From positions 2,790,001 to 2,854,000 of the forward strand of contig CP114179.1 in assembly GCA_039555135.1 (NCBI GenBank): 64,000 nt of DNA, written 5' to 3'. Under the pieces are notes generated by a model, which made no database searches, was not told the DNA's origin, and was given only the letters and a program-made list of their open reading frames with translations. The translations under genes were made by a program, and so were the position numbers. This DNA is from Phycisphaeraceae bacterium D3-23 (lineage in GTDB: Bacteria; Planctomycetota; Phycisphaerae; Phycisphaerales; Phycisphaeraceae). The number at the start of each line of letters is the position of its first letter. Position 1 is the first letter of the stretch. Below, in pieces: positions 1 to 64,000 of this stretch.

Positions 1-1924
1 CCGCGCCGCAGCAGGCGGTCTCTTCGCCGTGACGTTCAGGTTCTTCGAATGAAGCGGCGCTGTCGTTCACGTTGTTGGCGGTGACGGAGAGCTGGACGAG
101 CGAGCGTGGGGCCTTGGTTTCTCGTGCGACGCGCGCGAGGTAGCATGGGTCATGGTAGGTGACATTGCCTGCTGTGCCTGTGTTGGATGCGACCGGCTCG
201 CGGGGGAGTTTGCCTTCGTCGATGAGCTGTTCGATCAACGCGCTGTGGTGGATAACTTCGTAGTCGCCACCGTACTGCGGGTAGTCTTGGCGCAGGGTGT
301 TGAGGCAGTGCGGGCAGTGCGTGACGATGGTCTTCACGTTGTGCTGGTTGAGGGTCGCGATGTTGCCCTCGGCCAACTCCATGAAGACGAATTCATCGCC
401 CATGCGACGCGCCGACTCGCCCGTGCAGTTTTCTTGCGAGCCAAGCACGGCGAAGTTGACGCGCGCGTGCTGGAAGAGCTGCACGACCGCCCGCGCGACC
501 TTCTGCACCCTGCGGTCATACGACGCGGCGCAGCCGACCCAGTAGAGCACCTCAAAGGTCGGGTTGTCCTCGACGGAGGGGACCTCGATACCTTCTGCCC
601 AGTTGAAGCGCTCGTTCTTGGGGAGCCCCCAGGGGTTGCCTTGGCGCTGCGTTTTTTGCAGCGCGGTTGCGGGTGGTCCGGCGAGTTCGCCTTCGCCGAT
701 GAGGTGACGGCGCATGTCGGTGATGAGGTCAACGGGGCTGACGCCGAGCGGGCAGACGTCGTAGCAGGCGTTGCAGGTGGTGCAGGACCAGAGTGTTTCG
801 GCGGAGATCGCGTCGCCGTGCAACTTGGGTTCGGTGGCGGTCGCTTTGTCTTCGTCCTGGCCGGCTTTGCGTGCGGCGAAGATGATCGGGCCGACCTGAT
901 TGAGGTGTTGCTTGACATCCTGCACGACGTCGCGTGGGGACAGCGGCTTGCCCGCCTCGAACGCGGGGCAGGCGTCCTCGCATCGGCCGCACGAGACGCA
1001 GGCGTCGAGCTCGAGGAGTTGTCGGTCGGTGAAGTCCTGGACTCGGCCGACGCCGAAGCGGCCGGTGGCTTCGACTTCTTCCAGATCGACCGGGGCGAGT
1101 CGGCCAAGCTGCTTGTGCTGCGTCGCGACACTGAGCGAGCCCGCGACGATGTGCATCAGCCGGGAGTACGGGACCGCAGCGATCATGGCAAGCGCGACGA
1201 TCGCGTGGACCCACCAGAGCAGCAGGTGCGGTGTATCGACGTTGCTTTCATCGACGCCGACAAGCTCGAAGACGACGGCAAAGCCGTAGCCGACATATGA
1301 GAATCCGGGCATCGCGGTGTCTTCACGGATGATGCGTAGGCCTTCGAGGATGTAGCCCGACACGCCGAGGAAGAGGATCGCGCCGACGATGAGCCAGTCG
1401 GCGGGTCTGTGGCCGACGCTGGTCTTTCCTTTAGCACGGCGGAGGATGAACCACACGATGCCCGCGGTGAGCGCGAGGCCGAAGGTGTCCATGAAGACTT
1501 CGTAGACGGCGAAGTAGATGCCCTTATGGAAGAGCGGTTCGCGTGCGCTGTAGCCGGGCAGGAGGTCGTGTGCCCAGTGCTCGATGCCGACGAGGATCGT
1601 GCCGATCGTGAGGACGATGAAGCCGTAGAACAGGAGGGCGTGCGCGAGGGTGGCGGCGGATCGTTTGCGTGCGTTTTGCTTACGGAGCGCGCGTTGGGTG
1701 AGGGCGCGCTGCACGAACTGTTTGAACGCAGCGACGGGGGCGAATCTGATGTGGCCGCGCTGGCCGATACGCCACATGCGCCACCGGCGGTAGATGCCGT
1801 AGCAGAAGACCACGATCGCGGCGACGGAGAAGGCGTAGAACGCGATTTTGGAGCCCAGCGAGATGTTGCCGAAGATCTCGCGCGAGAGTTCGGACTTCGC
1901 AAGCAGCGGGATCGTATCGCGCAT
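1..1924 (-). CDS. Membrane ETF:quinone oxidoreductase, HdrD-like Fe-S protein (partial)
   Basis: Likely takes electrons from the EtfAB flavoprotein encoded just upstream and passes them to (mena)quinone in the membrane. I translated it from ATG at 1924; 641 codons are present and the 3' end lies beyond base 1. Residues 1-260 hold several membrane segments with histidines, as in NarI-type heme b domains. Two ferredoxin-like clusters follow: C309/C312/C315/C319 and C381/C384/C387/C391. Further down come cysteine-rich (CCG) motifs; one such CCG triplet is the last thing in the window. This order matches the EtfD/EMO group (Rv0338c-like). It starts 46 bp after etfA and is probably cotranscribed. 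Family call is firm; the quinone partner is inferred. Confidence 0.85.
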   Translation of the reverse strand, partial: MRDTIPLLAKSELSREIFGNISLGSKIAFYAFSVAAIVVFCYGIYRRWRMWRIGQRGHIRFAPVAAFKQFVQRALTQRALRKQNARKRSAATLAHALLFYGFIVLTIGTILVGIEHWAHDLLPGYSAREPLFHKGIYFAVYEVFMDTFGLALTAGIVWFILRRAKGKTSVGHRPADWLIVGAILFLGVSGYILEGLRIIREDTAMPGFSYVGYGFAVVFELVGVDESNVDTPHLLLWWVHAIVALAMIAAVPYSRLMHIVAGSLSVATQHKQLGRLAPVDLEEVEATGRFGVGRVQDFTDRQLLELDACVSCGRCEDACPAFEAGKPLSPRDVVQDVKQHLNQVGPIIFAARKAGQDEDKATATEPKLHGDAISAETLWSCTTCNACYDVCPLGVSPVDLITDMRRHLIGEGELAGPPATALQKTQRQGNPWGLPKNERFNWAEGIEVPSVEDNPTFEVLYWVGCAASYDRRVQKVARAVVQLFQHARVNFAVLGSQENCTGESARRMGDEFVFMELAEGNIATLNQHNVKTIVTHCPHCLNTLRQDYPQYGGDYEVIHHSALIEQLIDEGKLPREPVASNTGTAGNVTYHDPCYLARVARETKAPRSLVQLSVTANNVNDSAASFEEPERHGEETACCGA

Positions 1925-1969
1925 GAGGGGCTGGGCGGTGTGGCTTGTTCGGTGAAACCGGTGGGCGTA

Positions 1970-2941
1970 TTACACGCCGGCGCAGGTACCCGCGAGTTTT
2001 TCGATGAGCTGCGGGGTGAGTTTGTAGACATCGCCGACCAGCCCGAAGTCGGCGACCTGGAAGATGGGAGCGTCTTTGTCACTGTTGATCGCGGCGATCA
2101 CCTTGGAGTTCTTCATACCCGCGAGGTGCTGGACTGCGCCGGAGATGCCTAGCGCGAGGTAGAGGTCGGGGGCGACGATCTTGCCGGTCTGCCCGACCTG
2201 CAGTTCGTTGGGCGTGATGCCGGCGTCGACGAGGACGCGCGAGCTGCCCGCCGCGCCGCCGACGGTGTCGGCCAGCTTGCCGACATTGTTCTCGAAGTCT
2301 TCGCTGGTCTTCCACGCCCGGCCGCCGGAGACGACAACCGCGGCTTCGGTGACATCGGGCCTGCCGCCGGTCTTGCTCGCGACGCCGTTTACGTTGAGCC
2401 GGGCGGGTTGCGGAGTAACCTCAACGGTTGTGATTGGGGATGCGGATTCGTTTGCGGTGGGCGCGTCGTAGGCGGAGCTTCGGACGGTGACGACCCTGGG
2501 CCCGCCCAGCAGTTTGACGGTGGCGTTGACCGAGCCCGCGAACATCGGGCGTTTGAGCAGGAGTTCGCCGTCGAGGATGTCGTGGCCGACGACATCGCTG
2601 GCCATGTACCCGCCGAGCAGCCCGGCCGCGCGGCCCAGCGTGTCCTTGCCGTAGGTCGTGGCGGCGCCGACGACGACGTCGTAGCCCTTGGCGTTGACCC
2701 ACTCAGCGATCACTGCGGCGTGGCAGTCGGCGGTGGCGGGCGAGAGGTCGGCGTGTTCGGCGACAAGCACGGGCGCGTAGCGGGCGGCGTCCTCGGCGGC
2801 GGCGGATGCGTCGGCGCCGAGCAATAGCACATCGCACGTGCCACCTGTCGTCTGCGCGACATCATTCGCCATTCCCACGGCGGCGACCGATGCGATGCGT
2901 AGCGCATCCCCTTCGTATTCGGCAATCAGCAGGACGTTCAT
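1970..2941 (-). CDS. etfA: Electron transfer flavoprotein alpha subunit
   Basis: FAD-binding subunit of ETF, the cytoplasmic carrier of electrons from acyl-CoA and related dehydrogenases. The 323-residue product has the usual family length. The N-terminal half is the ETF alpha/beta fold domain; the C-terminal half carries the FAD-binding signature ([20 protein letters not shown] followed by HLAGM and [12 protein letters not shown]). It lies 47 bp downstream of etfB and upstream of a membrane Fe-S oxidoreductase, so the three genes look like one transcription unit. Confidence 0.95.
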
Positions 2942-2988
2942 CTTGTCTCTTTATGCGTTGAGCCGGTCGGCTCAAGGGTCAAACATGC

Positions 2989-3738
2989 CTAAATCACCTG
3001 CGCTTCGTCGCGCAGCTTTTGGATCAGTTCGTCGACACTCGAAAGCATCTGGCAGTTGCGTTTGGACGAGAGCACCTCGACGCCGACCATTTCGATGCGC
3101 GGTTCGACCGCGAGGCCGAGGTCGCTGAGCGCGATGCGCTCGATCGGTTTCTTCTTGGCCTTCATGATCTGGAGCATAGAGGCGTAGCGCGGCTCGTTGA
3201 GGCGGAGGTCGACGGTGACGACGGCCGGGAGCTTGAGCGAAGCCGACTCGATGCCCGCGTCGGTCTCTCGGTCGATCGTTGCCGCGCCGTCGGCGAGCGC
3301 GATCTTCGAGATGAATGTCGCCTGGGGCCAGTCCAGCATCGCCGCGAGGAATTGCCCCGCCTGGTTCGAGTCGTCGTCCACCGCCTGTTTGCCCATCAGC
3401 ACGAGGTCGGGTCGCTCGCGCGTCACGACTGCCTTGAGTGCCGACGCGACGTTCCAAGGGTCCAGCTCGGCGTCGGCCTCGACGAGTATCGCCCGGTCGG
3501 CGCCCATCGCGAGGGTCGTCCGCAGTTCTTTTTCGTAGTCTTCGACGCCGATGCCGACCGTAACGACTTCGATTGCTCCGTCGTTTTCACGCAGGCGCAG
3601 CGCCTCCTCAAGAGCGATTAGGTCAAACGGGTTGGCGACAAAGCTCAGCCCATCGGTGTCGATGGCGCGGCCGTCGGCGGTGGTTTTCACGCGCTGGTCC
3701 GGGTCGGGCACGCGTTTGGTGGGGACAAGAATCTTCAT
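2989..3738 (-). CDS. etfB: Electron transfer flavoprotein beta subunit
   Basis: Partner of EtfA; binds AMP and forms the docking face for dehydrogenases. The 249-residue product starts MKILVPTKRVPDPDQRVK, typical of EtfB, and contains the conserved VLMGKQAVDDDSNQAGQ segment of the nucleotide-binding region followed by LPAVVTVDLRLNEPRYAS. First gene of the etfB-etfA-Fe-S oxidoreductase unit. The 188 bp upstream are shared with the 3' end of the next minus-strand gene; I could not fix a promoter there. Confidence 0.95.
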   Translation of the reverse strand: MKILVPTKRVPDPDQRVKTTADGRAIDTDGLSFVANPFDLIALEEALRLRENDGAIEVVTVGIGVEDYEKELRTTLAMGADRAILVEADAELDPWNVASALKAVVTRERPDLVLMGKQAVDDDSNQAGQFLAAMLDWPQATFISKIALADGAATIDRETDAGIESASLKLPAVVTVDLRLNEPRYASMLQIMKAKKKPIERIALSDLGLAVEPRIEMVGVEVLSSKRNCQMLSSVDELIQKLRDEAQVI

Positions 3739-3926
3739 CGTTGAGGATCGCGCAGGCGTGGGTCTTTCGGGTCAGGTCGGTCGCCAGGATACGGGTGTAT
3801 CATAAGAAGCACGGGCGGGGCCCACATTGACACAACGCGCAGAATTCAGCGGATTTGGCGCACAATGGGGCTTGAGACGCATGAGTCGCGTTACGAATGC
3901 GCAAGGTCGTGGCCAGCGGAGAACAC

Positions 3927-5258
3927 TCACCAACGCCGGCGACGCAGCAGAAGGCCCGACAGCCCGGCCAGGGCCAGCGCGGTGCCGGGTTCAGGAATGT
4001 TCGTGTCGGGCGGGGTGCCGTTTGACCAGTTATTGACGACGTTCTGGAGGTCGGCGCTGTTGACGAAGCCGTCGGCGATCGCGTCGCCGTGGATCAGCGC
4101 GCCGGTGGCGACGGTCTGGCCCCAGTAGGCGAGGATGATGTCGAGGTCCGCGACGCCGACGAAGCCGTCGCCGTTGAGGTCGCCCGAGATGCCGACGTCG
4201 TCGATGTAGCGGACGGTCAGCGTTTGCGGTTCGCTGAGCCCGGGCGCGAGGTAGGTGAAGGCGAGGTCTTCCGCGCCGTTGATGCCGCCGGCGTAGGCAT
4301 GGCCCAGCGACCGGCTGTCGTTGCTACCCAGCGATGCGCTGTCGGTGAGGTTGAGCTCCGCGAGTTGCGTAGCCGACGGGTTGGCCTCGGACCATGTCCC
4401 GCCGTCGGCGTTGGTGTCGTCGAAGCTGTCCCACGTGTTGGTATCGAACACGCCGACGTCAGACGTCAGTTGGTAGCCGCGCATGTTGACGGCCTCGAAC
4501 GGGTTGTCGCTGGTGAGCGTGATTTCGCCGGTGCGTTTGTTGACGATGAGCTCGGCGTTGCCGTAGGTCGGGGCGCTGTTGAACATCGCGTTGACCTCGG
4601 CCTGGCTCGCGCCGCCGTCGTAGATGCGGAGGTAATCGACGACCCCGGCGATATTCTCGCCGCCGCTATCGTCCTGGAAGAAGTGGATGATGTTGCCTGT
4701 GCGGGAGAACACGGCGTGCTCGTTGGTCCCGTCGTTGAGGTTCCACTGCTCGACCCCGTTGAGCCATAGGCGCAGGTCGTCGGTGCCCGGCTCGTCGCGG
4801 CTGAGCACGACGTGGTGGAACTGGCCCTGCGTGAAGTCGCCGCTGGGTGGGTTGTCGTGGTTGACGTTGAAGAGGACGGGGCGGTGTCCGCCATTGATAT
4901 TGCGGAGGTAGAGGCCCTGGTCCTCGCTGCGGTCTTTGAAGTCGACGAGTTTGCCGTAGCTGCCGTTGCCCAGGACATCGAGTTGGAGGTAGAACTCGAT
5001 CGTGTAGTCCTGCTGCGCGTCGGTGCTGGCGGGGACCCAGTTGGAGAGCGAGAGCCCCTGCCCCTGGCCGAAGGTGTAGCCGTTGCTGCCAACGGATCCG
5101 CCGTTCGCGACGAGCGAGGGCGTGCCGCCGGTGGCGAGGGAGTCGTTGAGGTTGCCCGAGAAGAGGTACTCGTGGAGTGCGGTCGCGGCGTTTGTGCCGG
5201 GTGCAGCGGTGAACGCGGCGGCAGTGAGTAGGGTGCAGGTTGCTGTATGGATTCGCAT
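3927..5258 (-). CDS. Secreted LamG-domain protein with dockerin-like repeats and PEP-CTERM tail
   Basis: 443-residue exported protein of unknown substrate. I chose ATG at 5258 because it is followed at once by a signal peptide (MRIHTATCTLLTAAAF); the frame is open further upstream but only over the 3' end of the neighbouring gene. Order: signal peptide, a concanavalin-like LamG domain (about residues 30-230), a linker region, two dockerin-type calcium loops (GDLNGDGFVGVADLD and a second one ending SADLQNVVNNW), then an IPEPG sorting motif, hydrophobic stretch and RRRRW. PEP-CTERM tails are normally processed by an exosortase, none of which is seen here. LamG suggests glycan or protein binding. 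Confidence 0.8.
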   Translation of the reverse strand: MRIHTATCTLLTAAAFTAAPGTNAATALHEYLFSGNLNDSLATGGTPSLVANGGSVGSNGYTFGQGQGLSLSNWVPASTDAQQDYTIEFYLQLDVLGNGSYGKLVDFKDRSEDQGLYLRNINGGHRPVLFNVNHDNPPSGDFTQGQFHHVVLSRDEPGTDDLRLWLNGVEQWNLNDGTNEHAVFSRTGNIIHFFQDDSGGENIAGVVDYLRIYDGGASQAEVNAMFNSAPTYGNAELIVNKRTGEITLTSDNPFEAVNMRGYQLTSDVGVFDTNTWDSFDDTNADGGTWSEANPSATQLAELNLTDSASLGSNDSRSLGHAYAGGINGAEDLAFTYLAPGLSEPQTLTVRYIDDVGISGDLNGDGFVGVADLDIILAYWGQTVATGALIHGDAIADGFVNSADLQNVVNNWSNGTPPDTNIPEPGTALALAGLSGLLLRRRRW

Positions 5259-5316
5259 GTTGGAGATCGCGTGGTGCTGTGTTTTTGGAAACTGACAGAT
5301 GCCGTCCATGCCTTGT

Positions 5317-7356
5317 TCAGAGACGTCGCTTGAACAGCAGCCCGCCCAGCGCGAGCAGCGCCAGCGAGCCGGGCTCGGGGATCGACAGCGGGGCAGCGCC
5401 GGGGTTTGCCGCGAGATATGCGCTCTGGAACGCGTCGAAGTCGGCGAAGTCCACATCGCCATCAAAGTCGAGGTCGCCCTGCGCGAGCGTCTGCGTCGAG
5501 CCCGCCTCGGCGATCTCGTCGCCGAAGTGCGCGAGCAGGATGTCGAAGTCGGACAGGTCGACGATCCCGTCGCCGTCGATATCGCCCGCCTTGGGCCCGA
5601 TGAAGACCTGGCCCGGAAGGAGCACAGTGTTGTAGATCGAAAGCTCGTCGATCATCCCGTCGAAGCCACGCACGCCGTAGAGCGACGAGCCGACGTGCAG
5701 GAACCCGCTTCCACCGCCGGTCGGTAGTTCGGTAAAGACGACCGCGTCGCCGAGTTGTTCGCCATCGACAAAGAAGCGGAGGAGCATCGCGTCGGCATCT
5801 CGGGAGACGACGTAGTGGTGCCATTCGTCGGTATCGATGTCGGCCGACTCGGTCGAGGTGAGGACGACGTCGACACCGTTGTCGTGCTCCCACAGCATCT
5901 GCAAGTGGCCGTCGTCTCGGATACTTAGGTTGTAGACGATGTTCACGGCCTCGGACTCGGAGAGGGACGTGCTGCCGAGGTTGTCATAGAGCGCCGAGCC
6001 GTAGGCGACGAGGGTGTTTTCCAACTCGCCCGAGGCGAGCGTGTCGAAGTTGGCGTGGACGGAGAGGGTCAGGTCGCGGTTGATGGCGAGGTTGTAATCG
6101 CCCAGGGCTGCGCCGTCGGCGTAGTCGCCGCTGCCGTCGACGATCAGCGCGTCGCCGTTGATCACGCTCGCGACCGTCGTCGCGTTGCCGTGGAATCGGC
6201 CGTGGTTTTGTTTGGCGAGTGGGCCCGGCGCGGTATCGAGGTTTTGGCTGCCGAAGTTGAAGCTGTAGTAGCCGACGATACCTTCGGGTCTGGGGTTGGG
6301 GTCGGCGATCACGAACTGGTCCATGATGTCGTTGAACTCCCAGCCGTTGGTCGAGCCGTCGGCGTCGCCGTAGAACGTTGCCTCGATTCGGCCGTTGTCG
6401 TGAACATCGATGGTGGTAAACCCGTGCTGGTTCTGTTGAACCCGGCCTTCGAGCCCGCCGCCGCCCGTGCCGCCGACGACTTCCCAGACGTCCGGGTTGT
6501 TAGGGTCGGGCGTGCTGGGCTGGTAGAGGTGCCAGTGGCCGGTGAACAAAGCGCGGAACTTGTCCGAGTCATCGGCGATGGCTTGCCAGAAATCGCTGCG
6601 CGTGCCTGCGTTGTTAGTGCTGGTAAACGTGCTGTCGAAGGTGACCGGATGGTGGGTGAAGACGAAGACATCTTCAATCGCGTTGTTGCTGTCGGCGTCG
6701 TCGATGGCGGCTTCGAGCCAGGCCAGCGACTGGTTGGAGAGGACGCTCGCGCCGTACTGCGAGGTGTCGGTCGTGACGGAGATGTAGCGGATCGACCCGG
6801 TGTCGATGTAGTAGTCCATCTGGTCGATGCCGCTGACGCCGCCGATGTTCTGGCTGTCGGGGAGCCAGGCCTGGTTCCCCGGGGTCTGGTCGAAGGTGGA
6901 CTGCCAGAGCGAATCCGTGCCGACCGGCTGGTCGTGGTTGCCCGGCGTCATGTAGATGTTTTCGAGCCCGCCGTTGAAGGCCGAGGCGCTGTTGATCCAC
7001 TGGTTCCATGTGCCCGATCCGCCCGATCCGCCCGTGCCGACGAGGTCGCCCGCGAGGAGGATGTTGGCAGGGTCTACCTCGTTGATGCTACTGATGAGCT
7101 GCGGCATGAACGGGTTGGTGCCGCTCCCGCCCTGTGTGTCGCCGACGACGACGAAGCGGAACGTGCCGGTGCCCGGCCCCATGCGCGTGACGTTTTGGGC
7201 CAGCGGTGTGCCGGTCGGTGTGTCGTGACTGTGCGTTTCGCCGGGCGCGTGGGTGTGGCCTGCGCAGGTGTCGCAGGCCAGCGCGGCGGGCGCGGCGAGG
7301 CCGGCTACCCCCACGGTTAGTGTCGTCAGTAAGGTTCGAGTCGTGGCGTAGCGCAT
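5317..7356 (-). CDS. Secreted calcineurin-like metallophosphoesterase with LamG, dockerin-like and PEP-CTERM regions
   Basis: 679-residue predicted extracellular phosphoesterase. After a signal peptide and a His/Cys-rich stretch (CDTCAGHTHAPGETHSH), the metal-binding motifs of the calcineurin superfamily appear in order: GDTQ (about residue 73), GDLVG, GNHD, HHP and GHWH. Next come a LamG domain (about 375-590), two dockerin-type loops (DIDGDGIVDLSDFD and DLDFDGDVDFADFD) and an IPEPGSLALLALGG tail ending KRRL. An AAGGA element lies upstream of the ATG. It sits between two other secreted dockerin/PEP-CTERM proteins and may release phosphate from organic esters; the substrate is unknown. Confidence 0.85.
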   Translation of the reverse strand: MRYATTRTLLTTLTVGVAGLAAPAALACDTCAGHTHAPGETHSHDTPTGTPLAQNVTRMGPGTGTFRFVVVGDTQGGSGTNPFMPQLISSINEVDPANILLAGDLVGTGGSGGSGTWNQWINSASAFNGGLENIYMTPGNHDQPVGTDSLWQSTFDQTPGNQAWLPDSQNIGGVSGIDQMDYYIDTGSIRYISVTTDTSQYGASVLSNQSLAWLEAAIDDADSNNAIEDVFVFTHHPVTFDSTFTSTNNAGTRSDFWQAIADDSDKFRALFTGHWHLYQPSTPDPNNPDVWEVVGGTGGGGLEGRVQQNQHGFTTIDVHDNGRIEATFYGDADGSTNGWEFNDIMDQFVIADPNPRPEGIVGYYSFNFGSQNLDTAPGPLAKQNHGRFHGNATTVASVINGDALIVDGSGDYADGAALGDYNLAINRDLTLSVHANFDTLASGELENTLVAYGSALYDNLGSTSLSESEAVNIVYNLSIRDDGHLQMLWEHDNGVDVVLTSTESADIDTDEWHHYVVSRDADAMLLRFFVDGEQLGDAVVFTELPTGGGSGFLHVGSSLYGVRGFDGMIDELSIYNTVLLPGQVFIGPKAGDIDGDGIVDLSDFDILLAHFGDEIAEAGSTQTLAQGDLDFDGDVDFADFDAFQSAYLAANPGAAPLSIPEPGSLALLALGGLLFKRRL

Positions 7357-7458
7357 GAGTATCCTTCAAGTCAAAGCCGTATGTGCTATTCGTAGGGCTT
7401 GTGTTACATTGTTCGTATCGCGGCGAGTTCCGGGCCACCGATGCCGACGGCGGCTTTG

Positions 7459-9242
7459 CTAGCGCCGCCGGCGCCCGAGCAGGATTCCGCCCAGCGCGAG
7501 TAGTGCCAACGAGCCGGGCTCAGGGATGTTCACGTCCGGCGGGGTGCCGTGACTCCAGTTGCCGAGCACGGCGTCGAGATCGCCTTGGCCGACGACGCCG
7601 TCGCCGTCGAGGTCGCCATTGGCCAGAGAGCTGCGGGAAACGGTGTCGCCCCAATTGGCGAGCAGGACGTCGAGGTCTTCGACGCCGACGAAACCGTCGG
7701 CATTGATATCGCCCGTCCGCGTCCAGTCGAGGATGAACGAAAGATTGTCGGCGTAGCCGTCGTTGCCTGTTGTCGTCAGCACGAGTTCCACGGTGCGCGT
7801 CCCGGGGACGAGTGTGCCGTCCGTTTCGCGCAACAGCAGGCCTGTCTGGTCGCCGCGGTCGTCGTGGGTCACGGTACCCAAGGTGGTCCTCGCAAGCTCG
7901 CTGCCGTTGGCATCAAGAAAACGCACGAAAAACTCGGCACGGTCGTTCTGGTTGATGTACCCGCCGAGGTAGCCCGAGAGATCGAAATCGATCTGACCCG
8001 CGTCGATCTGCGCTGCCATCGCGGCGACGTCGAGCTGCTGGAACATCTCGCTGGACGAGCTGCCCGCGCCGGCGGAGAAGAAGTTGTCGCCACGGTTGGT
8101 CGGCCCCGGGTCGCTCGCCAGCGGAAAGCCGCCGGGTGTGCCGTACTCCAGGACCGTTGCGGTGTCGAAGCCGTCGCGTGACGAGGTTTCGTTGAGGAAG
8201 TTTGCGTCACGGAATTCTTCCCAGCCGGTGATGGCTTGGTCCATGCCGTGCTCGGTGAAGCCGTGGTCGTACTCGGCGTCGCCGTTGAAGATGAGGTTGT
8301 GGCCGAGGCCAAGCGTCGGTCGCGGGTCGGCGACCGACTCAAGCCCAATCGCGTGGCCGACTATGTATGACGGCAAGGCGATCCCGAGGTGCGTCAGCGC
8401 GGTCGCAGCGGCATCGACATTCTTCGCATCAAAACCGAGTAATCCATTGCGCACGGAGTTGCCACTCACGATGAAGGGCACCTCGCGTTGCCAAGGGTCG
8501 TTGCCCGAGTGTCCGCCGCCGGAGTTGCCGCCGTGGTCGGTCGTGATGATGAAGACCCAGTCTTCGTCGATAAAATCGCGCGCCCCTGGATCGCCGTGAT
8601 CACGCTGCCGATGCGCGCGTCGGTCGCGCTGATCTCGTTGGTGTATCCGGTGATGCCGGGATGGAACCCGTTGGCGTGCCCCGCGTAGTCGGGCTCGGCG
8701 AGGTAGACGTACCCGACCTGCGCATCATTGGCGTTGCTGCCGTAGTACGCCGCAGCGTTCGCCGCAGCGCCCGCGTCGCTGCCGACGAAGGTGTACTCCG
8801 AACCGCCCGGGCTGCGTGTGGTGTGCGCGGGGTTCCAGGCGCCGGTGAACCGCGCGGTCTGTAGCGCCGGATCCGCCGAGTTCGCGATCGCCAGGAAGTC
8901 TGGCGTGTTGTGCATGTTGCTGCCGCTATAGATATGGAACTGCGGGTCGGCCTCGGCCGGGTTGTCGGAGGTGCTGTTTGTTGCCGCGCCGTGGATATCA
9001 CGGTGGACTCCGGTGAGCACATCCGTCTGGCCCGGGCCGGAGAACGTGAGGTCCGAGGTGGTCGCGTTGCTGGAGTATGTGCCGTTGGCGATCAGGGCGT
9101 CGATGAAGGGGGTGCTCGCCGCCTCCATCGCGTCGGGCCGGAGGCCGTCGATCATAAACACGAGTACATGCGGGTCGGCCGACGCGCCGCCGCTCGATGC
9201 CAACAGGGCCGCCGTCGTGAAAAAAAGGAGAGGTCGATTCAT
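7459..9242 (-). pseudogene. Alkaline phosphatase superfamily (nucleotide pyrophosphatase-like) secreted protein, frameshifted
   Basis: Read in one frame from ATG 9242 (good GAGGAG upstream), it gives a signal peptide, the metal-site motif VFMIDGLRPDAM and the nucleophile region SGPGQTDVLTG, up to SVITAIQGR. Near 8576 the frame breaks; continuing in the next frame gives DFIDEDWVFIITTDHGGNSG, the second metal site of this superfamily, then a jelly-roll-like region, two dockerin-type loops (DINADGFVGVEDLD, DLDGDGVVGQGDLD) and an IPEPGSLALLALGG tail ending GRRRR. Adding one G in the GCGCG run restores a single 594-residue protein. The span is 1784 bp, one short of a multiple of three. Could be a true inactivating deletion or a sequencing error. 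Confidence 0.8.
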
Positions 9243-9451
9243 CGTTCTTCGCTCCTCTGCCTGGCTGGGCACGTCTACAAAACGCAGGCCAAGTCCAGAC
9301 GGGCTGTCGCCCCGACGTCGTGCCAAGCGGGGGGCACCGGGGTCACGCCTAAGAATATCACGAAATTCACGGAAAACCGCCGGAATCTCGCGCATTCACA
9401 GTAGCGAATCGCGCAGATCAAAGGCCGTCTACGCCCGTCAGACTGGCGGAG

Positions 9452-10621
9452 TCAAGAGCGGACCCGGGCGATCGCGCGGAACTGGTTGGGCGTCTGTCCC
9501 GCCTCACGCTTGAACGCCCGCGAAAACGTCTCAGGGTAGTCGTATCCGCAGGCCTCACCGATCTGTGTCAAAGGCCAGTCGGTCGACAGGATCAGCTGCT
9601 TGGCCATCTCGACCCGGCAGCGCCGGATCTCCGCCGCCGGCGAACGCCGAAGCTCCGTCTGAAACCGCACCTCAAGCGACCGGCGCGATACGCCGACCGC
9701 GTTGCATAACTGATCCACCCCGAAGCTTCGTCTCAAGTTTGCCCGGATAAAGCCCAGCGCCTTGGCAACCATCTCGTCGGGCACCGCCAGCGTATCGGTC
9801 GAACCCATCGAGATCACCGTATGCGGCGGCACGTGACGCACCGGGTCCGTCGGCTTCTTCCCACGCATCATCTCGTCCAGCAGTGCCGCCGCCTCGTAAC
9901 CGATCCGTGTCGGCGCGGTGTCGATCGACGACAACGTCGGCCGAGACACCATACTCATCAGATCATCCCGCTCGCCACACAACACCGCGACCTCATCGGG
10001 CACGCGCACATCCGCCGCACGGCAAGCCCCCGTAATCCGCAGCCCCTGCACATCCGACCACGTGAACAACCCAATGGGCTTGGGTAGTTTCTTGAGCCAG
10101 TCCAAGAGTGCGCTGTCGAAGCTGCCGCGCCGGGTACGTTGCTCGATCTCATCCGGGATACGGTGGGTCGTATGGCAGTCGAACCCCTGCGCCCGCACGG
10201 TTTTCACAAAGAAGTCGCCTGGCTTGTCGCGGTACCCAGGACGATCCGAAGGGCCGTAGTAAGCGAAATGCCGCAACCCGCAGTCCATGAGGTGCGCCGC
10301 CGCCATCTCGCCGACGATCTGTTCGTTAACCGTGCATTGCGGGATGTCGGGCAGGCCGTGGTCGTAGCACGAGACGTTCACGGCCGGCGCGCCGCTCGCG
10401 ATAATCTCGTCGGCGAGTTCCTCGGAGTTGACGCGCGCGATGATACCGTGGCCGACCCACTCTGGGTGTAACCGTAGCCGTTCCGAGCGGCCGGCCGGCG
10501 CCACGCCCAGCCGCCAGCCGCCGACCTTGCGTGCGTACTGTGCGATGCCCTGGATCAGGCCGCTGCCCCACGAGGTGGAGGTATCGACCAGCAACTCGAT
10601 GTATTTCTCGTTTGGCGTCAT
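9452..10621 (-). CDS. XylR-type transcriptional regulator (sugar-binding domain plus AraC helix-turn-helix)
   Basis: 389-residue regulator. Residues 1-275 resemble the LacI/periplasmic-binding fold (VDTSTSWGSGLIQGIAQYAR, RPTLSSIDTAPTRIGYEAA), and residues about 285-389 form an AraC double helix-turn-helix (VDQLCNAVGVSRRSLEVRF and IGEACGYDYPETFSRAFKRE). This layout is that of XylR, where a pentose acts as effector. It is transcribed away from the phosphonate cluster; the 386-bp gap between them carries an inverted repeat that could be its operator. Its sugar ligand and targets cannot be told from the sequence. Confidence 0.88.
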   Translation of the reverse strand: MTPNEKYIELLVDTSTSWGSGLIQGIAQYARKVGGWRLGVAPAGRSERLRLHPEWVGHGIIARVNSEELADEIIASGAPAVNVSCYDHGLPDIPQCTVNEQIVGEMAAAHLMDCGLRHFAYYGPSDRPGYRDKPGDFFVKTVRAQGFDCHTTHRIPDEIEQRTRRGSFDSALLDWLKKLPKPIGLFTWSDVQGLRITGACRAADVRVPDEVAVLCGERDDLMSMVSRPTLSSIDTAPTRIGYEAAALLDEMMRGKKPTDPVRHVPPHTVISMGSTDTLAVPDEMVAKALGFIRANLRRSFGVDQLCNAVGVSRRSLEVRFQTELRRSPAAEIRRCRVEMAKQLILSTDWPLTQIGEACGYDYPETFSRAFKREAGQTPNQFRAIARVRS

Positions 10622-11007
10622 CGTGTGTCGCGAAACAGGAGTGCGCTATTCGTCAATCGGAGGGCCGGGGTGTTCCGGGTGCTGGGCCGATGTGTTGGCG
10701 ACGCATGGGCCCGACTCTGTACGATAAGAATTCTAGGGTTGGCGGGTGATTCTTCGACAGGGGGTGGTGTTGGCTTTGAATGCGGGTATCTAGACCAACG
10801 GGGACTATAGCCCGGATGGACGATACCGTGTGACGAGAATGGTAACGGATTGCGCACGCCTGTATACGCTTTGCGCAAATAGGCGGTTGGGGCGGTTCCG
10901 ATCCCCGCGCGTCCGACCGGCTCAAGGTACGATTCGGCTCCGCATCGGTTGGTGATCGCCTCCGAATTCGACGCCTGTCGCCCCTCCCAACGCAACGGCT
11001 TTGCTGT
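10622..11007. other. Divergent intergenic region between the XylR-type regulator and the phosphonate cluster
   Basis: 386 bp that must hold the promoters of both divergent genes. I see no coding frame with support. Less GC-rich than its surroundings. The clearest element is an inverted repeat of TTGCGCA and TGCGCAA at 10850-10878. No convincing -35/-10 pair with 16-18 bp spacing was found by eye in either direction. Confidence 0.5.
10850..10879. promoter_or_regulatory. Inverted repeat, candidate operator
   Basis: TTGCGCA at 10850-10856 and its complement TGCGCAA at 10872-10878 are separated by 15 bp (centre contains GTATAC); the right half is itself within the 10-bp palindrome TTTGCGCAAA. 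It sits between divergent regulator and transporter genes, about 130 bp before the transporter start. Binding by the XylR-type protein is only a guess. Confidence 0.35.
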
Positions 11008-12324
11008 ATGAGTCAAACGCCCGACAGTCCGCAGAAGATGTCGGTGCTCGCCGAGTGGATCGACAGTCAGCCGCGCGTCGTGCTCACTATCTACGCGATG
11101 ACCGCCGCGTTCCTTGCGTATATGAGTATGTACGCCTTCCGCAAGCCGTGGTCGGCCGACAAGTATGAAACCCAGGCGGAGATCGCGGTGTTCGGCGTCG
11201 CGTTCGGCTACAAAGTTGTCGCCGCCATCGCGCAGCTTGTCGGCTACATGGGATCGAAGTTCCTCGGGATCAAGTTCGCGTCCGAGGCGTCGATGCGCCA
11301 GCGGGTGCCGATCGTCATCGGACTTATCCTGTTCGCCGAATGCATGCTGCTGGGCTTTGCGCTGACCCCCGCCCCCTACAATATCCTTTTCCTCATCCTC
11401 AATGGCCTCCCGCTGGGCATGGTCTGGTCGATGCTCTTTGGCATCGTCGAAGGCCGGAAGATCACCGAGTTCCTCGCGCTGGGGATGAGTGTCAGCGTGA
11501 TCTTTTCGTCCGCTTGGGTGAAAGACGTCGGCAAATGGACGATCGCCGAGCTTGGGACGGATGTGTTCTGGATGCCGTTCGTCACGGGGCTGCTCTTTAT
11601 CCCCGCGCTGGCGCTATCGATGTTCATGCTCTGGCACGTCCCGCCGCCCACGCCCGAGGACATCGCCGCACGCACCGACCGCGAGCCGATGACGCGGGCC
11701 GAGCGCCGCGCGTTTATCCGCAAGTATCTCGTCGGTATTGTCGCGTTGGTGGTCGGCTACACGATGCTCATGGGCTACCGCAACGTCCGGGACGACTTCA
11801 TGCCCGATATCCTTGCCGACTTGGGCTATGAGGCCGTCAGCTTCGGGTCGATGGAGAATTGGGTCGGACTAGCAGTGATCGCGCTGCTTTGCCTGCTGTG
11901 GTTTTTCAAGAACAACCGCCACGCGGTCTATGCAAACCTCGCGTTTATCACGGTCGGATCACTGCTCGTGGGCGCGACAACGCTGATGGTCAGCCACAAG
12001 CTGCTGGACCCGAAGCTGTTCTACATCCTCAATGGTGTCGGGTTATATATGGCCTTTGTGCCGTACCAGAGCATCTTCATGGACCGCATCCTCGCATCGT
12101 TGCATACTGTCGCGACCGCCAGTTTCCTCATCGCGCTAGGCGATGCCTACGGCTACCTCACAGTTCTGGCGACCTACCTTGGCAGCGAGGTCTACCCCGC
12201 CGTGACCGGCAATACGCTCGACTGGGCACAGCTTCTGGGCGTCGGCGCGTATATCGTCCTTGTCGGCGTACCCCTCTGTGTCGCGGTCATGATCGCCTAC
12301 TTCAACAAGCACCTGAAGAACTAA
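11008..12324 (+). CDS. DUF5690 family multi-pass membrane protein, MFS-like, candidate phosphonate importer
   Basis: 438-residue inner-membrane protein with roughly ten to twelve hydrophobic segments. The N-terminal part (MTAAFLAYMSMYAFRKPWSA) looks like the start of major-facilitator transporters of the organophosphate type, and I recognise the whole as DUF5690, a family without known function. It is the first gene of a plus-strand run with phnA 80 bp downstream, then phnY and phnW. In such a setting uptake of 2-aminoethylphosphonate or phosphonoacetate is the natural job, since no phnCDE or aepP-type importer is present. Family call fairly firm, substrate inferred. Confidence 0.75.
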   Translation: MSQTPDSPQKMSVLAEWIDSQPRVVLTIYAMTAAFLAYMSMYAFRKPWSADKYETQAEIAVFGVAFGYKVVAAIAQLVGYMGSKFLGIKFASEASMRQRVPIVIGLILFAECMLLGFALTPAPYNILFLILNGLPLGMVWSMLFGIVEGRKITEFLALGMSVSVIFSSAWVKDVGKWTIAELGTDVFWMPFVTGLLFIPALALSMFMLWHVPPPTPEDIAARTDREPMTRAERRAFIRKYLVGIVALVVGYTMLMGYRNVRDDFMPDILADLGYEAVSFGSMENWVGLAVIALLCLLWFFKNNRHAVYANLAFITVGSLLVGATTLMVSHKLLDPKLFYILNGVGLYMAFVPYQSIFMDRILASLHTVATASFLIALGDAYGYLTVLATYLGSEVYPAVTGNTLDWAQLLGVGAYIVLVGVPLCVAVMIAYFNKHLKN

Positions 12325-12404
12325 ACGATATACTCCCGCCTCCAAACCCGGGTGCGAGCGTTCGCTTACCGGAAACTCATAAAAGCACGTTAGATTTTCG
12401 ACCT

Positions 12405-13658
12405 ATGCCCACCCCAAGCACCCGATCGTTTTCTGTGAATGGCCGGAGCTACTCTCCTCCGGCGTGCCCGGTGGTTGTCATCTGTATTGATGGCTGTGCG
12501 GACGAGTACCTGAGTGTCTCGATCGCGCGGGGCAAGGCCCCCCACATCGCCAAGCTTGCGGCGGTGGGTTATCGCGGGATGGCGCGGGCGTGTCTGCCGA
12601 CGTTTACGAATGTCAACAACGGCGCGATCGTCACGGGCACACCGCCCAGCGCGACCGGCATCTGCGGCAACTTCTTCCTCGACCCCGAGACGGGCGAAGA
12701 GGTCATGATGAACGATTCAAAGTTTTTGCGCAACGACACGATCCTCGCGGCGGCGGAGCAGGCGGGGCGGAAGGTCGCGTTTGTGACCGCCAAGGACAAG
12801 CTCCGTGAGCTCTACGCGAAGGGGATGCGGCCCGATGGCCTGCACTTTTCCGCAGAAAAAGCGGACGAGGCGAAGCAACGCTGCGGCATCGACATCGAGG
12901 CACTCGTCGGCCCCAGGCCCGACATCTACTCGGGCGACGCGAGTGTCTACACCCTCAAGGCCGGTGTGCGATTGATCGAAGAAGGCCACGCCGACTTCCT
13001 CTACCTCTCGCTGACGGACTATATGCAGCACGCCTACGCCCCGGAGGAGCCCGAGTCGCTGGCGTTCTACGCGGCGCTGGACGGGCAGGTCGGCAGGATG
13101 CTCGGGCTGGGGGCCGTCGTCGCGGCCACGGCCGACCACGGCATGAACGCCAAGTGCGACGGCGACGGGGCCCCGCAGGTGATCTACCTCGAAGACCTGC
13201 TCGAAGCGGAGTTCGGCGAAGGGGTCAAGGTCATCTGCCCGATCACCGACCCGTACGTCGTCCACCACGGCGCGCTGGGCTCGGCGGTGACGGTCCACCT
13301 GCCCGAGAAGATCCTCGCGGAACCAGGGGGTCTGAGGCGTGTCCAGCAATGGGTCCTCGAACGCCCGGGGATTACCGAGGTCGTCGATAAGGCCATCGCC
13401 GTGAAGAAGGTCCAGCTCGCGGCAGACCGGATCGGCGACCTGTACGTCTTCAGCGCCCGCGACGTCGTGATCGGCCGACGGCCCGAGTACCACGACATCT
13501 CCGCGCTCAAGAAGACGCTGCGCAGCCACGGCGGACGCTACGAAGAAATGGTCCCGCTGCTCGTGTCCAGGCCCCTGTCGCCCGCCTACCTGCGCAAGGC
13601 CCAGGGCGACCCCCGGAACTTTGATGTTTTTGACTTCGCGTGTAATGCATCGAACTGA
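12405..13658 (+). CDS. phnA: Phosphonoacetate hydrolase
   Basis: Cleaves the C-P bond of phosphonoacetate to acetate and phosphate; last step of the PhnWYA route. The 417-residue product from ATG 12405 shows the alkaline phosphatase superfamily metal sites: D29 in ICIDG, presumed nucleophile T68 in LPTFTNVNNG, D204 and H208 in SLTDYMQHAY, D243/H244 in ATADHG, and a C-terminal DPYVVHHGALGS histidine. The THG-type spacing and the TFTNVNN motif are those of PhnA rather than of nucleotide pyrophosphatases. No clear Shine-Dalgarno precedes the ATG; the frame is open upstream but reads through the transporter gene. Confidence 0.92.
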   Translation: MPTPSTRSFSVNGRSYSPPACPVVVICIDGCADEYLSVSIARGKAPHIAKLAAVGYRGMARACLPTFTNVNNGAIVTGTPPSATGICGNFFLDPETGEEVMMNDSKFLRNDTILAAAEQAGRKVAFVTAKDKLRELYAKGMRPDGLHFSAEKADEAKQRCGIDIEALVGPRPDIYSGDASVYTLKAGVRLIEEGHADFLYLSLTDYMQHAYAPEEPESLAFYAALDGQVGRMLGLGAVVAATADHGMNAKCDGDGAPQVIYLEDLLEAEFGEGVKVICPITDPYVVHHGALGSAVTVHLPEKILAEPGGLRRVQQWVLERPGITEVVDKAIAVKKVQLAADRIGDLYVFSARDVVIGRRPEYHDISALKKTLRSHGGRYEEMVPLLVSRPLSPAYLRKAQGDPRNFDVFDFACNASN

Positions 13659-13706
13659 ACACAACCCGAAAATGAACGACTTACTCCCGCGTCATGGAGA
13701 AGCAAG

Positions 13707-15164
13707 ATGCCCCCCGGAAACAGCGCCACAACCACACGTCCCCCGACCCTGCCCAGCTACCTCGGCGGTCAAGCGATCGCCGACGGCCCGACGCTCGAAG
13801 TCACCTACCCTTGGGACAACTCCGTCTCGGGCACGGTGGCGATGGTGTCGCAGGCCCAGGCCTTCGCCTGCCTCGAAAACACGCTGGAAAAACAGCGAAC
13901 CGAGGCCCCGCTGACCCGCTACGAACGCCACGAGATCCTCTTGAAGGTCCGGGGCCTGGTCGAGAAGCACGAGGACGCCTTCGCGCACCTGATCCGCAGC
14001 GAGACCGGGCTGTGCATGAAGGAGACGCGCTACGAGGCGGGCCGGGCCAAGGACGTGCTCCAGTTCGCCGCGATGGAGGCCTTGAAAGACGACGGCGAGA
14101 TCTATAGCTGCGACATCTCGCCCCAGGGCAAGGCCCGGAAGATCTTTACATTCAGGAAGCCGCTGCCGGTCGCGTTCGCGATCACGCCGTTCAACCACCC
14201 GCTCAACCAGGTGGCGCACAAGATCGCCCCTGCGGTCGCGGCGGGTGTGCCCATGATGCTCAAGCCCAGCGAGAAGACGCCGCTCTCCGCGATCCGCCTG
14301 TGCGAGTTGTTCTACGAGGCCGGCCTGCCCGAGTGGATGCTCAGCGTCTTCGTCGGCGGGATCGACGATGTCGTCGAGCCGCTGATCAAGGACGAACGCA
14401 TCCCGCTCGTGACCTTCACCGGCGGCACGCGGGTTGGCAAGCACATCGCCTCGATCGCGGGTTACAAAAAACTCTGCCTCGAGCTCGGCGGCAACGCGCC
14501 GCTCATCATCCTGCCGGACGCGGATCTGGACCTGGCCGTGAAACTCGCCTGCGAAGGCAACTTTAGAAACTCGGGCCAACGCTGCACGGCCGTGAAACGA
14601 ACGCTCGTCCACAAAGACATCTACGAAGACTTCCTCACCCGCTTCGTCGACCTCGCCAAGACCTACACCTGCGGCGACCCGGCGGACGACACCACCGTCG
14701 TCGGCACGGTGATCGACGAAGCCGCCGCCACCGTCCTCGAAAACCGCGTGAAACAAGCGGTATCCGACGGCGCGACCGTCCTGCTCGGCGGCAACCGCAA
14801 CGGCGCTCAGATCGAGCCCACCGTCCTGCGCGACGTGCCGCGGGATACCGAGATGGTCGCGACCGAGAGCTTCGGCCCCCTCGCCCCGGTCATCCCCGTC
14901 GACGACCTCGACGACGCGATCGCCTACGCCAACGCCAGCGACTTCGGCCTGTCCAGCGCCGTCGTCACCAACGACATGGCCGCCGCCCTGCGCTGCGTCA
15001 AAGAGATCGACTCGGGCACCACCAACATCAACCAGGTCCCCGGCTACCGCATCGAATGCTCCCCCTTCGGCGGAACCAAAGACTCAGGACTCGGCATCAA
15101 AGAAGGCGTCATCGAAGCCATCAAATTCATGACCCACATCAAAACATTCTCAATGCCTTGGTAG
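13707..15164 (+). CDS. phnY: Phosphonoacetaldehyde dehydrogenase
   Basis: NAD(P)-dependent aldehyde dehydrogenase of 485 residues, expected to oxidise phosphonoacetaldehyde (made by PhnW) to phosphonoacetate (used by PhnA). Seen in the sequence: cofactor-site ITPFNHP and KPSEKTP, FTGGTRVGK, general base E259 in LELGG, and catalytic cysteine C293 in SGQRCTAVKR. A GGAG element precedes the ATG by about ten bases. Placed 48 bp after phnA. The aldehyde dehydrogenase family is certain; the substrate follows from the phnA and phnW neighbours. Confidence 0.9.
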   Translation: MPPGNSATTTRPPTLPSYLGGQAIADGPTLEVTYPWDNSVSGTVAMVSQAQAFACLENTLEKQRTEAPLTRYERHEILLKVRGLVEKHEDAFAHLIRSETGLCMKETRYEAGRAKDVLQFAAMEALKDDGEIYSCDISPQGKARKIFTFRKPLPVAFAITPFNHPLNQVAHKIAPAVAAGVPMMLKPSEKTPLSAIRLCELFYEAGLPEWMLSVFVGGIDDVVEPLIKDERIPLVTFTGGTRVGKHIASIAGYKKLCLELGGNAPLIILPDADLDLAVKLACEGNFRNSGQRCTAVKRTLVHKDIYEDFLTRFVDLAKTYTCGDPADDTTVVGTVIDEAAATVLENRVKQAVSDGATVLLGGNRNGAQIEPTVLRDVPRDTEMVATESFGPLAPVIPVDDLDDAIAYANASDFGLSSAVVTNDMAAALRCVKEIDSGTTNINQVPGYRIECSPFGGTKDSGLGIKEGVIEAIKFMTHIKTFSMPW

Positions 15165-15488
15165 GGACGTAGATGATGGCGCGTTGCGTGTCGTTTTCCT
15201 CTGTCAACACTCGGTGAAGGATTGATGAAACGCGCAGGGTTATCTGTGTTAGTTGTTGTATTCCTCACAAGAGTGATCACATCCTGCGCTTTGTCGACAC
15301 GGAACTGCGCATTATGTCATTTTGATACTACGTATCTTTGCGAGAATGGGCTGAGTCAGAAGGCAATCGTCCTTGATTGGCTTCGTTGGCCGGTCGGAAA
15401 CCGGCTTCGTGTTTGCGCATAATGCAGTTGTTCTATCGATGGGACGTGACATCATGTATGTGTCACCCGACTCTGTCCGTGCCCGGCG
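15165..15488. other. Intergenic region phnY-phnW
   Basis: 324 bp, noticeably less GC-rich than its flanks. No coding frame is convincing. It contains a 6-bp stem hairpin at 15390-15406 (GCCGGT/ACCGGC) and a GTGACA/TGTCAC inverted repeat at 15446-15466 just before phnW, so phnW may have its own regulated promoter instead of relying on read-through. Confidence 0.5.
15446..15466. promoter_or_regulatory. GTGACA-N9-TGTCAC inverted repeat, candidate operator
   Basis: Perfect 6-bp half-sites spaced by nine bases, ending 22 bp before the likely phnW start. Size and position suit a dimeric regulator such as a GntR or LysR protein, but no such regulator gene is adjacent. Confidence 0.35.
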
Positions 15489-16718
15489 GTGACCGGGACT
15501 CTAGCCGCCAAAGGGATTCTTTTGACGCCACAACCCAACGAACCGCACGACCGCGACTTCCCGAGTTCATCGGACCCGAAGCTGTTTACGCCCGGGCCGT
15601 TGACGACCTCGGCCGCGGTGAAGCAGGCGATGGGCCACGACATCGGCGCGTGGGATGCGCCGCTGATCGCGATGGTCAAGGAGATCCGCGACGGCCTGCT
15701 CAAGGCCGCGGAGGTCTCACGCGAGATGGGGTGGGACGTCACGCTGCAGCCGGGCTCGGGCACGTTCGGGGTCGAGAGTATGCTCGGCTCGCTGACGCCG
15801 ACGGATGGCAAGCTGCTGCTGATCGCGAACGGCGCGTACGGCGAGCGGCTCATCAAGATTGCGAAGATGCTCAAGATCGACACTGTCGAGCTGCGCTTCG
15901 CCGAGAATGAGCCTGCCTGCGCCGAAGTGGTTGCGAAGACGCTGGCCGAGCATCCGGACGTCACGGGCGTGGGCCTGATCCACTGCGAGACGACGACGGG
16001 GATGAACAACGATATCGCGGCAGTGGGCAAGGCCGTGAAGCAGGCGGGTAAGACCTACTTCGTCGATGCGATGAGCAGCTTTGGCGCGATGCCGATCGAC
16101 TTTGAGGCAAACGGGATCGATGTGCTCGTGAGCAGCGCGAACAAGTGCATGGAGGGCGTTCCGGGGTTCTCCTTTGTTTTTGCGAAGACGGCGCTGCTTG
16201 AACAGGCCCGTGATGAAAAGTGGGCGCGTAGCCATTCGCTCGACCTCGCCGACCAGTGGCAGGGGCAGCAGACGCACGGCCGGTTCCGCTTCACGCCGCC
16301 CAACCAGGTGCTGTTGGCGTTCCGCCAGGCGATGCGTGAGTTCTTCGCCGAGGGCGGTGTCCCGGCGCGTGAGGCCCGCTACAAAGAAAACTACCAGACG
16401 CTGGTCGACGGCATGGCCGAGTTGGGCTTTGGCGAGTTCCTGGCGCGAGACAAGCAGAGCCACATCATCACGACGTTCCTCTGCCCGGCGGATGACAAGT
16501 ACGACTTTATGACGTTTTACAACAAGCTTTCGGACCGTGGGTTCGTGATCTACCCCGGCAAAGTCACGGGTTCGGACTGCTTCCGCATCGGCAACATCGG
16601 TCGGCTGTACAAACGCGATATGCAGGGGCTGCTCCTGGCGATGGGCGAAGTGATCAAGGAAATGGGCTTCGGCACAACACCGGCGGCCAGCAAAACACGC
16701 GAGGCCGTCGCGGTCTGA
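15489..16718 (+). CDS. phnW: 2-aminoethylphosphonate--pyruvate transaminase
   Basis: PLP enzyme (class V aminotransferase fold) that converts 2-aminoethylphosphonate and pyruvate to phosphonoacetaldehyde and alanine, the entry step of the pathway. The 409-residue product carries LFTPGPLTTS near the N-terminus, PGSGTFGVESML, HCETTTGMNN, the PLP aspartate D193 in FVDAMSSFGA and the Schiff-base lysine K219 in SSANKCMEGVPG. Start is GTG 15489; an in-frame TTG at 15522 with an upstream AAAGGGA is a fair alternative, since family members begin close to the LFTPGP motif. Completes the PhnW-PhnY-PhnA set. Confidence 0.93.
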   Translation: MTGTLAAKGILLTPQPNEPHDRDFPSSSDPKLFTPGPLTTSAAVKQAMGHDIGAWDAPLIAMVKEIRDGLLKAAEVSREMGWDVTLQPGSGTFGVESMLGSLTPTDGKLLLIANGAYGERLIKIAKMLKIDTVELRFAENEPACAEVVAKTLAEHPDVTGVGLIHCETTTGMNNDIAAVGKAVKQAGKTYFVDAMSSFGAMPIDFEANGIDVLVSSANKCMEGVPGFSFVFAKTALLEQARDEKWARSHSLDLADQWQGQQTHGRFRFTPPNQVLLAFRQAMREFFAEGGVPAREARYKENYQTLVDGMAELGFGEFLARDKQSHIITTFLCPADDKYDFMTFYNKLSDRGFVIYPGKVTGSDCFRIGNIGRLYKRDMQGLLLAMGEVIKEMGFGTTPAASKTREAVAV

Positions 16719-16936
16719 CAAACGAAGCAAGCTAACGCGGTTCTGATACTGCGTTCGACGGATGGAAACATACGGCCCTTAGCATCCGGTCGGGCAGAGA
16801 AGTGAACGAGAAGGCCCGGCCGCGTAAGGCCGGTATGCAGACGACACGGTGGGCACGGGCCCGACAACACGTTGACCCTGGTGTGGCGGATGTTCCGCTT
16901 CACCGTTTTCCTAGAACTCCATTTGGAGGAAATCTG

Positions 16937-17632
16937 ATGAAGAGTTTCAGCAAGAGTGCAGCCGTCCTCGCGGGCGGCATGGTGTTTGCCGGTACGGCGA
17001 ACGCGGCGATGATCCTGTCCGAAGACTTCGAGGGCGCGAGCCCGGGTGCATGGTCCAACGGCTTTGGCACCTACGCCACGGCCCTCAACTATTCGGGCGA
17101 TCCGCACACGTCTGTTCCAGGCGGCGGCGCGTTCTACGGCCACCTGATCGGCCTCGATGACGGCGGCGAAACGGCGAGCGGATTCAGCACCTCGCAGACC
17201 ATCGATATCACTGGCGGCGGCTTCCTCAACTTCGATGGCTGGCTGGCTTCTTACACGGCCAACGACGACTACGCCGCGTTCTACGTCGAGTTCTTCTCCG
17301 GTGCTGGCGGATCGGGCGCATCGCTCGGCTTCGCCGACATCGCCGACGGCAGCACCAGCAACGGTGTCGTCTCGACCCCCGCCGGCGCTTGGGACCAGTT
17401 CAACTGGTCGAACTATCAGACCAACGTGGAAGTCCCCGCGACGGCCGCCAGCGTCCTGATCCGCTACGAAGGCCGTGCGACCGATGACAACGGCAACGAT
17501 GCCTACTCGGACAACCTCATCTTCTCGACCGATTCGGCCGCCGTAGGCACGTCGATCCAGCTCGTCCCCGAGCCCGGCTCGCTCGCACTGCTGGGGCTCG
17601 GTGGCCTGGCGCTGCTGCGTCGCCGACGCTAA
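16937..17632 (+). CDS. PEP-CTERM sorting domain protein
   Basis: 231-residue secreted protein, function unknown. ATG 16937 is chosen for the strong GGAGGA 7 bp upstream and the signal peptide that follows (MKSFSKSAAVLAGGMVFAGT). The body is a low-charge, Gly/Asp/Ser-rich beta-type region (SEDFEGASPG at the mature N-terminus resembles cell-surface jelly rolls). The tail is VPEPGSLALLGLGG followed by hydrophobic residues and RRRR. A strong terminator hairpin begins 33 bp after the stop. One of five plus-strand genes with almost the same tail DNA. Confidence 0.85.
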   Translation: MKSFSKSAAVLAGGMVFAGTANAAMILSEDFEGASPGAWSNGFGTYATALNYSGDPHTSVPGGGAFYGHLIGLDDGGETASGFSTSQTIDITGGGFLNFDGWLASYTANDDYAAFYVEFFSGAGGSGASLGFADIADGSTSNGVVSTPAGAWDQFNWSNYQTNVEVPATAASVLIRYEGRATDDNGNDAYSDNLIFSTDSAAVGTSIQLVPEPGSLALLGLGGLALLRRRR

Positions 17633-17665
17633 TGAGCCAGTGAATCCTGTCTCCTACTTCGCGTT

Positions 17666-17696
17666 CCCCGGCGATCTCGCCGGGGGATGCTTTTTT
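17666..17696 (+). terminator. Rho-independent terminator after PEP-CTERM gene
   Basis: Perfect 8-bp stem CCCCGGCG/CGCCGGGG with a 4-base loop, followed after six bases by TTTTTT. Best terminator in the window. Confidence 0.85.
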
Positions 17697-17760
17697 AACG
17701 ACAGCCCCGGTGCCCCAGTCTGTGTTTCCCTTGCGTGCTCGATACCATGGCCGATGACTT

Positions 17761-19395
17761 ATGCCTAGCCGTCGAAACAACGCTGGTTCCAGCTCACGCA
17801 AACAGCGCCGCGTGTCTACATCCAACACGGGCCGTAAGCGCGTCGCTGGCCGTCGGGTCGTCGAGACTGACGACCTACCCGAGCTTCAAAAGGCGCGCGC
17901 GTTGTGGCAGGCCAAACGCTTCCCCGCCGCGCTTGAACTCTTCGAGCGTGTGGTACGCAAGCACCCGAAAAACTTGATGGCGTTGACGGATGCCGCCCGC
18001 GCGTTTGGCAGCCGGTACGAGATCGATAAGGCGGAGGCGTACCTGGGTCGGATGCTCGACCTCGCGCCCGATGATGCGGGCGTGCAGCTGATGGCCGGGC
18101 AGAGCTACCGGATGATCTATCGGCCTGGCCGCGCGATCGTTTGCTTGACGCGCGCGCTGGAGCTTCGGCCCGGGCTGCCCGAAGCGCACCTGGAGTTGGC
18201 GGTGTTGCTTGAGAGGCGGGGCCGACTTGAGGAAGCGCTCACGCATGTCGGTGCGATCCGCAGTCTTGAGGGCTGCCCGCCCGAAGTGCTTGTGATCGGA
18301 GGCCGGCTGTCGCGACGGCTGAAGGATGCGGATGCCGCGGCCGAGCAGCTGGAACAGGCCTTGGCCGACGAAGACGCCTATTGGGTGACCCGCCAGCACG
18401 CGGGGATGGAGCTCGCGCGGGTCCACGACGGGCGCGGCGAGTACGACGCGGCCGTCCAGTCCGCAGAGCGGGCGAAAGCGATCGCCCGGCCGGAGCTTGA
18501 GACGCAGGTTTCATCGTTCGACCGTATGCTCCGTGGGGCATGGCGTAAGGCCTGTCATACGGTGACACGAGCTCAGCTGCAGCGCTGGGCCGACGACCTT
18601 TCGGGCGTGCCCCCTCACCGCGTCGCGCTGCTCACAGGCCCGCCGCGCAGCGGGACGACGCTGCTCGAGAACATCCTCGATGCGCATCCGGGCCTGATCA
18701 GTTCCGACGAACGCGACGCCTTCCCGCGCTACATCCATGGGAAGATGGCGATCGACGTGGAGGCGGCCGAGGGCGACGGGGCGCTGGAGATTCTGGAGCG
18801 TCAGACCGTTTCGGGGCTGGCCGAGTTGCGTGAGCGTTACCTCGGGTTTATGCAGGCGGCGCTGGACGAAAAGATCGGCGGCCGCCTGCACCTCGACAAG
18901 AACCCGTCGATCTCAACGCTCATCCCCGGCGTGCTTCGGATGCTGCCCGAGTGCAAGGTCATCATGGCCTTGCGCGACCCGCGGGACGTGGTGCTGTCGT
19001 GCTACATGACGCACATGCCGCTGAACAGCCAGAGCGCCCCATATCTTGCGTTTGAGTCGGCGGCCGAGCACTATGCGACGACGATGTCGGCGTGGTTCGC
19101 GCTGCGTGAGCAACTTGCGCCCGAGCAGTTCATCGAGGTTCGGTACGAAGCGGTGGTCGCCGACACCGAGGCGCAGGCGCGGCGGGTGTTGGCGTTCCTG
19201 GGGCTGGCGTGGGACGGCGCGGTCCTCGCGTTTCACGAACACGCCGCGCATAAGCAGGTCGATTCGCCGACGTACGAGCAGGTCGCCAAACCGATCTATA
19301 CCTCGTCGATCGGGCGCTGGAAAAACTATGAGCGGCACATGGCTCCGGCGCTGGAAGTCTTGCGGCCGTGGGTTGAGGCGCTGGGTTATGCGTAA
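17761..19395 (+). CDS. TPR-sulfotransferase fusion protein
   Basis: 544 residues. A basic N-terminal tail is followed by tetratricopeptide-like repeats (about 40-260; for example ALWQAKRFPAALELFERVV) and a PAPS-dependent sulfotransferase domain. The domain has the 5'-phosphosulfate loop GPPRSGTTLLE near residue 294 and the 3'-phosphate motif ALRDPRDVVLSCY near residue 405, with DKNPS between. Cytoplasmic by prediction. It would transfer sulfate to an unknown acceptor, possibly a glycan or peptide. It lies between a PEP-CTERM gene and a pseudopilin gene, but the upstream terminator suggests separate transcription. Confidence 0.88.
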   Translation: MPSRRNNAGSSSRKQRRVSTSNTGRKRVAGRRVVETDDLPELQKARALWQAKRFPAALELFERVVRKHPKNLMALTDAARAFGSRYEIDKAEAYLGRMLDLAPDDAGVQLMAGQSYRMIYRPGRAIVCLTRALELRPGLPEAHLELAVLLERRGRLEEALTHVGAIRSLEGCPPEVLVIGGRLSRRLKDADAAAEQLEQALADEDAYWVTRQHAGMELARVHDGRGEYDAAVQSAERAKAIARPELETQVSSFDRMLRGAWRKACHTVTRAQLQRWADDLSGVPPHRVALLTGPPRSGTTLLENILDAHPGLISSDERDAFPRYIHGKMAIDVEAAEGDGALEILERQTVSGLAELRERYLGFMQAALDEKIGGRLHLDKNPSISTLIPGVLRMLPECKVIMALRDPRDVVLSCYMTHMPLNSQSAPYLAFESAAEHYATTMSAWFALREQLAPEQFIEVRYEAVVADTEAQARRVLAFLGLAWDGAVLAFHEHAAHKQVDSPTYEQVAKPIYTSSIGRWKNYERHMAPALEVLRPWVEALGYA

Positions 19396-19656
19396 GCGGC
19401 ACGGCAGTTGTCTTTTTACGCAATCTGCAGATCAATACGCGCAGCTTTAGACATCGCGACGTTTCCGGACGCAACGCGCATACGCATTTTTGCGTTCTAA
19501 AGACGTATCGCGTTCGCTGAGCACCGTGCTGACAAAAATCACGTGTATTCGTTGCGCAATTTTACGATTCATCGAGATAAAATGGGTCTGTCCAATCGAC
19601 TCACGGTTCTCATTTTTGTCGTGCCTGGCCGTCCTGTTTCATTCGGAGATCATCTG

Positions 19657-20475
19657 ATGCAATCGAAACGAAGCGCCTTCACCCTCATCGAACTCCTCGT
19701 CGTCATCTCGATCATCGCACTGTTGATCGGCATCCTGCTGCCCGCGCTGGGCGCGGCGCGTGCTGGGGCGCGTAACGCGAAGTGCAAGTCGCGCCAGCAC
19801 CAGATCGGCATTATGGAGAACGCCTTTGTTGCCGACCAGAAAGAGCACATCGTCCCGATGCAGCGGCTGCAGAACGGGATCGAAAAATCCTGGCGTGCAC
19901 AGCTCTGGGAGTACGGCAACGAAGAGCCCGACGTCTTTGACTGCCCGGACGGTGAGGCGAGCCCGCCGCCCAACCGGCCCGACCTGCCCAACGAGTTCTA
20001 CGCCGACAACGCCTTTATCGCGGGCCAGCTGGACCCCAACGAGACGAACCTGCCCAGCGGGATCGGTGCGGTGAACGTGCATTACAGCGTCGCGACCGCG
20101 CTCTCGCCCCACGGCCGGGGCGAGTGGGCCGGGTACACCTACGGCAACCCGACCGCGATCATGTCGCAGGCCGACGAGCCCAGCAACACCATCAGCTTCG
20201 GCGACGGCAACAGCTCGTCCGCTGCGGACGGTACGTACCACCTCTTCGCGGAGGACCGCTTCTGGATCTACGGCGACGGCGCGACCCGCACCGGCCCGGG
20301 CTTTGACCGCACGCTGACCTTCGGCGGCGCGGGGGAGGTCGGCCTGCTGCGGCACAGCAAGGGCAAGGTCGCCAACTACGTCTACCTCGACGGCCACGTC
20401 TCCAGCGAAGACGCCACCGAGATCGTCTGCGACGCCGACCGCTGCCAGTGGGACCTCCAGAAAGACCCGCACTAA
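19657..20475 (+). CDS. Pseudopilin-like protein (prepilin N-methylation, H-X-DG type)
   Basis: 272 residues from ATG 19657, which has GGAG 9 bp upstream and places the prepilin cleavage motif at the N-terminus ([20 protein letters not shown]); the open frame upstream lacks this logic. After the hydrophobic helix comes a long globular part with a conserved C-terminal [16 protein letters not shown] element, the histidine-to-DG signature found in planctomycete and verrucomicrobial pseudopilins. Processed by a prepilin peptidase encoded elsewhere. Role (type II secretion-like filament or surface protein) is unknown. Confidence 0.85.
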
Positions 20476-20693
20476 GTACGTGGCCGTTGCATTGACGTGA
20501 ACACACGCCGGGCACAGCGCCTGAGTCGCAGGCTTGGCCGAGCGCCGCCGCGACTCATGCCTGGTGTTGATTGAGCGGTTGGCCCGTCTGTCCGCGTTTT
20601 CAGGCGGTCCGAGCAGATTCAGAAAAAATTTCATCGCTCGTGTCACAAGGCGCGGTCGGGTGCTATTCCCTTATAAGGAAGCCCGACCCCGCG

Positions 20694-21209
20694 ATGCCTG
20701 AACCCTCCGCCGAGTTTGTGACGCTGTACACCGACTGCCAGAGTCGGCTGTATGCGTTTTTGTTGTCGTTGATGGGCGATGCGGACCAGGCGCGGGACGT
20801 GCTTCAGGAAGCCAACCTGGTGATCTGGCGTCAGAGTGGGGATTTTGAGCCGGGCACGAACTTCATGGCCTGGGTGTTCCGCATCGCACGGTTCCAGGCG
20901 ATGGCGTACCGCACGAAGCAGCGGCGGGACCGTCTCGTGTTCAGTGAATCGGCGATGGAGCAGATCCAGCAGGCCTTCATCGCGCACGATCGCGGGCACG
21001 AGCGCCGCCAGCAGTATCTACAGCGCTGCCTGAAGCTGATCGCGCCCAATGCGCGGGAGTTGGTCCGTCGGCGTTACCAGCTGGAGCAACCCCTGCAGCG
21101 GATCGCGGACGAGACCCAACGGACCTACCAGGCGGTGGGGCAGGCGCTGCGCCGCGCCCGTCTTGCGCTGGCGGAGTGCATCAAGCGGCAGGAGGCGAGC
21201 GATGGCTAA
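20694..21209 (+). CDS. ECF-type RNA polymerase sigma factor
   Basis: 171 residues. Region 2 is clear (YTDCQSRLYAFLLSLMGDAD, DVLQEANLVIWRQ, FMAWVFRIARFQAMAYR) and region 4 resembles a sigma-70 helix-turn-helix (ARELVRRRYQLEQPLQRIAD). The short form with this motif set is typical of the Rhodopirellula/Verrucomicrobium family. ATG 20694 is preferred to the TTG at 20571 because the protein then begins right before region 2. Its stop overlaps the next gene by 8 bp (ATGGCTAA), so the two are translationally coupled, as with sigma/FecR pairs. Confidence 0.9.
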   Translation: MPEPSAEFVTLYTDCQSRLYAFLLSLMGDADQARDVLQEANLVIWRQSGDFEPGTNFMAWVFRIARFQAMAYRTKQRRDRLVFSESAMEQIQQAFIAHDRGHERRQQYLQRCLKLIAPNARELVRRRYQLEQPLQRIADETQRTYQAVGQALRRARLALAECIKRQEASDG

Positions 21210-22953
21210 TGCTTCTGATGGCGCACGCGAGCGGGTGCTTGATCTACTTGATCAGATGTTTGCCGGGACGTTAGACGCGGCCGGCCGGGAAGAGCTCGAT
21301 GCGCTTATCCGCGCGTCGCCCGACGCGGCGGCGTTGTATGTCGAGCAGGCCGACCTGCACGCGATGCTGCAGTGGGAGCACGGCACGGCCAAGCCGACGA
21401 GCGCGGACGAGATGAGTGAGCGGGTGTTGCTGGACGACTTATTCAGCCAGGCGGTGGAGCAGCGGCGTCTACACGAGATCGAACACGAGGCGGGGAAGCT
21501 GCTGGCGTCAGACCTGCAGACGCAGCGGCGCTTGCGTGAATTGGATCTTCGGCGGTCGCACCAGCGCCAAAGCGAAGCGGGGCCCGGCGTGCGGACGGTG
21601 GTCATCCCGAAGGCGGTGGTGTGGTTGGGGGTTGCGGCGTTGATCCTGCTTGCCGCGACGCTTGTGTATCAGTGGAACCCGGGCGTGCCCGCAGCGCCGC
21701 CGCCTCGGCCCCCTGTCGCGGACCAGCCACGCCCGGGCGGGTCTGCGCAGCCGGCTGCCGTGCCGGTCGCCGCGTTGGCGGAAAGTTACGCCCCGGCCTG
21801 GCGGGATGGCGGGCCGGTCGCGGGCGGCGGGCTGCTGCCGGGCCGGCACACGCTGTCGCACGGGTGGGCTCGGGTACGGACCACGCACGGGGTGGAGCTT
21901 GTGCTGGAAGGCCCGGTCGCGTTCGAGCTTGGCCCCGACAACACGGTGGTTTTGACGCGGGGCAACCTGGTCGCCGACGTGCCCGATTCGGCGCGGGGCT
22001 TCTGGGTCCAGACGCCTGGCGGCTGGGCGATCGAAGACGGGACATCGTTTGGTGTCGCGGTGAGCGATTCGGGTCGGGCGCTGGCGCATGTCTTCCGGGG
22101 CGGGCTCGCAGTCGCTCCCGCCAGTGGGCCCGGCACAGAGCCGGTCCAGCTCTCGGCGAACCAGTCGGTGCTGATTCGTCAGAGCGGGGTATCTCGTGAA
22201 GCCGCCGCGCCCGAGTTGTTCGTACAGGCCGTGCCCGCGACGGCGTATCAGGCCGCGGTCTCGAAGAGCCGGCCGATGTGCTGCTGGCGCGGCCCGCTCG
22301 ATGGGCTTACGCATCAACTCAAAGACGATGGCTGGCTCGGCGCGGACGGGCAGGCCACGATGGCGGTGCGTCATCGGGACGACGGCTTCTCGCCCGACGA
22401 CCCGAGCGGTGCGCTGGATTTTGGCGAGGACGGCCACGCGGTCGTGTCGGTGCCGACGCATGAGGCCTTTGTGCTCGAAGTCACATTCACGGTCGAGGCC
22501 TGGTGCTGGATCGAGCCCGGCCACAACGAATTCATGCGGATCGTATCGACGCGTGGCGAGAACGGCGGCTTCGGTTTCGGCGTCAACGGCCGGGGCCTGA
22601 ACTCGGTGCAAGCGCCGATGAACGTGCCGGTCTTCACGTTCTTTGGCCGGGCGGATTTCGTGGGCGCAACGCCCCTGCCCGAAGGCCGGTGGGTCCACCT
22701 GGTCGCCGTGGTTGATGAGGCCGGTCAGGTCTCGATCTTTACCGACGGTCGGCAGGCCACGGTCAGGCAGGCCGACGACGCGCAGTCCGTGGCGGAGCGA
22801 TACGACGAAACGCCCTTGATGATCGGCCGCAACCCCTACACCGGCCGGGGCGTCCAGCCCTGGCTGGGCCGGCTGGATGAAGTGGCGCTCTATGACCGGG
22901 CCTTGTCGCCCGACGAAATCCGGGCCCACTACAACGCTTACCAAAGCCCGTAA
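21202..22953 (+). CDS. FecR-domain membrane protein with C-terminal LamG domain, probable anti-sigma partner
   Basis: 583 residues starting at ATG 21202 inside the end of the sigma gene. Layout: cytoplasmic N-terminal helical part with an anti-sigma look (LLDQMFAGTLDAAGREELDA), one membrane segment near residues 134-158 (VVWLGVAALILLAATLVYQW), a proline-rich linker, a FecR-like region (SHGWARVRTTHGVELVLEGP, DGTSFGVAVSDSGRALAHVF) and a LamG/concanavalin-like domain (about 400-575, ending GRLDEVALYDRALSPDEI). Likely senses something outside the cytoplasm and controls the sigma factor; the LamG domain could be the glycan sensor. Confidence 0.85.
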   Translation: MANASDGARERVLDLLDQMFAGTLDAAGREELDALIRASPDAAALYVEQADLHAMLQWEHGTAKPTSADEMSERVLLDDLFSQAVEQRRLHEIEHEAGKLLASDLQTQRRLRELDLRRSHQRQSEAGPGVRTVVIPKAVVWLGVAALILLAATLVYQWNPGVPAAPPPRPPVADQPRPGGSAQPAAVPVAALAESYAPAWRDGGPVAGGGLLPGRHTLSHGWARVRTTHGVELVLEGPVAFELGPDNTVVLTRGNLVADVPDSARGFWVQTPGGWAIEDGTSFGVAVSDSGRALAHVFRGGLAVAPASGPGTEPVQLSANQSVLIRQSGVSREAAAPELFVQAVPATAYQAAVSKSRPMCCWRGPLDGLTHQLKDDGWLGADGQATMAVRHRDDGFSPDDPSGALDFGEDGHAVVSVPTHEAFVLEVTFTVEAWCWIEPGHNEFMRIVSTRGENGGFGFGVNGRGLNSVQAPMNVPVFTFFGRADFVGATPLPEGRWVHLVAVVDEAGQVSIFTDGRQATVRQADDAQSVAERYDETPLMIGRNPYTGRGVQPWLGRLDEVALYDRALSPDEIRAHYNAYQSP

Positions 22954-23013
22954 CGGACGGGTTTCATGGGATCGATGATCCCATCTTCACCACTCCCTTT
23001 TGGAGGAATTGAT

Positions 23014-23775
23014 ATGACTCGTGCAGCACTAACGACGACGGCAACACTCCTGGCGGTGCTCGGCACCGGCGCGGCATCCGGTGCCGTGGTCTCGTTCTCC
23101 TCGGCCGCGTTCACCAACGCGAACCAGGTGTCGAACAACGGCACGCTCGTCCAGGCCGCGAACCTCGGCCAGGGCAACGACTCGGGCGGCGTCAACAGCG
23201 GCGTGGCAACGTCGGCGGTCACGGTGAACGGCGTGACGTTCGGGCCAGACTCGGGCGATGGTGTCGGCCTCTTCGTCGTCGATGCCGGCGGCGCAGTAGC
23301 TCCCGGCACCTTCAAGGCCGACGACGGCAACGATTTCAACAACCTCGGGTTCCACGACGACACGGTCGCGATCACCGGCGTCTCGACCGCCGACGCCAAC
23401 GCGCTGCTCGACTCGGTCGAGTTCGGCGGCGGCATCGGCAACTCGATCGCCCAGCTCACCGGCCTCACTATCGGCCAGGCCTACGAGGTGCAGGTCCTCC
23501 TGTCCAACGACTCGGTCGGTTTCGATGTCGGCTACGCCACGGCGACGGGTGGCACCGAGGTCTACCCGCTCACCAACATCAGCGCGGGTGGCCCCGCTAT
23601 TGTCACCGGCACATTTATCGCCACCCAAGCCGTGCAGGACATCCATATCGCTAAGGCCAACGGCGATGACAACCTCGAAGCCGCCGCGTTCCAGCTCCGC
23701 GCGGTCCCCGAGCCCGGCTCGCTGGCGCTGCTGGGCCTGGGTGGCCTCGCGCTCCTGCGACGCCGACGCGCCTGA
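23014..23775 (+). CDS. PEP-CTERM sorting domain protein
   Basis: 253-residue secreted protein. ATG 23014 follows a strong GGAGGA (23002-23007) and opens a signal peptide (MTRAALTTTATLLAVLGTGA). The body is Gly/Asp/Asn-rich and has no recognised domain. The tail VPEPGSLALLGLGG plus RRRRA is encoded by DNA almost the same as in four other genes here. It is directly downstream of the sigma/FecR pair (60 bp) and upstream of a pseudopilin gene, with a hairpin in between. Confidence 0.83.
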   Translation: MTRAALTTTATLLAVLGTGAASGAVVSFSSAAFTNANQVSNNGTLVQAANLGQGNDSGGVNSGVATSAVTVNGVTFGPDSGDGVGLFVVDAGGAVAPGTFKADDGNDFNNLGFHDDTVAITGVSTADANALLDSVEFGGGIGNSIAQLTGLTIGQAYEVQVLLSNDSVGFDVGYATATGGTEVYPLTNISAGGPAIVTGTFIATQAVQDIHIAKANGDDNLEAAAFQLRAVPEPGSLALLGLGGLALLRRRRA

Positions 23776-23799
23776 GCCTCGCGCATCCTCCTTCGCTCT

Positions 23800-23826
23800 C
23801 GGTCCCGCATGGGGGCCGGGGGTTTT
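23800..23826 (+). terminator. Hairpin after PEP-CTERM gene, moderate terminator
   Basis: 7-bp stem CGGTCCC/GGGGCCG (one G-U pair), 5-base loop, then GGGG and TTTT. Weaker than the hairpin at 17666 but in the same relative position, 24 bp after the stop. Confidence 0.5.
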
Positions 23827-23938
23827 CCACCCAGCGATCGCCCGCACCCACGGAGCGGGCGGTCGGACTCAGTGTTTCTTTGTGCTTTGAATCGCTCGCC
23901 CTTGGATTGAACCCCTCATCTCTTCGAAGGAGTCTCCC

Positions 23939-24703
23939 GTGCGTATCCGTCATGCCTTCACCTTGATCGAACTGCTCGTCGTCATCTCCATCATCGCGCT
24001 GCTGATCGCGATCCTGCTGCCCGCGTTGGGCGCAGCCCGGGGGTCGGCCCGCAACCTCGAGTGTCTTAACAAGCAGAAGCAGATCGGCATCGCCTTCCAT
24101 GCCTTTTTCACCGAGACCAAGTACCGCATGCCCGGGGTCTACCTGGACTCCAGCGCCTGGGTCGGGCCGGCCGCTTGGCAGAAATCCTATATCGGCGGCG
24201 ACATCTGGGACCAGCTCCCGCCCGACCAGGAAGGCACGCTCAACCAATACTACGGCAGCGAAGGCAACCCCGAATACATCAGCAATATCTACCGCTGCCC
24301 CGACCTCGACGACGGCGTCGTCGGCAGCGGCGAGGGCAGCAACGGCATGTTCGACTACGCCTACCTCATGACATTTACCGGCGCGGATGTCGACAAGATG
24401 CCCAACGAAGCCGAGGTCCTGCTGCCCGGCAACACGGATACGCTGAAGCTCCCCCTGCCGATCATGCTTGAAGAAGATAGCGCGTTCCACATCAACGGCC
24501 CGTTCCGCGACCCGGGCCATTTGTCCATCAACCGCATGGGCGTGTGGCACCAGGGCTCGGCCGGGAACTACATCTCGATCGACGGCAGCGCCCACACGCT
24601 ACGCAGTCCCGGCGGGTTCGGCCCCGAGTGCCAGGCCTGGACCGCGCGGTCTGGTAGCAACCTCGTCAACCTCGGCGTCGCGAACGACTACGGTGCATGG
24701 TAA
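23939..24703 (+). CDS. Pseudopilin-like protein (prepilin N-methylation, H-X-DG type)
   Basis: 254 residues from a GTG start with AAGGAG 7-8 bp upstream. The N-terminus [20 protein letters not shown] is a textbook prepilin cleavage/methylation helix. A histidine-to-DG element near the C-terminus ([17 protein letters not shown]) marks the planctomycete pseudopilin group. Follows the PEP-CTERM gene at 23014 as its paired partner. Function unknown. Confidence 0.85.
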
Positions 24704-24723
24704 ACACGACACATGATTTTCCA

Positions 24724-24754
24724 CCACGGATGCGGTGTCGTGGGACCATTTTTT
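24724..24754 (+). terminator. Possible terminator after pseudopilin gene
   Basis: Short CCACG/CGTGG stem with a 10-base loop, then six T residues at 24749-24754. The stem is weak, the T-run good. Confidence 0.4.
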
Positions 24755-24859
24755 GACCCGATTTGCGCACTCCTCTCGCTCAATGTCTGCTTAGGGTTTA
24801 GGCGGCAGGTCTGTGTGGGTACGCTGGGACGGCCATAGGTTTTTGGGAGTGCCGCATTG

Positions 24860-27800
24860 ATGGGTTTGTCGAAACGAGCCGCTGGATTGTTCGCGTTGGT
24901 CTACTTGGGGGCGGGGTTCTTGACCGGCTGCGGCGGGGAGGGGCCCGACGCGCGCGTGGATGGCACGGCCAGCTTCACGCATGTCGTGCAGGCGTCGGGC
25001 CAGACCGAAGCCGTCAGCTACAACCGCGACATCCGACCGATCTTGTCGGACAAGTGTTTCACATGCCACGGCCCCGATGCCGCGGCGCGTGAGGCGGACC
25101 TGCGGCTGGACCGGCCCGACGATGGTGACGATTACTTCGGCGCGCTGAGTGTGATCGAGCCCGGCGACTCGGAAGCGAGCGAGCTGGTGTCGCGCATCCA
25201 TTCGACGCGGAGCCGGCTGGTGATGCCGCCGCCTGCGTCGAAGCTGTCGCTGAGCGAAGAAGAGAAGGCGCTGCTGTCGCGCTGGATCGAGGAGGGCGCC
25301 GGGTACGAGGCGCACTGGTCGTTTGTTGCTTTGCCTCATGAGGTCGCGTTGCCCGATGTCTCGGACGGGCAGTGGCCACGCGATAGTCTGGACAGGTTTG
25401 TGTTGGCGGGGATCGAGTCGGCGGGGTTGTCGCCAAGCCGGGAGGCCTCGCGCGAGCGATGGCTTCGGCGGGTGACGTATGACCTGACGGGCCTGCCGCC
25501 GACGCCCGAGGAGGTCGCGGCGTTTCTCACGGATGCCGAGCCCGAGGCCTACGAGCGCGTCGTGGATCGGCTGCTTGCGTCGCCGCACTACGGCGAGCGG
25601 ATGGCGACGCAGTGGATCGACCTCGCGCGCTACGCCGACTCGTATGGCTACCAGTCGGACCAACTCAGCCCGACCTGGCACTGGCGCGACTGGCTGGTCG
25701 GCGCGTTCAACGACAACCTGCCCTACGACGACTTCCTGACCTGGCAGCTCGCCGGTGACTTGCTCCCCGACGCGACGCGCGAGCAGAAGCTTGCGACCGC
25801 GTTTAGCCGACTCCACCGCATGACCAACGAGGGCGGCTCGATCAGCGAGGAGTGGATGAACGAGTACGCCGCGGACCGGCTGCACACGTTCGGCACGGCG
25901 TTCATGGGGCTGACCTTCGAGTGCGCCCGCTGCCACGACCACCGCTACGACCCGCTCGAGCAGCGCGAGTACTACGAGCTCTACGCCTTCTTCAACAGCA
26001 TCGACGAGTACGGCATGTACCACGACGCGGGCAGGGTGCCTACGCCGTCGCTGCTGCTGCCCACGCAGGCAGAGGAAGCACGCTGGAACGAACTCCGCGC
26101 GGCGGTTGCAGAAGCGCAGCAACATGTCGATGACACGGTCGCGTCGCGCAGCGGCTGGGCGTTTGAGGCATGGCTCGCGCGCGACAACAAGGACGCCGAG
26201 GTCCCGGGCCTCGCGGGGCATTACCCGCTGGATGAACTGACCAACGGCAACCAGCTCGCCAACATCGCAGCCCCCGACAACCCCGGCTCTACGAACCCCG
26301 CCAACACGATCATCGAAGGCCACACCGGCAACGCGCTGCAGTTCGCCGGGGACGCGGATGCGAGCTTCGGCAACGTCTGCGGCGGACTCCAACCCCACGA
26401 CGCATTCACCGTTGCGATGTGGGTCATGCTGCCCAGGGACAACATGACCGGCGTCCTCTTCCACCGCACGGGCGGGACGGACGTCGGCTACCACGGCACG
26501 GACCTCACGCTGCAAGACGGCCAACTGCGCTTCGCGATGATGCGCTTCTGGCCGGGCAACGCGATCGCGGTGCAGACGACCCGGCCGCTGCCCGTGGGCC
26601 GGTGGGTGCATGTCGTCGTGAGCTACGGCGCGACGTTTGACGCCGACGGTATGGCAATCCACCTCGATGGCCAGCCCGCGAGCGAAACGCTTCGTGACAA
26701 CCTCTACAAGTACCCGCAGCACGGCGGGCACGGTCTCACGTTCGACCACCGCTTCCGTAGCCCAACCGTGCCGGGCGTCGCGATCGATGAGCTCTACGTC
26801 TACAACCGCGCGCTCTCGCCGATCGAGGCGCGACACCTGTTTGACGGTACAGCGCTGGCGCAGGCGCTCGCGGCCGGCGACGCCGAGGCGCTGCGCGACT
26901 ACTACCTGTCGTGTCAGGACGCGTCGGTGGCCGAGGCGCGGGCGGCGCTGGTTGCGGCGCAGCGTGCGCTGCTAGAGCATCAGACCGGGCTGGCCGAGAT
27001 CTCGGTCATGGCCGAGCTGCCCGAAGCGCGGCCGGCGTACCTGCTCAACCGCGGCGCGTACGATGCACCCCAGAACGACGAGACGCGCGTCAAACGCGAC
27101 ACGCCGGACGCGCTGCCCGCGTTCCCCGACGCTGTCCCGCGCGACCGGCTGGGACTGGCGCAGTGGCTGACCTCCGAAGACCACCCGCTGACCGCGCGTG
27201 TCGCGGTTAACCGTTTGTGGCAGGTCTGTTTCGGGGTCGGGCTCGTGGCGACGCCAGAGAACTTCGGGCTCCAAGGCGCTTGGCCGACACACCCGGAACT
27301 GCTCGACTCCCTCGCGCGCGATTTCATCGCGTCGGGCTGGGACACGAAGGCGATGCTGCGGCGGATCGTCTTGAGCGCGACATATCGGCAGGACTCGGCC
27401 GGGAACCCGCGCAGCTACGAGCAGGACCCCGAGAACCTGCTGCACGCGCGCGGGCCCAGCGGTCGGCTGAGCGCCGAGATGATCCGCGACACCGCACTCG
27501 CCGCGGCGGGGCTGATCGACCTGCGCCTGGGCGGGCCGCCCGTGAGCCCGTACCAGCCCACGAACTTCTGGCGCGAGGCGAACTCGATGAGCCCGGGCTA
27601 CCGCCAGTCGGTGGGCGGCGACTTGTACCGTCGATCGCTCTATACCGTGTGGAAGCGCACCGCGCCGATGCCGAACATGATGGCTTTTGACGCGCCGGGC
27701 CGGGAGGTCTGTATTGCCAGCCGGTCCGAGACGAATACGCCGTTGCAGGCGCTGGTGCTGCTCAATGATGTGCAGTTCGTCGAGGCCTGTCGGGTGCTGG

Positions 27801-28081
27801 CGGAGCGTACGCTGGCCATGGAATCGGACGATGCCGCCGGTATCACGCGCATGTTCCAGCGGGTCGCGGGCCGAGCGCCCGACCCACGAGAGCACGAGAT
27901 ATTGTTGGCGCTCTTAGCCGATGCGCGGGCGCACTACGCCGAGCGTCCGGAAGATGCGGCGCTGCTGCGGGCGCAAGGCACGTTTGCGACCGACGATGCG
28001 CTCGACACGATCGAAGTCGCCGCGTGGACGATCGTCGCGCAGGGTGTTTTGAACTACGACGCCGCGGTATGGAAGCGGTAG
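24860..28081 (+). CDS. PSD1 lipoprotein: planctomycete cytochrome c (PSCyt1), DUF1549, LamG, DUF1553
   Basis: 1073 residues, exported and probably lipid-anchored: signal peptide with lipobox LTGC (Cys24). A heme-binding CFTCH at residues 66-70 lies in the planctomycete cytochrome c domain. DUF1549 follows (RVTYDLTGLPPTPEEV, YGERMATQWIDLARYADS, FECARCHDHRYDP), then a LamG insert (about 455-620) and C-terminal DUF1553 (ARVAVNRLWQVCFGVGLV, LLHARGPSGRLSAEMIRDTA). These families pair with DUF1501 proteins and are thought to act in breakdown of complex polymers, though no activity is proven. Start ATG 24860 has GGGAG upstream; the TTG one codon earlier is ignored. Confidence 0.93.
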   Translation: MGLSKRAAGLFALVYLGAGFLTGCGGEGPDARVDGTASFTHVVQASGQTEAVSYNRDIRPILSDKCFTCHGPDAAAREADLRLDRPDDGDDYFGALSVIEPGDSEASELVSRIHSTRSRLVMPPPASKLSLSEEEKALLSRWIEEGAGYEAHWSFVALPHEVALPDVSDGQWPRDSLDRFVLAGIESAGLSPSREASRERWLRRVTYDLTGLPPTPEEVAAFLTDAEPEAYERVVDRLLASPHYGERMATQWIDLARYADSYGYQSDQLSPTWHWRDWLVGAFNDNLPYDDFLTWQLAGDLLPDATREQKLATAFSRLHRMTNEGGSISEEWMNEYAADRLHTFGTAFMGLTFECARCHDHRYDPLEQREYYELYAFFNSIDEYGMYHDAGRVPTPSLLLPTQAEEARWNELRAAVAEAQQHVDDTVASRSGWAFEAWLARDNKDAEVPGLAGHYPLDELTNGNQLANIAAPDNPGSTNPANTIIEGHTGNALQFAGDADASFGNVCGGLQPHDAFTVAMWVMLPRDNMTGVLFHRTGGTDVGYHGTDLTLQDGQLRFAMMRFWPGNAIAVQTTRPLPVGRWVHVVVSYGATFDADGMAIHLDGQPASETLRDNLYKYPQHGGHGLTFDHRFRSPTVPGVAIDELYVYNRALSPIEARHLFDGTALAQALAAGDAEALRDYYLSCQDASVAEARAALVAAQRALLEHQTGLAEISVMAELPEARPAYLLNRGAYDAPQNDETRVKRDTPDALPAFPDAVPRDRLGLAQWLTSEDHPLTARVAVNRLWQVCFGVGLVATPENFGLQGAWPTHPELLDSLARDFIASGWDTKAMLRRIVLSATYRQDSAGNPRSYEQDPENLLHARGPSGRLSAEMIRDTALAAAGLIDLRLGGPPVSPYQPTNFWREANSMSPGYRQSVGGDLYRRSLYTVWKRTAPMPNMMAFDAPGREVCIASRSETNTPLQALVLLNDVQFVEACRVLAERTLAMESDDAAGITRMFQRVAGRAPDPREHEILLALLADARAHYAERPEDAALLRAQGTFATDDALDTIEVAAWTIVAQGVLNYDAAVWKR

Positions 28082-28135
28082 GGCGTCGGGCAGTCGGCAC
28101 AACAGTACCGGCGATGGCTCGTCGGCTTTGATTGG

Positions 28136-29650
28136 ATGGGAGTCACCACGATGCACAACACGAACCAAACCGACCCACGGCTGATCGACCCGTTCGCGAT
28201 TACCCGCCGCCACTTCTTCGGCAAGGCCGCCGCGGGGCTGGGCGGGCTCGCGTTGGCGTCGCTTTTGCCCTCACCCGGCGGCGCGTCCAGCGCACTGGCG
28301 AACGCTATTGCACCGGCCGATGCGGATACCGCCGCGCCCGTCGCCCGGCTCGGGACGCCGCACTTCGCGCCCAAGGCCAAACGCATCATCTACCTCTTCC
28401 AGTCCGGTGGCCCCTCCCATCTCGACCTCTTCGACCACAAGCCACGCCTCAATACCGAGCACGGCAGCGAGCTGCCCGCCACCGTCCGCGGCGAACAACG
28501 CCTGACCAAGATGTCCGCCAACCAGGCCTCGATCCCCCTCGCCGGCTCGCCGTTCAGGTTCGAGAAGCACGGCCAGGCGCAGGGCTCGTTCAGCGAACTC
28601 ATCCCGCACATCGCGGGCATCGCCGACGACATCTGCGTCGTCCGCTCGATGTTCACCGAGGCGATCAACCACGACCCGGCGATCACATTCATCCAGACCG
28701 GCTCGCAGATCGCGGGTCGGCCGTCGATGGGGGCGTGGCTCAGCTACGGCCTGGGCAGCGAGAACCAGGACCTGCCCGCGTTCATCGTGCTGGTCAGTGC
28801 GGGGCAAGGCGGCCAGCCGCTCTACGCGCGTTTGTGGGGCTCGGGCTTTTTAGACTCGCGACACCAAGGCGTGCAGTTCCGCGCGGGCAAAGACCCGGTG
28901 CTGTACCTGAGTGATCCGGATGGCGTCTTCCGATCGGGCCGACGCGCCCTGCTCGATCGCCTGGGTGAGTTGAACCAGCACGCCTACGCGCAGGAACTCG
29001 ACCCGGAGATCGAGTCGCGCATTGCGCAGTACGAGATGGCCTACCGGATGCAGGCGTCGGTGCCCGACACGACTGACCTTAGTGACGAGCCCGAAGAGGT
29101 CTTCGAGCTTTACGGCGAAGACGCACGCCGGCCCGGCACGTTCGCCGCCAACTGCCTGCTCGCCCGCCGTCTCGCCGAGCAGGGCGTCCGCCATATCCAG
29201 CTCTACCACCAGGGCTGGGACCAGCACGACAACCTCCCCGGCGCGATTCGGGGCCAGTGCGCGGAGACCGACCAGCCCTCCGCCGCGCTGATCAAAGACC
29301 TCAAGCGACGCGGCATGCTCGACGACACCCTCGTCGTCTGGGGCGGGGAGTTCGGCCGAACGTCCTACTGCCAGGGCACTCTCACCGCCAACAACTTCGG
29401 CCGCGACCACCATCCGCGCTGCTTCAGCATGTGGATGGCGGGTGGCGGTATCAAGCCCGGCCACATCCACGGGCTGACCGACGACTACGGCTACAACATC
29501 CTCGACGGCGGCGTCCATGTCCACGACCTCAACGCGACCCTGCTCCACCTGCTGGGCATCGACCACGAACGATTGACCCACAAGTACCAGGGCCGACGCT
29601 TCCGTTTGACGGATGTCCACGGCGAAGTGCGGCACGAACTGCTTGCGTAG
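28136..29650 (+). CDS. DUF1501 protein, Tat-exported
   Basis: 504 residues (499 if the in-frame ATG at 28151, which has a better-placed GGGAG, is used). A twin-arginine signal is visible ([20 protein letters not shown]). The rest is DUF1501, which resembles the alkaline phosphatase/sulfatase fold: [21 protein letters not shown]-like metal region [43 protein letters not shown]. It is 54 bp after the PSD1 gene and forms with it a classic planctomycete pair. Enzymatic role unknown; hydrolysis of sulfate or phosphate esters is a reasonable guess. Confidence 0.9.
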
Positions 29651-29735
29651 TGCGGCCGAGGTTTCGGCGCACGCGAAACGAATGGCGCGTCGGGTGTCAC
29701 ATGTGGCGGTTCTCGCTCCCATACCCAGGAGTACA

Positions 29736-32240
29736 ATGACCCTTATGATTCAGCTAATGGCCCCACGAAAGCGAAGAATGAGAGACGCCTGGCCTGGTTC
29801 ACTGACGGTCCTCGGCCTGCTCGCCTCGGCGGTCGGCTGTAGCGGTGGGGATGGAGGCCAAGAGGCGGCGGGTGAAGCACCGGCAGCGGCGGTGGTATCG
29901 GCGGCGAGTATCGAAGTCGTGGCGGTGTCCGCGCCCGATCGGCCGATCCAGTTCAACCGCGACATCCGGCCGATCCTGACGGACAAGTGCTTCGCGTGTC
30001 ATGGCCCCGATGCGGAGACGGTCGAGGCGGGGCTCCGGCTGGATTCATTCGAGGGCGCGACCGATGAGCTGAGCCCGGGCGTGTTTGCCGTGGTACCGGG
30101 CGATGTCGAGGCGAGTGAATTGTGGGTGCGGGTCAACGACACGCGCTACCCGATGCCGCCCGAAGAGGTACACAAGCCGCTTAGCGATACAGACCGCAGG
30201 TTGCTCCGCCGCTGGATCGAGGCGGGGGCCGAGTATCAGCCGCACTGGGCATATGTCGCGCCGGTGGATGTGCCGGTCCCCGCCGTGTCGGCGGCCGACT
30301 GGCCCATGAGTGACATCGACCGTTTCATCCTGCACCGCCTTGAAGATGAAGGCCTGGCGCCGATGGAGGATGCGGACAAGGCGACACTGCTGCGGCGGGT
30401 GACGTACGACTTGACGGGCCTGCCGCCCACGCTGGAAGCGCTCGACGCGTTCCTGGCGGACCATTCCGACGATGCCTTTGAGCGTGTGGTCGATCGGCTG
30501 CTCGATGACAAGCACTTCGGCGAACGTCTGGCGGTGTTCTGGCTCGACCTGGTGCGCTACGCCGATACCGTCGGGTACCACGGCGACCAGACGCACAATG
30601 TCTCGCCCTACCGCGACTGGGTGATCTGGGCGTTCAACGAGAACATGCCCTTCGATACGTTCACGGTCCACCAGTTGGCCGGCGACATGATCGACGGCGC
30701 GGACGAGAACTCCATCATCGCGAGCTGTTACAACCGGCTGCTGCAGACCTCGCACGAGGGCGGGGTGCAGTTCAAGGAGTACGTCGCGATCTACCACGCC
30801 GACCGCGTGCGCAACGTCTCGGAGGCGTGGATGGGCGCGACCGTCGGCTGCGCGCAGTGCCACGACCATAAGTACGACCCGTACAGCGCGCATGACTTCT
30901 ACGCGATGTCCGCCTTCTTCGCGGATATCGATGATGTCGATCACATTAGAAACCCGTTCCAAGGCGGGTTCAACGCGCTGCCCACGCGGCGCGACCCCGA
31001 GCGCGATGTGCTCTCGCCGCTGGACCGCGAGCGGATGGCGGTGCTGCAGTCGCAGATCGAGGCGGCGGCAAACGATGCCGAGAAGCAGGCGCTCCAAACG
31101 CAGCACGATGCAATCACGCCGCGGCGGGTGCTCATCAGCAACTCGGCCGAGCCGCGCGAAGTGCGGCTGCTCCCGCGTGGCAACTGGCTCGACGAGACGG
31201 GGCCGGTGGTCGAGCCCGCGGTGCCCGCGTTCATGGGCGAGCTCGATGTCGAGGGCCGGGCGACTCGGCTCGACCTGGCGCGATGGCTCATCAGCCGCGA
31301 GCAGGACGGCGGCGTCGGCGAGATGACCGCGCGGGTGTTCATGAACCGGCTCTGGGCGCAGTTCTACGGCCGGGGGCTGTGCCCATCGCTCGAAGATTTC
31401 GGCGGGCAGGGCGAGCCGCCCAATCACCCCGAGCTGCTCGACCACCTTGCGCTGGCGTTTGTCGATAGCGGCTGGGACATCAAACAGATGGTCAAGCTGA
31501 TCGTGATGACGCGGACGTATCAGCTGTCGTCTGTGCCGACGGCGGAGCTGGCGCGCATCGACCCGATGAACGACCTCTACGCGCGGCAGTCGCGCAAGCG
31601 CCTGCCTGCCGAGATGATCCGCGACACCGCGCTCAGCGTCAGCGGGCTGCTGGTCGATCAGCTCGGCGGGGCGAGCGTGAACCCGTACCAGCCGGCCGGG
31701 TACTACGCCCACCTCAACTTCCCGCAGCGGCGGTACGCGATTCATGCGGACACCCGCCAGTGGCGGCGTGGCGTGTACGTGCACTGGCAGCGGCAGTTCT
31801 TGCATCCGATGCTCAAGGCCTTCGACGCGCCGACGCGCGAAGAATGCACGGCCGAGCGACCGGTATCGAACACGCCGCTCGCCGCGCTCAACCTGCTCAA
31901 CGACCCGACGTTTATCGAGGCGTCCCGCGCGTTTGCCCAGCGCGTCCTGACCGAGGCGGGGGTCGATAACGAGGTCGGTCCCGGGGCCGACGCGAGACGC
32001 CTGGCGTGGGCGATGCGCACGGCGACGGCGCGGGCGCCCAGCGCCCGTGAGGTCACGGTACTGCTGGACCTGCTCAGTGCGGCGCGTGACTACTATGGAG
32101 CCAACCCGGCCGAGGCGGGCAAGCTGCTGGGCGTGGGCATCGCGCCGCGCGATACGTCGCTTGATGCCGCCGAACACGCCGCGTGGGCCGAGGTCGCCCG
32201 CGCGATTTTGAACCTGCACGAGACGATTACGCGGGGGTGA
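29736..32240 (+). CDS. PSD1 lipoprotein: planctomycete cytochrome c (PSCyt1), DUF1549, DUF1553 (no LamG)
   Basis: 834 residues from ATG 29736, chosen for AGGAG six bases upstream; ATG 29745, 29757 and 29778 are also possible. Lipobox SAVGC puts the lipid anchor at Cys35 and heme motif CFACH at residues 85-89. DUF1549 (RVTYDLTGLPPTLEAL, CAQCHDHKYDPYSAHDFYAM) runs directly into DUF1553 (ARVFMNRLWAQFYGRGLCPS, YARQSRKRLPAEMIRDTAL). It lacks the LamG domain present between these in the paralogue at 24860, about 240 residues shorter overall. Starts 85 bp after the first DUF1501 gene. Confidence 0.92.
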   Translation: MTLMIQLMAPRKRRMRDAWPGSLTVLGLLASAVGCSGGDGGQEAAGEAPAAAVVSAASIEVVAVSAPDRPIQFNRDIRPILTDKCFACHGPDAETVEAGLRLDSFEGATDELSPGVFAVVPGDVEASELWVRVNDTRYPMPPEEVHKPLSDTDRRLLRRWIEAGAEYQPHWAYVAPVDVPVPAVSAADWPMSDIDRFILHRLEDEGLAPMEDADKATLLRRVTYDLTGLPPTLEALDAFLADHSDDAFERVVDRLLDDKHFGERLAVFWLDLVRYADTVGYHGDQTHNVSPYRDWVIWAFNENMPFDTFTVHQLAGDMIDGADENSIIASCYNRLLQTSHEGGVQFKEYVAIYHADRVRNVSEAWMGATVGCAQCHDHKYDPYSAHDFYAMSAFFADIDDVDHIRNPFQGGFNALPTRRDPERDVLSPLDRERMAVLQSQIEAAANDAEKQALQTQHDAITPRRVLISNSAEPREVRLLPRGNWLDETGPVVEPAVPAFMGELDVEGRATRLDLARWLISREQDGGVGEMTARVFMNRLWAQFYGRGLCPSLEDFGGQGEPPNHPELLDHLALAFVDSGWDIKQMVKLIVMTRTYQLSSVPTAELARIDPMNDLYARQSRKRLPAEMIRDTALSVSGLLVDQLGGASVNPYQPAGYYAHLNFPQRRYAIHADTRQWRRGVYVHWQRQFLHPMLKAFDAPTREECTAERPVSNTPLAALNLLNDPTFIEASRAFAQRVLTEAGVDNEVGPGADARRLAWAMRTATARAPSAREVTVLLDLLSAARDYYGANPAEAGKLLGVGIAPRDTSLDAAEHAAWAEVARAILNLHETITRG

Positions 32241-32292
32241 TCTGTTATTGAACTCCGGCGTCCGTAGGCCGCCGGCTAAACTGGGATATTCC

Positions 32293-33780
32293 ATGTTTCA
32301 CGACGACCCCCACGACCCCGCCAGCTTCGCGCAGTTCATGCAGCGCACGACGCGGCGGCAGTTCCTCAGCAAGCTGTCGCTGGGTGTCGGTGCTGCGGCG
32401 CTGGGCGATCTGAGCGGCCTTACCTTCGCCAACGCGCAGGCTGCGGCAACGCTTGGCGTTGCTGCCGGCGGGCAGTACGCCGGCGTCATCAACCCGACCC
32501 ACTTTGCGCCCAAGGCCAAGCGCGTCATCTTCCTCTGCATGGCGGGCGGACCGAGCCACCTCGAAACCTTCGACGACAAGCCCGAGCTCCAGCGGCTCTC
32601 CGGCGAGCCGATGCCCGGCTCGTTCACCGAGGGGATGCCCCTCGCGCAGCTCCAGGGCAAGCCCTTGAACTGCTTGGGCTCGCGCGCGACGTTTGCGCAG
32701 CACGGCGAATCGGGCCAGCGCATCAGCAACTACCTCCCGCACATCGCGACCTGCGCCGACGACATCGCCATCATCAAATCGATGGTGACCGAGCAGATCA
32801 ACCACGACCCCGCGCACACCTTTATGAACACCGGGTCGATCATCTCGGGCCGGCCGAGCATGGGTGCGTGGGTGAACTACGGGCTGGGCTCGCTGAGCGA
32901 CGACCTCCCGGGGTTTGTGGTGCTGACGAGTGTTGGTGGGCGCAACCCCCAGCCGATCGCCGCGCGGCAGTGGGGCAGCGGATTCTTGCCCTCGCGCTTC
33001 CAGGGCGTCGAGTTCAATGGCAAGGGCGACCCGGTGCATTACGTCGCCAACCCCCCGGGCGTGACGAGCGATCGGCAGGAGCACCTGATCGCGGCGGTGC
33101 GCGACCTCAACCGGATGCGTGATGAAGAAGTGCGCGACCCCGAGATCGAGTCGCGCATCGCGCAGTACGAGATGGCGTTCCGCATGCAGGCGTCGGTGCC
33201 TGAGTTGATGGATGTCTCCGACGAATCGCCCGAGACTTTGGAGATGTACGGCGCGACACCCGGCGACGGGTCGTTCGCGAGCAACTGCCTGCTCGCGCGT
33301 CGGTTGGCCGAGCGCGGCGTGCGTTTTATCCACCTCTACCACCGCGGGTGGGACCACCACGGCGGGCTCAAGCAGTACATGGACGTCTGCTGCAGCCACT
33401 GCGACCAGCCCAGCGCCGCGCTAATCAAAGACCTCAAGCGCCGCGGGATGCTCGACGACACGCTCGTCATCTGGGGCGGCGAGTTTGGCCGGACCCCGAT
33501 GTCGCAGGGCGACGGCGACGACCCCGGGCGCGACCACCACATCAAGGGCTTCTCGATGTTCATGGCCGGCGGCGGGATCAGGCCCGGCATCAGCTACGGC
33601 GCGACCGACGAGCTGGGCTACAACGCCATCGAAGACGTCGTCCACGTCCGCGACCTCCACGCGACGATGCTGCATCAGCTGGGCATCGATCATCGTCGGC
33701 TGTCGATGAAGTTCCAGGGGCTCGACGTCAAGCTGACCGGCGTCGAGGAGGCGCATGTCGTGCACGATATCCTCGTGTAA
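32293..33780 (+). CDS. DUF1501 protein, Tat-exported (second copy)
   Basis: 495 residues from ATG 32293; a TTG at 32248 is in frame but would precede the signal peptide with an odd extension. Tat-like motif TTRRQFLSKLSLGVGAAALG. DUF1501 core: [74 protein letters not shown]. Paralogous to the protein at 28136, and follows the second PSD1 gene by 52 bp, so the region is a duplicated two-gene module. Confidence 0.9.
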   Translation: MFHDDPHDPASFAQFMQRTTRRQFLSKLSLGVGAAALGDLSGLTFANAQAAATLGVAAGGQYAGVINPTHFAPKAKRVIFLCMAGGPSHLETFDDKPELQRLSGEPMPGSFTEGMPLAQLQGKPLNCLGSRATFAQHGESGQRISNYLPHIATCADDIAIIKSMVTEQINHDPAHTFMNTGSIISGRPSMGAWVNYGLGSLSDDLPGFVVLTSVGGRNPQPIAARQWGSGFLPSRFQGVEFNGKGDPVHYVANPPGVTSDRQEHLIAAVRDLNRMRDEEVRDPEIESRIAQYEMAFRMQASVPELMDVSDESPETLEMYGATPGDGSFASNCLLARRLAERGVRFIHLYHRGWDHHGGLKQYMDVCCSHCDQPSAALIKDLKRRGMLDDTLVIWGGEFGRTPMSQGDGDDPGRDHHIKGFSMFMAGGGIRPGISYGATDELGYNAIEDVVHVRDLHATMLHQLGIDHRRLSMKFQGLDVKLTGVEEAHVVHDILV

Positions 33781-33914
33781 GAAATCACGCAGTCGAGTGA
33801 TCCACGCCGCATCGCCGTACGAACGCCCACATTGCGGGGGCGCGTCGTACCCATTCGGCCCGGAACGCGTCCGCCGGTTCACTCGTGTATTGCTCTTGTA
33901 CTGAAGGCGGTTGG

Positions 33915-35132
33915 GTGAGACAGTCCATTCGAAACAAGCATGCCGGGCGTCGCGGCCTGCGCGAGTTTTTGGCGGTTGCCGTATTGATGGGTGTATCCGC
34001 ATCGGCGTGGGCGGGTGAGCCGTATGTGCCTGACGATGACGATACGGTGTTGTACGAGCTACCCCAGGCGTGGCGACAGCAGCGCGACGCGGTGACCCGG
34101 GCGCGTGAGGCGTGGGCGGCGGACCCGGGGGATGTCGAGAAGGCGTGTGCCGTGGCCGGCGCGGACCTCCGGCTGGGCCAGGCGACGGGCGACCCGCGTT
34201 TCTATGGCTACGCACGTGCAGCGCTCGGGCCTTGGTGGGATGAATCCGATGCGCCGCCGCAGGTGCTGGCGATCCGGGCGAAGCTGAAAGAGACGGACCA
34301 CGACTATGCCGGGGCGATCGCGGACCTGACGGAGCTGTTGCAGCAGCGACCGCGTGAGACACAGGCGTGGATCGAGCTGACAAACCTGCATCGGGTGCGC
34401 GGGGACTACGTGGCGGCACTGGCGTCGGTCGAGCAGCTCCAGGCGTTTGCCACGCCCGTGCCGGTCGCGCTGGCGCATATCCCGCTGCTCGCGGTGACGG
34501 GCGAGCTCGACGCGGCCGATGCGCAGCTGGCGGCGGTCCGGCCCGTAGTGGAGTCGGATTGGCAGAGCGCGCTGTCGTGGCTGTTGATCATGCAGGCCCA
34601 GCTCGCGCGGGCGCGGGGCGAAGAGATGCAGGCCGAGACGTTTTACCGCCAGGCGATGGCGCGTGACGATGCGTCGGGTTATCTACGCCGCTCATACGCC
34701 GACCTGCTGCTGATGCAGGGGCGCGACGATGCGGCGCTGGCGCTGTGCGAGGACCACACGGGCGATACGGGCCTGCTGCTCCGCGCGGCGATCGCGGCGA
34801 AGCACACCGGCGACACCGAACGCGCCGCGCAGTGGCGCGACGAGCTGCAACGCCGGTTCGAGGAGATCCGCCTGCGCGGCGGCGAGCCGCACGGCCGGTT
34901 CGAGGCCCGCTCCACGCTGGAGGTGCTGGAGCAGCCCGACGCGGCGCTGGAGCTCGCCCTGGCGAACTGGGAAAAACAACGCGAACAGCTCGATGCCCGG
35001 CACGTCCTGGCCGCCGCGCTCGCCGCACGCAACCCCGACGCGGCCCAGCCGGTGTTGACATTCCTGCAGACGCACGGCACGCAAGACGCGGAGCTGCAGG
35101 CGCTGATCGATTCACTGGAGTCTTTGCCGTGA
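33915..35132 (+). CDS. Exported TPR-repeat protein
   Basis: 405 residues from a GTG at 33915 preceded by GAAGGCGG; an upstream ATG at 33885 gives ten extra residues and is less likely. Signal peptide (LREFLAVAVLMGVSASAWAG), then helical repeats of TPR type (AIADLTELLQQRPRETQAWI, LHRVRGDYVAALASVEQLQA). Its stop overlaps the GTG of the next gene by 4 bp, so it is coupled to the HupE/UreJ protein. Function unknown; possibly a scaffold or maturation partner. Confidence 0.8.
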   Translation: MRQSIRNKHAGRRGLREFLAVAVLMGVSASAWAGEPYVPDDDDTVLYELPQAWRQQRDAVTRAREAWAADPGDVEKACAVAGADLRLGQATGDPRFYGYARAALGPWWDESDAPPQVLAIRAKLKETDHDYAGAIADLTELLQQRPRETQAWIELTNLHRVRGDYVAALASVEQLQAFATPVPVALAHIPLLAVTGELDAADAQLAAVRPVVESDWQSALSWLLIMQAQLARARGEEMQAETFYRQAMARDDASGYLRRSYADLLLMQGRDDAALALCEDHTGDTGLLLRAAIAAKHTGDTERAAQWRDELQRRFEEIRLRGGEPHGRFEARSTLEVLEQPDAALELALANWEKQREQLDARHVLAAALAARNPDAAQPVLTFLQTHGTQDAELQALIDSLESLP

Positions 35133-36304
35133 CCCGATCGCGTCGCTTACGATTCGTTTCTCGCAAGTGCTGGCTGTTCTTCGCGGCGGTCGCTGTATCG
35201 ACCCTGTTCGCAGCCGAGGCGCACGCCCACAAGCCCAGCGACAGCTACCTCACGCTCGAGGTCGGCGAGCCGACGCTCACCGCGCGGTGGGACCTGGCGG
35301 TCAAAGACCTTGAGTTCTTGATCGGCATCGATATCGACCGCGACGGCCAAGTGACCTGGGCCGAGCTGCAAGCCCGGCAGGACGACATCGCCGCGCTGGC
35401 GCTGAGCCGGCTCGATGTCGTGGTCGACGGCGAGGAGGCCAACTGGTCGGTCGCCGCGCTGCAGGTCGTCGAGCACAGCGACGGGTTCTACGCCGTGCTC
35501 CGGCTCGAAGCGGACCGGCCCGGCGATGCGGACGAGATCACCGTCACCTACGACCTCTTGTTCGATGCCGACCCGACCCACCGTGGGCTCCTCGTCTTCC
35601 GCGGCGGCGCAATGGACCAGACGCACATCCTCAGCCCCGATGCGCCCTCCGCCGAGTTTCGGCCCGGGCCCGGCGGGACGAACAGCGCGTGGCGTGTCTT
35701 CAAAGAATTTCTGATCGAAGGCGTCTGGCACATCTGGATCGGGCTGGACCACATCCTCTTCCTGCTCGCGCTGCTGCTCCCGGCCGTGTGGCTGCGTCAG
35801 GACAAAAAATGGGAGCCGGTCGAGTCGGTCAAGCCCGCGCTCTGGGCGGTGCTCAAGATCGTGACGATGTTCACCCTCGCACATTCGATCACGCTCTGGC
35901 TCGCGGTGACCGAGGTCGTGTCGCTGCCCAGCCGGGCCATCGAGGCGACCATCGCCGCGTCGATCGTCGTCACCGCGCTCAACAACTTCTTCCCGCAGAA
36001 GTGGCTCAAGGGCTGGATGATCGCGGTCGGCTTCGGGCTCATCCACGGCTTCGGGTTCGCCAATGTCCTGGTCGATCTCGGGCTCCGCGACACCGCGCTG
36101 GCTGTCTCGCTGTTCGCGTTCAACGTCGGCGTCGAGCTCGGGCAGATGGCGATCGTGCTGGCCTTCTTCCCCGCCGCGTTCGCGCTGCGCAAGACCGACT
36201 TTTATCGATGGGGCGTCTTCACCGCGGGCTCGGCCGCGATCGGGCTGCTGGCCCTGCTCTGGTTTATCGAGCGGGCGTGGAACCTCACAATCGTCGGTTT
36301 CTAG
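35129..36304 (+). CDS. HupE/UreJ family membrane protein
   Basis: 391 residues from GTG 35129, which overlaps the preceding stop (GTGA). Signal peptide ending AEAHAHKPSDSYL, a periplasmic domain of about 190 residues with an EF-hand-like loop (DIDRDGQVTWAELQ), then about six membrane segments with HupE/UreJ_2 motifs (GVWHIWIGLDHILFLLALLL, TMFTLAHSITLWLAV, GFGLIHGFGFANVLVDLGL). Histidines in the membrane part could bind metal; relatives are linked to nickel or cobalt uptake, but no urease or hydrogenase gene is near. Acts with the TPR and DUF4331 neighbours. Confidence 0.85.
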   Translation: MTRSRRLRFVSRKCWLFFAAVAVSTLFAAEAHAHKPSDSYLTLEVGEPTLTARWDLAVKDLEFLIGIDIDRDGQVTWAELQARQDDIAALALSRLDVVVDGEEANWSVAALQVVEHSDGFYAVLRLEADRPGDADEITVTYDLLFDADPTHRGLLVFRGGAMDQTHILSPDAPSAEFRPGPGGTNSAWRVFKEFLIEGVWHIWIGLDHILFLLALLLPAVWLRQDKKWEPVESVKPALWAVLKIVTMFTLAHSITLWLAVTEVVSLPSRAIEATIAASIVVTALNNFFPQKWLKGWMIAVGFGLIHGFGFANVLVDLGLRDTALAVSLFAFNVGVELGQMAIVLAFFPAAFALRKTDFYRWGVFTAGSAAIGLLALLWFIERAWNLTIVGF

Positions 36305-36469
36305 CCAGTGTTGCCTGTGCAGTATCCAGGGGGTCGCCGGCCGGAGATGAAAAGTCCACAAAATCGCCGCTTGCCGGCATCCGCCGGTCGCCCCAGTCCG
36401 AATCCTTGTCTACAGAGGAGTCTTCACGTCAAGATTTCGACTCACACGACCCATTTCAAGGAGATATTG

Positions 36470-37510
36470 ATGATCCCCGCCCCCCGCAAACAACGCACGG
36501 CCCTCGGCGTCGCGACCTCGACCGGCATGCTGCTCGCCCTAGGGGCCGCGCCCGCTCTCGCCGCGGACCACCTCGACGCCCCGGCTGTGCAGGCCAATGG
36601 CCAGGCCGACATCAACGACCTCTACGCCTTCCAGTCGCTCGAGAACGCCAACAACAGCGTCCTCATCATGACCGTCAACCCCGCCGCGAGCGTTTTCAGC
36701 CCGACCACCTTCGGTACAAACGTCGCCTACAACTTCAACATCGACAATACCGGCGATGGCGTCGCCAACCTCGTCTACACCACCACCTTCGGCGCACAGG
36801 CCGGCGGGGTGCAGGCCCTGACCACGACGCTCAACGGCGGGGCCTACGCCACCGGCGTGACCGGCTCCACCTCCGCGACGACCAGCGGCGGACGCATCAC
36901 CGCCGGGCTCTTTGAAGACCCGTTCTTCTTCGACCTCGACGGCTTCAACGATGGCTTCAACTTTACAGGCGACGACTTCTTTGCCGGCCTCGATGTCAGC
37001 GCGATCGTCCTCGAAGTCGACAACGCCGAACTGGCGGGCCCCAACATTGGCGTCTGGGTGACCACCGAAGTCGACGGCGTCCAGTTCGACCGCATGGGCC
37101 GACCCGCAGTCAACACCGTGCTCATCGGCGACGGGCGTAAAGATGATTTCAACAACGGCGACCCGACCACCGATTTCGCTGAATTCGGTGCCGAGGTCAA
37201 CGCCGTGATCGCATCGCTCAGCAGCCAGGCCAACGCCGACGCCCTGACCCCGATCCTGCTGCCCGACGTGCTGACGTTCGATACGTCCAACGCCAGCGGC
37301 TTCCTCAACGGCCGCGGGCTGACCGACGACGTGATCGACGCTGAGCTCGGCCTGCTTACCGAAGGCGGCCTGACGACCGATGGTGTCAACGCCAACGACG
37401 TCGCGTTCCTCAGCGTCTTCCCGTACCTCGCCCCGGCCAACGTCCCCGAGCCCGGCTCGCTCGCGCTGCTGGGCCTCGGCGGCTTGGCGCTCCTGCGTCG
37501 CCGCCGCTAA
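36470..37510 (+). CDS. DUF4331 family secreted protein with PEP-CTERM tail
   Basis: 346 residues. ATG 36470 has AAGGAG eight bases upstream and opens a signal peptide ending ALAADHLDAPAV. The mature N-terminus DHLDAPAVQANGQADINDLY and the segments NVAYNFNIDN and GRPAVNTVLIGDGRKDDFN identify DUF4331. The tail VPEPGSLALLGLGG plus RRRRR matches the four other plus-strand PEP-CTERM genes. DUF4331 proteins are often found beside HupE/UreJ and TPR genes, as here, but their job is not known. Confidence 0.87.
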   Translation: MIPAPRKQRTALGVATSTGMLLALGAAPALAADHLDAPAVQANGQADINDLYAFQSLENANNSVLIMTVNPAASVFSPTTFGTNVAYNFNIDNTGDGVANLVYTTTFGAQAGGVQALTTTLNGGAYATGVTGSTSATTSGGRITAGLFEDPFFFDLDGFNDGFNFTGDDFFAGLDVSAIVLEVDNAELAGPNIGVWVTTEVDGVQFDRMGRPAVNTVLIGDGRKDDFNNGDPTTDFAEFGAEVNAVIASLSSQANADALTPILLPDVLTFDTSNASGFLNGRGLTDDVIDAELGLLTEGGLTTDGVNANDVAFLSVFPYLAPANVPEPGSLALLGLGGLALLRRRR

Positions 37511-37541
37511 GTCAGCGAGCGAGAAGAGAAAAACGTGTTGG

Positions 37542-37577
37542 GTGCGGCTGGAACAGATGTCCCGGCCGCACTTTTTT
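37542..37577 (+). terminator. Rho-independent terminator after DUF4331 gene
   Basis: 10-bp stem GTGCGGCTGG/CCGGCCGCAC with one G-U pair and a 10-base loop, followed at once by TTTTTT. Starts 31 bp after the stop codon. Confidence 0.85.
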
Positions 37578-37728
37578 GCGCATCATGCGTGCCGCATAAC
37601 AGCCCGTTGGGCTGCTGTGTGCTGCCTCATCGAAGTACGAAGCGTTAGCGGGTATCGAATCAACAGGCCTTTCGAGCCACTCGCTGACGCGTCGTGCCCT
37701 GATTGAGCTTGATGAAACGCACACAGCA

Positions 37729-37744
37729 GGCCTGCGGACAGGCC
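37729..37744. repeat. Small hairpin in convergent intergenic region
   Basis: GGCCTG/CAGGCC with a 4-base loop, 45 bp downstream of the ABC permease stop on the minus strand. No clear T-run follows, so only a weak candidate terminator for the minus-strand operon. Confidence 0.3.
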
Positions 37745-37788
37745 AGTTGTGTGGCACCCACCTCGCGTGAAGTTCTTGGTGATCCGCC

Positions 37789-38643
37789 TTACCCCTTCAC
37801 CGCGCCGGCGGTGAGGCCGGCGATGAAGTCGCGTTGGAGCAGGAGGAACAGCACGAGCACGGGCGCGACGGCGATCAGGGTGCCCGCCATGATGAGCCCA
37901 TACTCCGTGCCGTAGGGCCCGCGGAGCTGGGCGACGTAGACCGAGAGCGGGAGCATGTCGGGGGACTGGATGATGATCTGTGGCGCGATGAAGTTGTTCC
38001 AGGTGCCCAGGTAGGTGATGAGCAGGAACGCGCCGACCATCGGGCGGACCATGGGCAGGGCGATGGTGAAGAACAGGCGTAGCTCGCCGCAGCCGTCGAC
38101 GCGGGCGGCCTCGAGCATCTCGTTGGGCATGCTGGAGATAAACGCCTGGCGGAAGAGGTAGACGCCGAACGCCGGCGCGAGCGCGGGGAGGATAAGCCCG
38201 CCGTAGCTGTCCAAGAGCCCAAGCCAGTACACGACCTGGTACCCGGGGGCAAGCAGCAGCGCCGCGGGTACCGCCAACGCGCCCATCACCAGCCACAGCA
38301 TCACGCCCTGCCCACGGAAGCGGTACTTCGCCAGCGCGTAGCCGCCCATCGCCGAGCAAAGCGTCGCGCCCACCGCCGTGACCGACGCGAGGAAGAACGA
38401 GTTAACCGTCGCGCGGGCGATCCCCGTTTCAGTGAACAGCGTCTTGAAGTGTTTGCCGGTGAAGCCCGACCAGTCGACCTGCCACCACGCGCCATCGGTG
38501 GGCCAGAACACGAAGGTGAAGAACGTCGCCTGCGACTTGAACGCGGAGAACAGCAGGTAGACAAACGGGACCAACGTGACCGCCGCGAAGATACTGAGCG
38601 CGGTGTAGAGCAGCACGGTCGTGAAGGGTTTGGAGCGGGTCAT
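37789..38643 (-). CDS. Carbohydrate ABC transporter permease (MalG-like)
   Basis: 284-residue inner-membrane permease with six predicted membrane segments and the EAA loop typical of sugar importers (EMLEAARVDGCGELRLFFTI followed by ALPMVRPM). N-terminus TVLLYTALSIFAAVTLVPFV is the first membrane helix. Start codon overlaps the stop of the upstream permease by 4 bp (ATGA). Third gene of a solute-binding protein, MalF-like, MalG-like operon. Confidence 0.93.
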   Translation of the reverse strand: MTRSKPFTTVLLYTALSIFAAVTLVPFVYLLFSAFKSQATFFTFVFWPTDGAWWQVDWSGFTGKHFKTLFTETGIARATVNSFFLASVTAVGATLCSAMGGYALAKYRFRGQGVMLWLVMGALAVPAALLLAPGYQVVYWLGLLDSYGGLILPALAPAFGVYLFRQAFISSMPNEMLEAARVDGCGELRLFFTIALPMVRPMVGAFLLITYLGTWNNFIAPQIIIQSPDMLPLSVYVAQLRGPYGTEYGLIMAGTLIAVAPVLVLFLLLQRDFIAGLTAGAVKG

Positions 38644-39587
38644 ACGTCACTCCCCCGGAGTCGGCCGTAGAACTGCTGCGCGACGGCGAAGGCGAAGAGG
38701 GCGATCGCGAGGACCCAGCCCACGGCACTGGCATAGCCCAGGTCGCCTCGGTCGAATCCCTGCTGGTAGAGGTACATCACGAGCGTGAGCCCCTGGTTGT
38801 TGGGGCCCGCGGTCTCGTTGAGAAGGAGGTAGGGCAGTTCGAAGAGCTGGAAGCTGCCGATGAGCGAGAGCAGGAGCACGAACGACGCGATCGGCCGGAT
38901 GGCGGGGAGCGTGACGTTGACAAAGCGGTGCCAGGCGTTGGCGCCGTCGATCTCTGCGGCTTCGAGTTGGCTCTTGTCGACGTTCTGCAGCGCGGCCAGG
39001 AAGTAGACCATGTTGAACCCGACGTACATCCAAAACGCCGCGATGATGAGCGTCCACATGACATAGTTCTGGAGCCAGGGGAACTCGATGTCGAATGTGA
39101 AAGGTACGCTAAGTGTTTGGCCGCCAAGAAATGAAGGCAGCTGATACTCCAAGCTTGTCAGTGTGTGCAGTGCGACATTCAAGAGCCCGGTGTTTTTCTC
39201 GAAGACAAGCCCCGCGAGGATGGCGACAAACGGGAGCCCCACGAGGACGGGCGCAAAGAAGATCGCGCGCCAGAACCCGCGGGCCTTGAGCTTCGGGCTG
39301 TTGAGCAGGAGTGCCAGCCCTAGCGATGCGGGGAGTTGGATGAACACACTCGCCGCGGCAAAGACGGCGGTGTTGCGGACGGCGGTCCAGAACAGCGGGT
39401 CCTGCACCATCCACGAAAAGTTCTTCGTGCCGACGAACTCGGCGACGCGCGGCCCGGCGTTCTGGTGGAACGCCATCTTCACCGACAGCAGCATCGGATA
39501 CGCCAAAAAGACCGCGAACACGATCAGGAACGGCGCGGCCCAGAAGTACGGCACCCAGGCAGGGTGCTGGCGGAATCGTTTACTCAT
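38640..39587 (-). CDS. Carbohydrate ABC transporter permease (MalF-like)
   Basis: 315 residues from ATG 39587 (MSKRFRQHPAWVPYFWAAPF), which overlaps the stop of the solute-binding protein gene by 8 bp; the longer open frame only extends into that gene. About six membrane segments and the EAA motif (QLEAAEIDGANAWHRFVNVT then LPAIRPI). Partner of the MalG-like permease for import of an oligosaccharide or sugar. Confidence 0.93.
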   Translation of the reverse strand: MSKRFRQHPAWVPYFWAAPFLIVFAVFLAYPMLLSVKMAFHQNAGPRVAEFVGTKNFSWMVQDPLFWTAVRNTAVFAAASVFIQLPASLGLALLLNSPKLKARGFWRAIFFAPVLVGLPFVAILAGLVFEKNTGLLNVALHTLTSLEYQLPSFLGGQTLSVPFTFDIEFPWLQNYVMWTLIIAAFWMYVGFNMVYFLAALQNVDKSQLEAAEIDGANAWHRFVNVTLPAIRPIASFVLLLSLIGSFQLFELPYLLLNETAGPNNQGLTLVMYLYQQGFDRGDLGYASAVGWVLAIALFAFAVAQQFYGRLRGSDV

Positions 39588-41043
39588 CGCTCGTGCCCCC
39601 CGCGATAAAGACGTTGCGCTCCATCTCCTGGAGCATGATCGCCTCGGTCGCTTCGAGCAGGCGTTTGGCTTCGGCCTCGAGCGCGTCGGCGTCGAAGACA
39701 TCGTTGTCCTGGGCGTAGTTGTGCAGCCGGGTCGACGTGTCGAGGATGCGCTGCATCGCGATCTGGTGATAAGGCGACGACGAGCGCGGGGGGACATCCA
39801 GCGCCTGCTCGATGAACGCCAGCCCCGACTGCTGCCCCGAGAAATAGTCAGACGGCTCGGCGTAGTACGGCTCGTCCCAGAGGTCCATCATCGGCGAGAT
39901 GATGTGGTTCGAGACGAACAGCTCCCGCGCCAGGTCGGTCGAGAGGTAGAGCTCCTTGGCAAACGTCCACGCGGCGTCGAAGTCCGACGTGGTCTTGGGG
40001 ATCGCGATCATCGTCCCGCCACGCACGCTCGTGCGTCGGCCGCCCGGCTCCCACGCGGGGATCGGCATCAGCTTCAGCTTCCCGCCCAGCGCCGGCATCG
40101 AGTCGATCCACACCCCCGCGAGCCAGTCCGGCATCAGCGCGGCGACGACCCGGCCCTCGAGTTTGAGCTGGTTGCCCGACGGGCTGAACTCCGGCGCATC
40201 GATCGCGATCCGGTCCGGGCCCAGGCACCAGCTCACGACCCGCGCGATGACCTGCACGTTCGCGTCGCTCGCGATCAGCGAGTTGCCGTCGGTATCAAAC
40301 GTGCCACCGCCGGCTTGGAGCAGCAGGACCTGCAGGTCGTCCAGGCTGGTATACCACAGCCCGAGCAGGTATCGGTCACTCGTCCCGTTGTCGTCGAGGT
40401 CGGCGATGAGCGGCCGCATCAGACGCTCGAAGTCGTCCCAGGTCTCGATGTCATTGACGTCGATGCCCGCGGCCTCGACCAGGTCGGCGCGGTAGCACAG
40501 CAGGACCGGGTGGACATCGTGCGGCAGGCCGAAGATCCGGCCGCGTGAGGTCCACGGCGCGAACGAGGCGGGGTTGAGCCGCTGGTCGATGCCCTCCTGC
40601 TTGATGATGTCGGTGAGGTCGTAGAACCCGATATCTTCGACCGGCCCGGCGGCGAACCGGCCCATCATCGGCTGCTCGACTTCGACGAGGTCGGCGGTCG
40701 GGGTCTGGGCCCAGAACCCGGCCTGGGTGCGCTGGGCCAGGGCCCCGGTGGAGATCGTCGAGAGCACCACGGGCTGGTAGCGGGGGTCGTCCGGCGGGAG
40801 GTCGGCGTTCCACGCGTCGATGACGGGGTTGTACATCCGGGCGTGGTGCTGGGCAAAGGTCCAGAAGGTCAGCCCCTCGCGCTCGGCTCGGGGCCAGACC
40901 AGCACCGCGAGGGTCGAAGCCAGGGCGATCGCGAGGATGACGGCGGGCCCGATGGGCAGCGAAGCCCCGATACTGGACCGCGAGCGGGGATATCGGGCCC
41001 GCCGAGCGTTACATTTTGTTACATGACGTCTCGACATGGCCAT
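39580..41043 (-). CDS. Extracellular solute-binding protein of sugar ABC transporter
   Basis: 487 residues, SBP family 1 (maltose-binding-like). The N-terminus has one hydrophobic helix (GPAVILAIALASTLAVLVWP) and no lipobox cysteine, so it is probably membrane-anchored rather than a lipoprotein. Binding-protein features include FGLPHDVHPVLLCYRADLVE and WDDFERLMRPLIADLDDNGT, plus FAKELYLSTDLARELFVSNH near the C-terminus. First gene of the importer operon, divergent from the LacI regulator. The start could also be ATG 41037. The ATPase subunit is missing from the locus. Confidence 0.9.
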   Translation of the reverse strand: MAMSRRHVTKCNARRARYPRSRSSIGASLPIGPAVILAIALASTLAVLVWPRAEREGLTFWTFAQHHARMYNPVIDAWNADLPPDDPRYQPVVLSTISTGALAQRTQAGFWAQTPTADLVEVEQPMMGRFAAGPVEDIGFYDLTDIIKQEGIDQRLNPASFAPWTSRGRIFGLPHDVHPVLLCYRADLVEAAGIDVNDIETWDDFERLMRPLIADLDDNGTSDRYLLGLWYTSLDDLQVLLLQAGGGTFDTDGNSLIASDANVQVIARVVSWCLGPDRIAIDAPEFSPSGNQLKLEGRVVAALMPDWLAGVWIDSMPALGGKLKLMPIPAWEPGGRRTSVRGGTMIAIPKTTSDFDAAWTFAKELYLSTDLARELFVSNHIISPMMDLWDEPYYAEPSDYFSGQQSGLAFIEQALDVPPRSSSPYHQIAMQRILDTSTRLHNYAQDNDVFDADALEAEAKRLLEATEAIMLQEMERNVFIAGGTSDE

Positions 41044-41103
41044 GATGATACACGAGTTGTTGCGCAGGCACTAAGCAAATTTCAGAATTTTTTACGAATT
41101 GCC

Positions 41104-41131
41104 TTGACAGTAGGCACGTCTGCGTTATGAT
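41104..41131 (+). promoter_or_regulatory. Sigma-70-like promoter for the LacI gene
   Basis: TTGACA (41104-41109) and TATGAT (41126-41131) with 16-bp spacing; predicted start site about 38 bp before the ATG. Best match to the consensus found in this window. Confidence 0.7.
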
Positions 41132-41136
41132 ACTCG

Positions 41137-41156
41137 CTGTCTCATTCCTGAAACAG
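41137..41156. promoter_or_regulatory. Candidate operator for the LacI-family regulator
   Basis: CTGTCTC and GAAACAG form a 7-bp inverted repeat (six matches) with a 6-bp spacer, placed at the expected transcription start just downstream of the -10 box, a position suited to autorepression. It lacks the central CG usual in LacI-family sites. Confidence 0.35.
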
Positions 41157-41175
41157 TTACATTTGGATTGAAAAC

Positions 41176-42195
41176 ATGGCCAGCGTCAGACAGATCGCCA
41201 AACAAGCCGGGGTTTCGACCGCCACCGTGTCCCGGGTGATGAACAACAGCCCGCAGGTCAGCGGCGAAGCCAAGCGGAAGGTGATGACGGTGATCAACGG
41301 CTCGAACTACATGCCGACGGTGGGTAAGAAGTCGACGACGAACATCGCATACCTCTTTACCGATTCGATCACGCTGTCGTCGCCCTACGACGCGGGCGTG
41401 ATGGCCGGGCTCAGTGCCGGGCTGGAGCAGCGTCGGCTCGACCTGCTCATCCTCAATGCACGGACCTGCCGCGAGTCGGGCGAGACCTTCAGCCAGATGT
41501 TCCGGCGCAAGGGCGTCCAGGGCGTGATCGTTCGGACGACCGCCGGGACCCGCGAGGTGTGCAAGACGATCCTTGAGAGTGGTGTGCCGGCCGTGGTCCT
41601 GGGCGACCAGATCGAGGGCCACGAAGATGTCTGTGTCGATGTGGATTCGCGGGACGCGAGCCGGGACGCCGTCGAGCACCTCATCGGGCTGGGCCACCGC
41701 AGCGTCGGGTTCTGCACCAACATTGTTGACGACAAGGACCACCTCGACCGCTTCGAGGGCTATCGCGAAGCGCTTGCGAACGCCGGGATCGAGTTTGATG
41801 GCCGGCTGATGTTCCGTGTCCCGGCCAACCGGCAGGGCGGCGAGCAGTTTGTCCGCCGGCTTGCGGCGATGGTGGATCGGCCCAGCGCCGTGTTCGTCGC
41901 CGACCCCGCGACCTGTGTCGGCATGCTGACCGAGGCCCGCCGGCAGGGCATCGATATCCCCAATGATCTTTCCATCGTCGGCTTCGACGATTCCGAGGCG
42001 CGTTTTGGCACATCACCTGAGCTGACTGCGGTGTGTCAGGACTCGGAGCTGTTGGGTCGTCACGCGATGGCGGTCTTGATGTCCGGGCTGTCCTCGGGGC
42101 CTTTGGATTCCGACGGGGCGCGTCAATTGCGTGCCTGGCTCGAAGTCAACGCGACGACCGCCGCTGTGCCCGCAACGACCGAGGCGACCGACTAA
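41176..42195 (+). CDS. LacI family transcriptional regulator
   Basis: 339 residues. N-terminal helix-turn-helix and hinge (SVRQIAKQAGVSTATVSRVM then NNSPQVSGEAKRKV), followed by the periplasmic-binding-like effector domain (GVIVRTTAGTREVCK, FVADPATCVGMLTEARRQG, IVGFDDSEARFGTSPELTAV). Divergent from the sugar ABC importer and upstream of PEP-CTERM, pseudopilin and glycosidase genes, so it probably represses this sugar locus until its inducer appears. The inducer is unknown, likely a glucoside or short glucan given the GH1 gene. Confidence 0.93.
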   Translation: MASVRQIAKQAGVSTATVSRVMNNSPQVSGEAKRKVMTVINGSNYMPTVGKKSTTNIAYLFTDSITLSSPYDAGVMAGLSAGLEQRRLDLLILNARTCRESGETFSQMFRRKGVQGVIVRTTAGTREVCKTILESGVPAVVLGDQIEGHEDVCVDVDSRDASRDAVEHLIGLGHRSVGFCTNIVDDKDHLDRFEGYREALANAGIEFDGRLMFRVPANRQGGEQFVRRLAAMVDRPSAVFVADPATCVGMLTEARRQGIDIPNDLSIVGFDDSEARFGTSPELTAVCQDSELLGRHAMAVLMSGLSSGPLDSDGARQLRAWLEVNATTAAVPATTEATD

Positions 42196-42260
42196 TTGTT
42201 CTACTTTTTGGCGATTTTTTCGCCGACTTTCCCCCACCCCTTCTTGATAGGAGAAGACCG

Positions 42261-42896
42261 ATGATGATTCGCAAAGCAACAACGGCAGTGATGATGATGG
42301 CAGCGCTGGCCCTGGCCGGGTCCGCTTCTGCGTCACTGGTGAACGCTGGCTTCGAGACCGACGACACCTCCGGCGGCGACACCGGCACCCCGACCGGCTG
42401 GCAGGGTTTCAACAACAACTTCACCAGCTCGCAGTCGGCTCCTGCGTTCGAAGGCGTCAACGTCGTGAAGATGTTCGGCCCCTTCGGCGGCATCGGCGAA
42501 GCGTCGGGCATCTTCCAGGATGTCGCGGCCTCGGCCGGTGACAACGTCGTCGCCAGCGTCCAGGCCCAGAACTGGTCCGGCGACGCGCTGGGCGGCAACA
42601 ACTTCGGCGCGATCAACATCGAGTTCTACGATGCCGCTGGTGCCCAGCTCGAAGTCGCCTTCGGCGATCAGATCGTTGCGGGTTCGACTCAGGACGTATG
42701 GATGCAACTCGACGCTTCCGGCGTCGCCCCCGCGGGCACGACCACCGCGCGTCTCGTCCTGCTGCACGTCCAGAACTCCGACCCCGTTGCCGGTGGCTCG
42801 GTCTTCTACGACGCCGCATCGATCACCGTCCCCGAGCCCGGCTCGCTCGCGCTGCTCGGCCTCGGTGGCCTGGCGCTCCTGCGTCGCCGCCGCTAA
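42261..42896 (+). CDS. PEP-CTERM sorting domain protein
   Basis: 211-residue secreted protein. ATG 42261 has AGGAG eight bases upstream, then signal peptide MMIRKATTAVMMMAALALAG. The mature part starts SLVNAGFETDDTSGGDTGTP, a pattern common to planctomycete PEP-CTERM jelly-roll proteins, and ends with VPEPGSLALLGLGG plus RRRR. Sits 65 bp after lacI and before a pseudopilin gene. Function unknown; carbohydrate binding on the surface is possible. Confidence 0.83.
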   Translation: MMIRKATTAVMMMAALALAGSASASLVNAGFETDDTSGGDTGTPTGWQGFNNNFTSSQSAPAFEGVNVVKMFGPFGGIGEASGIFQDVAASAGDNVVASVQAQNWSGDALGGNNFGAINIEFYDAAGAQLEVAFGDQIVAGSTQDVWMQLDASGVAPAGTTTARLVLLHVQNSDPVAGGSVFYDAASITVPEPGSLALLGLGGLALLRRRR

Positions 42897-42911
42897 TCAC
42901 GCTTCCTCCTA

Positions 42912-42944
42912 GTGGCCCTACGCCTAACCGCGCGGGGCCGCTTT
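42912..42944 (+). terminator. Hairpin after PEP-CTERM gene, weak terminator
   Basis: GTGGCCC pairs with GGGCCGC (one G-U pair) across a 15-base loop, then CTTTC. Same relative place as the hairpins at 17666, 23800, 37542 and 47983. Confidence 0.4.
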
Positions 42945-43040
42945 CAGCATCCCAACGATACACAGCTAGGGCGACGGCATGTACCGCTTCCGCCTCAGCA
43001 TCAACGAGCCACGAGGACCGTCTACCCAAGGAACTTTGCC

Positions 43041-43802
43041 ATGACCCGCCAGAAGAACGCCTTTACCCTCATCGAACTCCTGGTCGTGATCTCCATCATC
43101 GCGCTTTTGATCGGCATCCTCCTGCCCGCGCTGGGCGCGGCACGCCGATCGGCCCGCACGATGCAGTGCCTCTCCAATCAGCGCGGCCATGGTGTCGGGT
43201 TCATCGGCTATGGCCTCGAAAACAAAGACCTGTTGCCCCACAGCTACTACTCAATCCCCGACGCGACCGAGCCGACCGGCTTCCGTCAGGCGGACTGGAT
43301 GGTCACGATTACGGGGTATATGACCGCCGAGGAAGCGACCTACCAGGCCGGCACCGAAGCGGTCGAGACGTTCGCCTGCCCCAGCGCCGCGATCAGCAGC
43401 GGCAGCAAGCAATACTCATCCCACCCCGTCTTGATCCCTTCACTCGGCTTCGGCGCGCCTGACCAGCAGGTCAAGATCTCCAGCCAGCTGCGAACGACCG
43501 AGATCATGATGTCGACCGACGGGGCCCAGGTCCCGAACCTGAACGACGACGCCGCCGCCGACGCGTATCAGATCTACGACGCCGACGGGATGGGCGACTC
43601 GACCAAGTGGTACTACGACTCGACCGACACGGACAATGATGATGCGATCGCGGTGGGTTTGAATGAAGACTCCAACGCCGCGCAGGGCCACATCCGCTGG
43701 CGTCACGGCGACGACACCGCGATCAACATGCTCTTCCTCGACGGCCACGCCGAGACCCTGCGGCAGGGCGATGTGCTCAACGAGAACATCCGCATCGACT
43801 GA
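43041..43802 (+). CDS. Pseudopilin-like protein (prepilin N-methylation, H-X-DG type)
   Basis: 253 residues from ATG 43041 with AAGGAA upstream. Prepilin N-terminus [20 protein letters not shown], then a globular part ending with WRHGDDTAINMLFLDGHAET, the histidine-DG element. Partner of the PEP-CTERM gene at 42261. The DNA of the first 90 bases is nearly the same as in the pseudopilin genes at 19657, 23939 and 48063, while the rest differs strongly. Confidence 0.85.
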   Translation: MTRQKNAFTLIELLVVISIIALLIGILLPALGAARRSARTMQCLSNQRGHGVGFIGYGLENKDLLPHSYYSIPDATEPTGFRQADWMVTITGYMTAEEATYQAGTEAVETFACPSAAISSGSKQYSSHPVLIPSLGFGAPDQQVKISSQLRTTEIMMSTDGAQVPNLNDDAAADAYQIYDADGMGDSTKWYYDSTDTDNDDAIAVGLNEDSNAAQGHIRWRHGDDTAINMLFLDGHAETLRQGDVLNENIRID

Positions 43803-43859
43803 GCCGCTGCGTCCGCGTCTTTCCTCATCCACTTGGTCTCATTCTCGGAACGGTTTCGC

Positions 43860-45671
43860 ATGCCTGTACGACGTTTCATCTTGTGTTTGCTGGCCGCGTT
43901 GGCCCTGCCACTGATCGCCTCGGCGCAGCCGATCGAGGTCGAGTTGCGGCAGACCGATTCGGGCTGGCGGCTCCTCCGGGGGGGCGAGCCGTTCCGGGTC
44001 CACGGCGCGGGCGGGCTCGAACAGCTCGATCTCCTCGCGGCCAGCGGCGGCAACTCGATCCGCACGTGGGGCGTCGGCGACGACACCCTCGAGCTGCTCG
44101 ATGAGGCGCACGCACACGGCATCGCCGTCACGCTGGGGATCTGGATTCAGCACGAGCGCCACGGCTTCGACTACCGCGACTTCGAAGCTGTTGCGCAGCA
44201 GTTCGAGATGGTCCGCGAAGCCGTCCTTGCTTACAAGGACCACCCCGCGGTCCTGATGTGGGGCATCGGCAACGAGATGGAGGGCTACGAAGAAGGCAGC
44301 GACCCCGCGATCTGGTCGCACATCGAGGCCTGCGCCGCACTCGTCAAACGCCTCGACCCGCACCACCCAACCATGACCGTCATCGCCGAAATCGGCGGCC
44401 GCAAGGTCGAGGCGATCAATCGGCTGTGCCCGTCGATCGATGTGATCGGCATCAACAGCTACGGCGGTGCGCCGTCGGTCCCAGAGCGCTACGCCGCGCT
44501 CGAGTCCGGCAAGCCGTACATCGTGACGGAGTTCGGCCCGCTGGGGCCTTGGGAAATCGGCCGGACGACTTATGGCGCGGCAGAGGAGGCGACGAGCACG
44601 CAGAAAGCCGAGATGTACCGCAATGCCTACGCCGCGATCGACGCCGACCGCGTCAACGGGCTTGGGTCGTATGCGTTTCTTTGGGGCAGCAAGGTCGAGG
44701 CGACCACGACATGGTTCGGCATGCTCCTGGCCGACGGCAGCAAGGTCAACACGGTCGACGCGATGGCCCAGTGCTGGTCGGGCGAGCTGCCCGACGACCT
44801 GTGCCCGGCCATCGAGCCATTGTCGATCACAAGCGACCGCACGACCGACCCCGGCGGCGAAGTCCGTGTTGAGCTGGTCGCAAGCGACCCCGAGGGCGGC
44901 GAGCTGACCGCGCAGTGGATGCTCACCGCCGACGCGATGAACTATGTCACGGGCGGCGACGTCATCGCCGAGCCGCCGAGCTACCCGGACCTGGTGGGCG
45001 AATGCGACACGACCGGCTGCGCAATCACGCTGCCCGAACGCCCCGGCGTGTACCGCCTGTTCGTGGTCGTCAAAGACGCGGCGGGCAACGCGGCGACGGC
45101 GAACGTCCCGCTGCATGTCGCGAGCAACGAGCCGATCGCGTCCGATGAGATTGATCTGCCGGCCGTGGTCTATGCCGAATCGGACGACACGATGCCCTGG
45201 ACCCCGTCGGGCTTCATGGGCACGACCGACGCGATTTCGATGGACCCCGCCTGCACCGAGCAGCCCCACGCCGGCGACACCTGCCTGCAGGTGGGCTACA
45301 GCGCTAACGGCGAGTGGGGCGGCGTAGTCTGGCAGAGCCCGGTCGACGACTGGGGCGACGAAGAGGGCGGCTACGACTTGTCCGGCGCACGCGTGCTTGA
45401 GTTTTGGGCGCGCGGCGAATCGGGCGGCGAGGTCGTCAACTTCGGCTTCGGCATCCTCGGCGCGGACAAGCCCTTCCCCGATTCGCACAAGGGCGAGCTC
45501 GAAGGCGTTGAGCTAACCACCGAGTGGCGTCAGTACACGATCGCGATCCCCGCGGATGCGGACCTTCGCCGGATCAAGACCGGGTTCTTCTGGTCGCTCG
45601 CCGGCCAGGGCGAGCCGGTCACGTTCTACCTCGACGACATCGCGTTCCGTTCGCAGGCGACCGAAGACTAG
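43860..45671 (+). CDS. Secreted clan GH-A glycoside hydrolase with C-terminal carbohydrate-binding-like domain
   Basis: 603 residues. ATG 43860 opens a signal peptide (MPVRRFILCLLAALALPLIA). A TIM-barrel domain spans about 30-300, with GNSIRTWGV, probable acid/base E139 in GIGNEMEG and nucleophile E224 in YIVTEFGPLG, the two-glutamate arrangement of clan GH-A (GH2-like). An Ig-like region (about 320-425) and a jelly-roll module resembling a carbohydrate-binding domain (about 440-600) follow. Cysteines in the last parts may form disulfides. Followed by a GH1 gene, so a beta-glucan target is likely. The exact GH family is not certain; GH158 or an unassigned group are options. Confidence 0.82.
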   Translation: MPVRRFILCLLAALALPLIASAQPIEVELRQTDSGWRLLRGGEPFRVHGAGGLEQLDLLAASGGNSIRTWGVGDDTLELLDEAHAHGIAVTLGIWIQHERHGFDYRDFEAVAQQFEMVREAVLAYKDHPAVLMWGIGNEMEGYEEGSDPAIWSHIEACAALVKRLDPHHPTMTVIAEIGGRKVEAINRLCPSIDVIGINSYGGAPSVPERYAALESGKPYIVTEFGPLGPWEIGRTTYGAAEEATSTQKAEMYRNAYAAIDADRVNGLGSYAFLWGSKVEATTTWFGMLLADGSKVNTVDAMAQCWSGELPDDLCPAIEPLSITSDRTTDPGGEVRVELVASDPEGGELTAQWMLTADAMNYVTGGDVIAEPPSYPDLVGECDTTGCAITLPERPGVYRLFVVVKDAAGNAATANVPLHVASNEPIASDEIDLPAVVYAESDDTMPWTPSGFMGTTDAISMDPACTEQPHAGDTCLQVGYSANGEWGGVVWQSPVDDWGDEEGGYDLSGARVLEFWARGESGGEVVNFGFGILGADKPFPDSHKGELEGVELTTEWRQYTIAIPADADLRRIKTGFFWSLAGQGEPVTFYLDDIAFRSQATED

Positions 45672-45680
45672 GTTTCACCT

Positions 45681-45699
45681 CGGCCGCGAAAAGCGGCCG
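45681..45699 (+). repeat. Hairpin between the two glycosidase genes
   Basis: Perfect 7-bp stem CGGCCGC/GCGGCCG with a GAAAA loop, no T-run. Lies 19 bp before the GH1 start; could stabilise or separate the two messages. Confidence 0.4.
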
Positions 45700-45717
45700 G
45701 TTTCATGGGAGTTGGAT

Positions 45718-47193
45718 ATGAGCTTTCCGCAAGAATTTGTCTGGGGCGCCGCCGCGGCGTCGTTCCAGATCGAGGGGACGAGCAAGTCGTGCCCCCGGGG
45801 CGACAGCGTCTGGGACGCCTTCTGCGACACACCGGGTAAGGTGTTCGAGGGGCACAACGGCCGCCGCGCCTGCATGCACATCGAGAAGTGGCGCGAAGAT
45901 GTCGAGCTCATGAGCGAGCTGGGATTGGATGCCTACCGCCTGTCGATCGCCTGGCCGCGCATCATGCCCGACGGCACGGGCGACGTGAACGAGGCGGGCC
46001 TGGATTTTTACAGCGACCTGGTCAACGAGTTGATCGCCGCCGGGATCACGCCCTACGTCACGCTCTACCATTGGGACCTCCCGCTCAAGCTCCAGCAGCA
46101 GGGCGGCTGGCTGAACCCGAGCATCGTCGCGTGGTTCGCCGAGTACACCCGTGTGGTCGTCGAGCGCTTGAGCGACCGGGTCAAGCACTGGATCACGCTC
46201 AACGAGCCCCAGTGCTTCGTACTCCTGGGCAACCAGACCGGCGTCCACGCGCCCGGGCTCCAACTGCCCGAGGCCGACGTCCTGCGCATCGGCCACCACG
46301 CGCTGCTCGCGCACGGCCGGGCGGTGCAGACCATCCGCGAGGTCTCCGACCAGCCCGCACAGATCGGCATCGCGCCCATCGGCGTCGTCTCCATCCCCGA
46401 GACCGAACGCCAGGTCGACATCGACGCCGCGCGGAAAGCCACCTTCGAAAACGCGGGCGACTCGCTCTTCAGCACCACGTGGTGGCTCGACCCGGTCTTC
46501 AAGGGCCGATACCCCGAGTGCGGCGTACACCCCCGGCTCAAGGACATGCCGCCGATCGCCCCCGGCGACATGGCGCTCATCAACCAGCCGATCGACTTCT
46601 GCGCCTTCAACCTCTACCAGGCCGGCGTCGTCCGCGCCGGCGCCGACGGCGAGGTCGAGCCCGTCCCCTACCGCGCGGGCTACCCCGTCACCGCGATGGA
46701 CTGGCCCGTCACCCCGGCCGGCATCTACTGGGCCAGCCGATTCCTCTATGAACGCTACGAATCGCCGCTGTACATCACCGAGAACGGCCTGAGCTGCCGC
46801 GACTGGGTCAGCATCGACGGCAAGGTTCACGACCCCAACCGCATCGACTTCCTCACCCGCTACCTGGGCTACATCGGCCGGGCCTGCGACGAAGGCATCC
46901 CCGTCGAGGGGTTCTTCCAGTGGTCGATCATGGACAACTTTGAGTGGGCCGAGGGCTACAAGGACCGCTTCGGCATGGTCTACGTCGACTTCGACACGCT
47001 CGAGCGCATTCCTAAAGATTCGTACCACTGGTACCAAGGCGTCATCGCGAACAACGGTGGCGACATCCCAGCCTGGCAGCAGTGCAACTTCGACTCGGCG
47101 CAGATCGCGACGCCCACGGCGAACCCACGGCAGAAGCTCGCCAGTATGCGTGAGACGAATCGCCGCTCCAACCGACGCGTGCCCAAAAACTAA
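45718..47193 (+). CDS. GH1 family beta-glucosidase
   Basis: 491 residues from ATG 45718 (GGGAG upstream). Full GH1 pattern: FVWGAAAASFQIEG, YRLSIAWPRIMPDG, YHWDLP, acid/base E163 in TLNEPQ, nucleophile E355 in YITENGLS and the C-terminal WSIMDNFEWAEGYKDRFGMV. No signal peptide, so it acts in the cytoplasm on short glucosides brought in by the importer. The C-terminus carries about 40 extra residues, rich in Arg and Asn, past the usual GH1 end. Forms the end of the lacI-driven locus with the extracellular glycosidase just upstream. Confidence 0.95.
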   Translation: MSFPQEFVWGAAAASFQIEGTSKSCPRGDSVWDAFCDTPGKVFEGHNGRRACMHIEKWREDVELMSELGLDAYRLSIAWPRIMPDGTGDVNEAGLDFYSDLVNELIAAGITPYVTLYHWDLPLKLQQQGGWLNPSIVAWFAEYTRVVVERLSDRVKHWITLNEPQCFVLLGNQTGVHAPGLQLPEADVLRIGHHALLAHGRAVQTIREVSDQPAQIGIAPIGVVSIPETERQVDIDAARKATFENAGDSLFSTTWWLDPVFKGRYPECGVHPRLKDMPPIAPGDMALINQPIDFCAFNLYQAGVVRAGADGEVEPVPYRAGYPVTAMDWPVTPAGIYWASRFLYERYESPLYITENGLSCRDWVSIDGKVHDPNRIDFLTRYLGYIGRACDEGIPVEGFFQWSIMDNFEWAEGYKDRFGMVYVDFDTLERIPKDSYHWYQGVIANNGGDIPAWQQCNFDSAQIATPTANPRQKLASMRETNRRSNRRVPKN

Positions 47194-47212
47194 CACAACC
47201 ATGTTCCTGAGC

Positions 47213-47245
47213 AGCCCGCAGATGTTCTGTGGGCTGTGTTCTTTC
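47213..47245 (+). terminator. Terminator-like hairpin after GH1 gene
   Basis: 10-bp stem AGCCCGCAGA/TCTGTGGGCT (one G-U pair) with a 3-base loop, followed by GTGTTCTTTC. Only 20 bp after the stop codon and ahead of the next Shine-Dalgarno. Confidence 0.6.
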
Positions 47246-47266
47246 ATTTCTATCGGAGGATTCAAG

Positions 47267-47965
47267 ATGATGACGCGTACCCTTTTGGCGGGCCTCGCGG
47301 CCCTGGCGGTCGGGGCCTCGGCGAGTGCCGACTCGATCAGTGTGAATTTTGCGTATGTCGGCGACGGCGCTGACGGCACGGAAGTGAACGGCGCCGCCGG
47401 CCTCACCGGCTCGGCCGTGTGGAACAACTACAACGGTGACACCGCGCCCGGCCCCATGCCTGTCGATAACGCGGCCACCAACGCGCTGGACAACAACGGC
47501 GCGGCGACCACCGCCGACGTCTCCTGGTCTTCGCAGCAGACCTGGTCCAACGGCGGCGGCGGCTCGGAAAACCAGAACCTGCTCGACGGCTATATCGACG
47601 ACAACGGTGCGTTGGGCGTCAACGTTGATGTCGTCGAGATCCCCTACGCGGTCTACGACGTCCATGTCTACTTCAACCACGACGGCGCGAACGGCGTGGT
47701 CGGCCTGTTCGACATCGATGTCAACGGGACCACCCATACCACCACCGGCGCGTTCACCCAGCCGCAGAACGGCACCATCGATGCCGGCAACAGCATCACG
47801 GTGTCCGGACTGTCCGGCAACCTGAACCTGAGTCAGGGCGAGCGTGGCGCGTTTGATGCAAGCGTCAGCAATATCTCGGGCTTCGAGATTGTTGAAGTCC
47901 CCGAGCCCGGCTCGCTCGCGCTGCTGGGCCTCGGTGGCCTGGCGCTGCTGCGTCGACGCCGCTGA
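47267..47965 (+). CDS. PEP-CTERM sorting domain protein
   Basis: 232-residue secreted protein from ATG 47267, with CGGAGGA 5-6 bases upstream and signal peptide MMTRTLLAGLAALAVGASAS. The body is rich in Asn, Gly and Asp with a beta-sandwich look (VYFNHDGANGVVGLFDIDVN). Tail VPEPGSLALLGLGG plus RRRR. It is followed by the strongest hairpin of the series and then a pseudopilin gene. Function unknown. Confidence 0.83.
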   Translation: MMTRTLLAGLAALAVGASASADSISVNFAYVGDGADGTEVNGAAGLTGSAVWNNYNGDTAPGPMPVDNAATNALDNNGAATTADVSWSSQQTWSNGGGGSENQNLLDGYIDDNGALGVNVDVVEIPYAVYDVHVYFNHDGANGVVGLFDIDVNGTTHTTTGAFTQPQNGTIDAGNSITVSGLSGNLNLSQGERGAFDASVSNISGFEIVEVPEPGSLALLGLGGLALLRRRR

Positions 47966-47982
47966 CCCCGCTTCCTCATTCG

Positions 47983-48016
47983 CCACCCGCCCGCCTGTCG
48001 CGGGCGGGTGGTATTC
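47983..48016 (+). terminator. Strong hairpin after PEP-CTERM gene
   Basis: Perfect 12-bp GC stem (47983-47994 with 48000-48011) and a 5-base loop, followed by TATTCG. Very stable but with little T-run, so it may pause, protect or attenuate the transcript ahead of the pseudopilin gene rather than end it fully. Confidence 0.6.
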
Positions 48017-48062
48017 GTTCGCTGGCCCCAACCCTCGATTTCCCCGTGCATAGGATGAACCG

Positions 48063-48809
48063 ATGAAACGCAGCGCCTTCACCCTCATCGAACTGCTGGT
48101 CGTGATCTCCATCATCGCGCTGCTCATCGCGATCCTCCTGCCCGCGCTGGGGGCGGCACGCGAGGGCGCACGCGCCGCGCAGTGCAAGTCCAACCTCCAC
48201 CAGATGGGCATCGGCCAACACGCGTTGGTCACCGACAACAAGCTCCGCCTCCCCGGCATCTCCACCATCAACTGGAACGGCGTCGAACGCGTCGGCGACG
48301 CCGGCTGGCTCTCGCGAGGCGGCGACTACAACACAATCTGGAACAACGCGCCTCAAGAAGGACTCATGTACGAGTACATGGAGGCCGGCGACCTCTACCT
48401 CTGCCCTTCGGTCCAGCAAGGCGAACCCAACTTCGCCCTGACAGAGACCGGCACGGGCAACGGCAAGTTCGACTACGGCATGACCAACATCCTCTCGGGC
48501 GCTAAGCTCGACCTCGTCCCCGACGACTGCCTGCTCCGCGGCGACCCGGCCTCGACCCCGCTCATCGTCGAAGAAGACGTCGACGCGTTTGTCAACAGCT
48601 TCTACCTCGATGCGGCCCACGGCTTCGACGACCTCAGCTCGGTCGTCCACAGCTCGGACACCGGCAACTACGTCGCGCTCGACGGCAGCGTGCATGTGGT
48701 CGAAGACGGCGCGAAGGCCGACACCGACTGGATGATCGAACTGACCAACGGCAACCTCTCTACCTTCGAACGCGTGGAAGAGTACGGCTACTGGAACCGG
48801 GCGCACTAA
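48063..48809 (+). CDS. Pseudopilin-like protein (prepilin N-methylation, H-X-DG type)
   Basis: 248 residues with prepilin N-terminus [21 protein letters not shown]-terminal element [20 protein letters not shown]. Follows the PEP-CTERM gene at 47267 and its hairpin. Upstream ATAGGATG provides only a weak Shine-Dalgarno. Convergent with the fucose-type operon downstream. Confidence 0.85.
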
Positions 48810-48968
48810 GGCAGCCGACCATACACGTATCGCCCTTCGCGGCCCGTCCATTCATAACACGATGCGAGTTAGCTCACGGTGGTGAGTCTGCGGACGCGTT
48901 CCGGGCTGGTGGCGAGTGTGATGGCCCAGACGTCCGGGATATCTTCGCTGTCGGCTACTCGTCCACGG

Positions 48969-49011
48969 GCTGACGTGAAACACCTCTTTGCACGGTCATG
49001 AAAACGTCAGC
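48969..49011. repeat. Inverted repeat between convergent genes
   Basis: GCTGACGT (48969-48976) and ACGTCAGC (49004-49011), perfect 8-bp arms with a 27-base loop, just past the end of the minus-strand operon. May act as a bidirectional terminator stem, although T-runs are poor. Confidence 0.4.
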
Positions 49012-49030
49012 GTTCGTATCGTTATGGATG

Positions 49031-49897
49031 TCATGCGGAGCAAGGCGCGTCTGGGGTGTCGAGGCAGTAAGCGGCAACTGTGTTGTCGTGGAAGAATCGC
49101 TGCCGTTCCGGGGGGCTAAAGCCGGAGGCGATCGTTTCCACCGCCGTGTGCCAGTCGAGATAGCTTGACTTCAGCAGGCAGACGGGCCAGTCGCTGCCGA
49201 ACAGGACGCGGTCGATGCCGAATGCTTCGACGACGAGTTCGATATAAGGCCTGAGCAGTTGCACATCCCAGGTCGGGTCGCGCACCTCCGTGACGAGTCC
49301 GGACAGCTTGCACACGACGTTGGGCCGTTTGGCGAGTCGCGCGATTTGGTTGGCCCAGTCCTGATCGAAATGGTCCGCGCGGATCGTGGGCTTCGCGGCG
49401 TGGTCGAGGACGAAGGGCTGCTGGGGGAAACGATCGACGAGTTGGATGGCCTCGCGGAGTTGTCGGCCGAAGATCAGGATGTCGTAGACCAGCCCGGCGT
49501 CTTGGAGCAGCGACACGCCGTGCTGAAACGCCGGGTCGAGCATGAAGCCGTCAGGCTCGTCCTGGACGACGTGTCGTAGGCCCTTGAGGTTGGGTGTATC
49601 GCGGTAACGTTCAAGGACCGAGCCGATCTCAGGATCGCGTAGCGGGGCCCAGCCGACGACGCCGAGGCATTGTTCGTTCGATTGCGCGATATCGAGCAGC
49701 TGGTCTGTTTCGGCGAGGGTCTGCTGGGCCTGCACCGCGACGGTGCCGACCAACCCGCATGGCCCCGCCGCATCGCACAGGTCGTCAAACGTGTAGTCGT
49801 GCGCGAGCACACCCATCGTGGCCGGGTCGATCCACCCGTACTGCGACGGGTTGTAATCCCAGAGGTGGTGGTGGCTATCGATCGTCGGTTGTGGCAT
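49031..49897 (-). CDS. Amidohydrolase family lactonase, L-fuconolactonase-like
   Basis: 288 residues of the amidohydrolase_2 (COG3618) type: metal-site start DSHHHLWDY, then FVLDHAAKPTI and VLFGSDWPVCLL with DNTVAAYCL at the end. Relatives open sugar lactones such as L-fucono-1,5-lactone or 2-pyrone-4,6-dicarboxylate. The neighbours (FucU-like mutarotase, aldo/keto reductase related to L-fucose dehydrogenase) favour L-fuconolactone. Last gene of a six-gene minus-strand operon, 20 bp after fucU. Confidence 0.85.
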   Translation of the reverse strand: MPQPTIDSHHHLWDYNPSQYGWIDPATMGVLAHDYTFDDLCDAAGPCGLVGTVAVQAQQTLAETDQLLDIAQSNEQCLGVVGWAPLRDPEIGSVLERYRDTPNLKGLRHVVQDEPDGFMLDPAFQHGVSLLQDAGLVYDILIFGRQLREAIQLVDRFPQQPFVLDHAAKPTIRADHFDQDWANQIARLAKRPNVVCKLSGLVTEVRDPTWDVQLLRPYIELVVEAFGIDRVLFGSDWPVCLLKSSYLDWHTAVETIASGFSPPERQRFFHDNTVAAYCLDTPDAPCSA

Positions 49898-49917
49898 CGG
49901 TATGTTTCGTTAGCGGT

Positions 49918-50367
49918 TTATGCCGGGTTGATCGCGCCGACGGTGAGCAGCACGTTTGCCCACGTCTGCTGGTCGGCGGTCTGGATCGTGAGCACATGGT
50001 CGGGGCTCATCACCTGCTCGTAGAAGGCCCACTTCTCGACGGGCTGCAAGGCCAGCTCTACGCCGGCGTCGCTCAGCGTCTGCTCGTATTCGCTCCAGAC
50101 GGGCGGGTCTTCGCTCAGGCCGTAGGGCCCGTCGGTGGCGTACTGCATCGTGTTGATGGCTTCGATCGGCACGGCGGTGAGCAGTGCGGCGAGCACCTGG
50201 TTGCAGGTCACGACGCCGGGCGCGAGGTTGAGGTAGACGACCTCGGCGTCGGGCCCGCGCTTGGACGAGCCGGGGTAGTTGCCGTCCGCGATCAGGATGC
50301 GCGCGTGGTGGCCGGCTGCGGCGACGACACGGAGGATGTCGGGGTGGATCAGTTCGCCTCTGAGCAT
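49918..50367 (-). CDS. fucU: RbsD/FucU family sugar mutarotase, probable L-fucose mutarotase
   Basis: 149 residues, full length for the family. Interconverts sugar anomers. Signature: LIHPDILRVVAAAGHHARIL with probable catalytic H20, IADGNYP with D28, and VEKWAFYEQ near residue 110, where the FucU type has this longer form. Located 6 bp after the UxaE-like gene and 20 bp before the lactonase gene, consistent with feeding the correct anomer of L-fucose to a dehydrogenase. RbsD-type ribose activity cannot be excluded by eye. Confidence 0.88.
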   Translation of the reverse strand: MLRGELIHPDILRVVAAAGHHARILIADGNYPGSSKRGPDAEVVYLNLAPGVVTCNQVLAALLTAVPIEAINTMQYATDGPYGLSEDPPVWSEYEQTLSDAGVELALQPVEKWAFYEQVMSPDHVLTIQTADQQTWANVLLTVGAINPA

Positions 50368-50373
50368 GGTTGT

Positions 50374-51654
50374 CTACATCCCTTCACGCAGCGCGTTGAG
50401 GTGGCGTGCGAAGTGGTCGGCCAGGACCGCCTCGTATGTCTCCGGGTGGCTTTCAAGGACCGAGCGTACTGCTTGGCCCAGTGTCGGGTCGGTGAGCACC
50501 GAGCCGAAGGTGCAGTGCAGGACCTGTCGGCCGGGCTTGGTGAAACCCTTGCCCTCCGGCACTTCGTCCCAAAGTTCGAGGTACTCGCGCTCCAGCGAGA
50601 CGGCGTCGGGCAGCGACTCGGGTGTCGGCGTCCCCGCGACGGTTGCGTGGACGTGGTAGGTCGCCTTGTCGGTGTCGTAACGCCCGCGCGCGAAGGTCAC
50701 GACCTGGCGGAAGAGGTTTTCGTCGTGTCTGGCGACGACACGCAGCGCTTCGAGGTAGCTCGTCCCGGCGGTCTTGACATGGAACCGGCCCTGGGTCGCG
50801 CGGGCCAGGGCGGGGTACATCGAGACCTTGTCCGAGCCCGAGTGCAGACTGAGCTTGTATGGCCCAAGCGCCTTGGCGATCGCGTTGTGGTCGGCGAGCG
50901 AGGCCTCGAGCGCAGTGATGTCACCGATGTAGTCCACGCCCTTTTCCAGCTCGCCGATGAATCGTGGCGCGAGACTGACGAGCTTCATCCCGTGGCTCAG
51001 GCACTGGTCGGCGACGATGTAGTGCTCGGCCAGGGTCGTGGGCTGGTCGGTCTCGTCGACGCTGAGCTCGATCTCGTAGCCCCGGCCGAGCTTTTCGTGG
51101 GCCTGGTCGATGTAGGCGGCGAGATTGCAGGCCTCGACAATGGCGCGGCCATACTTCACGGCGCAGCGCTTGCACGCCTCTTCATCGAAGCGGATCGTGG
51201 TGTCGTTGGGCAGCGTGACCTCGCGGCCGAGGTAGCGGTCGTACCACTCGATGTCGCCTTTAACCGCGTCGAATTTCGTGTTGAGTGTCGCGGCGTCGTA
51301 GGTGTCGGCCTGCTCGTCGACGTGGTCGGAGGGGTCGATGGTGAAGAAGGTGAACCCGGCTGCGGCGGTGCGGTCGACGTCGTCGTGCGTCTTGAGGTGG
51401 TCGGCGTCCGCGCCGATCGGGCCGTCCCAGCCGGCGCTATGCGCTGCGCGTAGCGCGTCGGCCATGACGGCGTCGGGCTCACGCACGGTGCGCGCCATCT
51501 CGCGGATCGACTGCTGCGGGAAGATCGGGAGGATGCCGTTGCCGGCCTGCTTCATCGCGAGCACGTGGCCCGGCGTCGCGAGCCCGATGCGGTCGCCGAA
51601 GCCGAAGCTCGGCTCGATGCCCAGGAGGGTGGCGGTCTGATTCGTCGTGGTCAT
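50374..51654 (-). CDS. UxaE-like (tagaturonate epimerase family) protein
   Basis: 426 residues. I recognise the UxaE fold by FGFGDRIGLATPGHV, LPIFPQQSIREM, GADADHLKT, FTFFTIDPSDHVDE and LSLHSGSDKVSMYP, all close to the tagaturonate/fructuronate 4-epimerase of Thermotoga. His, Asp and Glu of these motifs would bind a metal. No uxaA, uxaB or uxaC gene is near; instead it is inside a fucose-type operon (13 bp after an isomerase gene, 6 bp before fucU). It may therefore epimerise a different ketose or keto-acid. Family firm, substrate open. Confidence 0.82.
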   Translation of the reverse strand: MTTTNQTATLLGIEPSFGFGDRIGLATPGHVLAMKQAGNGILPIFPQQSIREMARTVREPDAVMADALRAAHSAGWDGPIGADADHLKTHDDVDRTAAAGFTFFTIDPSDHVDEQADTYDAATLNTKFDAVKGDIEWYDRYLGREVTLPNDTTIRFDEEACKRCAVKYGRAIVEACNLAAYIDQAHEKLGRGYEIELSVDETDQPTTLAEHYIVADQCLSHGMKLVSLAPRFIGELEKGVDYIGDITALEASLADHNAIAKALGPYKLSLHSGSDKVSMYPALARATQGRFHVKTAGTSYLEALRVVARHDENLFRQVVTFARGRYDTDKATYHVHATVAGTPTPESLPDAVSLEREYLELWDEVPEGKGFTKPGRQVLHCTFGSVLTDPTLGQAVRSVLESHPETYEAVLADHFARHLNALREGM

Positions 51655-51667
51655 GGGATATCGCTTT

Positions 51668-52480
51668 CTAGGCGGTCAGTCGGCGGATCGTCTCGATGGT
51701 TTTCGTGGCGGCGGCGTCCGAGTCGGGCAGGGGCAGCGCTTCGGCGCAGAGGTAGCCCGCGTAGCCGATGTCCTTGAGCGCGGCGATGATCGCGGCGTGG
51801 TCCATGTGCCCAAACCCGGCCGCCCGGCGGTTGGAATCGACGAAGTGGACGTGCCCGATGGACGCCGCGTTGTCTCGTATCGCGGCGGGCAGGTCGGTCT
51901 CCTCAATATGCATGTGGAACAGGTCGGCCAGCAGCGTCACGGCATCGGTGTCGAGTGACTTGAGCAGTTCAGTCCCCGCGCCGATCGTGTTGAACAGGTT
52001 GGTCTCGTAGCGGTTGAGCGGTTCGTAGATCAGCCGTTGTCCTTTGCCTGCAGCACAGGGGCCAAGCTCGTTGAGCGCGTCGCGCAGGAGGCCGAGCGCA
52101 CCGTCTTTGGAGAGCCCGTCGCCGTAGCGCCCCTGCATCGAGCCGATGATCGCCGGGGCGTTGAACTCGGCGGCGAAGTCGATGATGCGCTTGATGAACG
52201 CGATGGCTTTGGTGCGCTGGTCCGCGTCCGCGTCGGTGAGCGAAAGCTTGTGCTTGACCCAGCCCGCGCCGGTGCCGACGGCTGCGAGTTTGAGGCCGTG
52301 CTGGCCGAGCAGGCTGCGGAGTTCCGCACGATCCACCGCGTCGGGCCCAGGCACGAAGAGTTCGACGGCGTCGAATCCCGCCGCCGCCGCGCGCCGGCAG
52401 CCGTCCGCCAGCCCGTCCCAGTACACGAACGGCCCGCCGCGGGCTTCTTCTACCAGTGAGATCGTGATCGCAGATTGCAT
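51668..52480 (-). CDS. Sugar phosphate isomerase/epimerase (AP endonuclease 2 fold)
   Basis: 270-residue TIM-barrel protein of the xylose-isomerase-like group (hydroxypyruvate isomerase, tagatose epimerase relatives). Motifs: FDAVELFVPGPDAVDRAELR, IIGSMQGRYGD, YEPLNRYETNLFNTI with a metal glutamate, ADLFHMHIEETD and HVHFVDSNRRAAGFGHMD with metal histidine and aspartate. Fourth gene from the end of the operon, 24 bp after the alcohol dehydrogenase gene. Substrate unknown; isomerisation of a C6-deoxy sugar intermediate would suit the context. Confidence 0.85.
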   Translation of the reverse strand: MQSAITISLVEEARGGPFVYWDGLADGCRRAAAAGFDAVELFVPGPDAVDRAELRSLLGQHGLKLAAVGTGAGWVKHKLSLTDADADQRTKAIAFIKRIIDFAAEFNAPAIIGSMQGRYGDGLSKDGALGLLRDALNELGPCAAGKGQRLIYEPLNRYETNLFNTIGAGTELLKSLDTDAVTLLADLFHMHIEETDLPAAIRDNAASIGHVHFVDSNRRAAGFGHMDHAAIIAALKDIGYAGYLCAEALPLPDSDAAATKTIETIRRLTA

Positions 52481-52504
52481 ACGGGTCGTTTCCGGTGTTG
52501 CGGG

Positions 52505-53530
52505 TCAGGTGAGTTCGACGATGGCCTTGATCGCGCCCGCATCGGGGTGGGTTACACGCTCGAATTCGTCGGGCAGCGCTTCAAAGCCGACCCGGTGCGT
52601 GATCCACGGCTCGGTGCTGATCTCGCCCGCTTCGATGAGCTGGATGATCCGCGTAAAGTCGGCGGGCATCGCGTTTCGGCTGGCGAGGAGGGTAATTTCG
52701 GGCTTGTGCAGCGCGGGGTGCGGGAACGCGATGTCGCTCGTCGTGATGCCGACGTAGACCAGCCGGCCGGTGTGGGCGACGTGTGCGAGCGCGGCGGACA
52801 TTGCCTGGTGGTTGCCCGTCGCGTCGATCACCAGTGCGTGGCCCGCGCCGCCGGTGATGGTGCGGAGCTGGTTCTTCGCGTCGTCATCGTCCTTGAATTG
52901 CACGGTGTGCTTGATGCCGTACGTCTTGCGGCAGAAGTCCAGGCGCGATGCGTTCATATCCATCAGCGTGATCGTCGCCCCGGCGAGCCGAACAAACTCC
53001 AGCGTCGCGAGCCCGATCGGCCCGGCCCCGATGATGAGCACGTGCTCGCCTGGCGCGGGAGCGCCGCGGTCGGCCGCGTGGCAGCCGATCGCGAGTGTCT
53101 CGACCAGCGCGAGCTGGTCGTAGGTGAGGGTGGCTGAGGGGTGCAGCTTGGTGGCCCGCACGAGGAACTGTTCGCGTAGCCCGCCGTCCTCCATCACGCC
53201 GATGACCTTGAGGTTCTCGCAGCAGTTGTACCCGCCGTGCCTGCACGCGAAGCACGCGCCACAGTTCATGTACGGCTCGACACTGCACTTGTCGCCGGGA
53301 TTGACGTTCGTGACGCCGTCGCCGACCGCGATGACTTCGACACCGAGTTCGTGGCCCGGGATGCGGGGGTAGCTGAAGAAGGGCATCTTGCCCAGGTACC
53401 CGCCGATGTCGGTGCCACAGATCCCCATGCGGTGGGTGCGGACCAAGGCCTGGCCCAAGCCTGGCGCGGCGGGGGCTTCGACATCGGTCATGCGGAAGCG
53501 TTTGGGTTGTTCGAGGACAATGGCTTTCAT
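52505..53530 (-). CDS. Zinc-dependent alcohol dehydrogenase (MDR family)
   Basis: 341 residues from ATG 53530; the open frame upstream only overlaps the neighbouring gene. Catalytic zinc site C38, H60 and E61 (GICGTD, GHELG), structural zinc cysteines C90, C93, C96 and C104, and Rossmann motif VLIIGAGPIGLATLEFVRLA. Resembles threonine/sorbitol/L-galactonate dehydrogenases. In this operon it might oxidise a sugar acid such as L-fuconate or its keto-deoxy form, doing the work of the SDR enzyme usual in the fucose pathway. Spaced 25 bp after the aldo/keto reductase. Confidence 0.9.
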   Translation of the reverse strand: MKAIVLEQPKRFRMTDVEAPAAPGLGQALVRTHRMGICGTDIGGYLGKMPFFSYPRIPGHELGVEVIAVGDGVTNVNPGDKCSVEPYMNCGACFACRHGGYNCCENLKVIGVMEDGGLREQFLVRATKLHPSATLTYDQLALVETLAIGCHAADRGAPAPGEHVLIIGAGPIGLATLEFVRLAGATITLMDMNASRLDFCRKTYGIKHTVQFKDDDDAKNQLRTITGGAGHALVIDATGNHQAMSAALAHVAHTGRLVYVGITTSDIAFPHPALHKPEITLLASRNAMPADFTRIIQLIEAGEISTEPWITHRVGFEALPDEFERVTHPDAGAIKAIVELT

Positions 53531-53555
53531 GCGGGCTCGGTGTTGCAAGGGATTG

Positions 53556-54521
53556 TCACTCAGCCGAGATCGGCAGAGGGTTCGTGGGCGTGTCGTTGTT
53601 CTGGGGCCGGCCCTCAATGTAGAACCAGTTGTGGATCGGCCTGAGGATATCCTGGACCGCTGCGAGCAGGCCGGTGTCGATCGGCTCGTCGGCCCACTTC
53701 GCCCAGCCGCGCAGCCGGTCCGGGTTGGCCGAGCCCGTGACGCAGGTGGCGAACGCGGGATTGCCGATCGAGAACTGCAGCGCGAGTTTGGCGATATCGC
53801 TGCCGTGCCCTCTGCAGTAGTCGGCCGCCTGCTTCGCAACCTTGCGGACCTCCGGCGTCGCCTTGTGCCAGTCGGGCAGCGGCGCATCGGTCAACAGCCG
53901 GGCGGAAAACGGCGCGGCGTTCATCAGCCCGACGCCGCGGGCCTTGCAGTCGTCCACGAGCCCCAGCGCCATGTCGTTCTGCAGTGTGTAGTGGTTGTAG
54001 GTCAGCACGACGTCGATGTCGGCTTCGTTGATCGCCTTTCGCAGCGTCTTCATGGGATAGCCGCTCACGCCAATGTAGCGCACCTTGCCCTTGTCCACCT
54101 CGCGGCGGAGCGCGGGCAGCGTCTCATCGAGGACCTGTTGCGGATCGACAAACTCAATGTCGTGGCAGAGCACGATGTCGAGGTGGTCGACCTTCATCCG
54201 TTCGAGCGAGATGTCGATACTCTCGGCGACGCGCTTCGGGCTGAAGTCGAAGTGCGCCCCGGCGTAGCGCCCGAGCTTCGTGCCCAGGTAGTAGTCCTCG
54301 CGCGGTAGGTCGGGCAGGACACGCCCCAGCAGCATCTCGCTCATGCCCCGGCCGTAGAACGGCGAGGTGTCGATGAAGTTCACCCCCAACTCGATCGCGA
54401 CGCGGACACACCGCGTCGCCTCGTTCAGGTCGACTTGGCGGAACTCTTGGCCCATCGACGACGCGCCGAACGACAGCGGCGTGAGTCTCAAATCGGTTTT
54501 ACCTAAGGGTCGTGTGCGCAT
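53556..54521 (-). CDS. Aldo/keto reductase, L-fucose/L-galactose dehydrogenase-like
   Basis: 321 residues from ATG 54521 (MRTRPLGKTDLRLTPLSFGA). Catalytic tetrad visible: D51 and Y57 in FIDTSPFYGRG, K82 in LGTKLGR, H120 in IVLCHDIEF. The LSFGASSMG and FIDTSPFYG segments are those of the L-galactose/L-fucose dehydrogenase branch, which oxidises C1 of the sugar to a lactone with NAD(P). First gene of the six-gene operon; a tRNA-Pro gene lies 83 bp upstream on the same strand. Confidence 0.88.
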   Translation of the reverse strand: MRTRPLGKTDLRLTPLSFGASSMGQEFRQVDLNEATRCVRVAIELGVNFIDTSPFYGRGMSEMLLGRVLPDLPREDYYLGTKLGRYAGAHFDFSPKRVAESIDISLERMKVDHLDIVLCHDIEFVDPQQVLDETLPALRREVDKGKVRYIGVSGYPMKTLRKAINEADIDVVLTYNHYTLQNDMALGLVDDCKARGVGLMNAAPFSARLLTDAPLPDWHKATPEVRKVAKQAADYCRGHGSDIAKLALQFSIGNPAFATCVTGSANPDRLRGWAKWADEPIDTGLLAAVQDILRPIHNWFYIEGRPQNNDTPTNPLPISAE

Positions 54522-54604
54522 ACTGATTCCGATTCGATGATACCGCAAGCGCAACGGTCAGGCGTGGGAAGATGGAGTCGGGGAGCTTAGAGAAAGGAAG
54601 GGAA

Positions 54605-54679
<75 letters not shown>

Positions 54680-54785
54680 TGTGGTGGCTTTGGCGGGTTT
54701 CGCCGCAGCGGGGTAACGTTATCAAGGCCGGTGCGTGGAGGCAAGTATTGTCTTGCGGGGTTGGTAGATGTTGGAGGATTGTGGG

Positions 54786-55787
54786 CTACAGCGGGTCGGA
54801 CGCATCAGGCGGGGTCGAGTCCTGCGGTGGGTCGGGCGGCGGGGGCGGCGCTGTCGTTGGGGCCGGGGTTGGGAAGGGGGGCTGCGTCGCGGTGTGGCCG
54901 ACGGCGGGTTCGAGCAGAGCGACGACGGTGCCTGCAGGGAGCAGTGTCTCGATCGAGCGCTCGATCCGCCTCGCTGATTCGCGCGCACTGGCGAGGGACT
55001 GGTCAGGGTCGAGGTGGAGGCGGACGGTGATGCGTGTGCCCGCCGGGCTGGGCTCGATGGCGAGGCGGTCGTAGGCGAGGAGCGTGCCCTCGGCCTGTGC
55101 GGCGTCGAGTGCGGCGCGGGTCTGCGTGCTGAGCTCGGGGTCGATGTGGCCTTGGGTCGTTGGGGCGCTGCTCGTGCTACCGATGCGTTTCCACAGGCGC
55201 AGCCAGCTCCACGCCATGCCCACGCCGACCGCGAGCACACCGGCGAGGACATCGGCCCAGCGTGCGCCGTCGTTCATGTTGGCGTAGACCACACCCGCCT
55301 CGGCGATGGCGATCGCGGCGACGGTCGCGAGGTGTTGCTTCGCGTGCTGCTGCAGCGCGGGGCTGTGGCTGGCTTTGCCTGCCTGCCACGCGACGCCCCA
55401 TGCGAGCGCGGCGATCAGCGCGACGACCGGCAAGAGCCAGGCCGACCAGTTGAGTGAGACGAGGTCGGCCTCGACGAAGAGCGAACTCGCGGCGCGGAAG
55501 AGTGTCATCCCCGCGCCGATGACGATGAGCCAGCCGACCAGACCGAGCGTCATGGTCTGGGTGCGTTGTTGGAGGTCGGGTTTGGCGGCGGTCCACATGC
55601 GGTAGAGCTGCGCCGTCGCCGCCGCGCCGCCGACACCCGCGACCCAGCCCGCCGCGTAGATGGCGAGCGAGCCGGTCATCGAGGCGAGCCCCCAGCAGCC
55701 CAGCAGCACGACGGCCGCGAGGGCGACGACGATCTGCGCCCCGCGTTGGGCACCTGCCGAGTTCGTGGCATGGGGTGTGGAGGTCAT
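54786..55787 (-). CDS. Cation-diffusion-facilitator-like membrane protein lacking usual metal sites
   Basis: 333 residues. About six membrane segments (VVALAAVVLLGCWGLASMTG; LGLVGWLIVIGAGMTLFRAA; LLPVVALIAALAWGVAWQAG) and a soluble C-terminal domain (YDRLAIEPSPAGTRITVRLH, DQSLASARESARRIERSIET) that matches the CDF cytoplasmic domain layout. The normal DxxxD of helix 2 is not present and the helix 5 HxxxD reads HAKQH. A proline-rich tail (TPAPTTAPPPPPDPPQ) ends the protein. Either a divergent CDF with other function or a lost transporter. Upstream neighbour is purC on the same strand. Confidence 0.65.
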   Translation of the reverse strand: MTSTPHATNSAGAQRGAQIVVALAAVVLLGCWGLASMTGSLAIYAAGWVAGVGGAAATAQLYRMWTAAKPDLQQRTQTMTLGLVGWLIVIGAGMTLFRAASSLFVEADLVSLNWSAWLLPVVALIAALAWGVAWQAGKASHSPALQQHAKQHLATVAAIAIAEAGVVYANMNDGARWADVLAGVLAVGVGMAWSWLRLWKRIGSTSSAPTTQGHIDPELSTQTRAALDAAQAEGTLLAYDRLAIEPSPAGTRITVRLHLDPDQSLASARESARRIERSIETLLPAGTVVALLEPAVGHTATQPPFPTPAPTTAPPPPPDPPQDSTPPDASDPL

Positions 55788-55870
55788 GGCAGTACTGTAC
55801 GCTTCGGGGCGCGATGCGACAACGGGCGAGGGCGCGGTGTATGGTCGTACCTTGCGCGTAACACCGGCGC

Positions 55871-55905
55871 AAAAGAAAACCGCTGGCGTGGCGCGTCAGC
55901 GGTTT
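55871..55905 (-). terminator. Rho-independent terminator of purC
   Basis: On the minus strand a perfect 9-bp stem AAACCGCTG/CAGCGGTTT with an 11-base loop, followed by TCTTTTG. Placed 53 bp after the purC stop. Confidence 0.7.
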
Positions 55906-55957
55906 CCGTTTCTCGGCATCATGGACGCCGAGCGTGGCGGCGGGTTGTGCGTCGGCG

Positions 55958-56917
55958 CTAAGCCAACGCCGAATAGTCTAACGCATGACCCGTGAGTTGT
56001 TCGAAACATTCGTCGTATTTTTTTCGCGTGTTGACGAGCACGTCGTTGGGCAGCACCGGCCCAGGCGCTTGCTTGCCCCACGCGCCGTCGGCGACGAGCG
56101 TCTCTAGAAAATTGCGCACGTACTGTTTGTCGTAGCTGTCCTGGTCGCGCCCCGGCGCATACGACGCGGCCGGCCAGAACCGCGAGCTGTCGGGTGTGAG
56201 TACTTCGTCGATCAGGATCGGTGTTTTCGTGCCGTCGAGGGGCAGGCCGAACTCAAACTTCGTGTCGGCGAGGATGATGCCACGCGATGCGGCGTAGTCG
56301 TGCGCCATGGAATAGATGCGCAGCGTCAGGTCGCGCAGCGCTGTCATCAACGATGTGCCCGCGAGGTCGCAAGCCCGCTCGAACGGGATGTTCTCGTCGT
56401 GATCCCCCTGCTCCGCCTTGGTCGCGGGGGTGAAGATCGGCTCGGGGAGCTTGGCGCACTGCGTCAGACCGGCCGGCAGCGCGACACCGCACACGGACTG
56501 CGTCTGCTGGTACTCCTGCCAACCCGACCCCGCGAGGTAGCCGCGCGCCACGCACTCGATCGGGACGACTCGGGTTCGCTTCCCGATCATCACCCGGCCG
56601 CGCAACAGCGAGACGGCTTCATCGTCGAGCCCCGCGATGTCGGCGGGGTCGGTGGACAGCACATGCGTCGCGACCGCGTTGCCTAGCTTCCGCTCGATCA
56701 TCTCGAACCAGAACGAGCTCAGCCGGGTCAGTACGATGCCCTTGCCCGGCACGCCGTTGGGCATCACGACATCGAACGCACTGAGCCGGTCGGTCGCGAC
56801 CAGCAGGATCGCGTCGCGCCCGTCCTTGAGCGTGCAGTCATAGATATCGCGCACCTTGCCCACGCGCTTGTTGGGCAGCGGTAGCTCCGTGTGCATCACC
56901 GTCGCGGTAAGATTCAT
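55958..56917 (-). CDS. purC: Phosphoribosylaminoimidazole-succinocarboxamide synthase (SAICAR synthase)
   Basis: ATP-dependent step of de novo purine synthesis joining CAIR and aspartate. 319 residues from ATG 56917 (an ATG at 56950 gives 11 extra residues without precedent). Motifs: KRVGKVRDIYD, LVATDRLSAFDVVMPN, GRPVIGKR-like MIGKRTRVVPIECVARGYLA, SGWQEYQ, FTPATKAEQGDHDENI, ILADTKFEFG and IDEVLTPDSSRFW. The eukaryote/alpha-type long form, usual length. Divergent from the FGGY kinase gene. Confidence 0.96.
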   Translation of the reverse strand: MNLTATVMHTELPLPNKRVGKVRDIYDCTLKDGRDAILLVATDRLSAFDVVMPNGVPGKGIVLTRLSSFWFEMIERKLGNAVATHVLSTDPADIAGLDDEAVSLLRGRVMIGKRTRVVPIECVARGYLAGSGWQEYQQTQSVCGVALPAGLTQCAKLPEPIFTPATKAEQGDHDENIPFERACDLAGTSLMTALRDLTLRIYSMAHDYAASRGIILADTKFEFGLPLDGTKTPILIDEVLTPDSSRFWPAASYAPGRDQDSYDKQYVRNFLETLVADGAWGKQAPGPVLPNDVLVNTRKKYDECFEQLTGHALDYSALA

Positions 56918-57059
56918 CCCGGTATTGAACCACGAAGCCCGCGGTAACACAACGCCTCGGGCGGCAGAGAAACAATAGAACCGCCTGCCTCAAACTGTCC
57001 TGAACCCTAAGCCGTACCTGCGCAACGCGAAGGTGCGGGTCGACAACAAGGCCGCCACC

Positions 57060-58610
57060 ATGCTCACCGGAAACGAACTCCTCGCTATCGACGCCGGCAC
57101 CCAGGGCGTCTCGCTCATCCTCTGGTGCCCGGCGTCGCGCACGCTGCAAGGCGTCGGCGAGCAACCCTACGAGCACGACTTCGCGCCGGGCCTGCCCGAC
57201 GGCCGGCTCGAACACTTCGCGCACTACTGGTCCGACGCGATCAAGCGCGCGATGACGAAGCTGCGCGACGATGTCCGCGAACGCGGCCTGGGCGACATCG
57301 AACACGTCGCGGGCATCGGCGTCACGGGCCACATGCACTGCATGGTCCGCAAGGACGCGGTCGGGAACAAGCCGTTTGGCTGCGACCTCTGGAACGACCC
57401 GCGCGGCGTTGCGCAGTCCGAGCAACTCACACAAGCGCTGGGCGAGCACATGCCCGCGCGATGGACCGGCTGCCACGTGCTCGCGCGGATGCAGGACGAC
57501 CCCGAAGAATGGCGCAAGGCCGCCGGCGTCACCGTCACGTCCGGCTCGATCGTCCACGACCTCACCGGCCAGTGGGCGCTCGGCCCCGGCGACGCATCGG
57601 GCATGTTCGGCAAGCTTGACGCGCAAGGCCAGATCGACCGCGACAAGCTCCGCAAGATCGACGCGCTGGCCGGCAACCGGTTCACACCGCTCGAACAGCT
57701 TGTCCCGCGCATCGTGCCCGCCGGCGAAGTCGCGGGCACGCTCAGTGAAGCCGGCAGCGCGCTGCTCGGCGGGCTCCCGGTCGGCACGCCCGTCGCCGCG
57801 CCCGAGGGCGACCAGCAGTCCGTCCTCGTCGTCGCGGCCGTGGACGAGATGGAGCTCGCGCTCTCGGCCGGGACCTCGTTTACCGGCAACCTCCCCGCGA
57901 CCGGCGGCTACACCGCGCAGGACGAATCGGTCAACGTCCTCGCGACACCCGACCGGCTGACGATGTTCATGGTCTGTGTCCGCAACGGCACGATCGGCTT
58001 TGCACAGTACGTGTCGGGGCTCGCGGAGCTCTCGGGCAGGCCGTTTGGGCAAGTCGCCGATGACCTCACGGACCTCGCGCAAACATTGAAGCCAGAGCCG
58101 GATGGGGCCATGCTTTGGCCGTTCTTCCAGGGCGAGAACGTCGCGAAGCTGCCCGATGCGCGCGCGTCGCTTGAAGAGGCGTCGATCGACTTGTTGAGTA
58201 CCCCGGGTGTGATGGCCCGGCTGCTGCTCGAAGCGCCGACGCTCACACTGCGTTACGGGCTCGAACAGCTCAAGCCGCATACCGGGCCGGTGAAACGTGT
58301 GCTGCTCACCGGCGGGGCGCTCAAGAGCAAGGACGGCTTCGCGCCCCAGCTCTACGCCGACATCCTCGGCGTCCCGGTCGCCGCGCGCGCCGGGGACGAG
58401 GAGGGGACCGCCAAGGGCGCGGCGCTTCTCGCGGGCTACATGGTCCAGCAGCAGGCGGGCAACACGGCGCTGACCCTGGCCCAGTACGCCAAGTCGCAGA
58501 CGACCGGCGACGAACTGTGTTGGCGGCCCGACCCCGCGGTGCGCGCGGTGTACGACCGGCGCTACGCACGCTTCGCGCAGCGCGTCGAGGCGTGGCAGGG
58601 CGGGGCATAG
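57060..58610 (+). CDS. FGGY family carbohydrate kinase, xylulokinase-like
   Basis: 516 residues from ATG 57060; a GTG at 57033 with GAAGG upstream is the alternative. FGGY layout: LLAIDAGTQGVSLILW phosphate-1 motif with D11, ITGHMH-like GVTGHMHCMV, CDLWNDPRG sugar site, catalytic D251 in APEGDQQSV, and C-terminal ATP motif VLLTGGALKSKDGFAPQLYA. Most like xylulokinases by the WNDPR and GHMH motifs. The gene stands alone, so the sugar is open: xylulose or a related ketose. Divergent from purC. Confidence 0.85.
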   Translation: MLTGNELLAIDAGTQGVSLILWCPASRTLQGVGEQPYEHDFAPGLPDGRLEHFAHYWSDAIKRAMTKLRDDVRERGLGDIEHVAGIGVTGHMHCMVRKDAVGNKPFGCDLWNDPRGVAQSEQLTQALGEHMPARWTGCHVLARMQDDPEEWRKAAGVTVTSGSIVHDLTGQWALGPGDASGMFGKLDAQGQIDRDKLRKIDALAGNRFTPLEQLVPRIVPAGEVAGTLSEAGSALLGGLPVGTPVAAPEGDQQSVLVVAAVDEMELALSAGTSFTGNLPATGGYTAQDESVNVLATPDRLTMFMVCVRNGTIGFAQYVSGLAELSGRPFGQVADDLTDLAQTLKPEPDGAMLWPFFQGENVAKLPDARASLEEASIDLLSTPGVMARLLLEAPTLTLRYGLEQLKPHTGPVKRVLLTGGALKSKDGFAPQLYADILGVPVAARAGDEEGTAKGAALLAGYMVQQQAGNTALTLAQYAKSQTTGDELCWRPDPAVRAVYDRRYARFAQRVEAWQGGA

Positions 58611-58616
58611 CGCACC

Positions 58617-58653
58617 AGAAAACACCACGGCCCGGGCAGATGCCGGACCGTGG
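58617..58653 (-). terminator. Hairpin terminator between convergent genes
   Basis: Stem CCACGGCCCGG/CCGGACCGTGG (one mismatch) with a 7-base loop. On the minus strand it is followed by TGTTTTC, 33 bp after the end of the frameshifted gene; on the plus strand it follows the kinase gene without T-run. Confidence 0.65.
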
Positions 58654-58685
58654 CGCGTGTCGCTTCAAGTGGATGGGCAATGGGT

Positions 58686-59506
58686 TTAGCGCCTGCGGCG
58701 TGGGTCTTCGTCGTCGCCCAGCCGGGTCATCGCGTGGATCGCTTCGACTTTTTCGCGGGCCTCTTCGCGTGTGATCTTGTCGGCTTGCAGGGCCGCCTCG
58801 ATCTGCCCGATCAGATGGCGGCGCAGGTCGGCCATGCGTTCTTCGGCCTGGTCCTCGGTGATCTCACCGGCCGCGACGGCGGCCAAGAGCGCTGTGCGCA
58901 TCGCTTCCAGGTCGACCTTGTCTTCGCCACGCTCACCGCGTTCGCCCTCCTCGCGGCGTTCGCGCTCCCGCTGGGTTCGTTCACGGCGCTCGGCACGCTC
59001 GCGCTCGCGCCGCTCCGCGCGTTCGCCCCGGTCGGTGTCCCGATCCACTTCGCCACGGTCCGCACTACGGTCCGCGTCGACGCGGTACAGGCTCGGGCCT
59101 TGCGAGACGATCGCCTGCATCAACTGCTTGAGTGCGGCGGGCATCTCCGGATCGTCAAGCCACTGCTCGGCCAACGTCGGACGTTTTCGTGCCGAGCGAT
59201 AGTCGATGGCAAACCACATCGCGTAGCTATCGATCAACATCATTCGACGATACTTGTTGAAGAGGTGCGCCGCCCGACTCGAACAGCACGCGGTAGGACT
59301 CGACCGCGTTTGGACCCAGAAACAGATTTCAGCCCATAGGTCTGCCCGCCATACCCCATCAACACCGCGAGGGCCTGCTCGCCAAGCTTGGGCATCCGGA
59401 TCAGGAAACAGTCGCTGTCGGACAACCGCTCGTACAGCCGCGCGGCATGCAACTGGCCTGTGGCGTCTAACAGCCGTTTCACGGCATAGGACTCTTTCAT
59501 ACTCAT
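58686..59506 (-). pseudogene. Hypothetical protein gene with two frameshifts, charged Arg/Glu-rich C-terminal part
   Basis: No family recognised. From ATG 59506 one frame gives MSMKESYAVKRLLDATGQLH onward to GLKSVSG. A second frame then gives PNAVESYRVLFESG, and a third frame AAHLFNKYRRMMLIDSYAMW and the rest to 58686. Each piece looks like real protein and each break needs removal of one base (in the CCC at 59315-59317 and in the G/C stretch 59264-59280). The span of 821 bp is two over 819. The later part has a striking Arg/Glu-rich run near residues 170-205 and two helical segments (AGEITEDQAEERMADLRRHL, ADKITREEAREKVEAIHAM). Confidence 0.6.
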
Positions 59507-59922
<416 letters not shown>

Positions 59923-60147
59923 AAAGGGTCGGGCGCGGCGGGCGGGTGGGCCCGGCGACGCCAGCGGGGCGGACATGATAGCAAGGCGCGACGGGGTTGG
60001 CACGTTGCAGCCGAGCGGTTTGAAGCATGCTCCGCGACGGCGTCTGTGAGCAGGGACTATTGTTCTGTGGCCCGGCTTGCGCGGGGGGGTGGGTTGCGAT
60101 ATGCTGCGGGGTTGATCGGGTCGGCACGCGACAGGAGCGATTCAACG

Positions 60148-60474
60148 ATGGCGGACATGCCCTTTGCACATGACATCCAGCCCGGGCGGCGGGTCCGCGT
60201 GATCCAGCAGGTCGCGCGGGAGGGGCGGGCGTTCACGGCCGAGGTCGTGGGGACCGTCGTCGGGTCGCGCCAGGCCAAGACCGGCTCGTGGTACGCCCAC
60301 GCCAAGGACGACCGGCTCTGGCTGGATCGGCTGGAGCTGCGCAAGGACGACGGCGAAATCACGGTCTGCAACATCGATGCGTATACGCGGGTCGAGGTCC
60401 TCGATGTGGAGGCGGGTTTGGAGCCGGGGGCAGATGATACGGCTTCTGCGGGGGGCGTTGACAGTGGCGGTTGA
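60148..60474 (+). CDS. Small hypothetical protein
   Basis: 108 residues from ATG 60148 with AGGAG 11 bases upstream; the open frame continues upstream through the tRNA and is not used. The body is beta-rich and basic: PGRRVRVIQQVAREGRAFTA, EVVGTVVGSRQAKTGSWYAH, DDRLWLDRLELRKDDGEITV. This looks like an SH3-like or KOW-like small barrel, with an acidic tail. No family recognised. Its stop overlaps the start of the rhodanese gene, so the two are coupled. Confidence 0.7.
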   Translation: MADMPFAHDIQPGRRVRVIQQVAREGRAFTAEVVGTVVGSRQAKTGSWYAHAKDDRLWLDRLELRKDDGEITVCNIDAYTRVEVLDVEAGLEPGADDTASAGGVDSGG

Positions 60475-60841
60475 GCTTGATGCGCAGGGTGTGCCGGCGG
60501 GGTATCCGTTTCAGCCGGGCTGGGAGGTTTCGCCGCGTGCGGTCTCCGCGATGTGCCAGGCCGGTGACGGCATTGTGCTGCTCGACTGTCGGCTGGATAA
60601 AGAAGTCGCGGCGGCGAGCATCGCAGGCGCGGTGCATGTGCCGATGCAGTCGATCGCGGACCGGCTCGATGAGTTGGAGGAGCACGTAGACGATAAGGTC
60701 GTCGTGTTCTGCCACGGCGGGGTGCGGTCGATGCGGGTGGTCGCTTTCCTGCGCGAGCGCGGGTTTGAGGATGTGTGGTCGATGGCGGGGGGGATTGATC
60801 TGTGGTCGCTGTCGGTAGATACGAAGGTGCCGCGGTACTAG
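60464..60841 (+). CDS. Rhodanese-like sulfurtransferase
   Basis: 125 residues from GTG 60464, overlapping the preceding stop by 11 bp with GGGGG upstream; an ATG at 60434 would add ten residues. Single rhodanese domain: VLLDCRLDKEVAAASIAGAV, HVPMQSIADRLDEL, and active loop VVFCHGGVRSM with catalytic C83. Cytoplasmic by prediction. Transfers or carries persulfide sulfur; the partner is unknown. Confidence 0.88.
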   Translation: MAVELDAQGVPAGYPFQPGWEVSPRAVSAMCQAGDGIVLLDCRLDKEVAAASIAGAVHVPMQSIADRLDELEEHVDDKVVVFCHGGVRSMRVVAFLRERGFEDVWSMAGGIDLWSLSVDTKVPRY

Positions 60842-60913
60842 GCAGTGGATTTTGCCGAAGGTTGATGGAACGGACTGAACGGAACACCGGGTTTTATAGA
60901 AACGAGTGGAAGC

Positions 60914-61948
60914 ATGGCTATCGCAGACTGGCGTTCGTTGCACGGCGACGCGTTCGAGGGCAAGCGGGCTCTGATCACGGGTGGCGCGGGGTTTATCGGG
61001 TCGCACCTGGCTGAGGCGCTGATTGATCTCGGTGCGGAGGTCGTGGTGATCGATGACCTGACCGGCGGGGACGCAGGGAACTTTGATTCGTACAAGGATC
61101 GGGCGGGCGATCGGCTGCGGTTTATCGAGGGGTCGATCCTCGACGAGGCGACGATCGCGGACGCGGTCGCGGGGTGCCACTGCGTGTTCCACCAGGCGGC
61201 GTGGGGGTCGGTGCCGCGGAGCGTGGCGATGCCTGACAAGTACCACGCGATCAACGCGACGGGCACGATGAACGTGTTGCAGGCGTCGCGCGCGGCGGGG
61301 GTGTCGCGGGTGATGTTCGCGGCGAGCAGTTCGGCGTACGGGGATACGCCGACGCTGCCCAAGGTCGAGACGATGCCGGTCAGGGCGCGGAGCCCGTACG
61401 CCGCGAACAAGGCGTACGGCGAGGCGCTCATGAGCGCCTGGGCCAACAGCTACGCGCCCGGGACACACGACGGCGAGCCCGGGCTCGACACGGCGTCGCT
61501 GCGCTACTTTAACATCTTCGGCCCACGCCAGAACGCGAACTCGGCTTACGCCGCGGTCATCGCCGCGTTTGCCAAGGCGCTCCTGGCGGGCGAACGGCCC
61601 GTGATCTACGGCGACGGCGAACAGTCGCGCGACTTCACGTTTGTTGACAACGCGGTCCACGCCAACCTGCTCGCCGCGAAGCACGACGGCCCGCTCAAGG
61701 GCGAGGTACACAACGTCGCGTGCGGACAGCGCGTGACGGTGAACGAGCTGGCGGCGGCGATGGCGCGGATGCTGGGTCGGCCCGAGCTGACGCCGACGCA
61801 CCTGGACGACCGCGCAGGCGATGTGAAGCACTCGCTGGCGGACCTCGATAAGACGCGGGCGGCGCTGGGCTATGAGCCGATCGTGGATTTCGAGCAGGGG
61901 CTGGCGCTGACGGTGGATTGGTATCGAGAGGAAGCGGTTAGGGTTTAG
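60914..61948 (+). CDS. NAD-dependent epimerase/dehydratase (UDP-sugar epimerase type)
   Basis: 344 residues, extended SDR. NAD loop ITGGAGFIGSHLAEAL (about 21-36), SSSAYGD and catalytic Y162/K166 in SPYAANKAYGE, then RYFNIFGPRQNANSAYAAVI and GDGEQSRDFTFVDN. This set is that of UDP-glucose/UDP-N-acetylglucosamine 4-epimerases or UDP-glucuronate epimerases acting on nucleotide sugars for surface polysaccharide. The glycosyltransferase at 62657 is nearby. Substrate not resolved. Confidence 0.9.
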   Translation: MAIADWRSLHGDAFEGKRALITGGAGFIGSHLAEALIDLGAEVVVIDDLTGGDAGNFDSYKDRAGDRLRFIEGSILDEATIADAVAGCHCVFHQAAWGSVPRSVAMPDKYHAINATGTMNVLQASRAAGVSRVMFAASSSAYGDTPTLPKVETMPVRARSPYAANKAYGEALMSAWANSYAPGTHDGEPGLDTASLRYFNIFGPRQNANSAYAAVIAAFAKALLAGERPVIYGDGEQSRDFTFVDNAVHANLLAAKHDGPLKGEVHNVACGQRVTVNELAAAMARMLGRPELTPTHLDDRAGDVKHSLADLDKTRAALGYEPIVDFEQGLALTVDWYREEAVRV

Positions 61949-62051
61949 GGCCTAGGGCCTAGGTTGGAGCTCGAAGCGTTGCCGCTATAACGCATTTTTT
62001 GTGAAGCAAATCGTTGTGCGCTTGGATACGCGGACTAGGCCCTAGGCCCTA
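61946..62051. repeat. Long inverted repeat built of TAGGGCC units
   Basis: Perfect 17-bp arms: 61946-61962 (TAGGGCCTAGGGCCTAG) and its reverse complement at 62035-62051, separated by 72 bp that include CGCATTTTTTGTG. Each arm is itself made of overlapping CCTAGG palindromes, so it is a repeat within a repeat. Begins at the stop codon of the epimerase gene and ends 28 bp before the ACT-protein start. Confidence 0.85.
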
Positions 62052-62079
62052 GCGCCTAAAAACTATATACACTGCCGCC

Positions 62080-62583
62080 ATGTCACAGAGCCCGGTCGAT
62101 GTCGAGTATGGGTCGCGGTTTGAGCCGCCGATGAACACGCAGTTCAACGTGTTCCTCGACAACCGGGTGGGTCGGCTGCTGCATCTGCTGGAGATTTTCG
62201 AGAACCAGGCGCTGACGCTGGCGGGGTTTTCGATTCTTGAGGCGACGGGCCATGCGGTGGTGCGGGTGCTGACCTCGCGGGCGGACCTCGCGCGTCGGTT
62301 GCTCAGCCGGTTTGAGTACCCGTTCAGCGAGCAGGACGTGCTGTGCGTCGAACTCGATGCGGAGCATCATTTGTCGCAGGTGTTTGAGTACCTGATGGCG
62401 GCGGAGCTGAGCATTAATTACGCGTACCCGCTGCTGGTCCGGCCGCGCGAACGGGCGGTGGTGGCGGTGAACTGCGAAGACTTCACGATGGCGGCGCAGA
62501 TCCTGCGTCGCAAGCTGTTCACGCTGCTGGGGGAGAATGATCTGGGCGAGAACGCTTGCGGGAGCGCGCCGGATGATGAGTAG
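62080..62583 (+). CDS. Stand-alone ACT-domain protein
   Basis: 167 residues from ATG 62080. Two ACT-like units: about 22-90 (NVFLDNRVGRLLHLLEIFEN, QALTLAGFSILEATGHAVVR) and about 95-155 (DVLCVELDAEHHLSQVFEYL, AAELSINYAYPLLVRPRERA, VAVNCEDFTMAAQILRRKLF). ACT domains bind amino acids or small ligands; here no enzyme domain is attached, so it may be a regulatory subunit or sensor. Flanked by inverted repeats on both sides. Confidence 0.75.
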   Translation: MSQSPVDVEYGSRFEPPMNTQFNVFLDNRVGRLLHLLEIFENQALTLAGFSILEATGHAVVRVLTSRADLARRLLSRFEYPFSEQDVLCVELDAEHHLSQVFEYLMAAELSINYAYPLLVRPRERAVVAVNCEDFTMAAQILRRKLFTLLGENDLGENACGSAPDDE

Positions 62584-62649
62584 GGTGTCGGGTCTGGGGT
62601 TTCGGGTCACGGATTGAGATCAAGACCCTAGACCCGGCACCCGAGACCC
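62583..62649. repeat. Imperfect inverted repeat of GGGT units
   Basis: 25-base arms 62583-62607 and 62625-62649 match at 19 positions when one is reversed and complemented. Both are built of GGGTYT-like words. Overlaps the end of the ACT gene and lies between convergent genes; could act as a terminator stem. Confidence 0.55.
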
Positions 62650-62656
62650 GCCCGCG

Positions 62657-63868
62657 CTAGCGCGCCTCGCACACATAATCGTGCCCGCCCCACTTGAAGG
62701 GGCGTTCGTGCTTGAGGTCGCTGGCGCCGCGGGTGAGGATCCAGCCGATGATGCCGGCGCCGAAGGGGAAAGCCAGGGCCGCGAGGCCCGAGGCGCCGCT
62801 GGCGCGGTAGAACTTGGCGAGCACGATGAACTGCAGGAGCGCGCTAAGGATAACCAGCGCGATGAGCACGTTGCCCAAGATCCAGCTGCCTTGCGAGACG
62901 ACAAGCAGCGCGACGGCGATGCCCGCCGCCTGGAAAAGCGGGAGCCCAAAACCCAGGGCGATAAGGCGAAGGCCGTGGATGCGGAGGCGTTTGACGCGCT
63001 GGTTGGCGGCGCCGATGAAGATACGTTTCCACCCGCCGCGGAACTCGGCGAAGTCTTCGTACATCGTGCAGCGGAACATCCCCGAGCCCATCGCGATGCC
63101 GACCCGTGCGCCGGATTTGCTGACGGCGCGGGCGAGGTTGATGTCTTCCATGAACTGGTCCTTGACCGCGTTCATGCCGCCGATGCCGTCGTAGACGCTT
63201 CGTCGCAGTAGGGTGAACGCGCCTAGCGAGAACGGTCGGCTGTTGCCGTTGGGCCGGTTGACTTTGTGCGGCGGATACATGTGCATCATGTGCAGCGACG
63301 CGACGGGCTGGGCGATGTGTTCGAAGAGTTTTTCGCAGCGCAGGTCGGGCAGGACGCTGAGCATGTCGAAGCCCTGTGCATTGGCAGTGGCGACGGCGCC
63401 CTTGACCATGCCGGGGTCGAGCTCGGTGTCGGAGTCTACGAAGAGGAGCCAGTCGCCCTGCGCGAGTTCGGAGCCGACCTGCATCGGCAGGCACTTGCCG
63501 CGCCAGCCGTCGCGGAAGGCGTCGTTGGGTGTGACGACGATGCGTTCGTCTTCGTCGGCGTGTCGCTTAGCGATTTCGGGGCTGGCGTCGGTGCAGCGGT
63601 CGAGCGCGACGATGATGCGCAGGTCGGGGTAGTCCTGCTTACGCACGGAGCTGAGGCAGGCGTCGAGCACGCCTTCTTCGTTGTGCGTCGGCAGGATCAC
63701 CGAGACCTTGGGCCAGCCGCCCTCGGGCTCGGGGGCGTTGACCTGGTCGGCGATGTGCGGGAGTTGTTTCTGTGAGGAGATGATGCGAACGATCATGACC
63801 GCCCAGACCACCGCGAAGGTGCCCATGGCGAAGATCAGGATCCAGGCGGCGATTTCAGCTCCGAGCAT
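62657..63868 (-). CDS. Membrane-bound family 2 glycosyltransferase
   Basis: 403 residues. N-terminal membrane helix (IAAWILIFAMGTFAVVWAVM), GT2 catalytic domain (about 50-290) with VSVILPTHNEEGVLDACLSS, IIVALDRCTDAS, WLLFVDSDTELD (DxD) and QFMEDINLARAV (ED of the acceptor site), then three to four membrane helices at the C-terminus. This layout resembles the hopene-associated HpnB-like and related GT2 proteins, acting at the inner face of the membrane on lipid-linked or surface glycans. Acceptor not known. Confidence 0.88.
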   Translation of the reverse strand: MLGAEIAAWILIFAMGTFAVVWAVMIVRIISSQKQLPHIADQVNAPEPEGGWPKVSVILPTHNEEGVLDACLSSVRKQDYPDLRIIVALDRCTDASPEIAKRHADEDERIVVTPNDAFRDGWRGKCLPMQVGSELAQGDWLLFVDSDTELDPGMVKGAVATANAQGFDMLSVLPDLRCEKLFEHIAQPVASLHMMHMYPPHKVNRPNGNSRPFSLGAFTLLRRSVYDGIGGMNAVKDQFMEDINLARAVSKSGARVGIAMGSGMFRCTMYEDFAEFRGGWKRIFIGAANQRVKRLRIHGLRLIALGFGLPLFQAAGIAVALLVVSQGSWILGNVLIALVILSALLQFIVLAKFYRASGASGLAALAFPFGAGIIGWILTRGASDLKHERPFKWGGHDYVCEAR

Positions 63869-63952
63869 CGGCGGGTCGCGGTCGGTGGGTCGGGCCGTGG
63901 CCCGCGCGGTGGCGCGCGGTCGGCGGTGTCGTCAGGTTCACAGGGGGTCGGT

Positions 63953-64000
63953 TCAAGTCGCGGCGGCGCACGCGAGCAGCGATCGGCCGGTCATCACGTC
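63953..64000 (-). CDS. 3' end of a possible minus-strand gene (partial)
   Basis: The last 15 codons of an open frame that enters from beyond base 64000 and ends with TGA at 63955-63953 (reads DVMTGRSLLACAAAT). Too short to name. It would lie 84 bp upstream of the glycosyltransferase on the same strand. Confidence 0.3.
   Translation of the reverse strand, partial: DVMTGRSLLACAAAT

Follow-up and report, generated by a model that had tools for sequence, protein, structure and literature searches.

A recurring TPR, HupE/UreJ-2 and DUF4331 gene set that probably handles a metal such as nickel, cobalt or copper at the bacterial envelope

HupE permeases of the Rhizobium type (PF04955) carry FHGxAHGxE as their second motif, and the NicO family of nickel/cobalt-type permeases (PF03824) includes RcnA-type exporters. 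The closest described relatives of the permease studied here are the newly named anglerases of the HupE/UreJ-2 type, Ang-1 and Ang-2, which according to the main text of PMC12537917 occur mainly in Pseudomonadota and in Actinomycetota, respectively. As reported there, the anglerase domains bind copper in vitro with Kd values of 62 and 74 nM and one of them binds nickel at 220 nM, while cobalt slightly destabilised Ang-1, arguing against cobalt as the metal (PMC12537917). A reference title in the same paper describes the HupE of Rhizobium as a nickel transporter on which hydrogenase activity depends (PMC12537917).

The window, meaning the whole 64,000-nucleotide stretch of DNA analysed from Phycisphaeraceae bacterium D3-23, holds three adjacent forward-strand genes: a TPR protein gene with a GTG start (33915..35132), a HupE/UreJ-2 permease gene, also with a GTG start (35129..36304), and a DUF4331 gene of the short type with a PEP-CTERM signal (36470..37510), whose ATG follows AAGGAGAT. 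The TPR stop and the permease start share the four bases GTGA (35129..35132), so that the side-by-side arrangement with its 4-bp overlap, as claimed in the earlier note, is borne out by direct reading of the sequence and by Pfam. A promoter and terminator scan of the locus found nothing exceeding shuffles. Only one DUF4331 gene was found in the whole genome (three matching pieces, all in one frame), and the HupE_UreJ_2 profile likewise has one match. L035, an 18-kb locus from the same family and the nearest relative, has no proteins similar to those of the window other than the trio and shadow frames of these three genes; this sole similarity, together with the recurrence across phyla described below, indicates that the grouping is more than chance.

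Judged by its model, the window permease is a putative "anglerase", with a predicted mature His1, a periplasmic domain modelling onto the copper-bound structure 9GCE, and a retained HX5DH motif. It shares with the published anglerases the signal peptide, the His1 and a β-sandwich set on a PF13795 membrane domain (PMC12537917), the last of which it matches at E 4.7e-47 and 160 bits. The His directly follows a signal-peptide-like start (AHA|HKPSD, codon 35228..35230; -3/-1 rule, by eye), and the same was seen by eye in 37 of the 39 module HupE pieces holding the N-terminus; the H1 column of the permease alignment is no independent test of this, its rows having been trimmed to a His (L131 at the wrong one). 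The HX5DH motif (35729..35752; His168, Asp174, and His175 of the mature chain) lies in the transmembrane domain and is invariant in the 21 sequences aligned. The model (pLDDT 88.7) shows an Ig-like β-sandwich as the N-terminal periplasmic domain, as in 9GCE (Ang-1, Cu bound), which is its top PDB match (E 4.5e-7, TM 0.65 by target, rmsd 5.2), followed by Zn-bound PA4063 and then ZrgA. By sequence, neither the window HupE, the DUF4331 protein nor either alignment had a convincing match in the PDB. His1 is predicted to bind copper or nickel. Unlike Ang-1 and Ang-2 in their reported distribution, the window permease is planctomycetal, and it sits within a TPR/DUF4331 module, on neither of which the main text of PMC12537917 says anything. 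Compared with the nickel permease HupE of Rhizobium, it retains HX5DH, but it scores only 19.5 bits against the PF04955 cut-off of 23, has LIHGFGFA as its second motif, and belongs to a genome without a hydrogenase match.

The periplasmic domain also contains an EF-hand-like loop, DIDRDGQVTWAE (35327..35374), which the earlier note had singled out and which is a weak Pfam match (EF-hand_5, 13 bits against a cut-off of 25.9). The loop is real: DxDxDG-type loops are present in 14/28 module HupE domains, where shuffled sequences would yield 0.44, and in 13 of 33 NicO periplasmic domains, again far above shuffles. As the key feature it was rejected, since only about half of the relatives carry it. 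An envelope complex that senses calcium or depends on it through this loop would fit these frequencies, but it is very improbable given that about half or more of the domains lack the loop, whereas hardly any lack the N-terminal His.

In Actinomycetota, Nostoc, and some Armatimonadota, a NicO permease replaces HupE/UreJ-2, following the TPR gene mostly with the same 4-bp overlap, although its membrane family differs from that of the window permease. The periplasmic domains of the two types are homologous, with hhalign probabilities of 93-96% (5e-9 to 3e-7 for one comparison) against at most 1.1% for the controls. This comparison used 33 NicO domains and was repeated with a cleaner set of 28 HupE domains, for which the near-copies L054 and L099 were dropped and HupE pieces were kept only if they had the complete membrane core (33/41); with only six NicO domains, the match was weak (48 and 63%). 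A mature His1 is present in 33/33 NicO periplasmic domains. A homologous domain thus caps NicO permeases as well, a further difference from the anglerases as described.

The window DUF4331 protein matches PF14224 at 145.5 bits (cut-off 27) and carries a PEP-CTERM sorting signal (37442..37507, Pfam, 29.2 bits). Its predicted mature N-terminus is Ala-Asp-His (36563..36571), an X-X-His of the ATCUN type. With cleavage assigned by rule, X-X-His stands at the N-terminus of 156 of the 158 DUF4331 pieces that hold this end; in this count L128 is cut at a contig end, L191 holds SSH yet fails the pattern, and L146 reads Met-SSH. Ala or Gly precedes the motif in 144/156, mostly placing it just after a cleavable Ala, and its usual sequel is x-[DE]-A-P. 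Pro did not occur at position 2 in any of 114 cases, although the pattern left both residues before the His free. DUF4331 thus has what characterises Cu(II)/Ni(II) ATCUN sites in sequence, a predicted free N-terminal X-X-His without Pro at position 2, and Cu(II) or Ni(II) is predicted to be held there; unlike other ATCUN sites, the pattern is conserved across a whole protein family. The invariant H3 and P7 in one alignment (A2) follow from choosing its rows for the N-terminal motif, but S-S-H is invariant too in nine rows not chosen for it (A1). The model of residues 32-322 (pLDDT 83.2, pTM 0.86) has no Foldseek match under E 0.001, which counts against a metal role. VIA matches were almost all antibody among the 50 listed, with Z <7, and kinship to antibody domains was rejected as a common sandwich. 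In Sulfitobacter and Jannaschia, DUF4331 has type II secretion genes as neighbours. One query of phages gave no DUF4331 match, and the open-access library searched yielded no paper on DUF4331 and no description of the trio.

The conservation of X-X-His could instead serve folding. DUF4331 would then be a surface protein or enzyme without a metal role, merely co-regulated, its X-X-His and D/E-A-P forming a folding element and the TPR protein and permease acting separately; we give this perhaps one chance in four. The frequent x-[DE]-A-P sequel is what a structural element might show, many DUF4331 genes have no TPR neighbour (24/40 Planctomycetota units), and the type II secretion neighbourhoods also fit. 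Against it stand the absence of Pro from position 2 in those 114 cases, the repeated link to nickel/cobalt-type permeases of two families, and two loci (L139 and L176) in which DUF4331 has no in-frame upstream ATG, GTG or TTG and begins Met-Ser-Ser-His, so that removal of Met would still leave His at position 3.

The window TPR protein scores 24.4 bits with Pfam TPR_19, slightly below the 25-bit cut-off, in two stretches; by the look of its start it may be secreted, and its counterpart at L035 begins with a lipobox-like LIGGC. An in-frame start lies over the TPR stop at 34 of 41 TPR/permease junctions of both types, compared with 8/110 other junctions among the same gene kinds, and only 1/105 TPR matches lies >4 kb away from any DUF4331.

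The anglerase features of the permease and the ATCUN-type Cu/Ni pattern of DUF4331 together point to a metal role for the trio. We consider it somewhat better than an even bet that the three genes are linked in translation and serve the envelope as one module for a transition metal (Ni, Co or Cu), and the recurring gene set probably catches a metal such as nickel, cobalt or copper on the cell surface and carries it through the membrane. DUF4331 would be exported and held at the surface, in the window by PEP-CTERM, and would hold the metal through its free N-terminal X-X-His and its conserved core; a secreted TPR protein would dock, or pass metal between DUF4331 and the permease, whose anglerase domain, His1 first, would receive it and pass it on to the inner-membrane HX5DH channel. 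In this scheme, the signal cleavage sites, metal binding by DUF4331, the hand-over, and the identity of the metal are all inferred. A more far-reaching version, which we put forward tentatively and as rather unlikely, makes DUF4331 a secreted protein metallophore with a family-wide ATCUN site that passes Ni, Co or Cu through a TPR adaptor to the permease N-terminal His and so drives HupE/UreJ-2 and NicO, two unrelated permease families, in about nine phyla. If the metal reading is true, two free protein N-termini would form a metal relay that is conserved in organisms as far apart as planctomycetes, Streptomyces and Nostoc and works with exchangeable permeases, and a nickel/cobalt-type permease would be explained in a genome without a urease or NiFe-hydrogenase match. 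DUF4331, a widespread family, gains a testable role, and the anglerases become linked to partner proteins.

The earlier note had noticed the absence of urease and hydrogenase nearby, and this extends to the whole genome, where urease alpha (PF00449) and NiFe-hydrogenase (PF00374) have no match while the controls matched. No nickel enzyme known to need supply is thus indicated, which counts against the metal module. CbiM also has no match in this genome, and in the Ni-SOD search none of the controls matched. Elsewhere, five loci (L133, L135, L136, L144, and L145) have cbiM and cbiQ of a cobalt importer no more than 7 kb away, which speaks for the metal module, but none of the 27 Actinomycetota loci drawn shows this cbi link, another point against. 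No cobalamin or NiCo riboswitch was found in the window or in eight loci (six Actinomycetota, one Armatimonadota, and one Chloroflexi), which likewise counts against the metal module. ECF sigma genes occur within 4.5 kb of DUF4331 in 14/40, 33/81, 14/27, and 9/13 units, and RskA- or ChrR-type anti-sigma proteins were confirmed in all six loci tested.

Such sigma/anti-sigma pairs are typical of stress responses, and with the missing urease, NiFe-hydrogenase and CbiM and the exporters within NicO they suit the same module run in reverse, for metal export or detoxification, with DUF4331 as an extracellular metal buffer. We hold this possible but unlikely, at a little under one chance in three: the cbi genes near some loci are uptake genes, the anglerase paper argues for uptake, and the HupE of Rhizobium, by the title cited in it, is a nickel transporter that hydrogenase activity requires (PMC12537917). 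Uptake is slightly favoured over export.

The earlier note had suggested that the three genes make up a separate envelope system and had named rarity outside close relatives as the finding that would tell against this. Our neighbourhood survey instead found DUF4331, TPR, and permease together in about nine phyla, with HupE/UreJ-2 as the permease in most, and the suggestion stands supported; the permease N-terminal His, the DUF4331 X-X-His, the NicO substitution, and the DUF4331/TPR core pair were absent from that note. This pair, found in many phyla, is the core, and many loci lack a permease. TPR adjoins DUF4331 in 16/40 (Planctomycetota), 56/81, 24/27 (Actinomycetota), and 7/13 units of four sets, and a permease is present in 5, 42, 17, and 7 of these, in the same order. 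The contig scan kept the best 80 of 572 relatives, so that its sample is not unbiased; 7/44 positive Planctomycetota genomes were left out for short contigs (G000 is the window itself), as were 13/38 in Actinomycetota (12 for weak matches, short contigs or contig ends, one already counted as L135) and 1/14 in Pseudomonadota (already counted as L084), and L054 and L094 stand for one contig that enters two sets, once each. Several counts go against the metal module: in the Planctomycetota draw, 24 of the 40 units have no TPR neighbour and 35 no HupE; where Planctomycetota genomes have both DUF4331 and HupE_UreJ_2, the two are side by side in only 7/17 (one a HupE fragment); and none of 20 stand-alone HupE loci has a TPR neighbour, these places having been picked away from DUF4331, so that the absence of DUF4331 is by choice and the TPR count is the test. 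Among named plasmid records, of which 10/32 were inspected for taxon spread, DUF4331, TPR, and permease occur together in six, the full set being present on the plasmid of Marinobacter adhaerens HP15, and the TPR proteins of the plasmid records fit the TPR profile of the module in 8/8 cases.

In the window, the TPR gene (33915-35132), the HupE/UreJ-2 permease gene (35129-36304) and the DUF4331 PEP-CTERM gene (36470-37510) were identified on the plus strand by direct reading and Pfam. GTGA is common to the TPR stop and the HupE start; the 4-bp overlap and the downstream DUF4331 gene described at 33915-37510 in the earlier note are confirmed. The window covers 2790001-2854000 of a single-contig 4.6 Mb Planctomycetota genome, in which searches detected a single gene for DUF4331 and a single match to HupE_UreJ_2. 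The flanks are unlike in kind, with a DUF1501 gene upstream and an ABC-transporter permease gene downstream on the opposite strand, and in a comparison with the 18-kb locus L035, the closest relative and of the same family, similarity is confined to the three proteins and shadow frames of them; the unit is therefore the trio itself. Upstream, at 28136-33780, an 875-aa protein and a second DUF1501-like gene (by eye) are followed by the DUF1501 gene at 32248-33780 (Pfam).

Genomes were sampled phylum by phylum for DUF4331 (PF14224), which has matches in 44 of 294 Planctomycetota genomes, 38 of 198 Actinomycetota genomes (drawn through a Nocardioides genome) and 14 of 249 Pseudomonadota genomes (drawn through a Marinobacterium genome). 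A scan of named genome contigs added 80 loci with 81 units, taken as the best 80 of 572 relatives. With profiles built in this analysis, a same-strand TPR gene was found within 2 kb of DUF4331 in 16/40 Planctomycetota, 24/27 Actinomycetota and 7/13 Pseudomonadota units, and a same-strand permease within 4 kb in 5, 17 and 7 of these, respectively; among the best 80 of 572 relatives, the scan units gave 56/81 and 42. Trios of the HupE type carry the labels Planctomycetota, Verrucomicrobiota, Acidobacteriota, Armatimonadota, Pseudomonadota, Myxococcota and Desulfuromonadales, and those with a NicO permease carry Actinomycetota, Cyanobacteriota and Armatimonadota; because many of these loci come from metagenome bins, an individual label may be mistaken. 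The grouping recurs in many phyla, in the draws and in named plasmids, and the prospect that the three genes rarely occur together outside close relatives was not borne out. Counting against the grouping, DUF4331 lacks a TPR neighbor in 24/40 and HupE in 35/40 units of the Planctomycetota draw, and the 17 Planctomycetota genomes with both DUF4331 and HupE_UreJ_2 have them side by side in seven, one being a HupE fragment. None of 20 HupE places chosen away from DUF4331 has a TPR neighbor, the one TPR match lying 4.4 kb off. Only 1 of 105 TPR matches in 2.49 Mb of fetched sequence is more than 4 kb from any DUF4331, a count that favors module TPRs because the profile was made from four module members. 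DUF4331 and TPR form the core pair, which a permease often joins.

The DUF4331-TPR-permease set occurs in 6 of the 10 annotated plasmid records inspected (of 32), from Marinobacter adhaerens, Pseudoalteromonas, Lichenicola, a Comamonadaceae strain, Streptomyces anulatus, where the permease is annotated as 'nickel transporter', and Nostoc. The Adhaeribacter and Miltoncostaea plasmids have DUF4331-TPR without the permease, and in the stretch displayed of the Sulfitobacter (L216) and Jannaschia (L217) plasmids, DUF4331 is accompanied by neither of the other two genes. The Lichenicola and Comamonadaceae TPR proteins score under the Pfam TPR cut-offs; the module TPR profile matches all eight plasmid TPR proteins (E 4e-17 to 8e-70).

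The gene orders observed are TPR-DUF4331-HupE, DUF4331-TPR-HupE and DUF4331-TPR-NicO, with TPR-HupE-DUF4331 in the window and L035. At 34 of 41 direct TPR-to-permease junctions (HupE 10/12, NicO 24/29), an in-frame start codon shares 4 bp with the TPR stop; these do not amount to 34 independent events because many NicO cases come from related Streptomyces. The corresponding count at the other junctions is 8/110 (DUF4331-to-TPR 2/55, TPR-to-DUF4331 6/28, DUF4331-to-HupE 0/25, HupE-to-DUF4331 0/2). By annotated starts, three of the six plasmid trios show the overlap. On the HupE tree, the window protein falls in a 12-row all-module set with Pseudomonadota module HupE (three labeled Gammaproteobacteria; support 99/94), apart from other planctomycete HupE, and the module label changes 5 times versus 16.3 in shuffles. 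After L035, the window TPR best matches Pseudomonadota TPR. The window DUF4331 best matches DUF4331 of the Planctomycetota draw; given these differing affinities, the trio may unite pieces of different descent. In Pseudomonadota, a small lipoprotein-like gene lies between DUF4331 and TPR (L184:8724-8972), with small genes in the same gap at L214 and L222 and a longer one at L215; this is a possible fourth member.

The window HupE has a signal-peptide-like start closing in AHA and a predicted mature start HKPSD (-3/-1 rule, by eye). A His follows such a start in 37 of the 39 module HupE proteins holding the N-terminus (by eye; 41 pieces in all), the exceptions being L086 and the frame-broken L127, and the HX5DH residues and two more histidines do not vary across an alignment of 21 module HupE proteins. 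The window model (pLDDT 88.7) best matches 9GCE, the Cu-bound Ang-1 domain (E 4.5e-7), followed by Zn-bound PA4063 and ZrgA. PMC12537917 names such proteins anglerases and reports that they bind Cu and Ni and that Co slightly destabilizes Ang-1; TPR and DUF4331 are absent from its main text. Of the 20 HupE proteins chosen away from DUF4331, most likewise carry a His behind a signal-peptide-like start (by eye); anglerase permeases are therefore broader than this module.

The position following TPR is taken by a NicO-family permease (Pfam) in Actinomycetota, Nostoc and some Armatimonadota; the copy in L118 is short and has no Pfam match. A-x-A|H precedes HPLGNF-type starts in all 33 NicO matches. 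Comparison of the NicO and HupE periplasmic domains by hhalign gave 93-96% probability (E 5e-9 to 3e-7, calculated for one comparison), or 48 and 63% with six NicO sequences only, versus at most 1.1% in controls with TPR or DUF4331 profiles; judged by these profiles, the two domains are homologous. The EF-hand-like loop noted at first reading exceeds the expectation of 0.4-0.5 domains and is confined to 14/28 HupE and 13/33 NicO domains.

The ATCUN pattern consists of X-X-His at a free protein N-terminus. X-X-His stands near the domain start in 156 of 158 DUF4331 pieces holding the N-terminus (SSH 116, ASH 16, ADH 12, SDH 5, and others), and the residue in front is Ala 135 times and Gly 9 times; alternative cleavage at A-S-S|H would expose His1 in the SSH types and hardly in the ADH types. 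Met-SSH starts the L139 and L176 proteins, and the lack of an in-frame upstream ATG, GTG or TTG suggests cytoplasmic copies keeping His at position 3; Met also directly precedes SSH in L130 and L146. The DUF4331 model (pLDDT 83.2, pTM 0.86) has no clear relative among PDB structures. A surface or secretion context is seen in the PEP-CTERM of the window and in the type II secretion genes adjoining DUF4331 in the Sulfitobacter and Jannaschia plasmids.

The best reading is an envelope metal module, in which a transition metal would be bound by surface DUF4331 and passed by the anglerase domain to the HX5DH channel, with the TPR protein connecting DUF4331 and the permease. Ni would fit all parts best, ahead of Cu and Co. 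Profile searches detected no urease, NiFe-hydrogenase or CbiM in the whole genome, extending the earlier observation that no urease or hydrogenase lies near the trio; B12-dependent MetH is present, and its B12-activation domain match crosses one in-frame TGA (G000:C1:12515-13270). Genes for the cobalt importer CbiM and CbiQ lie within 7 kb at five loci (L133, L135, L136, L144 and L145) and at none of the 27 Actinomycetota-draw loci. An ECF sigma gene lies within 4.5 kb of DUF4331 in 14/40 Planctomycetota, 14/27 Actinomycetota, 9/13 Pseudomonadota and, among the best 80 of 572 relatives, 33/81 scan units, accompanied by a ChrR-cupin anti-sigma in 11, 0, 0 and 12, respectively; Pfam found RskA-type anti-sigma in all four such proteins tested and ChrR cupins in both tested. 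This sigma/anti-sigma context speaks for metal export, the less favored direction; uptake is slightly favored. Within the window, the closest match to a sigma factor is ~12.7 kb upstream of the trio.

All components belong to known families, the permease type having been reported in 2025 (PMC12537917); in the open-licence literature, we found no description of a module joining TPR, DUF4331 and an anglerase, of the replacement of HupE by NicO with a shared domain, or of the family-wide DUF4331 X-X-His. Among individual loci, several phyla in all, ECF sigma and ChrR-cupin genes adjoin DUF4331 in L039, L041, L042, L044, L045, L047, L052, L055-L057 and L064, and ECF sigma and RskA genes do so in L156, L184, L187 and L215. 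DUF4331 frames are split in two pieces in L053 (7911-9554), L099, L127 and L103, and two DUF4331 genes lie near each other in L136 and L219.
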